From Phaseolus vulgaris (Eukaryota; Streptophyta; Magnoliopsida; Fabales; Fabaceae), in contig NC_023753.2 of the NCBI RefSeq assembly GCF_000499845.2, forward strand, positions 22,723,932 to 22,787,931: a stretch of 64,000 nt of DNA, written 5' to 3'. Made by a program: the position numbers and the translations under genes. Positions 1 to 64,000 of the stretch are shown one piece after another (position 1 is the first letter of the stretch; every line of letters begins with the position of its first letter). The notes below the pieces were generated by a model, which was not told the origin of the DNA, did not search any database, and saw only the letters and a list, made by a program, of their open reading frames with translations.

Positions 1-326
1 AGAAAAACATAACTTCCATGCTTAGCCACAAATTGAGCCTATTTCAATAAATCATTAGACTACAATGAATATAGATTTTTCTTATGCAATACATTTTTAT
101 TTTGTCCATACAACAATATATTTTCAATTATTTATAATTGTATCACACAGTTTACTTTCAGTTAGTTTAAATTATAATTTAATAATTTAAAACCATAACC
201 TTAAATTATCTTAGGGAAAATATATATTTTTAGTCAGTTCTTTATTTCATATAATGAAATTTATGATTTAATTATTTAAATACAAATTTTACATCACCAT
301 CTTCATCTAATGATATTAAACAATCC

Positions 327-421
327 CTAAATATAATTAATATACTTTTTATTTACACAATTCATAAATATAATTAATATACTTTCTATTTACACAATCC
401 ATAAATATAATTAATATACCT
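327..421. repeat. 37-bp tandem repeat, about 2.5 copies
   Basis: A unit containing AAATATAATTAATATAC followed by a TATTTACACAAT segment occurs at 327-363 and 364-400, and partly at 401-421. Copies differ by only a few bases. No function is evident. Confidence 0.7.
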
Positions 422-1092
422 TTTATAATGGATCCAAAGATATTTTCAAAATCATATTCATTACACTAAAAACGGCACAGTGGCATTTAAAGTAAATAGG
501 GGTAGAGATCCAAATCATGACTTTCAGGAGAAATATCCTTTTATGATTTTGTAACTATAACAACTTCCATACAAAACCTTTCTGTAGGATAAATTATAAT
601 GTTCTTCATACACCATAAATTTTATTATAACACATTGTTTTCAAGTACAATGCATATATTTTATTCAAAATACCAAATTTCTTTCAAAATAATTTTATGC
701 AAATAAATTGCCTATTAAAATATAATAATAAATTAAAAATATTTTTCTAATCAGAATTTAACAAAAAAAACAGCAAACTCGTCCGTGCAAAGTGCCTAGG
801 ATTAGTTTACCCATAAAAATAACTATATAAATATCTTTTAAGTTTTTAATTAATTCATGAATATTTCTTATGAGATAAATTAAAATGATTATCATTCTTA
901 CATGTGTATATTTTTTTTTCCTTTAAAACCTCGTCTATAGTTCTCTTTTTAACAACTACCACCCTGTAATAAATAAAAAATTAACCATAAAAGTTCCTAA
1001 AATACAAAATTCCTTAAATTAAATATTAATTATAAATTAAATTTAACTATGACTTTTATTTTTTTTTCAACAAAAAATAAAATAAATTAAAG

Positions 1093-1115
1093 TGGAGCAT
1101 TTCGTAAATGCTCCA
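1093..1115. repeat. short perfect hairpin
   Basis: A 10-bp inverted repeat (TGGAGCATTT and its complement) is separated by the three-base loop CGT. It stands out against the AT-rich surroundings. It could be a remnant of a small transposon end or SINE tail; nothing nearby decides this. Confidence 0.4.
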
Positions 1116-2814
1116 ACCTTATACAATCTGAAACGTTACACACCAATTGCCGCCAAATAGATTACAAACAACACATAGAAATAACTCTTCCTAAACTATG
1201 ACTTTTAATTTAATTTTCGTGATTAATTAGTTACATAAAATACTATTAGAAACATGGACTGAGTTTAAGTAGGATGAATTGAGTTTTTAGAAATTTTCAA
1301 AGATTTTTTCAAACTAATGAGTTATATTATTTGAATCAACTTATTCTTTAAAAACAAAAAAAGCTCATCTTTAAAAAATATCAATATCAATATCATTTTG
1401 TACATGTTAATTATACAAGGTTCAATTCAAATTAAGACAAGAGTTACATTTAATTGAGTTGTTTACAAAGAATAATTTTTCATCTCCTTTAAACTTAACC
1501 CAAAATAAAATTCATGTGTATATTATTTTGTTATAACTAATAATTAGATTTTAATTTATAAATATTAATAATTTAAGTTATAATATTATACATATTTATA
1601 TTTTGAAATAATATAATATACAAAACAATATTTATTTTATATTTTATTTTTAGATTTAGTAAAAAAGTGAATTGACGAATTAAAAGAGCCTAATTTGAAA
1701 TGTTGAAAAGAACAACCACAAGAGCCAAATTATGGGGACTAGATAAAAGTAAAGAATTATTGTATATAATAACATTTGTCTTAATGCATTGTGAAATAAA
1801 AAAAAAAACAAATAATTAAGACAAATTTATCTCGTCCACTTGTTAATGATAACTATTAATAAGTTGGCAAACTTCAAATTTAAAAAATTTTCGACAATAA
1901 ATTACTATTAATAATGCAAACAATTTAACGGAGATATAAATTTCACGAATATAATAAAATATTTGGAAATTTAAAAACTACTGGTAGTAATAATCCTATA
2001 AAAACCAACATATATGATTAAATTAAGAAAATAACAATATGTTACAATCAGCTATATATATTATAGTTGACTAATAATACTAATATGAACATAATAATCA
2101 AATTATTATTAATTAGTGAGATAAAAGTATTCTATATCTCTATATTTTTAAGAAAATAAATAAATAATGAATAATTTGTAACGTGTCATTACTTCTAATA
2201 TTTAAGTATTTTATATATTTTTATTTTTTATGATTTTAAAATATAATTAAAGACAAAATAGAATTATGAATTATATACATCAAAATAAAGAATTCTATAT
2301 TATGTTATAAATATAATAATAGTATTAATAATAATAATTATTATTGTAATTAACATGTTTCGGTTGAATATTACAATACTAATTATTTTGTTAAATTTTA
2401 AAATTGTTGACTAATTCATTAATACTAATAATGCAAGTCTGGCAAGCTTTGGTGCCATAATTCTTATAATTTATTAATATCCATTAATTATTAATATCAA
2501 ATTTAATGTGTCTTGGTCAATGAAACCTTCTAAGTCGTATAATTATTCAATTAAAGAGACACACAATAGTATAAATATAAGAAAATATGTTATCATTTCT
2601 TCGAGTTTCTATTTTATAATAATTTATATATTATATACTATCGAGTACCAAATAATAAAGATTTATAATATATCATGTGTTAATTCATGAAATCGTTAAA
2701 ATAGTTACGACAGTTTATTTTGTAATGCGGCACTAACTACTCATATTACTCACAATTCGATCTTAACTTACAAGTAATTACCAAGTCATCTTAATAATAA
2801 TACATATGTAAGGA

Positions 2815-3075
2815 AGGATGTGACCTAAAAAATTACGATTATATTGTCACTTTATTGAGCCTCTACTTAAGCTCATAAGTCTATAAATACCTCAATCCTC
2901 TCACGAAGGAGATCTATTGTATTATTCATTTTACTCATACAAAATCATGTGCATTCTTACTGACTTGAGCATCGGAGGATCTTCTGCAGGTGCATCGCCA
3001 CTTAACGGAACAACTTAGATATTCTTATAACACTCACATACACATTAAAAGAAGAACAAATCATCCTCAGTAAGA
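2815..3075 (+). repeat. gypsy LTR-like fragment, plus orientation
   Basis: A TATAAATACC box near 2880 is followed by a CTGACTTGAGCATCGGAGG segment and a GCAGGTGCA motif. This order resembles the promoter-R-U5 part of Ty3/gypsy LTRs, and the complement of the TAT-1 LTR has a similar CTCACTGACTTGATCGTCG segment. No internal region or TSD was found, so this is a remnant or solo LTR with uncertain ends. Confidence 0.4.
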
Positions 3076-3201
3076 ACAATTTGGTTCCTTGAATTAAACA
3101 ATATCTTATATAAATGACATTGTGCTTGACAAAATGGTTTGAAAATATGTGTTTGCATAATCAATTAATAGAGTTTATTTTGTAACTATTGTCGCCAAAA
3201 A

Positions 3202-3685
3202 CTATAGGTCGGATCTTGGAGGTGGTCTCCGGGTCAATCCCGCGTTGTTAGAGCCTTCGGGTACTTGGGGATCACTGCATGATGAGGTAAGTTCCACCTG
3301 TTGAGAAGATTTCGACGATCAAGTCAGTGAGAACATTAAATAAGTGTGTAGTATGTATTGCATAAAATAACACTTACCTTTATTCAGGGTCTCAGGGCCC
3401 TTTTATAGCACTCGTAGATCTTTCTTCAGGAGATTGTAAAAACCTTTTGAATTGTCAGTATATTCCCCTTTATTCAGGGGTGATGATATACAAAGTATTG
3501 TCTCTAGTTACGTTTTTACTAATTTTGTGTTGAAAAAGAAACCATAATTAACTGATTTAGACGTATTAAATATCAAGCGCCTTCTTTGGGCTTTTATTAA
3601 CATGACCCAATTTGATCGATTCGATTTGACTGACTCAAAAACATCTATTGGGCCTGACTCATTGGGTTGAAGACACTCGATCCAC
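3202..3685 (-). repeat. TAT-1 3' LTR
   Basis: It aligns over its whole length with 26775-27243. It contains, read on the minus strand, a TATAAAAGGGCCC promoter core (plus-strand 3395-3410) and ends near TGTGGATC at 3685. The outer boundary near 3202 is uncertain because the flank (GTCGCCAAA) resembles the primer-site flank of the other LTR. Confidence 0.7.
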
Positions 3686-3996
3686 AATCTCTTTACCACC
3701 GTCGTGCCACTGCATACCACCGTGAACCAGGTATATCTTGTCCTTTTAGTTTACTCATTTTGTTTTCCTTTACCAGTGGTTTTACTGTTTTTATCGATTT
3801 ATTTGGGTTATGCTTTATTATTTCTGGATTATTTAGCTGTAACATTTTTTTTCTGAAACTCTTGCACTTTTTGGATGTTTTAGTTTTCTCTTTTAAAGAT
3901 GGATTATGCTTCTGCTTACCCTTGGGCCAAAAAAGATTTAATTAAAGAAACCTCTATTTATACAATTTGCTTAAAAATTAGGGATTTGAGGGGAAT

Positions 3997-5443
3997 TTGG
4001 GGGGGTTGAATAAGACCAATGAGAATTTAGTTAAGGTCATAGTGTGCGGGGAGGATGAACTTATGTGTTGTGATAAGTCGTCCGATCCAAATAAGCCTTT
4101 CTATTTCTTTTACACTGCCTTTTTTACCAAACTGAGATCAATGATGCCACTGCCCAGCTGCATCAAAACAGTTGGACGTTCATCCGAGCTTTTGTCATTT
4201 TGTGCTCTCAGTTCGGCATTTTGCCGACCTTGAATATTTTTCTTTTTACTTTTTTTAATTTAAGAGTTCTAGTAGAAAACTTTGGGTGTCTATGAATAGT
4301 GTATTTGAGAGGGGTTTGCTTTCCCTCTTCCAATCCTTTTACAAAAACTTCAAGGGCCAATTTATAGAGGTTCGTCCTTCGATTGGTGATCTGACTTTGT
4401 TAGATGGCTTCCCCCTATATTGGTCAACCAATCCCCGTTTCCAAAGTGCGCGCCGACTTGAAGACTTGGATCCAAGGGAGCGAGGAGTATGCGATTTTTT
4501 GAAAAACCTTAAGGTTGTTTTTGATACATCGATGATCTTGACGAAAGAGTTTCGAGCGGGTTCCTTAAAAGCTTATATTGGTATATCACCCCTTTTCAGT
4601 CCAATTTGCTTAGTAAAAACTTGTTGGTTCGCTTTGCTTATGCTCCTTGTTTTGGTTACTTTTGCAAAGAAAATGCTATCTTATGTTAGCAAAGTTGAGC
4701 TCGTCGAGTGAATTAAGCGAATGATGGCAACCAAGACCGCCTTGGTGGCGAGTGAAGCCACCCTGGGTGGAGTGCATTTTTTGTCCGACTAGGACGAACG
4801 TACCGCCTCTAGGCTAGTTTTCAAAAGAAAAAGGTCGAAAGCCCTGATTTCCTCGATGCAATCCAACTCGAACGGTCGTATCCCCGATATGGAGGTCCTA
4901 ACCATTCAGGATTGTTACGTTGTTGGTAGCTCGAAGAGGAAGGCGAGCTTGTGGGACTCGAACTTTGATATTTCAAGCCACAACAAGTCTTGCTACCTTT
5001 TCGAAGATGACGTTACTCAGCTAAAGGATCACAACAAGGATCGCCTCTGTAGCAAGGTCGAAAGTTTGCTTGGTCAAGTCACAATATTGGTATGCTTGGC
5101 TAATGAGAAAGCCAAAGAACGAAAGAGGGCGGAAGACAAGAAAGCTCATCAGATAACTAATCTCCAAAAGGAAGTGAGCCATTTTCAGGCTGATAACTTT
5201 GAGGTTGATCGTCTTCATTCAGAGTCAACCCGATGGGCCCAAGAGAAAGTAGACTTGTACAACCAAGTGAAACAGATGGAGAAGGTTATAAGTGACTTGA
5301 ATGAGGGCACGACTCGGAAGGAGGTTGATCTATCCAAGACAATTGATGCCTTAAAAGATGACGTGGCAAGCTCATACGTTGTGGGCTTCAAAGCCGCTTT
5401 GGAACAAGCCACCATCATTCACCCTATAATTGATTTATCATAG
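3997..5443 (+). pseudogene. antisense accessory ORF of Tat element (putative gypsy-type transposon protein)
   Basis: Three open pieces on the strand opposite to TAT-1 gag-pol form one decayed gene. The piece at 4286-4711 carries a segment with FPLYWSTNPRF and ERGVCDFLKNL, which fits the Pfam family called putative gypsy type transposon. The piece at 4856-5443 (195 residues) is a long charged coiled coil ending in GFKAALEQATIIHP and a DLS C-terminus, also usual for this protein. Similar ORFs are known in reverse orientation between pol and the 3' LTR of Tat-lineage elements; their role is unknown. Stops and frame changes near 4233-4286 and 4711-4856 make it a pseudogene. The assignment rests on remembered family motifs. 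Confidence 0.65.
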
Positions 5444-5563
5444 ATAAAATCTTGCTAGGTTGTGATTGATAGAAAAATAGTTGATGATTCTTAGCTTAAT
5501 TTATCAATTTTCTGAAAATTTAATTTTTTAAATACTCGTTATGTATTAAATCTAAGACCTTTA

Positions 5564-6613
5564 TGCTAGAATATATGACCTTAAACGAGAGGGGGTGAAT
5601 TGTTTAAGAGGGGTTTTTGAAAACTTTTTCAGCTTGAACAAAATCCTTTGTGTGAATCCAGATCAGAATTTCAATTAGCCAAGAATTTAAGCACAAAACA
5701 ACAAAGCACCAGAAAAACAATCGGTTGTTTACACCAGTAAAGCAATAACAACTTAATTTAAAGGAGTTTAAGGGAAGAAAGAGATACACAAACAGTTTAT
5801 ACTGGTTCACTCTTAAACCAAGAGCTACATGAAGTCCCTAGAAGCCACTGGGCAATCCACTAAGCAATCAAAACAGATTACACACAAACCACCAAAGTAG
5901 TGACCTTGAACCCTTCAAGAAACACACTCACTTTGGCACAACACACACCAAGAATGTTGATCTTGACCACCTCAAGAGCACACAACACTCCTTGGCAACA
6001 ACACCAGAAAATACAGAAGATTCAGAACGAATTACACTTGTTTACAGAACAATATGAAATCAATACAGATGCAATCCTATTCCACTCTTTCTTGAGAAAA
6101 CCCAAAGCTTGATGTGAATGTTCAAAACTTGAAAGCAATCTTTCTCACAACTGAAAACTCAAATATGTTTCTCTTTTTGTTTAAAAACATAAACAAACAT
6201 TTTATACTTTTCAAAGATTGGTCAAAGCATTTAATAGAGGAGCGTATTCAGTTGGAAATCATTTAAAGCACATTCAACCATCAAAACAGAATTCTGTTTG
6301 GATTTTTCAAAGAAACAATCGATTGTTTTGGTTTGATAGCAAGTCAACCAACCAAAACAATTTTCAACCTTTTCAAAAACACCTAAGAGTAAAACAATCG
6401 GTTGTTTCGACAAAGCAACAGGTTGTTTTTCACTTAGTTTGAAAAACACTTAAATTCAAAATGTTTTAAAACACATTAGCTTTAGATTCAACAAAGAGTG
6501 GATTACACTTTTAAACTACCCAGATCCTACCCCAAACACAGCAGCAACTTCAACTTTGCATCAAACACTTTGGATTTGGATTCTTCAAAGCCCTTGATCA
6601 CTCTAGATCAACA
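5564..6613 (-). repeat. COP-1 3' LTR
   Basis: 1050 bp, with the GAGAGGGGGTGAATTG and AGAATATATG terminal region shared with COP-2 and COP-4 LTRs. It carries palindrome copies at about 5716, 6314, 6392 and 6413. The first cluster has one palindrome here but two in the right LTR. Confidence 0.88.
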
Positions 6614-6920
6614 ATCTCCCCCTATTTGATGAAGACAAATCCCTGATTGCTTGTGTTGGACTTTGTTTGAATATGAAGCAGTTCATGCAAAATAAAACTT
6701 ATGCAATACAAAGCATCTATAACAGCAGGTTAGAATAGCACATTAGCTCGTTTTCTGCATAAACATCAAAGCAGAGAAAACCAACCAAAAAGGCAAACCA
6801 TATACAAACTTTAAACATCAGCAACAACAGCAAAATAAAAAACCATTCAAGCAGATAGAGTTTGCAGAGTTTAAGACAACACAAAACCAAATCTCTCTCC
6901 CTATTTGTCTTCACAAATAG
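6614..6920 (-). promoter_or_regulatory. COP-1 polypurine tract and upstream hairpin plus second tract
   Basis: On the minus strand the 3' LTR is preceded by AAATAGGGGGAGAT, the usual plus-strand primer site for Sirevirus-like copia elements. About 280 bp upstream, 6901-6920 forms a perfect hairpin (CTATTTGT, 4-base loop, ACAAATAG) running into a second purine-rich tract at 6892-6904. The same pair is found in the other copia elements of the window. Confidence 0.7.
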
Positions 6921-7054
6921 ACTTTAGGAAGAGATAAAATAGAAATTGTTCTAGATAAAACAGAATATAAAGAGAAAGAGCAGTAAAGCATCCAGATTGC
7001 AGAAACAATCGGTTGTCCCGAGCAATCAACCAATTGTTTTTCTTTCAGTATTTT

Positions 7055-8342
7055 TCAGTATTCCTTTCCATATTGTAGCTCAAAAATCTGATTTTGAACA
7101 ACTTCAATATGTTCATCAAGGGTCTGAAAACGAGTGTCCATGCTCTGGAATCTGTTGTCAATGTTCTGGAAATTTGTAACACAAAGATCATGGAGATTTC
7201 TTTGATTTTCCGCAAAGCCATCAAGCCTATCCACCATGTATCTCTCAAAAGAAGACATTGAGGGAGTCCCATCCCCTTGGTGTCCAGCACTTGTTCCAGC
7301 ATCAAAGTCAGTTGCAGGTTGTTCTTCATTCTGAACATTCATATTAGCATCTTGATCTTCATCAAAATCAGCAGGTGCAACACTTGAGGAACCACCATGA
7401 TCACCATCCTTGCTTACCCATTTTCCATTGATCTTGGTGAAACCCATTTTGCTTAGTGAACCATTGTTCACTTCTTGTGTTGATTTCACCAACTCAGAAG
7501 TTTCATCCTCAAGATTCACTTCAAAATAGAGTAAAAATTTAGATATTAAAACAACATAGGGGTAATGGTAGTCACTTAACCTCATGGATTTTTGCATATG
7601 CTCTTTGATGATATGAATCCAATTGATCTTGACTTTCTTCATGACGCAATAGATATAGACAAGGTCTTATTCTATTAAAACAGAATGGTTGCTCCCCCTT
7701 GGAGTTAGAATCCAAGTGAGAATGAGAGCCAACACCCTCTCATCTAATTTCAGCCCTCCAACTGAACAAGTTCTTACTTGAGCTTGTGGATTCTTCAAAC
7801 AACTTTTGTAATATTGAATCTTGTTGAAGTTTTCCACTACACCAATGTTTTCTTTATTAATTCTCAGCCCAACATATTTCAAACCAGTTACAGCAGCCCA
7901 TACATCATGGGTATTCTCCATGTCTACACCCTTAACATGTGAAACAAGATTGTTTCCTTCAAACTTCAAGTTTGTGTAGAAGACCCGAATTAGATCCGGA
8001 TATATGTTCCCCTTCATCTCCAAGAACCTCTTCAGCAGTTGTTCCTTGAGAAGCCTTTCTCACATTGTCCAGCTTTTGGCTTTTCAACCAATCAAAGGAG
8101 ACAACTTTTGGATTGTTTATCACTTTTTTATTTGTTTCAAAGCGATATCTCTTAATCAATTCATTATCTCCTGAAAACCAGCCCTCAAGATGTCCTCCTG
8201 ACCTCACAACCCTAGTTTTATCCTCTTTGAAGTAGGAGGAGTGAAATCCGTGAAAGTAGAATGAGAAAAAGGCACACACACAAGGAGAGAAAGAGATGAT
8301 GCAAGAGATGAGCCAATGGGTTGTTTTTGTGAAGGAAAACAA
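7055..8342 (-). pseudogene. COP-1 accessory ORF3 (plant transposon protein-like)
   Basis: Three minus-strand pieces (8342-7959, 8023-7667, 7642-7055) match one after another the ORF3 protein of COP-5. Shared landmarks are LEGWFSGD, YPDLIRVFYTNL, LVSHVKGVD, LTPRGSNH and a C-terminal SMSSFERYMVDRLD segment followed by a heptad-like coiled region. The N-terminal two thirds resemble the domain Pfam calls putative plant transposon protein; function unknown. A frame change near 8050 and a stop near 7667 break it. It lies between gag and the 3' LTR, where Sireviruses such as SIRE1 keep an envelope-like ORF, but I see no convincing membrane segment. Unlike COP-5, it reads through the position where COP-5 has a TAG. 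Confidence 0.65.
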
Positions 8343-9028
8343 CTGCAGCAGATTTTATAGCAAAGCAGAAACGTTCTTTGATCCTTTGGTGATAGTGGGT
8401 TTCAGTTTTCAAGGTAGAAAAACTGGTCCAAACCTTGCACAGAAAACGTCAGCATGGAGCAGAAAAACACATGGTCAGCACATGTGACTTTTGACTAGAC
8501 ATAAAGGCTCTTGAATTTTCAAGATATGGAATATATTCCTTTATGAAAAGATGTAACTTCCTACAGAACCAAATCAGGCTTTCAAGACAACTTTATTGAC
8601 TTAAAGACTCATTAAATTGTGAATTTGCAAAAGATAGAATCCATAGAGAAATCAAATCAATTCTTCACAGTGTTGTCATAGAAGAAACAATCGGTTGTTT
8701 CAAGGAAATAATCGGTTGTTTTTCTGCAGCAGTTTAATAAAATGTGAATTCCAAGCATAAACTGAGAAAGGTTTAAAACAAATGCAATTGTTCATTTGAA
8801 AAAGGAGAAATTAATCATGAATTAGTAATTGAAAAGCAAAGACAAGGAAGGTCTTATCCTTTTGTTATGAAGTCCTTTCAATGAGTCATTGTTTGTGATC
8901 AAGAATGCTTCTTTTGGCTTTTGAAACAGCTTGGTCTGGTATCATCTTTTAATTCAGTTCTAGACAGACTACTTTTCTTCCAAAAGCTTGATCAGCTAAC
9001 TCAGGACTTCACACTTTACTCAGTATCC
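8343..9028 (-). other. COP-1 non-coding segment in place of pol
   Basis: Between the gag end and ORF3 there are no pol motifs. The segment holds one palindrome pair (8685 and 8706, 21 bp apart). Its gag-proximal edge keeps a CAG (rc of 9029-9031) at the position where pol-bearing copies have the candidate splice acceptor. pol was probably lost by deletion. Confidence 0.6.
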
Positions 9029-9044
9029 CTGCATCATAATGAGT

Positions 9045-10763
9045 TCAAGCAACAAGATTTAATCCCTTTACAAATGTGGGTCCTTTTGATTTACCTTTAT
9101 CATTTGAAACCTCACAACCTTTGGGAATCCATTTCATGATACCTTTAGGAACAAAATATTTCCTAATTTTACAGAATATGACAGAATGGCCTCTCTTCAT
9201 GCAATAAAAGCATGTAACAACCGGTTGTTTCGATTTAACAATTGGTTGTTTTTCTGGCAGTTTTGAAAAAGACTTTGAAAATTTATCTTGTTTGTTCTGT
9301 GGATTAAAACCTAATCCTGCTTTTCCAAAAACACAATTTTGAGATGTCAAGACATTCTCAAAGTTGGATTTACCCTTTGAAAGCTTGTCCACGGTTCTAA
9401 CAAGATAATGAACTTTCTTTTCAAGATTTTCACAATTTTCACACACAAGAGAGTCACACACATGAGAAGAGTTTTTGCAATGGTTTTCAAGATTTTCAAA
9501 ATCATTTTTTGACTCTTCAAGTGTCTTGGCCCTTTTTTCAAGCCAACTGTTCAACCCTTTCAATCGGTTGTTTGAGAGAGCCAATCGGTTAGCTTCTTCA
9601 TGAGTTTCTTTAAAAGCTTGAAGTAATTGACTATAATTTTCAGCCCTTAAGGAAGCACATGAACTTACACTGCTTGAGCTGCTTGAATCATCATCTCCTT
9701 CTGCCATTAAACATAGGTTGGCTTTTTCATCTTCACTTGATGAGGAGTTTGATGAAGAGACTTCATTTTCATCCCAAGAAATATATGCTCTTTTTTATTT
9801 TTCCCTTCTTTTCCTTGTAGCTTGACTTCTTCTCCCTCCCTTATTTATTTGGGCAATCAGATTTTATATGCCCTTGTTCACCACAACCAAAGAGAGTATA
9901 ATTGTTAGAATTGAAATCACTAGTTTTCTTGTTTCCATACCTTTCTTTGTTGGAATCTTTGTTGCGATTTCTTTTCAAGAACTTACTAAACTTTTTGGAC
10001 AACAAGCTAAGGTTTTCTTCCTCATTTTCATCACTTGAATCTTGTTTACTCTGGTACTTGGCAACTTTCAAGGCAATGCTCCTCACATGCTTGTCTTCAC
10101 TTTCTTGAACATTGAGTCTATTCATCTCCAACTCATGTTCTCTAAGCTTACCAAACAATGAGGCCGTAGTCAAGGATGTTAAGTCTTTTGATTCAGATAT
10201 TGCTGTTACCTTAGGTTGCCAAGATCTATCAAGGCACTTGAGAATCTTGATGTTTAGTTCCTCTTTATCAAAGGTTTTCCCAAGGCTCATTAGATAGTTG
10301 ATGATGTGAGTGAACCTGTTTTGCACTTCAACAATATATTCTCCCTTGAGCATTCTAAACATCTCATACTCTTGTATTAGAGTATGTTTCCTTGCTCTCT
10401 TCACATCATTTGTTCCTTCATGGGTTCCAAAGTGTCCCACATCTCCTTAGCCGATCAGCATTGTGAGATCCTGAAAAATTCATCTGAATTCAAGGCAGAT
10501 GTTATGATATTCTTGGCAATACAATCAAATTTGGCCTTTTTATTTTCAGCATCAGTCCATTGGGACCATGGTTTTTCAATAGAAGATCCATCCTTTTCAA
10601 ATTTAGGAATAAAAGGGCCATTTTCAATTGCATCCCAAATTCCTTTATCAAGAGATGTAACAAAGATTTTCATTCTAACTTTCCAAAATTGATAATTCAA
10701 ACCATAGAACAGAGGTGGTCTGTTAATTGAGACACCCTCCCCAAAAGGTAGTTTTTCAGCTAT
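9045..10763 (-). pseudogene. COP-1 Gag, long form, broken
   Basis: The frame begins at 10763, where the ATG conserved in COP-2 and COP-4 is ATA. The N-terminal part (FWKVRMKIF, IWDAIENGPFIP, WSQWTDAE) is the copia Gag N-terminal domain. 10440-9841 adds the UBN2-type part (HEGTNDVKRARKHTLIQEYE, RFTHIINYL) and a zinc knuckle CX2CX4HX4C (FGCGEQGHIKSDCPNK). 9707-9045 adds a Ser-rich stretch, a coiled coil and a second knuckle (CFYCMKRGHSVIFC). A stop and frame change near 10440 and another break near 9840-9707 disable it. It matters because the central 200-odd residues present here are missing from Gag in COP-2, COP-3, COP-4 and COP-6. A GTAAGT (9668-9663) lies at the conserved donor position. 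Confidence 0.8.
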
Positions 10764-10823
10764 AGAAAAAAGATTTTAGGATCAACCTTGAATATTTTTC
10801 AAGTACCAAGCTCTGATACCAAT

Positions 10824-11615
10824 TATTAGAATATATGGACTTAAACAAGAGGGGGGGGGGGTGAATTGTTTAAGAGGGGTTTTTGAAAACTTTTTTAGTA
10901 TGAACAAAATCCTTTGTGTGAATCCAGATCAAAATTTTAGTTATCCAAGAATTTAAGCACAAAATAGCAAAGCACCAGGAAAAACAATCGGTTGTTTCTA
11001 CGAAACAATCGGTTGTTTATACCAGTAAAACAATAACAACTTAATTTAAAGGAGTTTAAGGGAAGAAAGAGATACACAAACAGTTTATACTGGTTCACTC
11101 TTAAACCAAGAGCTACATGAAGTCCCTAGAAGCCACTGGGCAATCCACTAAGCAATCAAAACAGATTACACACAAACCACCATTTATACTTTGCAAAGAT
11201 TGGTCAAAGCATTTAATAGAGGAGTGTATTCGGTTGGAAATCATTTAAAGCACATTCAACCATCAAAACAGAATTCTGTTAGGATTTTCAAAGAAACAAT
11301 CGATTAAAACCACGAAACAATCGATTGTTTTGGTTTGACAGCAAGTCAACCAACCAAAACAGTTTTCAACCTTTTCAAAAACACCTAAGAGTAAAACAAT
11401 CGGTTGTTTCGACAAAACAACAAGTTGTTTTTCACTTAGTTTGAAAAACACTTAAATTCAAAAGGTTTTAAAACACATTAGCTTTAGATTCAATAAAGAG
11501 TGGATTAGACTTTTAAACTACCCAGATCCTACCCCAAACACAACAACAACTTCAACCTTGCATCAAACACTTTGGATTTGAATTCTTCAAAGCCCTTGAT
11601 CACTCTTGATCAACA
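10824..11615 (-). repeat. COP-1 5' LTR, internally deleted
   Basis: 792 bp, against 1050 bp in its partner. About 310 bp are missing where CACAAACCACCA joins TTTATACTTTGC near 11180. It has gained one extra 21-bp palindrome unit (10982 and 11003). A run of G (about 10852-10861) has expanded. Confidence 0.85.
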
Positions 11616-12058
11616 CTTTAGATACTTTTATATAACATTGTGATTGTTTATGTTTTTTATATTTTCACAATTCTTTATAGTCTATAAAATAGATTAAGAG
11701 AAACAAAGTTTCCTTGCTTTAAAAATGTGGATTCATAAAGGTCTTTGGATACTTTTACATGAGAAACTAATGACACGAAGGAGTATTGGGATAAAGAACT
11801 GACCTTATTTTGCATCATAAAGTGTCTTTGATTTTGATGTTCATAGAGTTGTAGTCAAACCGACCCGTGGTGACTGAGGAAACTTTGAAACAGTCAATTT
11901 AATATTCGATCTAGTTGTTTGATAAGAACCATGGTGATCAGGTTGATCCGACCTTAGTCTTAGCTAAGTCTACTCATAGAAAACATAGTAACCGAGTCGG
12001 CCTGACCTTGGGGTTTGGTCAAATTGATTTGTAGAAAATGTAATAACTGAGTTGGTCC
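11616..12058 (-). repeat. TAT-1 3' untranslated region and start of 55-bp tandem array
   Basis: 11616-11950 is unannotatable TAT-1 spacer. From about 11950 the sequence becomes diverged copies of a 55-bp unit (GACCTT, TAGAAAAC, TGATAACCGAG motifs) that resume at 18865 after COP-2. Variable tandem repeats in this position are known in Tat/Ogre elements. Confidence 0.75.
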
Positions 12059-13181
12059 TGTTGAACCAAGTGGTGTTCAATGTTTTGAAGAATCCAAATC
12101 CTTTGAAGCATGATGAAGCCTCTGCTTTGCTTGATGCTGTTGTGCTGGTTTTAGCCTTGTTCTGGGGTAGTTCAATGTTGTAATCAACACTTAGATTAAA
12201 TCTCAAAGCAATTAGCATCTCAATTTTATCAAAGCAAAATGATTTTGAAACTAAGTTGAAACAACCGATTGTTTACACTTAGGTGTTTTGAGAAAGTTTG
12301 AAAACTGTTTTTGAATGGTGTTTTTGTTAAGTAACAAAACAACCGATTGATTCAAGGAAACAATCGATTGTTTGTTTTAAAACCATAACAGAAAAACTGT
12401 TTTCTTTGACTGAGCTTTAAATGCTTTAACTGAATACGCTCCAGTCATTAAATGCTTTGACCAATCTATTTTAAATGCAATTAAGAGTTTGTTAAGATTT
12501 GATAACAAACTATATTCTTAGATATATTCTGAAAAAGAGTTTTGATATATTAAGAATCTTGAAACATAGTTTTAATCTAAGAAGAGTTTTTCAAAGTATT
12601 CTGAGATTGCTAAAGAGTTGAGAGATTGATCAAAGTGCTGAATAGGGATTCTACTTGTATTGATTTCAGATTTTCATCTGTAACAAGTGTAATCTTTGTA
12701 AACTGCTGAACAATTTGTTTGTGTGTGTTGCTGAGATTGGCTGTGTGTTCTTGAGGTGTTCAAGATCAACAATCTTAGTGTTGGCCAAGGAGAGTGTGTG
12801 TCTTGAGGTTTTCAAGGTCATTCTCTTGGTTGTGGTGTAAGTGATCAAGTGGTGATTGCTTAGTGGATATCCTCAGGGTTTCTGAGAAGACTGGACGTAG
12901 CTCTTGTTTGGAGTGAACCAGTATAAACAACTGTGTACATTTTCTCTATCCCTATCTCTTTAATTCAGTTTGATATTTTGGAACTGGTATAAACAAACGA
13001 TTGTTTCGCTAAAACAACCGATTGTTTTTCCAGCTTTGTGCTTTTGCTGTTTGTTTTGGAAAAACTGAATCCTTAATCAAGGTTCTTCTGAAGTATTTTC
13101 ATTCTAAGCTTAAAAGTTTTCAAAAATCCTTCTTAAACAATTCACCCCCCTCTCGTTCGTTTAAGGCCATATATTCTAACA
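12059..13181 (+). repeat. COP-2 5' LTR
   Basis: Begins TGTTGAACC and ends TTCTAACA. It contains palindromes at 12259, pairs at 12338/12359 and 12991/13012 (each 21 bp apart), and the C-rich AATTCACCCCCCTCTCG segment near its 3' end. It carries a 4-bp TTCG insertion relative to the 3' LTR. Confidence 0.95.
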
Positions 13182-13200
13182 ATTGGCATCAAGAGCTTGG
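13182..13200 (+). promoter_or_regulatory. COP-2 primer-binding site
   Basis: ATTGGCATCAAGAGCTTGG directly follows the LTR. It is close to the initiator-Met tRNA site TGGTATCAGAGC, with one substitution and one inserted A. The same form is in COP-3, COP-4 and COP-6; COP-1 has the exact form. Confidence 0.75.
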
Positions 13201-13240
13201 TTCTTGAAAGTTATTCAAGTTGATCTAAATTTTTTTTTCT

Positions 13241-14332
13241 ATGGCTGGAAAACTATCTTTTGAGGAGGGTGCTTCAATCTACAAGCCACCTTTATTCTGT
13301 GGATTGAATTACAAATTTTGGGAAGGAAGAATGAAAATCTTTATTGAATCTATTGATCAAAGAATTTGGGACTCAATTGAGAATGGTCCTTACATTCCAA
13401 AATTCAAAAAGGAAAATGCTTTCTTTACAAAACCTTTGTCCAAATGGACAGATGATGAATGTAAGATGGCTCATCTTGATAAGTCTGCTCAAAACATTAT
13501 AGCATCTGCACTTGAAACTAATGAACTTTTCAGAATATCAAAGTGCAAAACTGCTAAGGAAATGTGGGAGACACTCAAAGCTGCTCATGAACCAAAGGAA
13601 GCAATGACAAAGAGTCAAGCAAGAAGAAAGAAAAGGCAAAACAAGAAAAGCCTCAATCTTTGCTTAATGGCCAGAAGGGAAGATGACTCATGTAGTGTAA
13701 GTTCATCAAACTCTTCAAACTCTGAAAATTATGGTCAATTGTTTCAAGCCTTTCAAGAAACTCATGAAGAAGCCAACCGACTGGCTCTCTTGAACAATCG
13801 GTTGAAAGAAAAGAATAGCTGGCTTGAAAACAGAGTAAAGACACTGGAAGAGGATTTAGAAAACTCAAAAATGGATTTTGAAAATCTGGAAATTATTTAC
13901 AAAAACTCCTCTTGCAAGTGTGATACTCTAATTTGTGAAAATTGCGAAAATCTTGAAAAGAAGGTCCACTATCTTGTTAAAACAGTGGATAAGCTTTCTA
14001 AAGGCCAATCTAACTTTGAGAGTGTGCTAGCATCTCAAAATTGTGTTTTTGGAAAATCTGGATTGGGTTTTAATCCACAAAACAAGCAAGATAGATTTTC
14101 AAAATCATTTTCGAAAATGCCAGAAAAACAATCGATTGGACCATCGAAACAACCGATTGTTACATGCTTCTATTGCATGAAAAGAGGTCATTCTGTGCGA
14201 TTCTGTAAAATCAGAAAACATGCTGTTCCTAAAGGGCTTATGAAGTGGATTCCCAAGAAAAATAAAGCTTGTATTGATGAGTATAAACCAAATGGACCCA
14301 CATTCATAAGGGGACCAAACCTATGTACTTGA
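13241..14332 (+). CDS. gag: COP-2 Gag, short form (363 aa)
   Basis: Capsid/nucleocapsid protein of the element, expected to assemble cytoplasmic virus-like particles that package the RNA. The ATG at 13241 (MAGKLSFEEG) is the first after the PBS. Residues 1-120 match the copia Gag N-terminal domain (FWEGRMKIF, IWDSIENGPYIP, AKEMWETL). At about residue 125 the protein jumps to a Lys/Arg-rich linker, so the central UBN2 part and first zinc knuckle seen in COP-1 and COP-5 are absent. A Ser-rich stretch, a coiled coil (about 165-260) and one knuckle (CFYCMKRGHSVRFC, about 309-322) follow. It ends TGA TAA. GTAAGT at 13697 sits on a codon boundary and may be a splice donor. Residues KQSI and KQPI encode a palindrome pair (14126, 14147). 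Confidence 0.92.
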   Translation: MAGKLSFEEGASIYKPPLFCGLNYKFWEGRMKIFIESIDQRIWDSIENGPYIPKFKKENAFFTKPLSKWTDDECKMAHLDKSAQNIIASALETNELFRISKCKTAKEMWETLKAAHEPKEAMTKSQARRKKRQNKKSLNLCLMARREDDSCSVSSSNSSNSENYGQLFQAFQETHEEANRLALLNNRLKEKNSWLENRVKTLEEDLENSKMDFENLEIIYKNSSCKCDTLICENCENLEKKVHYLVKTVDKLSKGQSNFESVLASQNCVFGKSGLGFNPQNKQDRFSKSFSKMPEKQSIGPSKQPIVTCFYCMKRGHSVRFCKIRKHAVPKGLMKWIPKKNKACIDEYKPNGPTFIRGPNLCT

Positions 14333-14346
14333 TAATCTTTTTGTAG
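13697..14346 (+). other. candidate gag-pol intron of COP-2 (650 nt)
   Basis: The donor GTAAGT at 13697 and the acceptor CTTTTTGTAG ending at 14346 are both in phase 0. Removing the interval would join Gag residue 152 to the pol frame without a stop. A branch-point-like CTTGAT lies about 12-18 nt before the acceptor and overlaps the gag stop. The pol frame opens straight after the TAG and has no ATG until beyond the protease active site. Equivalent donor and acceptor positions are kept in COP-4, COP-5 and COP-6 and mostly in COP-3. There is no RNA evidence here, so this is inference. Confidence 0.5.
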
Positions 14347-14352
14347 GACATC

Positions 14353-17300
14353 TTGGAGGAAAGAAAACATCTTTGGTACTTGGACAGTGGATGCTCCAAG
14401 CATATGACAGGGGACAAATCAAAGTTCCTGAGAATATCCTTCAAGCAAGAGGGTTATGTCACCTATGGAGACAACAACAAAGGAAGAATACTTGGAAGAG
14501 GATCCATAGGAGATGAAAGCATCTTGGTGATTCATGATGTGCTCTTTGTTGAGGGCCTAAAGCATAATCTTCTGAGTATTAGCCAACTATGTGACAAGGG
14601 ATATCAAGTGATGTTCAAGACAAACACATGTGAAATCTGTCTACCCAATACCAAAGAGGTAATGTTGGTAGGTAAGAGAGTTAATAATGTGTATCTTCTA
14701 GATATCTCTACACCATGTTCAATTGGATGTCTTCTATCCAAGCAAGATGAATCTTGGCTTTGGCATAGAAGAATTGCTCATATTCACATGAATCATTTGA
14801 ATAAGCTAATATCAAAAGATCTTGTGATTGGGCTGCCAAAACTCAAGTTTGAGAGGAATCACATTTGTGAAGCTTGCCAAAAGGGGAAACAAGTGAAGAG
14901 TTCTTTTAAAACCAAAAATCTTGTCTCTTCATTGAGACCTCTTGAACTCCTTCACATGGATCTCTTTGGACCCTCTAGAACTATGAGTCTTGGTGGAAAT
15001 TATTATGCTCTTGTTATTGTTGATGATTTCTCTAGGTACACTTGGACTTTGTTCTTGGAATCAAAGAGTGATGCCTTTGCTGCATTCAAAAAGCTAGGAA
15101 GAAGGCTTCAAAACACAAAGAACAGCAACATTGGCTCCATAAGAAGAGACCATGGAGGAGAATTCCAAAATGAGAAGTTTGCAAAGTTCTGTGAGAAGTT
15201 GGGGATCCTACACAATTTCTCTGCTCCAAGAACACCACAGCAGAATGGAGTTGTAGAGAGGAAGAACAGATCTCTTGAAGAGCTTGCAAGGACAATGCTT
15301 AGTGAATCATCACTTCCTAAGTATTTTTGGGCAGATGCAGTGAGCACCTCTTGCTATGTGATGAATAGGGTGCTTATAAGGCCCATCTTGAAGAAAACCC
15401 CATATGAGCTGTTCAATGGAAGGAAGCCTAACATCAGTCACCTCAAAGTATTTGGTTGTAGCTGTTTTGTTCTCAACAATGGAAAGGAAAGCTTGGGAAA
15501 GTTTGATGAAAAAGCTGACCTTGGCATTTTCATTGGTTACTCTCTCACAAGCCATGCATATAGAGTCTACAACAAAAGATTGATGACTGTAGAAGAATCA
15601 GTACATGTAGTCTTTGATGAGGTAGATTGCAGAATCAGTGAGAACCTAAAGATCAGTGCTGAGGAAGACGGACAAAGCATCAGTTTGGAGAAGCTAGATA
15701 TCTATGCAGAAAAACAACCGGTTGATTCGCGGAAACAACCGATTGAAATTCTGCAACAGAGTGAGCTGCCCAAAGAGTGGAGGATTCCTAGAGATCTGTC
15801 TGTGGATAACATCATAGGACAGATAAAGGAAGGTGTCTCCACACGTAGCTCCATCTCAAACTTCTGCAGGCACACAACTTTTGTTTCTCAAATTAAACCA
15901 AAGTTAATTGAAGAAGCTCTCAAGGATGAGAAATGGGTTGAGGCTATGCATGAAGAGCTAAACCAATTTGAAAGAAATGAGGTATGGTTTCTTGTCCCTA
16001 AAACTAATGAAATGAATATTATTGGTTCAAAATGGGTTTTCAGGAATAAGCTAGATGAGAATGGAGTGATCACTAGAAACAAAGCAAGGCTAGTTGCCAA
16101 AGGCTACAATCAAGAAGAGGGCATAGACTATGGTGAAACCTTTGCTCCTGTGGCTAGATTGGAGGCTGTGAGGCTACTGCTGGCTTTTGCTTGTATGAGT
16201 GGCTTCAAACTCTTCCAAATGGATGTAAAGAGTGCCTTTTTGAATGGCTACATCAATGAGGAAGTCTATGTAGATCAACCACCGGGTTTTGAAGATCACA
16301 AGTTTCCTAACCATGTCTTCAAGTTGAAGAAAGCTTTGTATGGTCTGAAACAAGCTCCAAGGCAGTGGTATGAGAGGCTTAGCAACTTTCTGCTATCTCA
16401 TGGTTATGAAAGAGGAATGGTAGACAAGACTCTCTTCATCAAAAAGTCTAATGCAGAAATTATTCTTGTGCAAATCTATGTTGATGACATCATCTTTGGT
16501 GCTACACAAGATAGGCTATGTGAAGAATTTGTGGCTGCAATGAAAGGTGAGTATGAAATGTCTATGATGGGAGAACTATATTTCTTTCTTGGATTGCAGG
16601 TTAAACAAACAAAGGATGGGATCTTCCTAAGTCAATCAAAGTATTGCAAGGAAATTCTCAAAAAGTTTGACATGGAGAATTGCAAAGAGGCAAGCACTCC
16701 AATGCCATCAAGCTGCTATATGGATGCAGATGCTGCTGGAAAGAGTATAGATCAAACAAAATACAGAGGTTTGATTGGATCTTTGCTTTATCTCACAGGA
16801 AGTAGACCGGACATCATGTTTGCGGTGTGTCTATGTGCAAGATATCAAGCAAATCCTAAGGAGTCACACTTCAAAGCTGCAAAAAGGATTCTGAAATATC
16901 TCAAAGGAACATCTTCTGTAGGACTATGGTATCCTTCTCATTCTCCTATACATTTAATTGGTTATTCAAATTCTGATTTTGCAGGTTGCAAGCTAGATAG
17001 AAAAAGCACAAGTGGCACTTGTCACCTTCTTGGCTCAAGGCTAATCTCATGGCATAGCAAGAAGCAAGCATGTGTTGCTCTCTCTACTGCTGAGGCAGAA
17101 TATATAGCTGCAGGTAGCTGCTGTGCACAGATCCTATGGCTCAAGCAACAACTTGCAGATTTTGGTTTACAAATCAGCAAAGTTCCCTTGATGTGTGATA
17201 ACACAAGTGCAATCAATCTTACCAAAAATCAGATTCAGCACTCAAGGACAAAACATATTGAAATAAGACATCATTTCATCAGAGATCATGTGCAAAATGG

Positions 17301-17430
17301 GAACTGTGAAGTGAAGTTTGTGGAGACCAAACTGCAGCTAGCTGACATCTTCACAAAGCCTTTGCCCAAAGAGAGGTTTTTCTTCTTGAGAAATGAGTTA
17401 GGTATTCTTGATCTTAATAATTTCTCTTAA
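14353..17430 (+). CDS. pol: COP-2 Pol polyprotein: protease, integrase, RT, RNase H (about 1025 aa)
   Basis: It makes and integrates the cDNA copy. The order (PR-IN-RT-RH) is that of Ty1/copia. Protease is at the N-terminus (WYLDSGCSKHMTG). Integrase has an HHCC finger (HRRIAHIHMNH...CEACQ, about 138-178) and a catalytic core with DLFG (about 202), RRDHGGEF (usually RSDHGGEF) and ERKNRSLEELA. RT is at about 545-790 with [29 protein letters not shown] and the intact YVDD box. RNase H follows, with SNSDFAGCKLDRKSTSGTCH (SDSDFAG elsewhere), STAEAEYIAAGS and TKHIEIRHHFIRDH. No internal stop. The first open codon is 14347; 14353 is a TTG, so expression must depend on Gag, by splicing or recoding. 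Confidence 0.95.
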   Translation: MEERKHLWYLDSGCSKHMTGDKSKFLRISFKQEGYVTYGDNNKGRILGRGSIGDESILVIHDVLFVEGLKHNLLSISQLCDKGYQVMFKTNTCEICLPNTKEVMLVGKRVNNVYLLDISTPCSIGCLLSKQDESWLWHRRIAHIHMNHLNKLISKDLVIGLPKLKFERNHICEACQKGKQVKSSFKTKNLVSSLRPLELLHMDLFGPSRTMSLGGNYYALVIVDDFSRYTWTLFLESKSDAFAAFKKLGRRLQNTKNSNIGSIRRDHGGEFQNEKFAKFCEKLGILHNFSAPRTPQQNGVVERKNRSLEELARTMLSESSLPKYFWADAVSTSCYVMNRVLIRPILKKTPYELFNGRKPNISHLKVFGCSCFVLNNGKESLGKFDEKADLGIFIGYSLTSHAYRVYNKRLMTVEESVHVVFDEVDCRISENLKISAEEDGQSISLEKLDIYAEKQPVDSRKQPIEILQQSELPKEWRIPRDLSVDNIIGQIKEGVSTRSSISNFCRHTTFVSQIKPKLIEEALKDEKWVEAMHEELNQFERNEVWFLVPKTNEMNIIGSKWVFRNKLDENGVITRNKARLVAKGYNQEEGIDYGETFAPVARLEAVRLLLAFACMSGFKLFQMDVKSAFLNGYINEEVYVDQPPGFEDHKFPNHVFKLKKALYGLKQAPRQWYERLSNFLLSHGYERGMVDKTLFIKKSNAEIILVQIYVDDIIFGATQDRLCEEFVAAMKGEYEMSMMGELYFFLGLQVKQTKDGIFLSQSKYCKEILKKFDMENCKEASTPMPSSCYMDADAAGKSIDQTKYRGLIGSLLYLTGSRPDIMFAVCLCARYQANPKESHFKAAKRILKYLKGTSSVGLWYPSHSPIHLIGYSNSDFAGCKLDRKSTSGTCHLLGSRLISWHSKKQACVALSTAEAEYIAAGSCCAQILWLKQQLADFGLQISKVPLMCDNTSAINLTKNQIQHSRTKHIEIRHHFIRDHVQNGNCEVKFVETKLQLADIFTKPLPKERFFFLRNELGILDLNNFS

Positions 17431-17455
17431 ATATGTTTTTAATACATGTTAAAGT

Positions 17456-17482
17456 CTATTTGTGAAGACAAATAGGGGGAGA
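17456..17482 (+). promoter_or_regulatory. COP-2 hairpin and second polypurine tract
   Basis: 17456-17475 is a perfect 8-bp stem with loop GAAG. The second arm runs into ATAGGGGGAGA, a copy of the true tract at 17734. It lies 26 nt after the pol stop and about 265 nt before the 3' LTR. Sireviruses are known to carry extra polypurine tracts; the hairpin is seen directly here. Confidence 0.7.
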
Positions 17483-17568
17483 ATTATTGGTTCTTATATA
17501 TCTATGTCTTATATGTATAAAATGTTTAAATCTCTGAATTTAAAATTGCTTTCTGCTGCTGCTGATAG

Positions 17569-17605
17569 AAACAACCGATTGTTTCGTGTAAACAACCGAT
17601 TGTTT
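17569..17605 (+). repeat. COP-2 3' UTR palindrome pair
   Basis: Two copies of AAACAACCGATTGTTT start at 17569 and 17590, exactly 21 bp apart, separated by CGTGT. They lie outside the LTR, between the two polypurine tracts. Confidence 0.9.
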
Positions 17606-17733
17606 ATTATGCTTAATGAGTGAGATCCAACTTGCTGCTGTAAGAAGCTTTGGATAGTATGAATGCTTTCTCTGCAGGAACTACTTTGGATTTAATCAGT
17701 ACAACACAAGCATCAGGGATTTGTCTTCATCAA

Positions 17734-17745
17734 ATAGGGGGAGAT
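17734..17745 (+). promoter_or_regulatory. COP-2 polypurine tract
   Basis: ATAGGGGGAGAT directly abuts the TG of the 3' LTR at 17746. This is the expected primer for plus-strand DNA synthesis. Confidence 0.9.
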
Positions 17746-18864
17746 TGTTGAACCAAGTGGTGTTCAATGTTTTGAAGAATCCAAATCCTTTGAAGGATGA
17801 TGAAGCCTCTGCTTTGCTTGATGCTGTTGTGTTGGTTTTAGCCTTGTTCTGGGGTAGTTTAATGTTGTAATCAACACTTAGATTAAATCTCAAAGCAATT
17901 AGCATCTCAATTTTATCAAAGCAAAATGATTTTGAAACTAAGTTGAAACAACCGATTGTTTACACTTAGGTGTTTTGAGAAAGTTTGAAAACTGTTTTTG
18001 AATGGTGTTTTTGTTAAGTAACAAAACAACCGATTGATTCGAGGAAACAATCGATTGTTTTTTTTAAAACCATAACAGAAAAACTGTTTTCTTTGACTGA
18101 GCTTTAAATGCTTTAACTGAATACGCTCCAGTCATTAAATGCTTTGACCAATATATTTTAAATGCAATTAAGAGTTTGTTAAGATTTGATAACAAACTAT
18201 ATTCTTAGATATATTCTGAAAAAGAGTTTTGATATATTAAGAATCTTGAAACATAGTTTTGATCTAAGAAGAGTTTTTCAAAGTATTCTGAGATTGCTAA
18301 AGAGTTGAGAGATTGATCAAAGTGCTGAATAGGGATTCTACTTGTATTGATTTTAGATTTTCATCTGTAACAAGTGTAATCTTTGTAAACTGCTGAACAA
18401 TTTGTTTGTGTGTGTTGCTGAGATTGGCTGTGTGTTCTTGAGGTGTTCAAGATCAACAATCTTAGTGTTGGCCAAGGAGAGTGTGTGTCTTGAGGTTTTC
18501 AAGGTCATTCTCTTGGTTGTGGTGTAAGTGATCAAGTGGTGATTGCTTAGTGGATATCCTCAGGGTTTCTGAGAAGACTGGACGTAGCTCTTGTTTGGAG
18601 TGAACCAGTATAAACAACTGTGTACATTTTCTCTATCCCTATCTCTTTAATTCAGTTTGATATTTTGGAACTGGTATAAACAACCGATTGTTTCGTTAAA
18701 ACAACCGATTGTTTTTCCAGCTTTGTGCTTTTGCTGTTTGTTTTGGAAAAACTGAATCCTTAATCAAGGTTCTTCTGAAGTATTTTCATTCTAAGCTTAA
18801 AAGTTTTCAAAAATCCTTCTTAAACAATTCACCCCCCTCTCGTTTAAGGCCATATATTCTAACA
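17746..18864 (+). repeat. COP-2 3' LTR
   Basis: 1119 bp, near-identical to the 5' LTR, ending TTCTAACA before the GGTCC duplication. It carries palindrome pairs at about 18025/18046 and 18678/18699. Confidence 0.95.
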
Positions 18865-19232
18865 GGTCCGACTTTAGGGTTCAACCAAATCGTTTTGTGG
18901 AAAATGTGATAACCAAGTTGGTCTGACCTTAGAGTTCGACCAAGTCGACTTGTAGAAAACGTGATAATCGAGTTGGTTCAAACTTAGGGTTCGACCAAGT
19001 CGATTTGTAGAAAACGTGATAACGGAGTTTGTCTAACCTTAGGGTTCAACCAAGTTGATTCGTAGAAAACATGATAACCGAGTTGGTTCGACCTTAGGGT
19101 TCAACCAAGTCGATTTGTAGAAAACATGATAATCGAGTTTGTCCGACCTTAGGGTTCGACCAAGTCGATTTGTAGAAAATGTAATAATCGACTTGATCCG
19201 ACCTTAGGGTTTGGCCAAGTCGATTTGTATAA
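18865..19232 (-). repeat. TAT-1 55-bp tandem array (continued)
   Basis: About 6.5 diverged copies of a 55-bp unit with GACCTTAGGGTTC, CAAGTCGATTTGTAGAAAA and TGATAATCGAG. Together with the copies before 12059 this makes at least eight units, split by COP-2. Confidence 0.85.
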
Positions 19233-19375
19233 AGCGTGATTCTTGAAAGCACCAAATTTATTAACGGTTTGACCTCGTTAAAAACCCTCCTTAGGGAAAA
19301 AGGAGTGTAACCGTAATGAAAGAATTTCAAAAGCATAAATTATTTGTCTTGAAACATAGAAAAGAAATAAATTGG

Positions 19376-20537
19376 TTAACTGAAGTAGAACTTGAGGTTG
19401 GCAGCATTCCACGTTCTTAGCATGGCTCCACTGTCAAGAGTTTCTAGGCGATAAGCCTCATTGGTGAGCACTTCGATCACTCGGTATGGGCCAAACCACT
19501 TTAGGCACAACTTGTTCTCGATTTGATAAGGGTAAGCCTTTTGTAACACCAGGTTGGTCACCCTGAATTGTCGCGGGTTCACCTTGTTTTTTTTTTTTTT
19601 TTTAGTTCCACCCTTCTCTTCAAGGCCTCGGAGCTTATCCGCACGTTTTTGCGAACTTCATCGAGTAAGTCTAAGTCCATCCTTCTGCCTTTGTCGAAAC
19701 CCTCAGTGGTAAAGTTCTGAAACTTGTGAGAGCATTCTAATACTTCTACTGGTATCATGGCATTTGTCCCATACACCAAACTAAATGGTGTTTCTCGTGT
19801 AGTGGATGGGGGAGTGGTATGATAGGACCACAATATTCTCGGGATCTCCTAGGACCATCCACCTTTAGCCTTTTCGAGTCTTCTCCTGAACCCCCTTAGT
19901 AAGACTATATTGGGCAATTCTGGTTGGTCTTTATTTTGCGGGTGTTCTATCGAAGCAAAGACCTACTTGGTTCCCAATTCTCTACATAGATTTCCCAGTT
20001 GCCAACTTGCGAATTGGGTTCCCTTGTTCGAGACTAAGTGCTTGGGTATGCCAAAACGACACACCACATTTTTCACACAAGATGTTGGATCTTCAGGGCG
20101 GTTATATGGGCTACCAATTTGGCTTCGATCTACTTGGTGAAGTATTCAATGGTGATGACGAGGTATTTCATTTGGCGGATAGCTAAGGGAAATGACCCGA
20201 ATATGTCGATTCCCCAAGTATGGAAAGGCCACAGGCTGGATATGGAATGTAGCTCCTCTGGAGGTGCATGGATCTAGTCGTCATGCTTTTCAAATTGCTC
20301 ACATTTCTTGGCGTACCTTACATTGTCTACCTTCATCGTTGGCCAATAGTATCCTGCTTGGATGATCTTCAGGAAGAGTGCTCGGTCGCTGATGTGACTA
20401 CCATAGATCCCTTTATGGAGCTCGAACATTATACGTACGCATTGGTCTTCGATTACACAAGTAAGGAGAGGGAGTATAGTCGTATTGGAAAAGGCGGCCA
20501 TCCACCAATGAATACCGACTTGCATTTTTCTTGACAA
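19376..20537 (-). pseudogene. TAT-1 integrase, decayed
   Basis: Read from 20537 downwards: a zinc-finger region (ELHKGIYGSHISDRALFLKI, AGYYWPTM, AKKCEQFEKH), where the second Cys of CxxC is Phe. A core follows that is readable only across frame changes (plus-strand 19900-20280). Then come 19833-19579 (TPFSLVYGTNAMIPVEV) and 19582-19376 (LVLQKAYPYQIENKLCLKWFGPYRVIEV, ending LRTWNAANLKFYF), which are the C-terminal part of Ty3/gypsy integrase. A poly-T run near 19587-19605 sits between the last two pieces. Stops and shifts make it inactive. Confidence 0.8.
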
Positions 20538-20539
20538 TC

Positions 20540-21412
20540 TTTGCCTCTGTTGGCTCGGAGGGGAGCAATTTGTCCGCTAGATATCAGGCGTATGGCGTTA
20601 TCCAAGTGTCCCCCGAGGTTATCTGCAAGACTTCAAAACACTCCTCATGTAGCTCTCAAGTGGTCACTCTCGGCATCTTTAGGGTTTCTTGAATTACGGA
20701 TCAGTGTGTTCCCCCTTTTCCCAAGCCGGCGAGCTTGGATAGCAGACCTGCTCAGGAGTTTTGTTCTTTGGGAACATGAACAAGGTAAAAAATAGAGAAA
20801 GTTTCCCTTAAGGTCTTGACATACTTGAGATAGGAAGCTAATTGTGGGGCTTTGGCTGGGTATTCTCTAGATATTTGCCCTGTTATGAGTAGGGAGTTAC
20901 TCTTTGCTAGTAATAGGTGCGCTCTCAGTTCTTTCGCCAACAACATTCCAACTTTTGAGTCGCAAAATATTTCCCTCACGTGCCCCGCTATAAGAAGCTT
21001 TTGAGTATCGTCCTTTATGGCCAAGCATTTTTCTTCATTGATTTTTCTTCGATTTTGGACGACAGGCTTGACTTTCTCATCCATTATAAGACGATGGAAT
21101 AAGAAATATGGGTCAATTCCGGGCATGTTGGTGGCTGACCATGCAAAAACATCCATGTTTTTTTATATGATGTCGACAATTTTGTCCTCCAGTTCTTTGT
21201 GTAATGATGCACCGAGCTTAAACTTCTTACTGTTTATCTCCACCTCTCGAACTTCTTCTACGGGCCCGGGTCGCCTTTCCCCATAATGGGAAGGCTCTAT
21301 CTCTACGCCTGGTCTTCATAGGCGGGTGGTGGTTGCATACATATCCCTTCCACCTCTCAAACTATTTTCATAACATTTACGTGTCACCTTTTGATCCACT
21401 CTCATGGTGATC
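20540..21412 (-). pseudogene. TAT-1 RT N-terminus joined to RNase H remnant
   Basis: 21156-20752 starts with DVFAWSATNMPGIDP and KPVVQNRRKINEEK, the usual start of Tat/Athila RT, but after HVREI it passes directly into RNase H-like sequence (LLITGQISREYPAKAPQLASYL, LVHVPKEQN). The RT palm with its catalytic YxDD box is absent, so several hundred codons are deleted. 20540-20750 is a further decayed connector with stops. 21160-21412 is the protease-RT linker, readable as EGICMQPPP and DQKVTRKCYE on the minus strand. Confidence 0.75.
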
Positions 21413-21417
21413 ACTTC

Positions 21418-22388
21418 TGATGTGTGTCGATTTAAGATTGACACATTTTAGAGGTTTCCTTTTTCTTTAAGAATTTTGAGATTAGCAATTATGGTGAGAA
21501 ACACAAAAAAGATTCCCACTATAAACGAACTTAACCAAGTGGTTAAGTAAGTGCGAAAGTTCACTTCTAGAGGGAAAAGAGGAAAATACAATTATGGTGA
21601 AGATGATGATGATAGCTTGCGGAAATAAATAAACACAAGATGTAGATAACAACGTAAATACCAAAATTATAAGAATAGCATGAGAATATAAAAGAGGAAT
21701 GAAAGGTGGCGCAATAAGAATACAACAAAAGAGAAAAGATAAAGGGATGAAGAAAGCTTATGGAAAAGGGGCAATGAATCACGCCACTTGGAGGATGAGT
21801 TACTCCAAGATAAGTGGTGAAGAGCCGTCACTTGAAGTGCACAAACACTCAAGATAATACCCACAAAGGAGAGCACTCAAGTCTCACTAATCACTTTTGC
21901 GGAGTTTCTTTTCTATTTCATAATTCAATGTCTCAATACATGGAGGAAGACACCCTTTATACAGGGAGGAGTGATTTGGAGAGCAAGATGAGGGAGGGTA
22001 GAAAAGGTAAGGATGAGGGGCAACCCTAGGTTTTTACCAAGGTCAATACCGCCACATAGACCTAGTTTTTAGAAGCTAGGGTTGCCCTTCCTAAACCTAA
22101 GTGCTCATGGAGAGAAAATGGGCTTCGCACAAGCCCAAGTTGGTAAGCACACTCCTATTTATGCTATATGAAACCTAATCTACTGAAATTAAAAACAAAG
22201 AAACTAGCTTATGCTCAACTCCCATCACATGGGCTCTGCTCCTGGTGATCCTCTGAGGAATGATAGGCTCTGAAGCACTAGCTAGTGGATGGTTCTAACC
22301 TAGCCCGGGATCCTGTGTCATACTCCGGGTTATCATTCAAGAAGGTTGGGCTAGTTCAAGGGATGCTCTATCTCTCAAATCTTCATCA
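21418..22388 (-). mobile_element. GLTR-1: solo gypsy LTR in TAT-1
   Basis: 971 bp, plus-strand ends TGATGTGTG and CTTCATCA, flanked by ACTTC (21413-21417) and ACTTT (22389-22393), a one-mismatch TSD. It shares the CGAACTTAACCAAGTGGTTAA and CACGCCACTTGGAG segments with the LTRs at 51073 and 55958. A minus-strand TATA-like element lies near 21955. There is no internal region, so it is a solo LTR. Confidence 0.8.
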
Positions 22389-23435
22389 ACTTTGCCCTCA
22401 GGCGAGGGCAGTTTTAGCTTCAAATGTGAAGTGGAGACCACAACACCAGACGTGTTTAGTGATGGTCGTCCCAAAAGTAAATTATAAAAAGATGGGGCAT
22501 TTACCACAATATACTTGATCGTTATGGTATTTGCCGCATTTTCGTCCAAGAAGGTTGTCCTCATCTCAACATACCCTCAAACTTCTACTTGGTCATCTGT
22601 GAAGCCGATGATACAACCATCAAAGGGCCTAAGTTGATCGAGGGGAATTTGTAGACCTAAAACCGTATCCCAAAACATAATGTCGGTTAAGCAGATAGAT
22701 GGAAAAGAGTGTCGCTCGAGTTTCTGAGTCTCCAAGGTCATTACGGCTCGAGAGTAACATTTTCGGTTAGATGTTGAGAACCCTTATTTAGAGAATTCTC
22801 CCGCTATGGTATTGAAATCTCCCAAAATTAGGGATTCCTGGTTTCGTCCTTCTAGCATGCCTCCTCCTTTTCGTTCTTTCTCTCGGTCCTCCTCAAGATA
22901 CATGGTCATAAAACCTTCCTTCACCGGTTTTGCCAACTGATACATCGCTCGGTATCGTGGCGTCAGGCTCGGTATCGTGGCATCAGGCTCGGTAGAATTC
23001 ACACCAATCATCCTTTCGCCCTCTTGGTGTTCGGTCTGTCTTCTTCAGGAAGCGCAACTTGTCCTCCACGTCTTCCTTTATATGAGACCTATACGATGTT
23101 CACAACTTTGGTCTAGGCGAATCATTGTTGGATCGCCCTCCCACCATCTTTCTTTGCAATGTATGGGATATATCGTTGGTCGACCCATCGAGTTGTGGGT
23201 ACCTCGACATTCATGGAGCGTGTTCTCGCACGCTCTTCTTGTACCTCTCCTGTTTTGGTGGTTTGTTTACCTTCTTTCTTTGTATAGCTTCTTTTGCTTC
23301 GATGTGCGTTGTTGCTCGTTCTCTAATTTTGGCCATGGACTTTGCCCAATTCCGAATTAGTGAGTCGTTGAAGGGGTTGACTTTTAGCTCTTTCACGAAG
23401 GTGGCGAGCACCATCTCTTCGTTCGGGTTTGGAAT
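22389..23435 (-). pseudogene. TAT-1 protease and Gag C-terminus, decayed
   Basis: 22564-22389 keeps a protease end typical of Tat elements (MRTTFLDENAANTITIKYIV, SFYNLLLGRPSLN, VVSTSHLKLKLP); upstream stretches show PFDGCIIGF and VLFWDT-like remnants across stops. 22784-23011 is the Gag-protease linker (TIAGEF near its end). 23414-23211 is the Gag C-terminal part (MVLATFVKELKVNPFNDSLI, RATTHIEAKEAIQRKK). All in the same minus-strand order as TAT-1. Confidence 0.75.
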
Positions 23436-24199
23436 TAGGATGACAATGCGGGGCGGGCCATACAGGCCAGCCCACGACCCGCTACTAAAAAGTGTTAGGC
23501 GAGCTCACTAATCTATCCCGTTGGCCAGCATAAATAAAAAAATAATTATTTTATTTTTTGTACAAAGAAAATCACATCTCACTCACACAATATATTATTA
23601 TTGTAGTGTGACCTTTATTTTATTTTATTTAAAAAAAAAACTTAAATCTAATGTACCATAAAAAAGTGTGTTTTATTTTAATTATCTAAAGAAGTTAATA
23701 TTAAAAATAAGAGTGAATTTATTTTTAAGTAAAGTTTTACATTTAAAATTTATTAATAAAAAATAATATAAAGAATAGATTTTATTAAAATATTTTGTAG
23801 CAAAACTTTAATAAGATATTCTCATACATTTACATACATATAGAAGGAAACTATATGCAAAACAAAACTTTAATTATTTTTAATCAAGCCTTCTAACAAC
23901 TCTCATACTTGAATGTCCTTATATATTTTTTTTATCTTAATTGAATGAATTAAAACAATGATGAAATTTTAATTTTTCAGCAACAAAAATATTTTTTTAA
24001 TAATTAAATTTTAATTTTTTTTAAAAATATTTTCCTTATACGGGCTAGCCTGTAGGCCTGCGAGCTACCCTTTTTTGCGGGGCGGGCCAGTGAAATGAGT
24101 CTGCACTCCTTATTCGGGGTGGACTAACCGATCCGCATTTTGCTGGCTAAACGTAGGGCGGGCTTATGCGAGACGGGCCAGCTTGAATTGCCACCCTTA
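23436..24199. mobile_element. HAT-1: hAT-like non-autonomous element
   Basis: 764 bp with imperfect terminal inverted repeats (TAGGATGACAAT at the left; ATTGCCACCCTTA at the right, whose complement is TAAGGGTGGCAAT). Both ends carry GGGCGGGCC/GGCCAGCC-rich subterminal blocks and the middle is very AT-rich and non-coding. It is flanked by 8-bp TTTGGAAT (23428-23435) and TCTGGAAT (24200-24207), a one-mismatch 8-bp TSD, as expected of hAT. It interrupts the TAT-1 gag. Confidence 0.8.
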
Positions 24200-24207
24200 T
24201 CTGGAAT

Positions 24208-24469
24208 CACACTGAGATGGCGCAAATATGGCTCAAGTAATCTTTCAGGGATTCCCCTTCCCTTTGTCAGACATCAAAGTGATCGGGAAGCTAAGTAGGA
24301 TTAACTTTGTTAGCCGAGAATCGCTCTTTGAAGATTTTGGAGAATTCTTGAAAGGTTGTGATGTAGCCATCTGAGACTCCGCTGAACCACTAGAGGGTTG
24401 TTCATGTGAACGTACCTGTACCGTTCGGTATGCTCGCCCACATCCCGAGCACTCAAGTCCTCGCCCAAA
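24208..24469 (-). pseudogene. TAT-1 Gag core remnant
   Basis: Across frame shifts the minus strand reads WFSGVSDGYITTFQEFSKIF, then RFSANKVNP and REGESLKDYL, the classic Ty3/gypsy Gag core. It continues the Gag C-terminus at 23211-23414 once HAT-1 is removed. Internal stops are present. Confidence 0.7.
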
Positions 24470-26040
24470 TAATCTGGGCAGTAGGTATTGGGTACACTCC
24501 TTTCAGGCCCAATAATTTAAAGTCAGCCCAAAACATAAATAGGTCAAATGGCTTCGGTAAAGGGTCGGTCTTTGGTAAATAACACGCAACAAAAACAATA
24601 AACAGAAAGAACATTAACGTTATAACTAATTCAATTAGCTGTTTCAACAAGAAGATAATGTTGAACCTTGTGGTGTTCAAGTTTTGAAGAATCCAAATTC
24701 TTTGAAGGATGTTGAAGCCTCTGCTATGCTTGATGTTGCTGTGCTGGTTTAAGCTTTGTTCTGGGGTAGTTTATATGTTGTAATCCATCCTTTGATTAAA
24801 TCTAAAGCATTAGCATTCTCAATCTTTGTGAAAGTAAAATGTTTTCAAACTAAGTTAAAACAACCGATTGTTTTGTCGAAACAACCGATTGTTTATACTT
24901 AGATGTTTTGAGAAAAAGATTGAAAACTGTTTTGAATGGTTGAACTGTTAAAGTACCAAAACAACCGATTGATTCGAGGAAACAACCGATTGTGTGTTTT
25001 GGGACCATAACAGAAAAACTGTTTTTTCTTTGACTGAGCTTTAAATGTTTTAACTGCTTACGCTCCAGTCATTAAATGCTTTGACCAATCTTTTAATGCA
25101 ATTTAAGAGTTTGTTAAGATTTGATAACAAACTACATCTTTGAATAAATTCAGAAAAACAGATTTGAGAATTAAGAATCTTTGACAAAGTTTTTCCAAAG
25201 AGTTTTTTCAAAGTGTTGAGATTGCTAAGAGTTTGTGATTGATCAAAGTGTTGGAATAGGATTCTGCTTGTATTGATTTCAGATTATCTTCTGTAACAAG
25301 TGTAATCCTTGTACTCTGTTGAACAATTTTGTTTCTGTGTTTGCTAAGATTGGCTGTGTGTTCTTGAGGTGTTCAAGATCAGCAATCTTAGTGTTGGCCA
25401 AGAAGAGTGTGTTTCTTGAGGTGTTCAAGGTCATTCTCTTGGTTGTGGTGTAAGTGATCAAGTGGTGATTGCTTAGTGGATTTCCTCAGGGTTCTGAGAA
25501 GACTGGATGTAGCTCTGGATTTGGAGTGAACCAGTATAAACAACTGTGTACAATTTCTCTATCCCTATCTCTTTAAATTCAGTTTTGTCAATTAATAACT
25601 GGTATAAACAACCGATTGTTTCGGTAAAACAACCGATTGTTTTTCCAGTATTGTGCTTTTGCTTTATGTTTTGAAAAACTGAATTCTTAATCAAGGTTTT
25701 CTTGAAGTATTTTTCATTCTCAGCTTAAAAGTTTACTAAAATCTTTCTTAAACAATTCACCCCCCTCTCGTTTAAGGCCATAAATTCTAACAGATAAGAC
25801 TTAGTCTGAGACGTTACTCTGCAAAATCTAGAACCCCTAATATAGGGGAGGATATTAACTAATTACTTGTGCAGTTACTAAACTTCTGAAATAGGTTTGG
25901 TAAGTGCTATAAAAGGGCCCTGAGACCTTGAGCACAGAGTAAGCCTTATTCCCTGCAACATACACTACACTCATATATTTTATGCTCTCACTGACTTAAT
26001 CTTCCGAGTCTTATTAACAGGTGGAGCACCCCTCACTTGG
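24470..26040 (+). repeat. GLTR-2: gypsy LTR in opposite orientation, split by CLTR-1
   Basis: With 24659-25792 removed, the joined sequence contains a plus-strand GCTATAAAAGGGCCCTGAGA promoter core (about 25911), CTCACTGACTTAATCTTCCG and AACAGGTGGAGCACC. This matches the complement of the TAT-1 LTR in order but is clearly diverged. It separates two pieces of TAT-1 gag, so it is a separate insertion. The outer ends are uncertain and I did not find a TSD. Confidence 0.55.
24659..25792 (+). mobile_element. CLTR-1: solo copia LTR (COP-2 family)
   Basis: 1134 bp, starts TGTTGAACC and ends TTCTAACA, with perfect GATAA duplications at 24654-24658 and 25793-25797. It aligns with COP-2 LTRs over its whole length with moderate divergence. 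Palindrome pairs start at 24858/24879 and 25606/25627. It formed by recombination between the LTRs of a once complete element (inference). Confidence 0.93.
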
Positions 26041-26052
26041 ATTTCAAGTATC

Positions 26053-26283
26053 TCAAAGCATCATCAATAAAAACGTGAAGTTGGCCCAAAATCCACCACC
26101 GAGACTCGATCCAGGTCTGCCAGGGAGAACAATACCCATGAACATTTTACATCGGACAATGTCCGACCCGCCCAAGATAATCATTTGAGCCCTGAACACC
26201 TTTAGGAGGCTCTCAGGATCCTCCACGCCAGAGAAAGGGGTGATCTTTAGCGTGATGAAGTGAGGCGGGATCGGTTCTTCCAT
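26053..26283 (-). pseudogene. TAT-1 Gag N-terminal piece
   Basis: 76 codons reading MEEPIPPHFITLKITPFSGV, then DPESLLKVFRAQM and RCKMFMG, the standard start of the Tat Gag core. The expected continuation (ALEWFSG) is lost where GLTR-2 begins and is picked up again at 24208-24469. It lies about 490 bp downstream of the 5' LTR on the minus strand. Confidence 0.75.
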
Positions 26284-26774
26284 AATCTGTTACGAAAATG
26301 GTTGGGGGTTGTCTCTTGAGGATATGTCTGGGGAACACGCTCAGACATAGCGACGCTCATGTCTATGCATGGTCCTACGCAACTCTTCATTCGTTTTCTA
26401 CAATTCTTCATTTACGCTATTAGTCTCCTCTATCATCATTCGGGAAACCTCTACCTCTCCCATGAGACGCTCGTGGTTGATTCGGGCTTTTTCCATGAGA
26501 CGCTCTTGATTGGTTTAGGCTTCTTGCATGAGATGTTATTTGTTGGCTCAGGCCTCTTCGCATAGGCGCTCTTGCTCTCAACGATACTCCTCGTTGGCTT
26601 GTTGGAGAGTCCTCATTGTCTCCATGATTTGTTGTAGGGCAGAGACTTCATCTTCGTCAGGCATCTGCATAACTTGCCTCGTGTTCCTCATGTCGTATGA
26701 CTATTAGGGTTTGTGTATAACTGTTTCAGGTAGTTAGCAGGATCAATTTTACCTACCCCACGGTGGGCGCCAAA
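26284..26774 (-). other. TAT-1 leader with primer-binding region
   Basis: The untranslated leader between 5' LTR and gag. The minus strand next to the LTR reads TTTGGCGCCCACCGTGGGG, a block commonly found at the primer-binding site of Tat-type elements. The plus strand shows imperfect internal repeats (CTTGATTGG, CATGAGACGCTC at about 26460-26540), which suggest decayed coding repeats; no gene is callable. Confidence 0.55.
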
Positions 26775-27243
26775 TGTTCTGGGTTGGATCTTGGAGGTGG
26801 TCTCTGGGTCAATCCTATGTTGTTACAGCCTTCGAGTACGTGGGGATCATTGCTTAATGAGGGGAACTCCACCTGTTGACAAGAATCTGACGATCAAGTC
26901 AATGAGAGCATTAAATATAAGTGTGTAGTATGTATTGCATAGAATAACACTTAACTTTGTTTGGGGTCTTAGGACCATTTTATAACACTCGTAGATCCTT
27001 TTTCATTGTAACAACCTTTTGAAGTGTCACTATATTTACCTTTCTTAAGGAGTGATGATGTATAAAGTATCATCTTTGATTACGTTTTTGCTAAATTTAT
27101 GTTGAAAAAGAAATCATAATTAACTGATTTGTACATATTAAATATCAAATCTCTTTTTCAAATTTTTATTGACATGATCCGATTTGACCAATTCAAAAAT
27201 ATCTATTGAGTCTGACCCATTGAATCGAAGATACCGAATCCAC
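26775..27243 (-). repeat. TAT-1 5' LTR
   Basis: The plus-strand left end TGTTCTGGG abuts the GGCGCC leader. The sequence matches the left LTR throughout with many substitutions. The TATAAAAGG promoter core of the left copy is degraded here (CATTTTATAACAC near 26970). Confidence 0.75.
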
Positions 27244-29450
27244 GTGATCGGATTTTGACCTGACCATCACTAAATGGTACAGTAACCAAAAAACTAATAC
27301 ATAGTATTTGAAATGGTTTCCGAAAAGCTAATACATAGTATTTGAAATGGTTTCCGAAGTAATTTTTGAATTATTAAATATTATTTAATAAATTATATAG
27401 AATATTTACATAGATGACATGTCTATATTTAAATTCAATTTTTTGAATTATTAAAAATCAATTAATAAACTACAGATAATATTTACACATATGACATGTC
27501 TATATTTTGATATGTGTGGCAAATTTATTACTGGTATATCTAAGCTTTGTTGATGTTTATTAGGGGTTTTTTTTTTATAGAATGCATAAAACTTATATAA
27601 ATATAAATAAATTTTCAATATAAAGTCATTTTTCTATACAACCACCTTAAAGAAATCACATAAAAATATTAAATTGAAAATTTTATTTCACAAATAAAAT
27701 CAACTTCACCTGATTAATTTATTAAATGAAATTTAACTTGTTTTATAATAGTGTTTTTTTTAACATAAAGTAAAAAGTCAAAATGATATCAATTCTACAA
27801 TCCAATCTATTAGCCTTTTAATTTCATGTCGTTAAAGTTAGTTTTAAATATAAAAAAATTAATAATAACATTTTTTATTCAACTTCAATTCGTATCTAAT
27901 TTTCACATTCATAGTCACCACCATCTTAACATTTTAAATGAGGTTTTCTATTTCAAGATCCAACTCTCATCTTATTAGGTATTCTACGATTTTGATTTTC
28001 CTTTACTCTCCTTTATTTTTTTTATTTTTTTATCATTATTGTTAACTTCTACTCGTCCATATAATCTCAAAACGGTTGAGTGAAAGGTACAAACAATTGT
28101 TTTTAAAGTGCGAGTTAAAGATAATGTATTATAATTTTGTTATTTATTTATGAAAGTTAAAGTAATTTTTTTGGCATATCATATTATAAGTGAAATCGAC
28201 AAAGCTTTATAAAGTGAAAAAATAGGAAGAATCTATTCATCACAGGATTAAATAAAACATAATTGATGAATGGACCTGATGTTATTATGTAATTTAATGT
28301 TTAATGCATTTTAAATTTAAATTTAGTTTAATTTAAGGAACACATGTTTGAAGTATGTTAAAGTTATTTTTAATTATATTTTTACGGATGCAGGTAAATC
28401 CGTATAACCTTTTACAGGACAATGCAATCTTTTAATATTGAACTCTATTTAAGATGTTGACATATAAATCAACATTCTTTAATGTGTATTACTCTAGGTG
28501 CAAGTTTAAACAGGCGGGTTCATACCCATTATTTCTATTATAACTTTAGGTATTTAGATTGGCAACAAAACATAATTTTTGTTTGTGTTTGGATTATTAT
28601 TTGTTCTTTAAAATGAAATTACAACTTGAAAAAAAATATTCTACATTAATTATATTTTAAAATTTTATATTAATTAAAAAATTGATATAAATTCTACAAA
28701 ATAACACATATTTTACATTTATAAACCAATGTAATATACATAAAATATAACAATTATAAACATTAACTAATGTAATATTCACTTTAAACAAACTAAAGAA
28801 AAGAAGGACAAATTACATTTTTTTTATGGTCATGAATCAATATAATATGTCCATTTTATGCAAAAACAAAAAACAACAACACATTACATCAGTTGAACCG
28901 ATATAATATATTGCAATTTTTATTTCAATTTGCTAGGTTTGTGTTTTTCTTAACCTATAATTGTAAATATATTTCACACTATACGAGGTTGTTAACCTAA
29001 AATGTTTCAATGTTAATCCAAACTAATGAATACCAAAATTTGTGTAATTAAAGTACATGAATATTTCAATGGAAAAGCAATAAAACATAATTAAACTAAC
29101 CATAATTGTTAATAAAATTCAAAGTAGCGATATGAAATGAGAATATCTAAATACTAAATATAATCCTAAATCCTAACTAATATTAATTTTTAACATGTAG
29201 AAAATATATTGTCCATTCATGACAAATCTCTTGAATTGTGTTGGTATCTAATGACTCGTCGTTGGCAAAAGTTGAAATACAAATAAATATTAGTTTTTTT
29301 ACAACAACATATAAGAAACCTCTAATATATTATTTCATAATATTTAAGTGTTTTAATATCTGTTCTCAAGAATCAACAATATCGACAAGGATTATGGTTC
29401 ACATTCATTGCATGATATAATAGTCACATTCACAACTTCATTGTTGTTTA
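27244..29450. other. AT-rich intergenic DNA
   Basis: No gene, transposon end or RNA gene is recognisable. A 39-bp direct repeat occurs near 27288-27360 (ACTAATACATAGTATTTGAA and AGCTAATACATAGTATTTGA copies). The short open frame at 29238 is low-complexity and not credible. Confidence 0.55.
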
Positions 29451-29931
29451 TTGTACTAGTATATGAAATTTAACTAAGTTAGTTTATTGAAAGTCAATGG
29501 AGAGGATTTTAATCCAATGAAGGCATGCCACTTGTCATTCTCCTAATGGAGAGGATTTGTACCAATAAAGAGGTGACACTTGTCACACTCTCATTTGAGA
29601 GGTTTTGAGAGACTTTCTCTTATAAATAGGAGTCTCTTGTACATGTATTTTCAACTTGGAATTAGTAATAAAATGCTACCCATTTTTGGTCATTCTACTT
29701 GTTCCTAAGTTCTCCCTAGGTTAGTCTCCTTCAAGACTTAGCCTAGACTCTTTCGTAGTGAGTTGATCTCACATTTCATTCTCACAAATTCTTAACTCCA
29801 CTTCAATCCATGGAAATTCCTCTCGAGTTTCTTTAATGCTTTTGCTCCTCCAATCTGCTTCACCATCCATCCAAAGAAGAAATTAGAAAGATCACTATTA
29901 GAAGAAGAGAGTTTTCCATCATTTGGTAACC
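29451..29931 (+). repeat. orphan LTR followed by a Met-tRNA-like primer site
   Basis: The segment has TATAAATAGGAGTC (about 29620), an AATAAAA near 29669, and ends in TTTTCCATCA. It is directly followed by TTTGGTAACCAGAGCTTTGG, close to the initiator-Met primer site TGGTATCAGAGC. It therefore looks like a 5' LTR of a short copia or TRIM-like element. The start is approximate. Confidence 0.55.
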
Positions 29932-30394
29932 AGAGCTTTGGTGATTCGAATCGGTTTTTAACATTCGTGCAGTGCGGTTTTGGACAATTTGCAAAATGTT
30001 GCGATTTTCGGCAATGACAATTTTTTGAGTTCAGTGATTGAACGAAGCTGACTTCACGTGTGCGATTTCATCTTCATATGAACAATGCTAGAAGAGGAGT
30101 GGGAATTGGAATTGGAAGTTGAAGATAGAGAAGTTGAGTCCTCACGATAATTTTTTATTCTTCTCACCTTCATTTCCATCACGACATCGCCGACTGTCTC
30201 ATCTTTCATTACTGTAGTGAACAACAAACAGAAGCGGTGAGGTGAACGACAATTAGAAGTGATGAATCTGGCGTTTTCTTATCAAAGCTCCAACGCTCAC
30301 GTCATAGTTCTTCAATATTTACTTCGATAGGTTTTAATCAAAACAATGTTTCTATTGTTGCTACACTGCTGAAATTAGCATTCACGGTGAAATT
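29932..30394 (+). other. possible internal region of the orphan LTR element
   Basis: Non-coding in all frames as far as I can see. It follows the primer-like site and has no second LTR in the window. It ends where a CACTA terminus starts. Confidence 0.35.
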
Positions 30395-30441
30395 CACTAC
30401 AAGAAAATAGTAAATTAGAGACCAAATTTAAGTGTCCCTAA
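30395..30441 (+). mobile_element. CACTA transposon terminus, truncated
   Basis: CACTACAAGAAAATAG followed by GAGACC and GTCCCTAA is the typical end of plant CACTA (En/Spm) elements. Only 47 bp remain before a gypsy LTR begins at 30442. I did not find the other end. Confidence 0.65.
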
Positions 30442-30581
30442 TGTGAGTTGATTTTAGATTGTTCCATTTTAGAGGTGACACTTTACTTATGATTGAGATT
30501 TTTAAAAATGATATGGTGAGACTTAGGGAAGATTTCCACTAGACACGAACTTAACCAAGTGGTTAAGTAGGTGTGAAGGTT
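30442..30581 (-). repeat. CHR-1-type gypsy LTR fragment
   Basis: 140 bp nearly identical to 55958-56097, starting TGTGAGTTGATTTTAG. It is cut at GGTTCAC by the copia LTR starting at 30582. It may be the 3' LTR of CHR-1, but the flanks do not give a matching TSD. Confidence 0.7.
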
Positions 30582-31375
30582 CACTGTTGAAGAAGAGCTT
30601 TGATGACTCCAAATCTCCATGGATTGCTTGAAGGCTGATTGTAGCTTAGTTGGGTGTGTTTTGGGGTAGTTTGAATTTGTTAATTCACTCTTAGTTTGAA
30701 TCCAAAGCTGGTTTAATTAAAATCTTTTTGAAAAGAGTGTTTTATGAAGAAGCAGAAAAACAACCAATTGTTTTATCGTTTCAATCGGTTGTTTCATACT
30801 TAAGGGTTTTGAAACTGGTTTTGGCATATTTGAAATTGGTTAACTTTGCTGTCAAACCAGTTCAATCGGTTATTTCGATAAAACAACCGACTCTTTTTTA
30901 ACTGTCTTAACAAAATTTTGTTGAGTTGGTTAAATCTGTTTTAAATGATTTGAAACTGATTTGGCCTTTATAATAAATGTTTTCAACTACTAATTGGAGT
31001 ATAAATGTTCTATTTTACGCTCCTAGCATTAACTTTAAAAGATCAGTTTGTGAAATCAAGTTTTCTCCAAGATTGCTTAAGACTTTGGATATTTCTCTAA
31101 GAGTGAAGTAGGACTTGCTGTGTACTTTGATTTGATTTGTACCAGGTGTGATCAATCCTATTTCTTTCTTCATTTTTAATTCTGTAAGTACTGGTGTTCA
31201 CAAAGTTAGAGGGTGTTCTGATATGTGGTGTGATTGTGGTGTACCAAAGGAAGTGTGTGTTCTTGAGGGGATCAAGATCACTTCTTTGGTGGTTGTGTGT
31301 TTGTAATCTGGTTATTGATTGCATAGTGGATACCCAGTGGTTTTTGGGAACTGGATGTAGCTATTGGGATAAGAT
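30582..31375 (+). repeat. CLTR-2: truncated copia LTR
   Basis: Begins TGTTGAAGAAGAGC. It carries palindrome pairs at 30758/30779 and 30860/30881 (21 bp) and the CTTGAGG...TTTGGTGG block of this LTR group. It is cut at 31375 by the 5' LTR of COP-3. The sequence is intermediate between the COP-2 and COP-3 LTRs. Confidence 0.7.
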
Positions 31376-32484
31376 TGTGTAGAGAATGGGAGCTTTGATG
31401 TTTCAAATCCATGATGAAGCTTGAAGCTGTGCTACTTTTGGTTTTGGTTTAGATTAGAGTGTTTAGAATCTATGTAAAAATCAGTTCTTAACCCTTGCAC
31501 AAAGCTTGCCCAATCTGTTTTAAAAAGAAAAGTTTTTTCTAAGCAAAGAGAAAAACAATCGGTTGAATTATCGAAATAATCGGTTGTTTGTCACTTGGCT
31601 TGTTTAATGGTTTTAAAACTGTTTTTGACTTGGTTATGTAACTGCCTAACCAATTCAACCAGTTAAAACATCTTTTCAACCGGTTGATTGTAACATTTCC
31701 CAACAGTTTTTTGAAAACCTGTTAATCTGTTTTGGGTGTGATCAAAACTGCTTTGGCTCATAAATGCTGCCTAGAACGACTAGTTTTTTAGTGCTATAAA
31801 TATAGCCTTTCTTTCAAAACAAATACAAGTCCTTACACTATTTGAAATCAAAGTGAGATTGAGATTAGTTTTGAAAGAAGTTTTCAAAAGTTTGCAAGAT
31901 TGTTGTTTAGCTTTGCACTGGTACAAGATCTGATCATAGGAGTTCCTAGTTTCTGTAATCTCAGGTGTTTTATATTCCTTTCATTATTCTTGTAATTGTA
32001 CTTTTATAAACTTGTAAGTGTGTGTGAAATCCTGCAAAGTCAGAGGGTGTTCTGACTTGAGGTGTGTGGTTGCAAAGAGGGTGAGTGGGTCTTGTGGTTT
32101 TCAAGGTCACCTCTTTGTGGTTGTGTTGTTGTAATCTGTGTGTGATTACTAGTGGAACCCAGTGGTTGTTCTGAGAATTGGATGTAGCTCAAGGTTGAGT
32201 GAACCAATATAAAATTGTTTGTGTAAATCTCTCTCTCTCTCTCTCACAACTTATAACTGTTTGTTTTTAATTTGGTTTTGCTGCTACTATAAACAACCGG
32301 TTAAAACGTATTTTTAACCGATTAAAATTTTGATAACAGCTTCTTAATCATCGTTTGATTGCTTTCCTTGATTGCTTTATCTGTGAATTGTATTAAAGCT
32401 TCATTCCTAATCAATCTTTGCGAAAATCTTTGATAAACAATTCAGCCCCCCCCCCCCCTCTTGTTTAAGCCATCAATTCTAACA
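31376..32484 (+). repeat. COP-3 5' LTR
   Basis: 1109 bp ending CAATTCTAACA before the PBS (ATTGGCATCAAGAGCTAGG). A GCTATAAATATAGCC TATA element lies near 31794. A CT microsatellite (about 32227-32244) and an expanded C-run (32448-32458) lie inside. Palindrome pair 31553/31574. Confidence 0.88.
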
Positions 32485-32548
32485 ATTGGCATCAAGAGCT
32501 AGGTTCTTGAAAAATATTCAAGTTTCTATTTTTCTGAATTATTTTTTA

Positions 32549-33501
32549 ATGGCTAGCAAGTTTTCTTTTGGGGAAGGTGCCTCTTTAAACAAACCACATT
32601 TGTTTTGTGGTGAAAATTATAAGCTTTGGTGTATAAGAATGAAATTCTTTGGTGATTCATTAGATAAAGAAATCTGAAATGTTATTTCAAACAATGCTTT
32701 CATACATGCCTGAAAATAATTCCGCATCTTATAAAACTGAAAGAGACCACCTTGATTGTATAGCTAAGAACATAATTGTCTCTCCCCTTGATTCTGATGA
32801 ACTTCTCAAGGTTTCAGAATGTATCTCAGCCAAAGAAATGTGGGATTCTCTTTTGAAATATCACAAGAACCCAAGGAGTGCCTGACTGGACAAGGATGAG
32901 TCCTCTGCTGAATCATCTTCTTCAGAATTCAAGATGGAGGTCTGTCTTATGGAAAAAGAAGAATCTGTGTCAAACCAAGTAAATACATCTTCTTCAAATA
33001 ATAGTGAAAATTATTTTCAACTTCTTAATGTTTTTCAAGAGACTCATGAAGAAGCTAAAAGATTAACCCTTTCAAATAATTAGTTGAAAAGTGAAAACAA
33101 ATGGTTGAAAGAGAAAAACGTCTTGAAAAAGATTTGAATAATTCAAATGCTGATTTTGAAAATCTTGAAATGAGTTATCAAAACTCCTCTTGTAAGTGTG
33201 ATTCTAGTATTTGCAAAAATTGTGAATCTCTTCAAAAAAAAGTTTTGTATCTTGTGAAAACTGTTGACACAATTTCAAAAGGCAAATCAAATCTTGAGAA
33301 TGTTTTAGCATCTAAAAAGTGTGTTTTTGGTAATCTGGTTTGGGTTTTAACCCACAAAGCAAAAACAATAGTTGTTCAAAACCTTTTTCAACCATCACAA
33401 AAAATCAATTAAAATGGGTTCCTATGAATCCTAAGGTTCCTTGGAATCAAATTAACATTCATGGACCCAAATTTGTAAGGGGACCAGATCTTGCCACTTG
33501 A
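32549..33501 (+). pseudogene. COP-3 Gag, short form, broken
   Basis: Starts MASKFSFGEG and has the copia Gag N-terminus (FCGENYKLW, AKEMWDSL). It is interrupted by stops at 32677, near 32884 and near 33082. Like COP-2 and COP-6 it lacks the central UBN2 half and first knuckle: MWDSLLKYHKNPRSA runs into the Ser-rich segment. The second knuckle is also lost to a deletion near 33400. The candidate donor is GTAAAT (32980), a degraded GTAAGT. The acceptor TTTTGCAG ends at 33516. Confidence 0.8.
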
Positions 33502-33516
33502 TTTTTAATTTTGCAG

Positions 33517-36500
33517 GATTGCTTGGTGAGAAAACAACATTAGTGGTACCTAGACAGTTGTTGCTCCAAGCATATGATTGAGGATGCATCCAAATGCATC
33601 AACATTACTCTCAAACAGGAAGGGCATGTGACCTATGGAGACAACAAGGGAAAAATCCTAGGTAAAGGTACCATAGGCAATGAAAACAATTTTCTAATCC
33701 ATGTTGTGCTCTATGTAGAAGGACTTAAGCAGAGCCTGCTTAGCATCAATCAGCTCTCTGACAGAGGCTACCAAGTTACCTTCAAAACAAACTCTTGTGA
33801 GATTCGCCTGCCAAACTCAAAGGAAGTTCTTCTTGTTGGTAAGAGATTAAAAATGTCTATTTGCTTGATATTTCTAACTATATATCAATTAGTTGTCTTC
33901 TAACAAAACATGAGGAATCATGGTTTTGGCATAGAAGAATTGCACACATACATATGCATCATTTGAATAAACTGGTTTCAAATGAACTTGTACTTGGCTT
34001 ACCCAAACTCAAGTTCGAGAAGTAACATGTGTGTGGGGCTTGCCAAAAGGGGAAACAATCAAGAAAATATTTTAAACTGAAAAACTTTGTTTCAACTTCA
34101 AAACCTCTTTACACATGGATCTTTTTGGTCCTTCTAGGACTATGAGTCTTGGAGAAAATTTGTATGCTCTTGTGGTTGTAGATGATTTTTCTAGGTTTAC
34201 TTGGACCATTTTCCTACACTCAAAGAAGGAGGCCTATCCTGAATTCAAAATGCTAGCAAAAAGGTTGCAAAACACATGTTGCGGCAACATTGGAGCAATT
34301 AGAAGTGACCATGGTGGAGAATTTCAAAATGAGAAATTCAACAACTTTTGCAACAAGCTAGGTATCTTCCGCAACTTCTCAGCACCAAGAACACCTCAAC
34401 AAAATGGAGTGGTGAGAGAAAGAATAGATCACTTGAAGAGTTAGCAAGGACAATTCTAAATGAATCATCCCTGCCCAAGTGTTTTTGGGCTGATGTGGTA
34501 AGCACAACATGTTATATGATGAATCGTGTGCTTATTAGACCAATCTTCCATATGAGCTACTGAATGGAAGGAAGCCTCACATAGGCCACATAAAAGTCTT
34601 TGGATGCAGATGCTACATCCTAAATAATGGTAAGGAAAATCTGGATAAGATTGATGCTAAGGCTGACAAAGGTATTTTTCTTGGATATTCTCTATCTAGC
34701 CATGCATATAGGGTTTACAACAAGAAGCTTATGATTGTTGAAGAATCTATGCATGTTGTTTTTGATGAAACTAACAAATCTGAGCAAGGTTTAGCAAAGA
34801 TCATCACTCAAGAAGATGAAAAGAACATCTTCTTGAAGAATCTGGAAAACAAATAGAAAATCAACCGGTTAATTCTGCGAAACAACCGATTGAAAATTTG
34901 CAGCAGAGTGATCTTCCAAAAAATAGAGGATTCCTAGAGATCTCTTTATTGACAACATCATTGGACAGATCAACAAGGCTGTGTCTATTAGAAGGAGTGT
35001 GGCAAACTTCTGCAACCATACAGCCTTTGTCTCCAAGATTGAACCAAAGTTAATCAATGATGCACTCAAAGATGAGCACTGGACAACAACTATGCATGAA
35101 GAGCTCAACCAGTTTGTGAGAAATGATGTGTGGTCCCTTGTCCCTAAAACAACTCAGATGAATGTGTTAGGTACAAAATGGGTTTTCAGGAACAAGTCGG
35201 ATGACTCAGGTGTTATCACAAGAAACAAGGGAAGGCTTATTGCTAAAGGTTACAACCATGAAGAAGGGATTGATTATAATGAGACCTTCGCACCGGTAAC
35301 AAGGTTAGAAGTTGTAAGACTTTTATTAGCTTTTGCTTGCATGAATGGTTTCAAATTATTTCAGATGGATGTGAAGAGTGCTTTCCTAAATGGGATTGTG
35401 AATGAAGAGATCTATGTATCACAACCACCTGGATTTGAAGATCTCCAATTTCCCAATCATGTATACAAGTTGAAGAAAGCCTTGTATGACCTTAAGCAAA
35501 CACCAAGGCAATGGTATGAAAGGTGAAGTTGTTTTCTTCTATCTCATCAATATGAAAGAGGGAAGATTGATAAAACCCTTTTCATTAAAAAAATTGATTC
35601 TGCTGTAATCTTAGTTCAAATATATGCGAATGACATTATATTTGGATCTTCTAATGAAAAATTGTGTGAAGATTTTGTAAAAGCTATGCAGGGAGAATTT
35701 GAGATGTCTATGATGGGGGAGTTTTCCTTCTTTCTTGGGCTGCAAATCAAGCAATCCAAAAAAGGCATCTTTGTGTGTCAATCCAAGTATTGCAATGACA
35801 TACTCAAAAAGTTTGAAATGGAGAGCTGTAAAGCTGCAACAACACCTATGTCAACAAATTGTTACTTAAGTGCAGATGAAGTTGAACCAGAAGTTGATCA
35901 AACTAAATACAAGGGGTTAATAGGTTCTTTACTATACCTTACTGCGAGTAGACCTGATATTATGTTTGTTATTTTCCTTTGTGCAAGGTTCCAATCCAGT
36001 CCTAAGGAATCCCATGTCAAAGCTGCCAAAAGGATCCTAAAGCATCTCAAAGGCACAACATCGGTGGGCTTATGGTATCCTTCTCACTCTCATATACATC
36101 TAGTAGGATACTCTGACTCTGATTTTGCAGGATGAAAACTAGATAGGAAAAGCACAAGTGGGACATGCCACCTGCTTGGATCAAGCTTCATATCATGGCA
36201 CAACAAAAAGCAAACATGTGTAGTATTATCAACAATTGAAGCTGAATACATAGCTGTAGGGAGCTGCTACGCACAAATCTTGTGGATCAAACAACAACTT
36301 GAAGACTTTGGATTGAAGATAAGCAAGGTTCTTTTGCTGTGTGACAACACAAGTGCCATAAATCTGACAAAAAATCAGGTTCAACATTCTAGGGCCAAGA
36401 ATATTGAGATTAGGCATCACTTCATTTGTGACCATGTCAGCAATGGAGATTGTGTGATTCAATTTGTTTCCACAAAAAGTCAACCTGTAGTCATTTTCAC

Positions 36501-36576
36501 AAAACCCTTATCCAAGGACAACTTTTATTATCTAAGGAATGAGTTGGGCATAATTGATATGCATGCTTTGTCTTAA
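33517..36576 (+). pseudogene. COP-3 Pol, broken
   Basis: All copia Pol domains are present in pieces: protease (WYLDSCCSKHM, with the active-site Gly of DSG changed to Cys), integrase (FGPSRTMSLG, RSDHGGEF), RT ([11 protein letters not shown]; the YVDD box reads YAND at about 35624) and RNase H (SDSDFAG, followed by a TGA at 36136). There is a stop at the acceptor-proximal end (TAG before WYLD), frame breaks near 33880, 34420 and 34550, a stop after WYER at 35526, and stops near 34855. Loss of a catalytic Asp in RT means it could not act even if read through. Confidence 0.88.
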
Positions 36577-36599
36577 GTTTTTTTTATCCTTCCTTTTGT

Positions 36600-36981
36600 C
36601 TATTTGCGAAGACAAATAGGGGGAGAAGTATGTTGGGATATGTAATGTTCTTATTATTTGCACTTTTATTGCTTTTGAACATTGTTATAAACTGCTATAA
36701 CTGGTTTAAGTTTGAAATTTTAAAATTGATAAAACTCTTATACAAAATTTCAACCGGTTATTCCTGCGAAATAACCGACTGTTTATATGTGTTTGCACCT
36801 TTGTATGTTGACTGGTTTCTCACACTGATTTAGTTGATGTTCCTCTTCGGAAATCACCTAGTGGGAACTGGTTTGTGGTGCTTGTTTGATTGGAATAAAT
36901 TATCCTGTATTTCAATGTTTGCTCATGAATGCATGTTTTACATATTCTAAACAAGAACATTCTAAAAAGCATCCTAAGAAT
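36600..36981 (+). promoter_or_regulatory. COP-3 hairpin, second polypurine tract and palindrome pair
   Basis: 36600-36619 is the conserved hairpin (CTATTTGC, GAAG loop, ACAAATAG) followed by a second tract, AATAGGGGGAGA. A palindrome pair starts at 36748 and 36769. The segment continues after COP-4 at 54064. Confidence 0.65.
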
Positions 36982-38049
36982 TGTTAGAAAGTATGGCTTT
37001 AAACTAGAGGGGGGTGAATGGTTTAAAGAGGGTTTTCGCAAACTTTTAAGCCAAGAATGAAATTACTTCGAGAATAACTTGATTAAGAAATCAGTTTGCC
37101 AAAACACAAAGCAAAAAGCACAGCACCAGAAAAACAATCGGTTGTTTATACCAGTTTACAAATATAAAACTGAAATTAAAGAGTTAAAGGATAGAGAGAA
37201 TGCACACAAAGATTTATACTGGTTCACTCTTAACCCAGAGCTACATCCAGTCTTCCCAGAAACCACTAAGCAATCAACCCTAGATCACTTACAACACAAC
37301 CAAAGAAGTGACCTTGATCCCCTTAAGACACACACTTCCTTTGGTCCAGCACAACACCACTAAGAATGCTGATCTTGATCCCCTCAAGAACACACATCAC
37401 TTCTCAACTATACACACAGAGTTTCTTTCAAAGTACAAATGATTACACTTGTTACAGAACAAATCTGAAATCAATACAAGATGAAAATCCTATCTCACAC
37501 TTTTTGATCAATGCAATCTCTAAGCAATTCTCAACTTTTCAAAAGCTCAATCTATGTAAAAAAACAAATATGTTTTTCTGTGATTAAAACAAAGTTGTTT
37601 GTTGCATAATCTTAACAAACTGTTAATTGCATTTAAAGATTGGTCAAAGCATTAAAAACTGGAGCGTAAACAGTTAGAAAAAGTTTTAATATTTAGTCAA
37701 AGCACAAAACAGTTTTCTGTTATGGTCCCAAAACAAACAATCGATTGTTTCAACGATTCAATTGATTGATTTGGTTTGACAGCAAGTCAACCATCAAAAA
37801 CAGTTTTCAACCTTTCTAAAAGCACCTAAGTATAAAACAATCGGTTGTTTTTCACTTAGTTTGAAAAACACTTTTCAATTATAAGGTTTGAGAATGCTTA
37901 TGCTTTGGATTCAATCAAGAGTGGATATATACAATTAATCTACCCCAGATCCTATCTAAAGACAGCTCAGCAACAACAAGCACATCCTGCCTTTCATCAA
38001 CCTTCAAAGGGTTTGGATTTTTCAAAGCTTGAACACACTTGATTCAACA
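36982..38049 (-). repeat. COP-4 3' LTR
   Basis: 1068 bp. It has one palindrome in the cluster near 37130 where the 5' LTR has three, plus a pair at 37735/37756. Confidence 0.92.
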
Positions 38050-38329
38050 ATCTCCCCCTATTTGATGAAGACAAATCTCTGGTTTCTTGTGTTGGATCTG
38101 ATTGAATTTGAAGCAGTACCTGCAAAAACAACATATATGCAATCCAATGCTTCTTACTTTGAAAGTGATTTCCAGACAAACAATCGGTTGTTTACTCAAA
38201 ACAATCGGTTGTTACTATCAGCAGAAGTAGAAACATGTTTGATATTAGAGATTTCAGCAGATTTAAACAGTTTCAGAGAAAGATAAACAAGAACCGATCA
38301 ATTCTCCCCCTATTTGTCTTCACAAATAG
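38050..38329 (-). promoter_or_regulatory. COP-4 polypurine tract, palindrome pair, hairpin and second tract
   Basis: Next to the LTR the minus strand reads AAATAGGGGGAGAT. A palindrome pair starts at 38178 and 38199. The hairpin at 38310-38329 (8-bp stem, 4-base loop) joins a second purine tract at 38303-38312. Confidence 0.75.
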
Positions 38330-38353
38330 ACTCTAACATGTATTAAAACAGAT

Positions 38354-39080
38354 TTAGGAAAGATTATGAAGGTCAAGGATACCTAACTCATTTCTTAGAA
38401 AAAAAAACCTCTCTTTTGGTAATGGTTTTGTGAAGATATAAGCTAACTGCAGTTTAGTCTCAACAAACTTCACTTCACAGTCCCCATTGCTTACATGATC
38501 TCTGATGAAATGATGACGTATCTCAATATGCTTAGTCCTTGAGTGTTGAATCTGATTTTTGGTAAGATTGATGGCACTTGTGTTATCACACATCAAAGGA
38601 ACCTTGTTGATTTGCAATCCAAAGTCTGCAAGTTGTTGTTTGAGACACAAAATCTGTGCACAACAGCTTCCAACAGCTATGTATCAGCCTCAGCAGTAGA
38701 GAGAGCTACACATGCTTGCTTCTTGCTATGCCATGAGATAAGGCTTGAACCAAGAAGCTAGCAAGTTCCACTTGTGCTCTTCCTATCTGGCTTGCATCCT
38801 GCAAAGTCAGAATCTGAATAACCAAGTAAATGAGTGGGAGAGTGAGAAGGATACCATAACCCAACAGTTGATGTTCCTTTGAGATATTTCAGAATTCTTT
38901 TTGCAGCTTTGAAGTGTGACTCCTTAGGATTTGCTTGATATCTTGCACAAAGACACACCGCAAACATAATGTCCAGTCTACTTGTTGTTAGATATAACAA
39001 AGAGCCAATCAAACCTCTGTATTTGGTTTGATCTACCCCTTTTCCAGCAACATCTGCATCCATGTAGCAGCTTGATGGCA
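38354..39080 (-). pseudogene. COP-4 Pol, 3' part (end of RT, RNase H)
   Basis: 39081-38758 (MPSSCYMDADVAGKGVDQTK, SDSDFAGCKPDRKSTSGTC) and 38650-38354 (CDNTSAINLTKNQIQHSRTK, LADIFTKPL-like LAYIFTKPL) are the tail of Pol. A break near 38760-38650 affects the ALSTAEAEY region (seen as SASAVERATHACF on the other strand). The rest of Pol lies beyond COP-5 at 48421-50742. Confidence 0.85.
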
Positions 39081-39085
39081 TAGGA

Positions 39086-40670
39086 TGTTGGGTCTATTAG
39101 TGTCTAAGTTCAAGAGGGGAGGGGTGAATTGAGCTTATAAAATTTTCGCAGGAACACACAATTTTTAGTATACCAGAGGCAAAAAGAACAGATTGTTTTT
39201 ACATGAAACAGATTGATTCTTCAGAGCAGTCTAGCACAATTTGAATTTGTTCAATGTAGAATTGTGATTAACAGAGAATTACAACAGAGTCAGATCAACT
39301 GAATATTATGAGGATGAAGGATACAGTTATGCTTAGAAATCAAACAAATTTACTCAACACAAGGTTCTAAGGAGAATGGTTCTTTCTCAGATTTTAATGA
39401 ATAGACCCGTTTGTTTACAGATCACTTAAACCATCATATAAAACTGCCTTGTTTGTGATTAGAAAGCTTTAACAAATCAGGAAGAACAGTTTTTACTTAA
39501 ACCCAGAATTAACAGATTCAATTTCAAAAGAACAGATTTAGTTCTTGACAGAATTAAGCAAAACCAGAAATCAGTGTAGGGATGAGAAGAAAGGCACACA
39601 AGTTTTTATACTGGTTCACTCATACAGAGCTACGTCCAGTCTCACCTTACCCCAAGGTGGAATCCACTAAAATAGTACCAATTACTTACAAACTTAGCAG
39701 TTCTTGAACACTACAAGAACAACACCAACAATGCTGAAAAACCCTATTTCAGCACACCTTGCACTCCAAGAAACCCTATCAAGGAGTGACTAACATTTAC
39801 ACCTTTACAAAACAGAATAAAGGAAAGATTACACCTGAAAAGAAGATGCAAGAACTCAAAACCAGTAGTTCAATTTGCTGCAGAACTGCACCAGCACCTT
39901 CACCAAGATCAAAGGTTTCCTAGAACAAGCACACTTGAAAATCTCTTTGGAAAACCTTTCAAAAATCTTTCAATCCTTCTTCTCACATGGAAATTGTTTG
40001 ATTTCTATCAAAAACGTAATTGCTCAGCCCTTTTTCATGTGAGAGAGACTTTTCTTTATATAGAAAACAGTTTCTAACTTCTTTTCAAAAATTAGTTGAA
40101 AAGCAATTATGAAAACAACAGATTCATTTTTGAACTTAACAGTTTTATTTTGTGAAAACCTCGCCAACTCAGCTAACTGAAATAACTGTCTGAGTTGTAC
40201 CTTTGGTGCCCTAACTAACTTGTGAAAAACCTTTCAGCTGACCAAAGAATAAACCTGTTCTTTCACAGTGAAACAAATTAAAAGATAGCAAACAGGCCAG
40301 CTCAGCTTTAACTGAAATAACTAACTAAGCTCTACCTGTGGTGCCCTAACAGAATTTTAGAAAAGCCTTTTAACAGAGAAGAAATAAACCGATTCTTTCT
40401 CCATAAAACAGATTTATTTTTTGTACTGATTTAAAACTTTTAAGAGCACTTTTAAAAGCTTTTCAAAAACCCTTTAACCACATCATGTGCTTGATCTAGA
40501 CTTGGTTAGGCATCTAGAATGGGTCATACAGCAAAAGACAACCTTACACAATTACAAGCCTACATACAAGATCATCTAAACCTATTACAAACTTCAAAGC
40601 AAACTAGCTATTTTTCTACATCAAACACACACAACACTAGGTAGAGAAGAGACTTCATCCATCTTCAACA
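39086..40670 (-). repeat. COP-5 3' LTR
   Basis: 1585 bp, plus-strand ends TGTTGGGTC and CATCTTCAACA. A minus-strand TATATAAAG element lies near 40053. Related but diverged motif pairs (GATTGTTT/GATTGATT, 39191 and 39211, 20 bp apart) replace the palindromes of the other copies. Confidence 0.85.
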
Positions 40671-40876
40671 ATCTCCCCCTGTTTGATAGAGACAAATCCC
40701 CTTTGCACAACATAGTTTGATGTTCACAATCTGTATTAGACTAGCTGCTAAAACCTGCACAGAATTTTTAGACATAAAAACCATAATAGAGCAGTTGTGA
40801 GTTTTGTGCTACCTTCATGTACCATGTAGCTTTCTGCGGCTGTTCTTCTCCCCCTTTGGATTCATCAAACAGAACA
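40671..40876 (-). promoter_or_regulatory. COP-5 polypurine tract and second tract
   Basis: The minus strand next to the LTR reads AAACAGGGGGAGAT. A second copy (AAAGGGGGAGAAG) lies at about 40845-40859 beside TTTGATGAATCC. So the double tract extends to this third family, though the hairpin is not obvious. Confidence 0.6.
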
Positions 40877-41046
40877 AAGCATGGGATAAAAACATACAAG
40901 CCATTCATCACAGTTCAAACTATAAATCCAGTATTAAGTTCTATTACAAACCTCAATGAAATCAACTAAAAACCAGTGCAGAATAAAGACAAACAGATTA
41001 ATTCCAAAAAGTTCAACATATAAAAGCTAAAGACTTAGATATAGGA

Positions 41047-42234
41047 TCACTTGTCATTGTAGTAGAGCTCAGCTAGCTGCACTTGAACTCCTTCAAGTTG
41101 ATCATCCAAGTGTTGAAACCTGGCGTAAGTCATTTCATAGTGTGCCTTCTGCTCATATGTGAGTGTGTCCAGCCTGCTTAGCACTTGTCTTTCAAACATA
41201 GACAGAGGTTCACCTCTGTACTCAGGTTCCTCATATGCAACCATTGCATTTTGACTTGTAGCAGCAATATCTTCATGTCCAGCAGAGTGTACTGGTGATG
41301 CATCCATGTTCTACACTCCATCAGCATTTTCTTCTTCATTTTCTGGATCAGCAGCTTCATTTTCAGCTCTGTTTGCAGCATTCCTTCTGAATATCCAGCT
41401 GTCATCTTCCTTTTGAAAGCCCATCTTCAAGAGAGTGGAGTTGTCTATTTCACTTGCTGCCTTAATGGTGTCATTTCTCTCATTTGTAGTGTCAACTTCA
41501 AAGTAATCAATTAGCTTTGACACAAAAATAGCATATGGAAAACGATAGTCTGGTAACCTTGTGGATTTGAGCATATGCTCAACCATTGTACTCACCCAAT
41601 TTACCTTGAGTTGGTTCATGATACAATACAGCAGAATCAAATCTTCTTCATGGAGAGTTGCATGATTACTTCCTCTTGGAGTAAGCTGCCAAGCAATGAT
41701 GTAGGCAAGGAGTCTTGGAATGATTGTGAGATTTCCAGCATGGAATCTAGCCACTGGTTCAGCAGGGTTTCTCACACAACTTCTGTAAAACTGCATCTTG
41801 TTGAATCCCTGAATTCCAACAGTGTTACCTTTGCTTACCTTCATTCCAGAATACTTGATTCCTCCCACATTACTCCATATTTCTCTAGTAATCTTCAGCT
41901 TCACACCTTTCACATGGGAGACCAAATTTTTGCCATCTTGAACCAAGTTGCTGTAGAAGACTTTCACCAAGTCTGGATAGACATTTCCAGTCATTTCTAG
42001 AAAGTTCTTCAGCTTTTGATGCTTGAGCAAGGTTTTTGCTTCGGTCAGATTTTCTTCTCTCAACCAAGAGAATTCCAGCACTTTGGGTGCATTGACTTGC
42101 TTTCTGCTTGTCTCATGGATGTACCTTGTCATTGCTTCAGAATCTCCAGCAAACCATTTCTCCAGAATACCTTGGTTGCTGCTGGATTGCTCCTTGGATT
42201 TCTTCCTTCTGTGTGATGAGGATGCCATGCTCAA
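41047..42234 (-). pseudogene. COP-5 accessory ORF3 (about 395 codons, one internal TAG)
   Basis: 42234-41311 encodes 307 residues and 41307-41047 a further 86 in the same frame, separated only by a TAG at 41311-41313 that the COP-1 homologue lacks. The N-terminus is basic (SSHRRKKSKEQSSSNQG). The middle has LEKWFAGD, YPDLVKVFYSNL, LVSHVKGVKL, FYRSCVRNP and LTPRGSNH, which resemble the Pfam putative plant transposon protein domain. The C-terminus (ERQVLSRLDTL, YARFQHLDDQLEGVQ) is probably coiled coil. It lies after pol and in the same strand, in the env-like position of Sireviruses. I see no signal peptide or membrane anchor. Function unknown; a structural or RNA-binding role is guesswork. Confidence 0.65.
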
Positions 42235-42794
42235 TCTGTTTTTCCCTGCACCAGTTTATTAACATACAATTCTAGAAAAAAAATGCAGTACAGATTATCA
42301 CTTAGAACAGAAATGAAACCTGTGGTGAAGCAAGTGTGAACCTGGACAGCTTATAGCATAAATGAGAAGGTGTGAGAGACAAGATGAATTGTGCTAGGTT
42401 TATATAGAATCATTAAATCAAATTTTGAAAATCACAGATTTTAATGAAGGAAAATTTGATCAGATTTTGGGAATTATGGGTTTTGAAGAAAAATCAAATC
42501 TATTAGATATGATACAGATTTTATTCCAATGGTGCAGTAGGTTCAGGTGTGGATTCACGTAAGAATATCTTGGAACCTGATTTTGGCAAACCAAATCTGT
42601 TGCACCTCCACAATATCCAATCAGTTAGGATACCCACACACTAATTGCCATAGGCCTGCTGGTTAATAACCGAAAAAGCAGTCAAAGATAAAGTGAGAGA
42701 GAGAAAAGTAAATCTTTCTCTTTCGTAGTCACAGCTGTGATTTCTGAAACAGGGAACAAAACATGTTAAATCATAAAACAACAGATTTAAATTT
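42235..42794 (-). other. COP-5 pol-ORF3 spacer
   Basis: 560 bp without an open frame. It could be the place from which a separate ORF3 transcript starts or is spliced, but I see no clear promoter. Confidence 0.4.
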
Positions 42795-45700
42795 TCACTG
42801 CAGAGGACAATTTAAGCTAATAATACCCAATTCATTTAGAAGAAAATAAAACCTGTCTTTAGCAAGTGGTTTAGTGAATAGATTAGCTAGTTGAAATTCA
42901 GTACCAATGAATTGTATATCACAAGTTCCATTAGCTATATGTTCTCTTAGAAAGTGATGTCTAATTTCAATATGTTTAGTCCTTGAGTGCATGACAGGAT
43001 TCTTAGACAGATTTATGGCACTAGTATTATCACAATTTATAGGTATCTTGTTTAACAAAATTCCAAAATCACTTAGTTGCTGCCTTAGCCATAAGGTTTG
43101 AGCACAACAACTTCCAGCAGCTATGTATTCTGCCTCTGCTGTGGAGAGAGCAACACAAGCTTGTTTCTTGCAATGCCAAGAGATTAGACTTGATCCAAGC
43201 ATGTGACAAGTTCCACTTGTGCTTTTCCTATCCACTTTACAACCTGCAAAGTCAGAATCTGAAAAACCAGTTAAATTTAAGGATACCTTGTTAGGATACC
43301 ATAATCCAACATCCTTAGATCCTTGCAAATATTTCAGAATTCTCTTTGCTGCATTGTAGTGTGATTCCTTTGGATCAGATTGATATCTAGCACATAAACA
43401 CACAACAAACATAATGTCAGGCCTGCTGGCAGTTAGGTATAATAAGGAACCAATTAAACCCCTGTACTTGGTTTGATCCACTGATTTTCCTGCAAAATCT
43501 TGATCCAGCTGGCAGCTTGTTGAAATAGGAGTGTTGATTGCTTTGCATTGATCCATATCAAACCTCTTAAGCAGTTCCTTGCAGTATTTTTCTTGGCTTA
43601 TGAAAATTCCATCCTTGAGTTGCTTAACTTGTAGTCCAAGGAAGAAATTCATTTCTCCTAACATTGACATTTCAAACTCACTTTTCATGGTTTTCACAAA
43701 GTCTTCACACATCTCTTCATTTGTGGATCCAAAGATAATATCATCTACATAGACTTGCACAAGTATGATATCTTCTCTTTTCTTCTTTAGAAAGAGAGTT
43801 TTATCAGAATTGCCACGACTATATCCTTGAGAGAGCATAAATTCGCTTAGCCTTTCATACCATTGCCTAGGTGCTTGCTTCAATCCATATAAGGCTTTCT
43901 TAAGCATGTACACATGTTCTGGATTTTTGTGATCTTCAAACCTTGGAGGCTGAGATACAAACACCTCTTCATTGATGTAGCCATTTAGAAATGCACTCTT
44001 GACATCCATTTGAAACAGCTTGAAACCTTGTATGCTGGAAAATGCTAGAAGTAGTCTGACAGCTTCAAGACGTGCTACTGGTGCATAGGTTTCACCAAAA
44101 TCAATACCTTCTTCTTGGTTATAACCTTTAGCAACCAGCCTTTGCTTTATTTCTAGTGATAGCTCCATGTTCATCCATCTTGTTCCTGTACACCCACTTA
44201 GTTCCTATGATGTTCATCTCATGCTTTCTTGGAACCAAAGTCCACACTTCATTGTATTCAAACTGGTTCAGCTCTTCCTGCATTGCTGTTATCCAATTGT
44301 TGTCTTGCAGTGCTTCTTCCAGGCTTTTAGGCTCAATCTGTGACACAAAAGCCACTGTTCTGCAGAAATTGTTGAGTGAATACCTTGTTGAGACTCCTTT
44401 CTCAATTTTACCAATTACATTGTCAAGAGTGAGATCCCTTGGAGTCTTCCATTCTTTAGGCAGTCCTGCATTCACAGTAGATTCTTTGATAGAATTTGAA
44501 TTAGTTGTATCAAGCTCACTAGATTGATTATGTTGCATAATGGTTCTTAAATCATCCATACCAGGTTCGTCCAGAACAGATTTGGGCACAGAAAAATCTG
44601 TTTCATCAAATACAACATGTATAGACTCTTCAACTGCAAGCAATCTTTTGTTATACACTCTATAAGCATGACCATTTATAGCATATCCAACATGTATTCC
44701 TTCATCTGATTTAGGATCAAATTTCCCTAGATTATCTTTACCATTATTTAAAACAAAGCATTTGCAGCCAAACACCCTAAGATGACTAATGCTAGGCTTT
44801 CTACCTTTATACATTTCATAAGGAGTTTTCTTAAGAATTGGTCTAATCAATGTTTTGTTAAGCACATAAGAAGCAGTGTATACATCATCAACCCAAAAGT
44901 ATTTAGGTAAACCAGATTCATTTAGCATAGTCCTAGCTAACTCTTCTAGTGATCTATTCTTTTTTTCAACAACACCATTTTGTTGGGGTGTCCTAGGAAC
45001 AGAATAACTATGTATGATCCCATGTTTTTCACAATATTTATCAAACTTTGCATTTTGAAATTCTCCTCCATGATCACTACGAATCTGTTTTATCCTATTT
45101 TCATTTTCATTATGCAGAACCTTAGCTAGTTTCTTAAAGGCTTTATATGCATCATTTTTAGAAGCAAGAAACAAAGTTCATGTATATCTTGAAAAGTCAT
45201 CAACAATCACCAAAGCATAGTAATTTCCAGCTAAGCTAGCAGTCCTAGATGATCCAAACAAGTCCATATGCAAAACATCCAAAGCTTTATTTGAAGAAAC
45301 CATATCTTTTGATTTAAAGGTAGTTCTAACCTGTTTTCCCTTTACACAAGCATCACACAATCTGTTATTTTGAAACATTATGTTTGGTAAACCAGAAACA
45401 AGTTCCTTAGACCTTAGCTTATTCAAGTGATTTGTGTGAATATGAGTTAGCCTCCTATGCCACAGCCATGACTCATCATTTTTAGACAACAAACACTCGT
45501 TTTCAGAACAACTCTTTATAATATCTAAGAGATAGATGTTATTTACCCTTTTTCCAGTGAACAGCACCTTACCAGAAATTTCATTTGAAATTGTACAAGT
45601 GTTGGCTTCGAAATTGACCTTGTATCCCTTGTCACACAACTGGCTAATGCTTAGAAGACTATGTTTTAGCCCTTCAACATACAATACATTCTCAATAGTG

Positions 45701-45873
45701 GTTGAGTCTTTAGTACCAACATCTCCTCTTCCAAGAATTTTTCCTCTATTGTTATCTCCATATGTGACATGCCCTTCAGCTTTGAGTTTCAGATTTATGA
45801 ACTGAGTCACATCACCAGTCATGTGCTTTGAGCAGCCACTGTCAAGGTACCACTGATTTCTCCTGCTGTTTTT
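42795..45873 (-). pseudogene. COP-5 Pol, nearly intact
   Basis: All domains in order: protease (WYLDSGCSKHMTG), integrase finger (HRRLTHIHTNH...CDACVKGK), core (DLFGSSRT, RSDHGGEF, EKKNRSLEELA), RT ([11 protein letters not shown], intact YVDDIIFGS) and RNase H (SDSDFAGCKVDRKSTSGTCH, ALSTAEAEY), ending at 42795. There are only two lesions: a TGA in place of Trp in SRYTW at about 45178-45180, and a one-base frame shift near 44150 between HGAITRNK and LVAKGYN. The frame opens directly after TTGCAG (acceptor G at 45874) and has no ATG before the active site, as in COP-2. Confidence 0.92.
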
Positions 45874-45930
45874 CTGCAACAAAACAGATTTAGCACATAT
45901 GGTACCCCTTTAGTCTAGGGTCCAGCATGA

Positions 45931-47289
45931 TTAATACCTTTCCTTAGGAAGCCATTTGGCCAATCCTTTAGGAACAAGGTACCTCCTAGCTTTACATGTT
46001 CTAGATACATGACCAGACTTCATACAATAAAAACATGTTGCAGTATGCATTGTCTTTGAATAACTGAGAGAGGAAAAACCTGTTTTGGAAGGAACAAAGA
46101 AACTAGACAGCTTTTTCACATTACTTTTCATTTCAGGATTATATCCTAGACCATTTTTATTGAAAACAGCATTCTGTGAACCTAATAAGGTTTCAAGGTT
46201 TTCTCTTCCTTTAGTGAAATTTGAGAGAGTTTTTAACAAATATTCAACTTGTTTTTCCAGCTTCTTACAATTATCACAGGTTTTAATTGATGCATGCAAA
46301 CATGTTAATTCAAGGCTAACCAATTCAGTTTTAGCTTTGTGCAATTCATCTTCAAGAGCTTTGACCTTAGGTTCAAGTACCCTATTTATTCTATTAAATC
46401 TGTTGCACATTATAGCCAACCTGTTTGCTTCATCATGTGTTTCCTTAAAAGCTATTAACAGTTGATCATAGTTCTCAGAATCAGTGGAAAAATCACTTAC
46501 TGAGTCAGAGTTGGATCCTTCATCATTCACCATGAAGCACAGATTTGCTTCTTCACTTTCAGTTGAGGAATTACTGGATGAGGATACATCATTTTCTTCC
46601 CATGAGATGTATGCTCTTCTACCTTTGCCTTTGTCACTCTTCTTGCTTGCTGATTTTTCTTTATGTTGATTGTTTGGACAATCAGCTTTTATATGACCTG
46701 GTTTACCACATCCAAAGCACATGTAATTGGAAGAATTTGAATCATTAGGTTGTTTAGAGTACCTCTTTCTTTGTTGAGTTCTGTCACGGTTTTTCTTTCT
46801 AAGAAACCTGCTGAATTTTCTGGTGAGCAGACTCACGGTCTCATCATGTTCAGGATCAACTTCTTCCTCACTTGTATCATGTTCCATGGTAGTTTTCAGA
46901 GCAATTCCTTTGGCCTTCTTCTCCAAAGTTTCTTGTTCTTTCAATCTTTTCGGCTCTATTTCATGCTCTATCAGCTTTCCAAAAAAGTGCAGCAGTGGAC
47001 ATCTTGGATAAATCTCTGGATTCTGAGATTGCTGTTACCTTAGGTTGCCAGCTCCTATCAAGGCATTTTAGTACCTTTATGTTAAGCTTTCCTTGTCAAA
47101 GACTTTACCAAGGCCAGTGAGGTGATGTACAATGTGTGTAAATCGTTTCTGCACATCTGCAATACTTTCTTCAGATTGCATTCTGAACAACTCGTACTCC
47201 TGAATTAGTGAGGGCTTCCTTGCCCGTTTCACATCATCAGTTCCTTCATGAGTCACCTCTAGTACATCCCACATCTCTTTGGCTGAGTT
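45931..47289 (-). pseudogene. COP-5 Gag, long form, N-terminus missing
   Basis: 47289-47077 (AKEMWDVLEVTHEGTDDVKR, LIQEYELFRM, KRFTHIVHHLTGL) is the UBN2-type part. After frame breaks near 47085 and 46985, 46944-45931 carries knuckle 1 (CFGCGKPGHIKADC), a Ser-rich acidic stretch, a coiled coil and knuckle 2 (CFYCMKSGHVSRTC). The first 120 or so residues and start codon are replaced by the duplicated ORF3 segment. A GTAAGT on a codon boundary (46500-46495) lies in the Ser-rich stretch, exactly where COP-2, COP-4 and COP-6 have theirs. Confidence 0.85.
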
Positions 47290-48420
47290 AAACCATAATA
47301 GAGCAGTTGTGAGTTTTGTGCTACCTTCATGTACCATGTAGCTTTCTGTGGCTGTTCTTCTCCCCCTTTGGATTCATCAAACAAAATAAAGCATGGGATA
47401 AAAACATACAAGCCATTCATCACAATTCAAACTATAAATCCAGTATTAAGTTCTATTACAAACCTCAATGAAATCAACTAAAAACCAGTGCAGAATAAAG
47501 ACAAACAGATTAATTCCAAAAAGTTCAACATATAAAAGCTAAAGACTTAGATATAGGATCACTTGTCATTGTAGTAGAGCTCAGCTAGCTGCACTTGAAC
47601 TCCTTCAAGTTGATCATCCAAGTGTTGAAACCTGGCGTAAGTCATTTCATAGTGTGCCTTCTGCTCATATGTGAGTGTGTCCAGCCTGCTTAGCACTTGT
47701 CTTTCAAACATAGACAGAGGTTCACCTCTGTACTCAGGTTCCTCATATGCAACCATTGCATTTTGACTTGTAGCAGCAATATCTTCATGTCCAGCAGAGT
47801 GTACTGGTGATGCATCCATGTTCTACACTCCATCAGCATTTTCTTCTTCATTTTCTGGATCAGCAGCTTCATTTTCAGCTCTGTTTGCAGCATTCCTTCT
47901 GAATATCCAGCTGTCATCTTCCTTTTGAAAGCCCATCTTCAAGAGAGTGGAGTTGTCTATTTCACTTGCTGCCTTAATGGTGTCATTTCTCTCATTTGTA
48001 GTGTCAACTTCAAAGTAATCAATTAGCTTTGACACAAAAATAGCATATGGAAAACGATAGTCTGGTAACCTTGTGGATTTGAGCATATGCTCAACCATTG
48101 TACTCACCCAATTTACCTTGAGTTGGTTCATGATACAATACAGCAGAATCAAATCTTCTTCATGGAGAGTTGCATGATTACTTCCTCTTGGAGTAAGCTG
48201 CCAAGCAATGATGTAGGCAAGGAGTCTTGGAATGATTGTGAGATTTCCAGCATGGAATCTAGCCACTGGTTCAGCAGGGTTTCTCACACAACTTCTGTAA
48301 AACTGCATCTTGTTGAATCCCTGAATTCCAACAGTGTTACCTTTGCTTACCTTCATTCCAGAATACTTGATTCCTCCCACATTACTCCATATTTCTCTAG
48401 TAATCTTCAGCTTCACACCT
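47290..48420 (-). repeat. 1131-bp duplicate of the COP-5 ORF3 region
   Basis: Matches 40778-41908 at a constant offset of 6512, with only about four differences seen by eye, including the same TAG inside ORF3. It holds the ORF3 C-terminal two thirds (47559-48420), cut at VKGVKL where COP-4 pol begins. It ends abruptly on both sides without LTR sequence. Confidence 0.9.
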
Positions 48421-50742
48421 TGTCTTTGCAACTCTCCATTTCAAATTTCTTGAGAATCTCTTTACAATACTTTGATTGGCATAGAAAGATCCCATCCTTT
48501 GTTTGCTTAACCTGCAATCCAAGAAAGAAATACAATTCTCCCATCATAGACATTTCAAACTCACCTTTCATAGCAGCCACAAATTCTTCACACAAACTAT
48601 CTTGTGTAGCACCAAAGATGATGTCATCAACATAGATTTGCACAAGGATAATTTCAGAATTTGACTTTTTGATGAAGAGAGTCTTGTCAATCATTCCCCT
48701 TTCATAGCCATGAGACAGCAAAAAGTTGTTAAGCCTCTCATACCACTGCCTTGGAGCTTGCTTCAGTTCATACAAAGCCTTTTTTAACTTGAAGACATGA
48801 TTGGGATGTTGATGATCTTCAAAGCCCGGTGGTTGATCCACATACACTTCCTCATTGATGTAGCCATTCAAGAAAGCACTTTTGACATCCATTTGGAAGA
48901 GTTTGAAACCACTCACACATGCAAAAGCCAGCAGCAACCTCACAGCTTCCAATCTTGCAACAGGAGCAAAGGTTTCACCATAATCAATGCCCTCCTCTTG
49001 ATTGTAGCCTTTGGCAACTAGCCTTGCTTTGTTCCTTGTGATCACACCATCTTCATCCAACTTGTTTCTGATTACCCACTTCGAACCTTTGATGTTCATC
49101 TCAGCTGTTTTAGGGACAAGAAACCATACCTCATTCCTTGGAAACTGATTCAACTCTTCATGCATAGCTTCAACCCACTTTTCATCCTTGAGAGCTTCAT
49201 CAATTGACTTTGGTTCAATTTGAGAGACAAAAGTAGTGTTCCTGCAAAAGTTTGAAATGAGCTACGTGTAGAGACACCTTCCTTTATCTGCCCTATGATG
49301 TTTTCCACTGACAGATCTCTAGGAATCCTCCATTCTTTGGTCAACTCATTCTGTTGCAGAATTTCAATCGGTTGTTTTTCTGCACTGATGCCCAGCTTCT
49401 CCAAACTGATGTTCTGCTCATCCTCTTCAACACTGGTCTTCGGGATTTGAATGCTTTTGCGATCCACCTCATCAAAGACAACATGAACGGACTCTTCTAC
49501 AGTCATTAGCCTCTTGTTGTAGATTCTGTATGCATGACTTGTGAGAGAATAGCCTATGAAGATACCAAGATCAGCTTTTTCATCAAACTTCCCTAGGCTT
49601 TCCTTTCCATTGTTGAGAACAAAACAGCTGTAACCGAAAACTCTGAGATGATTGATGTTAGGCTTCCTTCCATTGAAGAATTCATAAGGAGTCTTCTTCA
49701 GAATTGGCCTAATTAGCACTCTATTCATCACATAACAAGAAGTGCTAACTGCATCAGCCCAAAAATACTTAGGAAGAGAATATTCACTAAGCATTGTCCT
49801 TGCTAGCTCTTCAAGGGACCTGTTCTTCCTCTCTACCACACCATTCTGTTGTGGAGTTCTTGGAGCAGAGAAATTATGCAGAATCCCCATCTTTTCACAG
49901 AACTTGCTGAACTTTTCATTTTGGAATTCTCCTCCATGATCACTTCTTATTGAGCCTATGTTGATGTTCTTTGTATTCTTCAACCTTCTTGCAAGCTTCT
50001 TGAATGCAGAAAAGGCATCACTTTTTGATTCCAAGAAGAAAGTCCAAGTGAACCTAGAAAAATCATCCACAATAACAAGAGCATAGTAATTTCCACCAAG
50101 GCTCATGGTTCTTGAAGGTCCAAAAAGATCCATGTGAAGTAGCTCAAGAGGTTTTAAAGAAGAAACAACATTTTTTATTTTAAAAGAGTTTTTCACTTGT
50201 TTCCCCTTTTGGCAAGATTCACAGATATGATCCTTCTCAAACTTGAGCTTTGGTAGCCCAATCACAAGATCCCTTGAAATTAGCTTGTTCAAGTGATTCA
50301 TGTGAATATGAGCGATTCTTCTATGCCAAAGCCAAGACTCATCTTGCTTGGATAAAAGATAACCAATTGAACATGGTGAAGAGATATCTAGAAGATAAAC
50401 ATTATTGATTCTCTTACCTACCAACATTACCTCTTTAGTGTTGGGGAGACAAATTTCACATGTGTTTGTTTTGAAGATAACTTGAAATCCCTTGTCACAC
50501 AGTTGACTAATGCTTAGCAGATTGTGTTTTAAACCTTCTACATAGAGCACATCATGGATGACCAAGATATCTTTGTCTTCTATGGATCCTCTCCCAAGAA
50601 TCCTCCCCTTGTTGTTGTCCCAATAGGTAACGTGCCCTTCTTGCTTAAAGGAGATGCTCAGGAACTTTGATTTGTCCCCAGTCATGTGCTTGGAGCATCC
50701 ACTGTCCAAGTACCATTGTTGCATGCTTTCCTCCAAGTTTTC
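48421..50742 (-). pseudogene. COP-4 Pol, 5' part (protease, integrase, RT)
   Basis: 50736-49150 carries protease (WYLDSGCSKHMTG), integrase finger and core (DLFGPSRTMSLGGNYY, RSDHGGEF, VERKNRS). 49165-48421 carries RT ([11 protein letters not shown], intact YVDDIIFGA). A one-base shift near 49250 joins them. The frame opens right after TTTGTAG (acceptor G at 50743). In the integrase-RT linker COP-4 reads AEKQPIEILQQ where COP-2 reads AEKQPVDSRKQPIEILQQ: exactly seven residues, one 21-nt palindrome unit, are missing. Pol is cut by COP-5 within ESCK. Confidence 0.9.
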
Positions 50743-50757
50743 CTACAAAGAAGATTT

Positions 50758-52913
50758 TCAAGTACAAAGATTTGGTCCCCTTATGAATGTGGGTCCATTT
50801 GGTTTACATTCATCATCTAAACCTTTCCTGCACTTAGGAATCCACTTCTTAAAGCCCCTAGGAACAACATATTTTCTGATTTTACAGAACCTAACATTAT
50901 GGCCTCTTTTCATGCAGTAGAAGCATGTAACAACCGGTTGTTTTGATGGTCCAATCAGTTGTTTTTCTGTCATTTTTGAAAATGACTTTGAAAATCTATC
51001 TTGCTTGTTTTGTGGGTTAAACCCCAATCCAACTTTTCCAAAAACACAATTTTGAGATGCCAAGACATTCTCTGATATGAGTTGGATTGAACATAGACAC
51101 TTTTAAACTCTTGAACACATCATTATATGAGAATGAAAATAACAATTCAAGGATCAAGGAGTGCTTAAACAATGAAAACGAAATTACATCAACAAAACAA
51201 CAAGCTGAAAACAGAAAGGGAATTAAGGAAGCTTAAGGAGTCATCAATGGAGACATAGCCTTCCAAAATGATGATCCAAACTCAATAAGATTGCTATCTC
51301 CTTGTGAACATCCATATAACAAGATATTAAACACAATTGAATTAAGAACAACAAGGTACCGAACAAAAAATGAAGAACAGCACAAGGAATACAAAACCAA
51401 TCGGCTGAAAAGATGAAGAACACTAAGGAGAAGCTAACTACCGAATGAAATTTCAAAATAAGATGAAAGGAATGACACTTATAGAGTGAAGCTCGGCTGG
51501 AATGAGAATTTGGAACTGCATCACGCCACTTGGAGTCCTTGTCCAAGATAAATGAAGAGAAACCGCCACTTGAAGCTCTCCAATGGCACACAAGATAAGG
51601 CTATGGAAGAAGGAGAAACCAAAACTCACAATTCTCTCTCAATTTGAGTAGAGTTTCTCTATATCCAATTTCCAATTCTGAATTTTACAAGAGCCCACAC
51701 CTCTATTTATAGTGTGAGGGTGCTGAAAAATAGGTGGGAAAATTCAAATGAAACTCATTTGAAATTCCCACCAAAAACAAGTCACATGGGAGGTGTGACC
51801 TTTTTCTACTATGACACCTCCTAAAAACTACACCTACACCTACTCTTCTAAGTCACATGGACAATGTGACTTTATTTTACATATTCACACTCCTTTATTT
51901 AATATCCACACCTCCTACAACTATACAAGAGTAATTCAAATGATGCTCTTTTATTTAATGCTTGGCCTTGCCCCTCATGGTTTGGACTTGAGCTTCTTGG
52001 GCTTGGGCTTTGGGCTTTGGGCTTGAGCCTCATCTTTTGCAAAGACTAATAAGAAGAACTTTAAATGCTTTGGCCATTGTCCATTTCTTCTATTGATAAC
52101 ATCTTTTTGATTCTCATCATTCTCAAAGTTGGATTGACCTTTAGAAAGCTTATCCACAGTTTTAACAAGATGGTGAACTTTCTTTTCAAGATTTTCGCAA
52201 TTTTCACAAACAAAAATATCACACTTGCAAGAGGAGTTTTTGTAAACAATTTCAAGGTTTTCAAAATCTGTTTTTGAATTTTCCAATTCCTCTTCCAGTG
52301 TTTTGACTCTGTTTTCAAGCCAGCTAATCATTCCCTTTAACCGGTTGTTCAAGAGGGCCAATCGGTTGGCTTCTTCATGTGTTTCTTGAAAGGCTTGAAG
52401 CAATTGACTATAATTTTCAGAGTTTGAGGAGTTAGATGAACTTACACTACTTGAGTCATCTTCCTTTCTGGCCATGAAGCAGAGGTTGAGGCTTTTTCTA
52501 TTTTGCCTTCTTTTCCTTCTTGCTTGACTTCATGACCTTACTTCCTATGATTAATTGATGTTCCCATGAGTAGCTTTTAGTGTGTCCCACATCTCTTTAG
52601 TAGTTTTGCATTTTGATATCCTAAAAAACTCATTAGTATCTAGTGCAGAAGCTATTATGTTTTGAGCAGTACAATCAAGCTTGGCCATTTTACATTCTTC
52701 ATTGGTCCATTGGGACCAAGGTTTTGCAATCAAAGAACCATTCTTTTTAAAATTTGGAATGAAAGGACCATTCTCGATTGAATCCCAAATTCCTTGATCA
52801 ATAGATTCCACAAAGATTTTCATTCTGGCCTCCCAATACTTGTAATTCAATCCACAAAATAAAGGTGGTTTGTAGATTGAAGCACCTTCCTCAAAAGATA
52901 GTTTTCCAGCCAT
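50758..52913 (-). pseudogene. COP-4 Gag, short form, split by GLTR-3
   Basis: It starts at 52913 (MAGKLSFEEG). 52913-52551 matches the COP-2 Gag N-terminus and, like it, jumps after MWDTLKATHG to a short basic linker with a stop. 52475-52120 holds the Ser-rich stretch and coiled coil, and 51063-50758 the knuckle (CFYCMKRGHNVRFC) and the C-terminus. GLTR-3 separates the last two. GTAAGT lies at 52445-52440 in phase 0, and the acceptor is 15 nt past the gag stop. A palindrome pair in coding sequence starts at 50928/50949. Confidence 0.88.
51073..52119 (-). mobile_element. GLTR-3: solo gypsy LTR in COP-4 gag
   Basis: 1047 bp, plus-strand ends TGATATGAG and CTCATCA, with a perfect TSD TTCTC (51068-51072 and 52120-52124). 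It shares the CGCCACTTGGAG segment with GLTR-1 and CHR-1, and has a minus-strand CTATAAATAGAGG box near 51705. No internal region. Confidence 0.9.
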
Positions 52914-52973
52914 AGAAAAAGATTTTCGGATCAAACTTGATTAACTTTAAAGTACCAAGCTCTTGATGCCAAT

Positions 52974-54058
52974 TGTTAGAAAGTATGACTTTAAACTAGA
53001 GGGGGGCTGAATGGTTTAAAGAGGGTTTTTGCAAACTTTTAAGCCAAGAATGAAATTACTTAGAGAATAACTTGATTAAGAAATCAGTTTGCCAAAACAC
53101 AAAGCAAAAAGCACAGCACCAGAAAAACAATCGGTTGTTTCGCAAAAACAATCGGTTGTTTCGCAGAAACAATCGGTTGTTTATACCAGTTTACAAATAT
53201 AAAACTGAAATTAAAGAGTTAAAGGATAGAGAGAATGCACACAGAGATTTATACTGGTTCACTCTTAACCCAGAGCTACATCCAGTCTTCCCAGAAACCA
53301 CTAAGCAATCAACCCTAGATCACTTACAACACAACCAAAGAAGTGACCTTGATCCCCTTAAGACACACACTTCCTTTGGTCCAGCACAACACCACTAAGA
53401 ATGATGATTTTGATCCCCTCAAGAACACACATCACTTCTCAGCTATACACACAGAGTTTCTTTCAAAGTACAAATGATTACACTTGTTACAGAACAAATC
53501 TGAAATCAATACAAGATGAAAATCCTATCTCACACTCTTTTATCAATGCAATCTCTAAGCAATTCTCAACTTTTCAAAAGCTCATTCTGTGATTAAAACA
53601 AAGTTGTTTGTTGCATAATCTTAACAAACTATTAATTACATTTAAAGATTGGTCAAAGCATTAAAAACTGGAGCGTAAACAGTTAGAAAAAGTTTTAATG
53701 TTTAGTCAAAGCACAAAACAGTTTTCTGTTATGGTCCCAAAACAAATAACCGGTTGTTTCAACGATTCAATCGATTGTTTTGGTTTGACAGCAAGTCAAC
53801 CATCAAAAACAGTTTTCAACCTTTCTAAAAACACCTAAGTATAAAACAATCGGTTGTTTTTCACTTAGTTTGAAAAACACTTTTCAATTAAAAGGTTTGA
53901 GAATGCTTATGCTTTGGATTCAATCAAGAGTGGATATATACAATTAATCTACCCCAGATCCTATCTAAAGACAGCTCAGCAACAGCAAGCACATCCTGCC
54001 TTTCATCAACCTTCAAAGGGATTGGATTTTTCAAAGCTTGAACACACTTGATTCAACA
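52974..54058 (-). repeat. COP-4 5' LTR
   Basis: 1085 bp. Three palindromes start at 53125, 53146 and 53167, exactly 21 bp apart; the partner LTR has one. The PBS complement CCAAGCTCTTGATGCCAAT lies just outside at 52955-52973. Confidence 0.93.
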
Positions 54059-54088
54059 AGAATTTGTCTCCATCAAATAGGGGGAGAT

Positions 54089-54392
54089 TGTAAAGCATGG
54101 GAGCTTTGATGTTTCAAATCCATGATGAAGCTTGAAGTTATGCTACTTTTGGTTTTTGTTTAGATTAGAGTGTTTAGAATCTATGTAAAGACCAGTTCTC
54201 AACCCTTGCACAAAGCTTGCCCAATCTGTTTTAAAAAGAATAGTGTTTTTCTATGGAAAGAGAAAAATAACTGGTTGAATTATCGAAATAATCGGTTGTT
54301 TGTCACTTGGCTTGTTTAAAGGTTTTAAAATTGTTTTTGACTTGGTTATGTAACTGCCTAACCAATTCAACCGGTTAAATCGACTTTTCAAC
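54089..54392 (+). repeat. COP-3 3' LTR, truncated
   Basis: Follows the tract AAATAGGGGGAGAT and begins TGTAAAGCATGGGAGC. It matches 31376-31680 closely, then stops within CTTTTCAAC where CHR-1 gag begins. The missing 800 bp imply a deletion. Confidence 0.85.
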
Positions 54393-54971
54393 AAGAGTTC
54401 CTTCCTATAATGAGGAGGAACAAACCGCACGCGCATACATTCTTTGAAATCATACCAAGAGACCACGGTTGGCCTCTTGTTTAGCCTAATGTCCATTACA
54501 ACTTGGTGCCACCACTACATGACATAGTCTAAAAATTCTAGGGAGGCTAGTTTTACCTTTTGGTCCTTTTGGACCTCATACACATTGAAAATTTGATCAA
54601 CCTTAGAGCTACGCAATTTGGTCCTTTTGGTCACTTTCCCCACTAAAGCTACGCAATTTTACATAGGGAAAAGAAATTTTAGAAGGATGGTGTTGGTGGC
54701 GCCTTTCATCATATTGGTGAATTCTCCAATCTTCATCTTCCTCTTGGCTGCCGAAATTATTGTAGGTCCTTAAAGCTCTCCTTTGCTCCCATCTCCTTCC
54801 TCTTGGTTGCCTTTCTTGTGCCGTTTCAAGTCTTTGAAGTCCTTCCTCCAATTGTCGCATTTCTTCCTCTTTTTGGGCTAAAGATCTCTTGGCTGCCACA
54901 AACTCACCCAAAAGAAAAACCTTTTCGGGAGATTGAGGTTTGGATGAATCCCTTGAAGAAAGAAGAGCCAT
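54393..54971 (-). pseudogene. CHR-1 Gag, N-terminal part, truncated
   Basis: 54971-54609 encodes an acidic/basic N-terminus with a likely coiled coil (LAQKEEEMRQLEEGLQRLE) and a DWRIHQYDERRHQ linker. After a break near 54610-54650, the minus strand continues as FNVYEVQKDQKVKLAS, WWHQVVMDIRLNKRP and FKECMRVRFVPPHYRKELLL, the standard Ty3/gypsy Gag core. It is cut at 54393 where COP-3 ends. The rest of gag and all of pol are missing. Confidence 0.8.
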
Positions 54972-55957
54972 AAAAATTGCACAAAGAGAACAAACAATTA
55001 GTGAAAGAAAAGTTAATAACCCTCTCCTCTCTCCTCACTTATGTCACTCGATTGTATAACAAATAGGAGAAAAGAACAAAGCACTCTAAAATAAATTTTC
55101 TCTCAACATAGGTTTATCTTGGGTTGCAAGCTCTCAAATGAAAAAGGACAAATCCCTTAACACTTGATCCCAAAAGAACCTCAACAAAACTAAAGAATTT
55201 TTAATTGACAAACAAGAAAAGCTAAAAACAAGGAAGCTAAACCAAGTTGGAAAAAGAGATTATGACAAAACTTTTAAAAGGAGACAAGCAAGAAAAGCAC
55301 AAAAAAGACTCAAAGATACTTACTTAACCTTTAACAATGAAGTTTTAATCTTGCTAGAAATTGTAAAAGCAAAATGATCAAATTCCACAATGTTGAAATC
55401 AATTTGCCGAATAAAATGAATCCACTTTTTAGAAATGTTGGTGTTGTAGAGAAAAAGGGAAATGATATTGCACAACTTGCTCTCTTTTTTCCCCCTTGTT
55501 TATGGTTTATGGAATTAAGATGTTCATAATTCTTGTCATGCATATTTTTCACTCACTTCCAATTGTCACAAAAAGTTTGGGATTCAAATTAAATAAACAC
55601 TTGAAATCTATGTTTGGAACTAATTCTACTTCCACTTAAACAAATTTCTAGTTACTTTTATACCTTCACAATTGAAAGCAAAATAAGTAGAAGCAAATAA
55701 GGACTCTTGGAAACACTAAGAACATATGACTCAAACAAAAGAGGTAAGAACAAAAATGGACACAAAATAACATTCAAAAGCCAATTGAAAGGTAATGAAC
55801 ATAAAGAATGTTGAAATGTAAAAGGCAAGAAAGTAAAGGTTGAATTTAAATTTGCTTGAATGTAAAGGCAAGAATTTAAAGGAGCAAGAAAGTAGAGTGC
55901 TGAAAATCAACTCAAAGCAAATAAGCATAAAACAACCTTGCTCTGAATACCACATTA
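54972..55957 (-). other. CHR-1 leader
   Basis: Non-coding, AT-rich sequence between the 5' LTR and gag. Next to the LTR the minus strand reads TGTGGTATTCAGAGCAAGG, close to the initiator-Met primer site. Confidence 0.65.
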
Positions 55958-56947
55958 TGTGAGTTGATTTTAGATTGTTCCATTTTAGAGGTGACACTTT
56001 ACTTTTGATTGAGATTTTTAACAATTATATGGTGAGACCTAGGGAAGATTCCCACTGGACACGAACTTAACCAAATGGTTAAGTAAGTTTGAAGATTCAC
56101 TTCCAAAGGAAAAAAAGGAAAATCACATAATAAGGTGGCAATGATGCATAGTGCGAAAATTGAAAGACATGAAGGAAACACAATAGCATGATGGAAACCG
56201 AATTGAAAAAAAAGCAAAACAAATATAGGAAACACAAATGAAAGTGGCGTATGGAAATGGTATAAGAGATGAAAGGAATAATGCTTATGGTGATGGGAGA
56301 GAGGTTGACACGCCACTTGGAGTGTGGTTCTCCAAGATGAGTGTAGAGGGCTGCCACTTGAGAGCTCTCAACTCACTCAAGATAAGACCTAATGCTTAGA
56401 ACAAACTAGCCTCACAATTTGTGGAGAGTTTTCCTTCTTCTATAAAATTCAACATGAAAAATACAAGGAGTATGGCACCCTATTTATAGGAGATGGTAAC
56501 TTGGAAAAGAAGAAGCAAGGGTAGGATGAGAAATAAAAATAGAGGCGCGACCTTAAGCATTGACTAAGTCAATGCCACACCATAAAGCCTATTCTTCTAT
56601 AAGATAGGTCAAAATCCTAAACCTAGATGCCTTGTCATGAAAAAGTGGGCTTGAATCAAGCCCATTTCGCTATGAGCACTCTTATTTATGCTAAAGGCAC
56701 CTATTCTAGTCTACCTTGCTATTTGGACCCCTAAAGTGAGCCCAATTTATTTACAACTTGTTTTATTCTTAAGAAAACCAAAAGGAAGAACATTTGATGT
56801 TCTGGTCTTTGTCCATTTCTCCTTCTGGTGAAGTCTGCTAGATCCTTGGGGGGGGGGGGGTCTTCTCTTGAAAGTTGAGATGACTTTTCATAGTGTGAAT
56901 GGTAATTTGAGTCCTTGGTCATCTCCTTGTTGGCTTGGATTGTGTCA
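55958..56947 (-). repeat. CHR-1 5' LTR
   Basis: Starts (plus strand) TGTGAGTTGATTTTAG and ends about TTGGATTGTGTCA. It shares the CGAACTTAACCAA and CACGCCACTTGGAGTG blocks with GLTR-1 and GLTR-3. A CCTATAAATAGGG box lies near 56478 on the minus strand. A 13-base G-run lies at about 56850. The right end is approximate. Confidence 0.75.
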
Positions 56948-58100
56948 ATTCTTTAGGTGATAAACGGTATTAGGTTGCACTATAGCGTCCACAAAGGGAT
57001 GCGAAAAGGACATGCATCAAAGCATGGGTCATGGAGTCGCAAATCAGACACGACTAGATACAAAAAAGGAAAAATTGAAGGAGTCGAGGCATGCACAACC
57101 AACGTTCAAAGGTTCTTGCTGATACTGGATGGACTCTACAGTGGGTTAGAGGTTGGAATGTTCGACCGTAGCTGCACCCATCGCGTGAACGACGCGCGCA
57201 AAAAGCATGAGAAAGGCAACAAGGGCTTGGTCGTCGATGAAAATGGAGTAGGCAACGTTGGGAGTGTGCTTTACCGTAGGTGGTAGGAACGTTTAAGCCC
57301 TCACTTTGTCATCATTGGTTACGTGTGGTCGTCGTGACGTCGGGTTTTGAAACTAACTTTACCAAATTTTTCCCTTTCTCATTTCACTATCTGATTTCAT
57401 TCTCTCATTATATTCCTCTTTCCCTATCAATCTCGCATTTCCCTCAGTTTTCAGTTGGTGCCATTGCAACTCGTAAGGAAATTTTGCTCTCATTTCACTC
57501 TTCTTCTCATCTTATTGTCTCTGATTTTCTTTCTTTGTGCTTTCAATGGTGCGTCGTAAGTGGCGGTGGTTGTAGAAGTTGAGCTGAGAGCACTGTTGGC
57601 TATTTTCGCGATGAGTGAAAGGTTAGTTTAGGAGGTTTTTATTCTGATTTTGGTTTGTGTTTATTATTGTGGTTTTGGTTCGCTTTGATTTTGATCTACT
57701 TCAATTGTGTTTACTGTGGTTTGTTTTTTCAATGATGTTTTGATGCAAATTGGTACTATATTTACATGATGTTTTTATTTTGATATTTTGATGTGTTTAT
57801 CTATATTGAATACTGGATTTACATGAGCAGCTTGAATTCCCTGGTTTTAGAGAATTAGACAGGTGACTCAATATCACTTCCTCATGGGAGAACTTTGTGA
57901 GCTATGTTCTCAAACTTGTTAACAAGTTAATGCCTCCTTTATTTTTCTTGAACCTCTGATTCCCATTTATATATACCTTTATATAACCTTGAGATAGTGT
58001 TTAGTTTCATTTATGTTGTTGGATGCAAGCTGAAATGAATACTTGGACGAGCAACACCACATCCTTTTCCCAATAATAATATATAGCAAAAAGGACAAGA
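56948..58100. other. unassigned low-copy segment, possible gene relic
   Basis: This is the only stretch outside the AT-rich blocks not explained by an LTR element. 56957-57286 has an open frame (109 codons) with no family I recognise. 57350-57560 is pyrimidine-rich, like a plant 5' untranslated region. At 57611 an ATG is followed after three codons by AAAG-GTTAGT, a plausible exon-intron border. The T-rich, AG-poor DNA after it is intron-like. Nothing identifies a product. Confidence 0.25.
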
Positions 58101-59151
58101 TGTTGAAGATGGGAAGCTTTGATGTATCAAATCCTCATGGAACCTAAAGCTGTGCTCCGTTTTAGGTTTGGGTTTAGTTATTGGGTTTAGACTCTTTGTA
58201 AGATCAGTCTTGATTCCTACATAAAGCTTGTTTAAATCTATTTTAAAAGAACTAAGTGTTTTTCTATGCAAAGGGAAAAACAACCAATTAAAGTTTCGAG
58301 ACAATCGATTGTTTGTCAGTTAGCTGGCAAAGGATTTTTGAAACTGTGTTTGAATCAGTTGTGTAACTGTTGAAACCATTCAACCAGTTAAATTGTGGTT
58401 TCAACCGATTAAAAGTGAGTTTTCATAACAGTATTTTGAAAACCTGTTTAACTGATTCAGTTGTTCAAATCTGCCTTAAACGATAGCTTTTCAAAGGTTA
58501 TAAATATAACCTTCTTTCAAATGTTTCAAACGAGAGAAATATAGAAGTTTTACATTCTAATTTGAGATATAAAAAAAAAGAGATTACAATCTGTTTGTGA
58601 AAATGAGTTTTTCAAGTTTAGCAAGATTGCTTTTGAGCTTTGCTGTGATTCAAGAACTGATCATAGGGCTTCTGGTTTACTGTTATTCCAGGTGTTTTCT
58701 ACCCTTTCTTAGTTTCTTGTAATTGTTCATATTACATACTGTAAACGTGCTTGTAAGATTTTGTAAAGTCAGTGTGATTCTGACTTGAGGTGTGTGCTAT
58801 GTGCACAGAGGGTGAGTAGGTCTTGTGGTTTCAGGATCACCTTTTTGTGGGTGTTTGTAATCTGTGTTTGGTTACATAGTGGAATACTCAGTGGTTTGAC
58901 TGAGGATTGGATGTAGCTCAGAGATTGAGTGAACCAGTATAAACCTTATGTTTAAATCTCTCTCTCTCTCTCTCAACTCTTTAATTATTTGATATTTTCG
59001 TTGCCATAAACAACCGATTAAATCATGTTTGATTGACTTGCTGAAATGCTTATATGATTTGATTGCTAAAGATTCATTCTAAAGTAAAGTAATTGCGAAA
59101 ATCTTTTAGAAACAATTCACCCCCCTCTTGTTTAAGCCATCAATTCTAACA
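58101..59151 (+). repeat. COP-6 5' LTR
   Basis: 1051 bp, TGTTGAAGATGGG to CAATTCTAACA, followed by the PBS ATTGGCATCAAGAGTTAGG. A TATAAATATAACC box lies near 58500 and a CT microsatellite at about 58956-58974. A degenerate palindrome pair starts at 58278/58299. Confidence 0.92.
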
Positions 59152-59220
59152 ATTGGCATCAAGAGTTAGGTTCTTGAAAGTTACTCAAGTTTTTTTTTCT
59201 GTTTTCTGGAAATCTTTTTG

Positions 59221-60270
59221 ATGGCCGATAAAAGGCTTTTTGGGGAAGGTGCTTCTTTGAATAAACCACCTCTGTTTTATGGTCAAAATTATCCAATTTA
59301 GTGCATAAGAATGAAGTTCTTTATTCAATCCTTAGATACAAACATTTGGAATGTTATTTCAAATAATACCTATATGAATATGCCTGAAATTGATTTTGCA
59401 TCATCTAAAGAACATATTGATTGTATCGCATAGCATATTATTGTTTTTGCTTTAGATTCTGATGAATTGCTCAAGATTTCATAATGCACTTCAGCTAAGG
59501 AAATGTGGGATACACTTGAAAAATGGTACAAGAAACCAAGGAGTGATTTAATGGATAAAGAATCTTTTGCTGATTCAATCTCTTCTGAAAATAAGTTGGA
59601 TGTCTGCTTAATGACCAAGGGAGAATCAGAATCAAGTCAAGTAAGTACAACCTCTTCTAGTAAATGTGAAAGTTATTTTCAATTACTTGATGCTTTCCAA
59701 GAAATCCATGAAGCTAAGAGATTAACTTTTTCAAATAACCGATTGAAATGTGAAAACAACAAGTTGAAAATGAGAATCATAATTCTGGAAAATGATTTGA
59801 ATCAATCAAAAGCTGATTTAGAAAATTCTGAACTAATTTGTGAAAATCCCTCTTGCAAATGTGACTCGAGTTTCTACAAAAACTGTGAGTCCCTTCAAGA
59901 GAAAGTTTTATATCTTGTGAAAACAATTGATATTATTTTAAAAGAAAAATCAAACTTTGAAGATGTGTTGGCATCCCAAACACGTGTTTTTGGAAAATCT
60001 GGCTTGAGTTTTAACCCCCAAAGCAAACAAAGTGGATGTACAAAACCTTTTTCAACTTTCACAAAAAAAATCGGTTAAAAAGTCAAAATAACCAATTGTT
60101 TGTTGTTCTACTGCATGAAAAAGGGACATTCTGTTAGGTTTTGCAGGATCAAAAGGTTTTCTGTTCCTAAGGGTATTCTGAAATGGGTTCCTAAGGATCC
60201 TAATGTTCCTTGGAAACACATTAACACTCATGGACCCAAATTCGTAAGGGGACCAAATCTAGCAACTTGA
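59221..60270 (+). pseudogene. COP-6 Gag, short form, broken
   Basis: Starts ATGGCCGATAAAAGG at 59221. Stops near 59300, 59432 and 59482 break the N-terminal domain. 59503-60078 reads on: AKEMWDTL (just upstream), then directly KPRSDLMDKES, the Ser-rich stretch, a coiled coil (NNKLKMRIIILENDLNQS) and the Cys-rich CKCDSSFYKNC. The knuckle (FYCMKKGHSVRFC) follows after a break near 60078. As in COP-2 and COP-3 the central half of Gag is absent. GTAAGT at 59641 is on a codon boundary; the acceptor TTTTGTAG ends at 60287. Confidence 0.82.
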
Positions 60271-60287
60271 TTTTGTTTCTTTTGTAG

Positions 60288-63200
60288 GATTGTTTGAGGA
60301 GAAAATAACACCTATGGTGTCTAGATAGTGGTTGTTCTTAACATATGACTGGTGATGCATCCAAGTTCATCAACATCTCTCTCAAACAAGATAGGCATGT
60401 AACCTATGGTGACAACAACAAGGGAAAAATCCTTGGCAAAGGTACTATAGGTAATGAAAATAGCTTGCTTATTCATGATATGCTTTATGTTGATGGTTTG
60501 ATGCACAACTTGCTCACCATTAGTCAGCTATGTGGCAGTGGTTACCAAGTCACTTTCAGGACTAATTCATGTGAGATTCGCTTACCTAATTCAAAGGATG
60601 TTCTGCTCATTGGTAAAAGGTCTAACAACATTTATTTGCTTGACATATCTAGTCCTACTTCAATAGGTTGTCTTCTATCAAAACATGAGGAGTCATGGCT
60701 TTGGCATAGAAGAATTGTCATATTCACATGAATCATTTAAATAAACTTGTCCATGGCTTACCCAAACTCAAATTCAAAAAAGAACATGTGTGTCAAGCAT
60801 GTCAAAAGGGAAACAAACTAGAAAATCTTTTAATTTGAAAAACTGTGTTTCAACTTCAAAGCCCCTTGAACTTTTGCACATGAATCTTTTTGGTCCTTAT
60901 AGGACTATGAGTCTTGGAGGAAATATGTATGTTGTTGTGGTTGTAGATGATTTTTCCAGGTACACTTGGACTCATTTCCTACACTAAAAGAAGGAAACAT
61001 ATCCAGAATTTAAGAAGCTTGTAAGGAAACTTCAGAACACATGCTGCAGTAACATATGAGCAATTAGAAGTGATCATAGAGGGGAATTTCAGAATGAAAA
61101 GTTCATCATCTTCTGCAACAAGCTAGGAATCTCCCATAACTTCTCTTCACCAAGAACGCCTCAACAAAATGGAGTGGTGGAGAGAAAGAACAGGTCTCTA
61201 GAAGAGCTTGCAAGAACCATTCTAAATGATTATGCCCTACCAAAATGTTTCTGGGCTGATGCAGTGAGCACTGCCTGTTATGTGATGAATCGTGTGCTAA
61301 TTCGGCCTATTTTAAAGAAAACATCTTATGAGTTGCTGAATGGAAGAAAGCCAAACGTGAGCCACTTGAAAGTCTTTGGTTGTAAGTGTTATATTATAAA
61401 TAATGGCAAAAAAAGGTTAGGTAAGTTTGATACTAAATCCGACAAAGGTATCTTCCTTGGTTACTCTCTTAATAGCCATGCTTATAGGGTCTATAATAAA
61501 AAGCTTATGACTGTTGAAGAATCCATTCATGTTGTTTTTTATGAGACTAACAAGTGTGAACAAGGTGCAACTAAGATCAACACATATGAAGATGATCAAA
61601 ACATCTTCTTAAAGAACCTTGACAACAACACAAAAATTCAACCGGTTGAATCTTCAAGACAATTGATTGAAAATCTGCAGCAGGAGGATTTGCCAAAGGA
61701 TTGGAAGATTCCAAGAGACTTGTCTGTTAATAACATAATTGGCCAAATCCACAGAGGAGTATCCATCAGAAGGAGTATGGCAAATTTCTCCAATCATACA
61801 ACATTCGTTTCCAAGATTGAACCTTAATCAGTTTGTGAAGCTCTCAAAGAGAAGCACTGAACAACAACAATGCATGAAAAGTTCAATCAGTTTATAAGAA
61901 ACAAAGTGTGGACTCTTGTTCCAAAGACTACTCAAATGAATGTAATAGGTACCAAGTGGGTGTTTAGGAACAAATCGGATGACTCTGGCATCATCACAAG
62001 AAATAAAGCTAGACTTGTTGTAAAAGGGTACAACCAAGCTGAAGGAATCAATTATGATGAGACCTTCGCGCCTGTAGCAAGGTTAGAAACGGTAATATTG
62101 TTATTAGCTTTTGCTTGTATGAGTGGTTTCAAATTGTTTCAGATGGACGTGAAAAGTGCATTTCTCAATGGAATTGTAAATGAAGAGATCTATGTTTCAC
62201 AACCACCTGGTTTTTGAAGATCACAAGTATCCAAAGCATGTATACAAGCTAAAGAAAGCCTTGTATGGCCTCAAGCAAGCTCCACGTCAATGGTATGAAA
62301 GGCTAAGTCATTTTCTCTTATCTCATGAATATGAAAGAGGAAAGGTAGATAAAACTTTGTTCATTCAGATAGCTGATTCTGATATTATCTTAGTACAAAT
62401 ATATGTATTTGACATTGTTTTTGGCTCTTCTAATGCAAAACTTTGTGAAGATTTGGTCAAAGCTATGCAGGGGGAGTTCAAAATGTCAATGATGGGAGAA
62501 CTTTCATTCTTCCTAGGTCTACAAGTTAAACAATCCAGAGAAGGAATCTTTGTATGTCAATTTAAGTAATGCAAAGACATTCTTAAGAAGTTTGAGATAA
62601 AAGCATGCAAAGCTGCAACAACACCTATGTCAACAAACTGTTATCTAGGTGCTGATGAAGTTGGATCAGAAGTTAATAAAACAATGTACAGGGGTTTAAT
62701 AGGTTCTCTTCTTTATCTAACTGCAAGCAGACCAAATATCATGTTTGTTGTTTGCCTTTGTGCAAGATTTCAGTCATGTCTTAAGGAATCACATCTCAAA
62801 GCTGCAAAGAGGATCCTGAAATATCTGAAAGGCACAATATCCATGGGTTTATGGTATCCCTCACACTCTCCTATTCATTTAGTAGGATATTCTGACTCTA
62901 ATTTTGTAGGTTGCAAATTAGACAGAAAAACACAAGTGGAACATGCCATCTACTTGGATCAAGTCTCATTTCATGGCAAAGTAAAAAAACAAGCATGTAT
63001 AGCTCTATCAACTGCTGAAGCTGAATATGTAGCTGCTGGAAGCTGTTGTGCACAGATCTTCTGGATCAAACAACAACTTGAAGACTTTGGATTAAAGATT
63101 AACAAAGTTCCTTTACTGTGTGACAACACAAGTGCTATCAAGTTGACAAAGAATCAAGTCCAACACTCAAGGACAAAGCATATTGAAATAAGGCATCACT

Positions 63201-63355
63201 TCATCCGTGATCATATCAACAATGGAGATTGTGAGATCAAGTTTGTTTCAACAAAGAGTCAACTTGCTGACATCTTCACCAAACCTTTATCAAAGGATAG
63301 GTTCTATTCTCTAAGAAATGAATTGGGAATAATTGATATGCATGATTTACCTTGA
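60288..63355 (+). pseudogene. COP-6 Pol, broken
   Basis: Domains in order with many lesions. The protease reads WCLDSGCS then TAA. The integrase has breaks near 60720-60790, 60987 and 61060, then VVERKNRSLEELA. The RT has [11 protein letters not shown], a frame shift at about 62215, and YVFD instead of YVDD near 62405. The RNase H reads SDSNFVG with a shift near 62925, then ALSTAEAEYVAAGS and a C-terminus matching COP-3. The RT active-site change removes a catalytic Asp. A palindrome pair in the integrase-RT linker (61636/61657) encodes QPVESSRQLIE. Confidence 0.9.
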
Positions 63356-63777
63356 GCTTGTCTTCTTTTAATTTGTCTATTTAATGAGACAAATAAGGGG
63401 AGAAGGATTGTTGGGAGTTGTAATGTTCTTTATTGTGTTTTACTGTTTTTGAACATTGTTATTATTGACTGCGTTAACTGCTTTAAATTTGGAGTTTATT
63501 AAAACTAATGTTATGTCTGGTTTACAGTATTTTAACCGGTTATCTCTATGAAATAACCGATTGTTCTTATGCATTCTTGTATAATTGTTGGTTTCTCATC
63601 TGATTGTGGTTGATGTTCCTTCTGGAAATCACCTAGTGAGAACTAGTGTATGGTGTACATTTGTTTTGGATTGGATTACCCTGTGTTTGTTCAATGAATG
63701 TAGGATTCAACATATTCTAAACAAAGAACATTCCTAAAAGCATGCTCAGGATTTGTCTCCATCAAATAGGGGGAGAT
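63356..63777 (+). promoter_or_regulatory. COP-6 3' UTR with degenerate hairpin, two polypurine tracts and palindrome pair
   Basis: The hairpin copy (63378-63397) is decayed. A second tract, AATAAGGGGAGAAGG, follows it. A palindrome pair starts at 63530/63551. The true tract AAATAGGGGGAGAT abuts the LTR at 63778. Confidence 0.7.
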
Positions 63778-64000
63778 TGTTGAAGATGGGAAGCTTTGAT
63801 GAATCAAATCCTCATGGAATCTGAAGTTGTGCTGCGTTTTAGATTTGGGTTTAGTTATGGGGTTTAGAATCTTTGTAAGATCAGTCTTGATTCCTACAGA
63901 AAGCTTGTTTCAATCTATTTTAAAAGAACTAAGTGTTTTTTCCATGCAAAAGGAAAAACGACCGATTAAAGTTTCGAGACAATCGGTTGTTTGTCACTTA
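63778..64000 (+). repeat. COP-6 3' LTR, partial
   Basis: The first 223 bp of the LTR, continuing past the window edge. Compared with the 5' LTR it keeps CGACCGATT and CAATCGGTT, where the 5' copy has decayed to CAACCAATT and CAATCGATT. Confidence 0.9.

What the first reader, a model, noticed from the sequence alone, without database searches (positions are those of the whole stretch)
13697..14346. Conserved candidate intron that would fuse Gag to Pol in frame
Pol of every pol-bearing copia copy opens immediately after a pyrimidine-rich (T/C)AG and has no ATG upstream of the protease active site. Inside gag, in the Ser-rich stretch, GTAAGT is kept on a codon boundary in COP-1 (9668), COP-2 (13697), COP-4 (52445), COP-5 (46500) and COP-6 (59641); COP-3 has GTAAAT (32980). 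Acceptors end at 14346, 50743, 45874, 60287 and 33516. In COP-2, -4, -5 and -6 both ends are phase 0, so splicing repairs the frame difference and skips the gag stop. A branch-point-like TTGAT overlaps that stop. Unspliced RNA would give Gag with its last zinc knuckle; spliced RNA would give Gag-Pol without it. Introns are known in Ogre (between protease and RT), and spliced gag RNAs are known in Arabidopsis copia elements such as EVADE. An intron inside gag that creates Gag-Pol would be a different scheme.
Basis: partly seen in the sequence, partly recalled or inferred. Interest (0 to 1): 0.88.

Follow-up and report, generated by a model that had tools for sequence, protein, structure and literature searches.

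The report
Spliced intron fuses Gag to Pol
Jumping elements in the bean genome carry a hidden removable segment inside their first gene; cutting it out of the RNA would join the structural protein to the enzymes, and DNA copies with exactly that segment missing indicate that the cut really happens.

Summary
In these sirevirus-like Ty1/copia elements a phase-0 donor inside gag (GTAAGT in 14 of 18 copies, plus one GTGAGT and one GTAAAT) faces a TTGYAG acceptor at the start of pol (12 of 12 copies given). Intron length modulo 3 differs between families, so no single frameshift serves all. Decisive: genomic copies lack exactly donor to acceptor. Two of 14 copies read are intronless; a pattern scan finds 56 such junctions (44 with at most one mismatch) beside 665 intron-bearing acceptors, plus 2 of COP-2/COP-4 type and 1 of a third type. 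Proteins of several other dicots show the same joined form; most are gene models, five come from sources I believe hold none. No RNA reads could be examined, so how much RNA is spliced, and whether this is the main route to Pol, is inferred. It would explain the open puzzle of sirevirus Pol expression (Gao 2003, seen only through later papers).

The parts
13241..13696 (+). COP-2 gag exon 1 (internally shortened gag, ATG to donor), phase 0 end
   Evidence: ORF 13229-14332; PF14223 match; low ratio of amino-acid-changing to silent shared variants, 0.14
13697..14346 (+). COP-2 candidate intron, 650 nt, GTAAGT...TTTTTGTAG
   Evidence: donor kept in 29 of 30 and AG in 28 of 30 family copies; 2 junction matches of COP-2/COP-4 type
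13697..13702 (+). COP-2 5' splice site GTAAGT
14293..14317 (+). TGGACCC-N10-GGGGACCA motif before the acceptor, possibly the gag/pol boundary repeat of Gao 2003
   Evidence: 6 pairs predicted, none with change on both sides
14330..14332 (+). gag stop codon TGA, inside the intron
14335..14346 (+). T-rich tract and TAG acceptor (3' splice site)
   Evidence: CAG instead of TAG in family copy L013
14347..17430 (+). COP-2 pol ORF (exon 2): protease motif, integrase, RT
50743..52445 (-). COP-4 candidate intron with rearranged interior (1703 nt), GTAAGT...CTTTGTAG
49150..50742 (-). COP-4 pol exon 2, first part
45874..46500 (-). COP-5 candidate intron, 627 nt (multiple of 3), GTAAGT...TGTTGCAG
   Evidence: 21 of 21 family copies keep both sites and the length; junction matches with COP-5-type exon ends
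45931..47034 (-). COP-5 gag part, with first zinc knuckle in exon 1 and second in the intron
59641..60287 (+). COP-6 candidate intron, 647 nt
32979..33516 (+). COP-3 remnant intron, 538 nt, donor GTAAAT
9663..9668 (-). COP-1 donor GTAAGT in gag (no acceptor or pol assigned in this copy)

Best explanation
The 13697-14346 stretch is a phase-0 GT-AG spliceosomal intron lying inside gag of a sirevirus-like Ty1/copia retrotransposon family; it includes the gag stop codon. Shown: signals, phases and exact intronless copies. Inferred: unspliced full-length RNA is both genome and Gag mRNA (Gag with coiled-coil-like region and second zinc knuckle); a fraction of RNA is spliced and makes a Gag-Pol fusion without that C-terminal part; the retained/spliced ratio sets Gag to Gag-Pol. 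Now and then spliced RNA is itself reverse transcribed and inserted, leaving intronless copies, some of which may have multiplied.
For: Intronless copies: 2 of 14 fetched copies (L081, L089) lack exactly donor to acceptor; L081 exon 1 is 91.9% identical to intron-bearing L086 but 80.5% to L089. Junction pattern: 56 genome sites at up to 2 mismatches (10 with none, 34 with one, 12 with two; two of the 12 ambiguous), reversed control 0, beside 665 intron-bearing acceptors; apart from L081 and L089 these were seen only as pattern matches. Shifted-junction control: 69 hits, all the intron's own 3' end, no shifted junction. COP-2/COP-4-type junction: 2 sites, 1 mismatch each. Third type: 1 site, 2 mismatches. 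Donor: 14 of 18 GTAAGT, one GTGAGT, one GTAAAT, 2 lost. Acceptor TTGYAG in 12 of 12 given. Frame: COP-2 family introns are 650 nt in 16, 651 in 11, 649 in 2, 641 in 1 of 30, 9 of the 651 by one shared extra T; COP-5 family 627 in 21 of 21; of 10 further copies length mod 3 is 0 in 5, 1 in 2, 2 in 3. One family copy has CAG for TAG, so the stop is not what is needed. Other plants: 49 of 103 scorable proteins (of 261 found) have the protease 40-59 aa after the exon-1 marker, the short joined form; P0031 and P0172 (both 'src') agree up to ...DEN[DV]E and then go to pol or on through gag.
Against: No RNA was examined. The intron is hardly more U-rich than its flanks in COP-2 (28.3% against 25.9% and 27.7%); COP-5 30.9% against 21.6% and 28.5%. 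Branch point unclear. All 5 P. vulgaris gene models found (P0133, P0208, P0209, P0212, P0226) use other donors. Two of the three protein searches used junction-bearing queries, so 49 of 103 is biased upward, and most hits are predictions. Two of 18 donors, 1 of 30 COP-2 donors and 2 of 30 COP-2 acceptors are lost, in line with decay. Lengths of single copies can also shift by later indels. COP-2/COP-4-type junctions are rare (2 sites).
Confidence: 0.87

Rival explanations
1. Ribosomal bypass or internal ribosome entry at the gag/pol boundary, as proposed for sireviruses by Gao et al. 2003, makes Pol without splicing; the conserved inverted repeat helps.
For: A boundary motif is kept: each of 6 predicted pairs forms in 10 to 12 of 12 sequences; the proposal is described in PMC2829016 and PMC5009743. 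COP-4 has an ATG just before the protease.
Against: Neither predicts a conserved GTAAGT about 650 nt upstream nor exact GT-AG excision in genomic copies. That ATG is absent in COP-2 and COP-5. The 6-pair stem shows no two-sided change.
Confidence: 0.07
2. Programmed frameshifting or stop-codon readthrough joins gag and pol.
For: Gag stop and pol start are close (TGA 14330-14332, pol from 14347 in COP-2).
Against: The gag/pol frame relation differs between families and between subfamilies of COP-2; in COP-5, where the frame is the same, two in-frame stops lie between.
Confidence: 0.02
3. The intronless copies are ordinary DNA deletions, and the donor-like GTAAGT is a chance Val-Ser codon pair.
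For: Internal deletions occur in these copies (COP-2 gag itself is shortened, COP-4 rearranged). COP-2/COP-4-type intronless copies are rare (2 sites).
Against: The same base-exact GT-AG boundaries recur with different flanking letters, and in the two copies read the ends share no repeat longer than one base; the shifted-junction control finds none. From the codon use of COP-2 and COP-5, GTR-AGT is expected for about 11% of Val-Ser pairs.
Confidence: 0.03
4. The intron is real but its main use is to make a Gag variant or to regulate RNA export, and Pol comes mainly another way.
For: No RNA quantities are known; splicing in EVD and BARE serves Gag.
Against: The splice leads in frame into pol in COP-2, -4, -5 and -6 and in the two intronless copies read, and pol has no ATG before the protease site in COP-2 and COP-5.
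Confidence: 0.08

Closest known systems
Ogre (Ty3/gypsy) intron
   Same: Partial splicing of an intron restores an in-frame polyprotein (PMC6317226, section 13)
   Different: Different superfamily; [quoted passage not shown]
EVD/ATCOPIA93 shGAG intron (Arabidopsis Ty1/copia)
   Same: Ty1/copia element with partial retention of an intron (PMC8892269, passages)
   Different: There the unspliced RNA codes Gag-Pol and the spliced short RNA codes Gag; here the reverse
BARE1 intron (barley Ty1/copia)
   Same: Small intron near the end of gag (PMC3735527, passages)
   Different: Splicing shifts frame and stops pol; [quoted passage not shown]
Sirevirus gag/pol boundary of Gao et al. 2003
   Same: [quoted passage not shown] COP-2 has TAG 11 nt after the TGA
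   Different: Explained there by internal entry or bypass (PMC2829016, passage); here that UAG reads as the AG of a 3' splice site, with a donor far upstream in gag
Bianca (Ty1/copia)
   Same: Two ORFs separated by 172 bp on average (PMC6317226)
   Different: No intron shown in that section; not examined here

Membership tests
GT-AG spliceosomal intron | GT donor and AG acceptor conserved across copies | tested here: met
GT-AG spliceosomal intron | Exact absence of the segment in RNA-derived copies | tested here: met
   2 copies read; pattern matches; RNA origin of these copies is inferred from the exact ends
GT-AG spliceosomal intron | Junction reads in RNA | not testable with these tools
   no reads available
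GT-AG spliceosomal intron | Branch point and U-richness typical of plants | tested here: inconclusive
Sirevirus / SIRE lineage | Ty1/copia order: protease region, integrase, RT | tested here: met
Sirevirus / SIRE lineage | Large gag with central CCHC knuckle and downstream coiled coil | tested here: inconclusive
   CCHC motif and long gag visible in COP-5; coiled coil not computed; COP-2 gag lacks the first knuckle
Sirevirus / SIRE lineage | Conserved inverted repeat at gag/pol boundary | tested here: inconclusive
   kept motif, no two-sided change
Sirevirus / SIRE lineage | Place in RT/INT phylogeny | not tested
   no reference set of named lineages at hand
Sirevirus / SIRE lineage | Extra 3' ORF (74% of SIRE elements) | tested here: not met
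   COP-2 only: no + strand ORF of 150 aa or more listed between 17430 and 34927; the study calls it characteristic, not universal
EVD/BARE-type shGAG splicing | Splicing cuts off pol | tested here: not met
   the intronless copies read keep pol in frame
Ogre-type intron | Intron between protease and RT | tested here: not met
   intron ends before the protease motif
Programmed frameshift | Constant frame relation of gag and pol | tested here: not met

The most novel reading that the evidence does not exclude
Intron retention inside gag is the general Gag versus Gag-Pol switch of two-frame sireviruses in flowering plants, so the conserved UAG that Gao et al. could not explain is a 3' splice site; and spliced RNA is re-inserted often enough to found intronless, Gag-Pol-only lineages that must borrow Gag from relatives.
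Probability: 0.55. Interest if true: 0.88.

Novelty: new variant of a known kind. Interest (0 to 1): 0.8.

Why it matters
Sireviruses reach very high copy numbers in some plants (OPIE-2 and PREM-2 in maize, passage of PMC2829016), and how the two-frame ones make Pol is left open in the passages seen here. A splice inside gag would settle it with ordinary RNA processing, give the reverse of the EVD/BARE scheme, and turn an old puzzle into a one-junction test on existing RNA data. The intronless copies add a record of what looks like spliced RNA entering the genome, and plant gene models that contain this junction can be recognised as transposon products.

Tried and rejected
Frameshift and readthrough were rejected because the gag/pol frame relation varies. 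A covarying stem at the boundary was looked for and not found (L087 and the window copies other than COP-2 were not given). U-richness did not separate the intron. L001-L008 and L039-L058, fetched from RT hits, proved to be other copia lineages (roughly 27-37% identity over most of the pol start) and were dropped from all counts. A viral-contig scan found nothing. A script failed on a file name, a first alignment mixed strands, and a long alignment used a wrong start codon and misaligned tails (only its intron lengths and exon-1 lengths are used); replace them. My note of 10 copies with an extra T was wrong: it is 9 of 30. The acceptor count for the COP-2 family did not complete, so the 2 COP-2/COP-4-type junctions have no matching denominator.

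Full report
What is there. The window is G000:C7:22723932-22787931 of a 537.7 Mb genome. The lengths of four contigs equal those given for proteins named Phaseolus vulgaris (P0208, P0209, P0212, P0226), so this is a common bean assembly. COP-2 has a gag ORF (13229-14332) and a separate pol ORF (14347-17430). All donor and acceptor coordinates of the finding were confirmed, with the small corrections listed in the observation check.

Conservation of the signals. In an alignment of 18 sequences (six window copies and the 12 intron-bearing copies among L079-L092) the donor is GTAAGT in 14, GTGAGT in L084, GTAAAT in COP-3, and lost in L080 and L087. It stands in a highly variable stretch of gag. 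In the COP-2 family 29 of 30 copies keep GTAAGT and 28 of 30 keep the AG; one has CAG in place of TAG, so the stop codon itself is not what is needed. These 30 are COP-2 and the 29 other best-matching loci (30 of 40 listed places were cut out). In the COP-5 family 21 of 21 keep GTAAGT and TTGCAG (20 of the 40 places plus COP-5). The 12 acceptors given to all read TTGYAG.

Frames. Intron length modulo 3 is 2 in COP-2, COP-4 and COP-6, 0 in COP-5 and 1 in COP-3; 0 in 21 of 21 of the COP-5 family; in the COP-2 family 650 nt in 16, 651 in 11, 649 in 2 and 641 in 1 of 30, 9 of the 651 by one shared extra T. In ten other copies 0, 1 and 2 occur 5, 2 and 3 times; L080 and L087, without a donor, were not measured. 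In those ten the last ten codons of exon 1 read open in phase 0 except in L082, and exon 2 up to the protease Trp except in L084. Single-copy lengths may include later indels; the family-level values (COP-5 627, COP-2 650 and 651) are the firmer evidence. One frameshift or readthrough cannot serve all of these; an intron can.

Selection. In the COP-2 family, variants shared by at least 3 of 30 copies are silent to changing 10:6 in exon 1, 5:9 in the intron part and 45:20 in the pol piece; scaled by sites 0.14, 0.46 and 0.12, against 0.64, 0.78 and 0.49 for variants seen once. Counts are small, and some copies are aligned over part of pol only. In the COP-5 family the intron part is constrained (27 silent, 24 changing or stop, seen in at least 2 of 21; ratio 0.23), as expected if unspliced RNA codes a useful Gag there.

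Intronless copies. A protease pattern has 1163 exact sites in the genome (reversed control 0; only the first places, all on C1, were listed). Fourteen of the listed ones, picked for differing letters, were fetched. Two, L081 and L089, have no intron: exon 1 runs into exon 2 at exactly the predicted donor and acceptor, and the frame is open from gag into the protease, for 693 and 216 nt upstream of it. The nearest of the compared relatives of L081 is the intron-bearing L086 (91.9%), not L089 (80.5%); L089 is nearest to intron-bearing L080 (83.3%). Genome-wide, the COP-5-like junction pattern hits 56 sites: 10 without mismatch, 34 with one, 12 with two, two of the last ambiguous. Apart from L081 and L089 these were seen only through the 35 matched letters. 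The corresponding intron-bearing acceptor pattern hits 665; the two patterns differ in stringency, so the ratio is rough. A control junction shifted by CAG gave 69 hits, every one the intron's own 3' end. Twelve of the 56 share TCTGAATCA|ATTGGAAGC, so an intronless form may have multiplied. A COP-2/COP-4-type junction is found twice, with one mismatch, and a third type once, with two. In the two copies read, the ends share no repeat longer than one base, so repeat-mediated deletion is an unlikely cause. The simplest reading is reverse transcription of spliced RNA; LTRs and target-site duplications of these copies were not read.

Other plants. Three protein searches (each lists at most 120) gave 261 proteins; 103 hold both an exon-1 marker and the protease motif; 49 of those 103 have the two 40-59 residues apart, the joined form (99 had no marker, 59 no protease motif as I searched it; two of three queries carried the junction, so this is biased). 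Joined and unjoined forms part at the same place: Cajanus DTI|VSD against DTI|ECL (P0123, P0183), Citrus LNE|VSD against LNE|GLK (P0246, P0217), and between two Hibiscus species DEPK|VTS against DEPK|GEH (P0128, P0131). In the unjoined forms seen the residues at the donor are Val followed by Ser, Asn or Thr, as GTNA would give. Most hits are gene models, which are predictions. Five joined ones are not from named genomes: P0031, P0047, P0062 and P0121 come from a source labelled 'src' and P0195 from 'jgi' (4.4 kb contig). I recall 'src' as a read-based soil protein catalogue and 'jgi' proteins as called without introns, but no call shows either. P0031 (joined) and P0172 (unjoined, same source) agree closely up to the donor. 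Against this, the five P. vulgaris models found use other donors, and so do models of Lathyrus and some of Trifolium and Citrus.

Known background. [quoted passage not shown] the original (Gao et al. 2003) was not held. COP-2 has this layout, TAG 11 nt after the TGA, and here the UAG is the acceptor AG. EVD (PMC8892269, passages) and BARE (PMC3735527, passages) splice to make Gag only; spliced retrotransposon RNAs with Gag ORFs are also reported in sunflower and triticale (PMC7730604 and PMC7765848, passages). Ogre splices to restore its polyprotein (PMC6317226, section 13). The search listings showed no paper, by title or start of abstract, describing an intron inside gag that makes Gag-Pol in Ty1/copia; I saw passages of seven papers and one section, no whole text, and most subscription journals are not covered.

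Verdict. The intron is real at the level of signals, phase and exact intronless copies. Its use as a Gag/Gag-Pol switch is the best inference. RNA evidence is the missing step.

Noticed in passing
13594-13640: COP-2 gag lacks the middle of gag, including the first zinc knuckle, compared with COP-1 and COP-5; 24 of 30 family copies aligned have the same exon-1 length, so a shortened-gag form has multiplied.
   Followed up: partly
50743-52445: COP-4 gag is cut and rearranged between donor and acceptor (homology to COP-2 breaks near 52118 and resumes near 51072).
   Followed up: no
G000:C1:35723883, 35724444, 35725005: Three identical protease sites exactly 561 bp apart on one strand: a local triplication inside or of an element.
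   Followed up: no
G000:C7:11255950 and 11263963; G000:C3:16291183, 16299653, 16308129: Same-strand sites about 8.0 and 8.47 kb apart suggest tandem arrays of whole elements, one of them intronless by its junction.
   Followed up: no
41311-42255 (-) and 47823-48440 (-): Two ORFs with the same long stretch of protein (SNVGGIKYSGMKVSKGNTVGIQGF...) lie about 6 kb apart beside COP-5 and COP-4; a repeated unit not studied.
   Followed up: no
P0133, P0208, P0209, P0212, P0226: Gene models of common bean in public databases are retrotransposon fragments that join various gag donors to the start of pol.
   Followed up: partly
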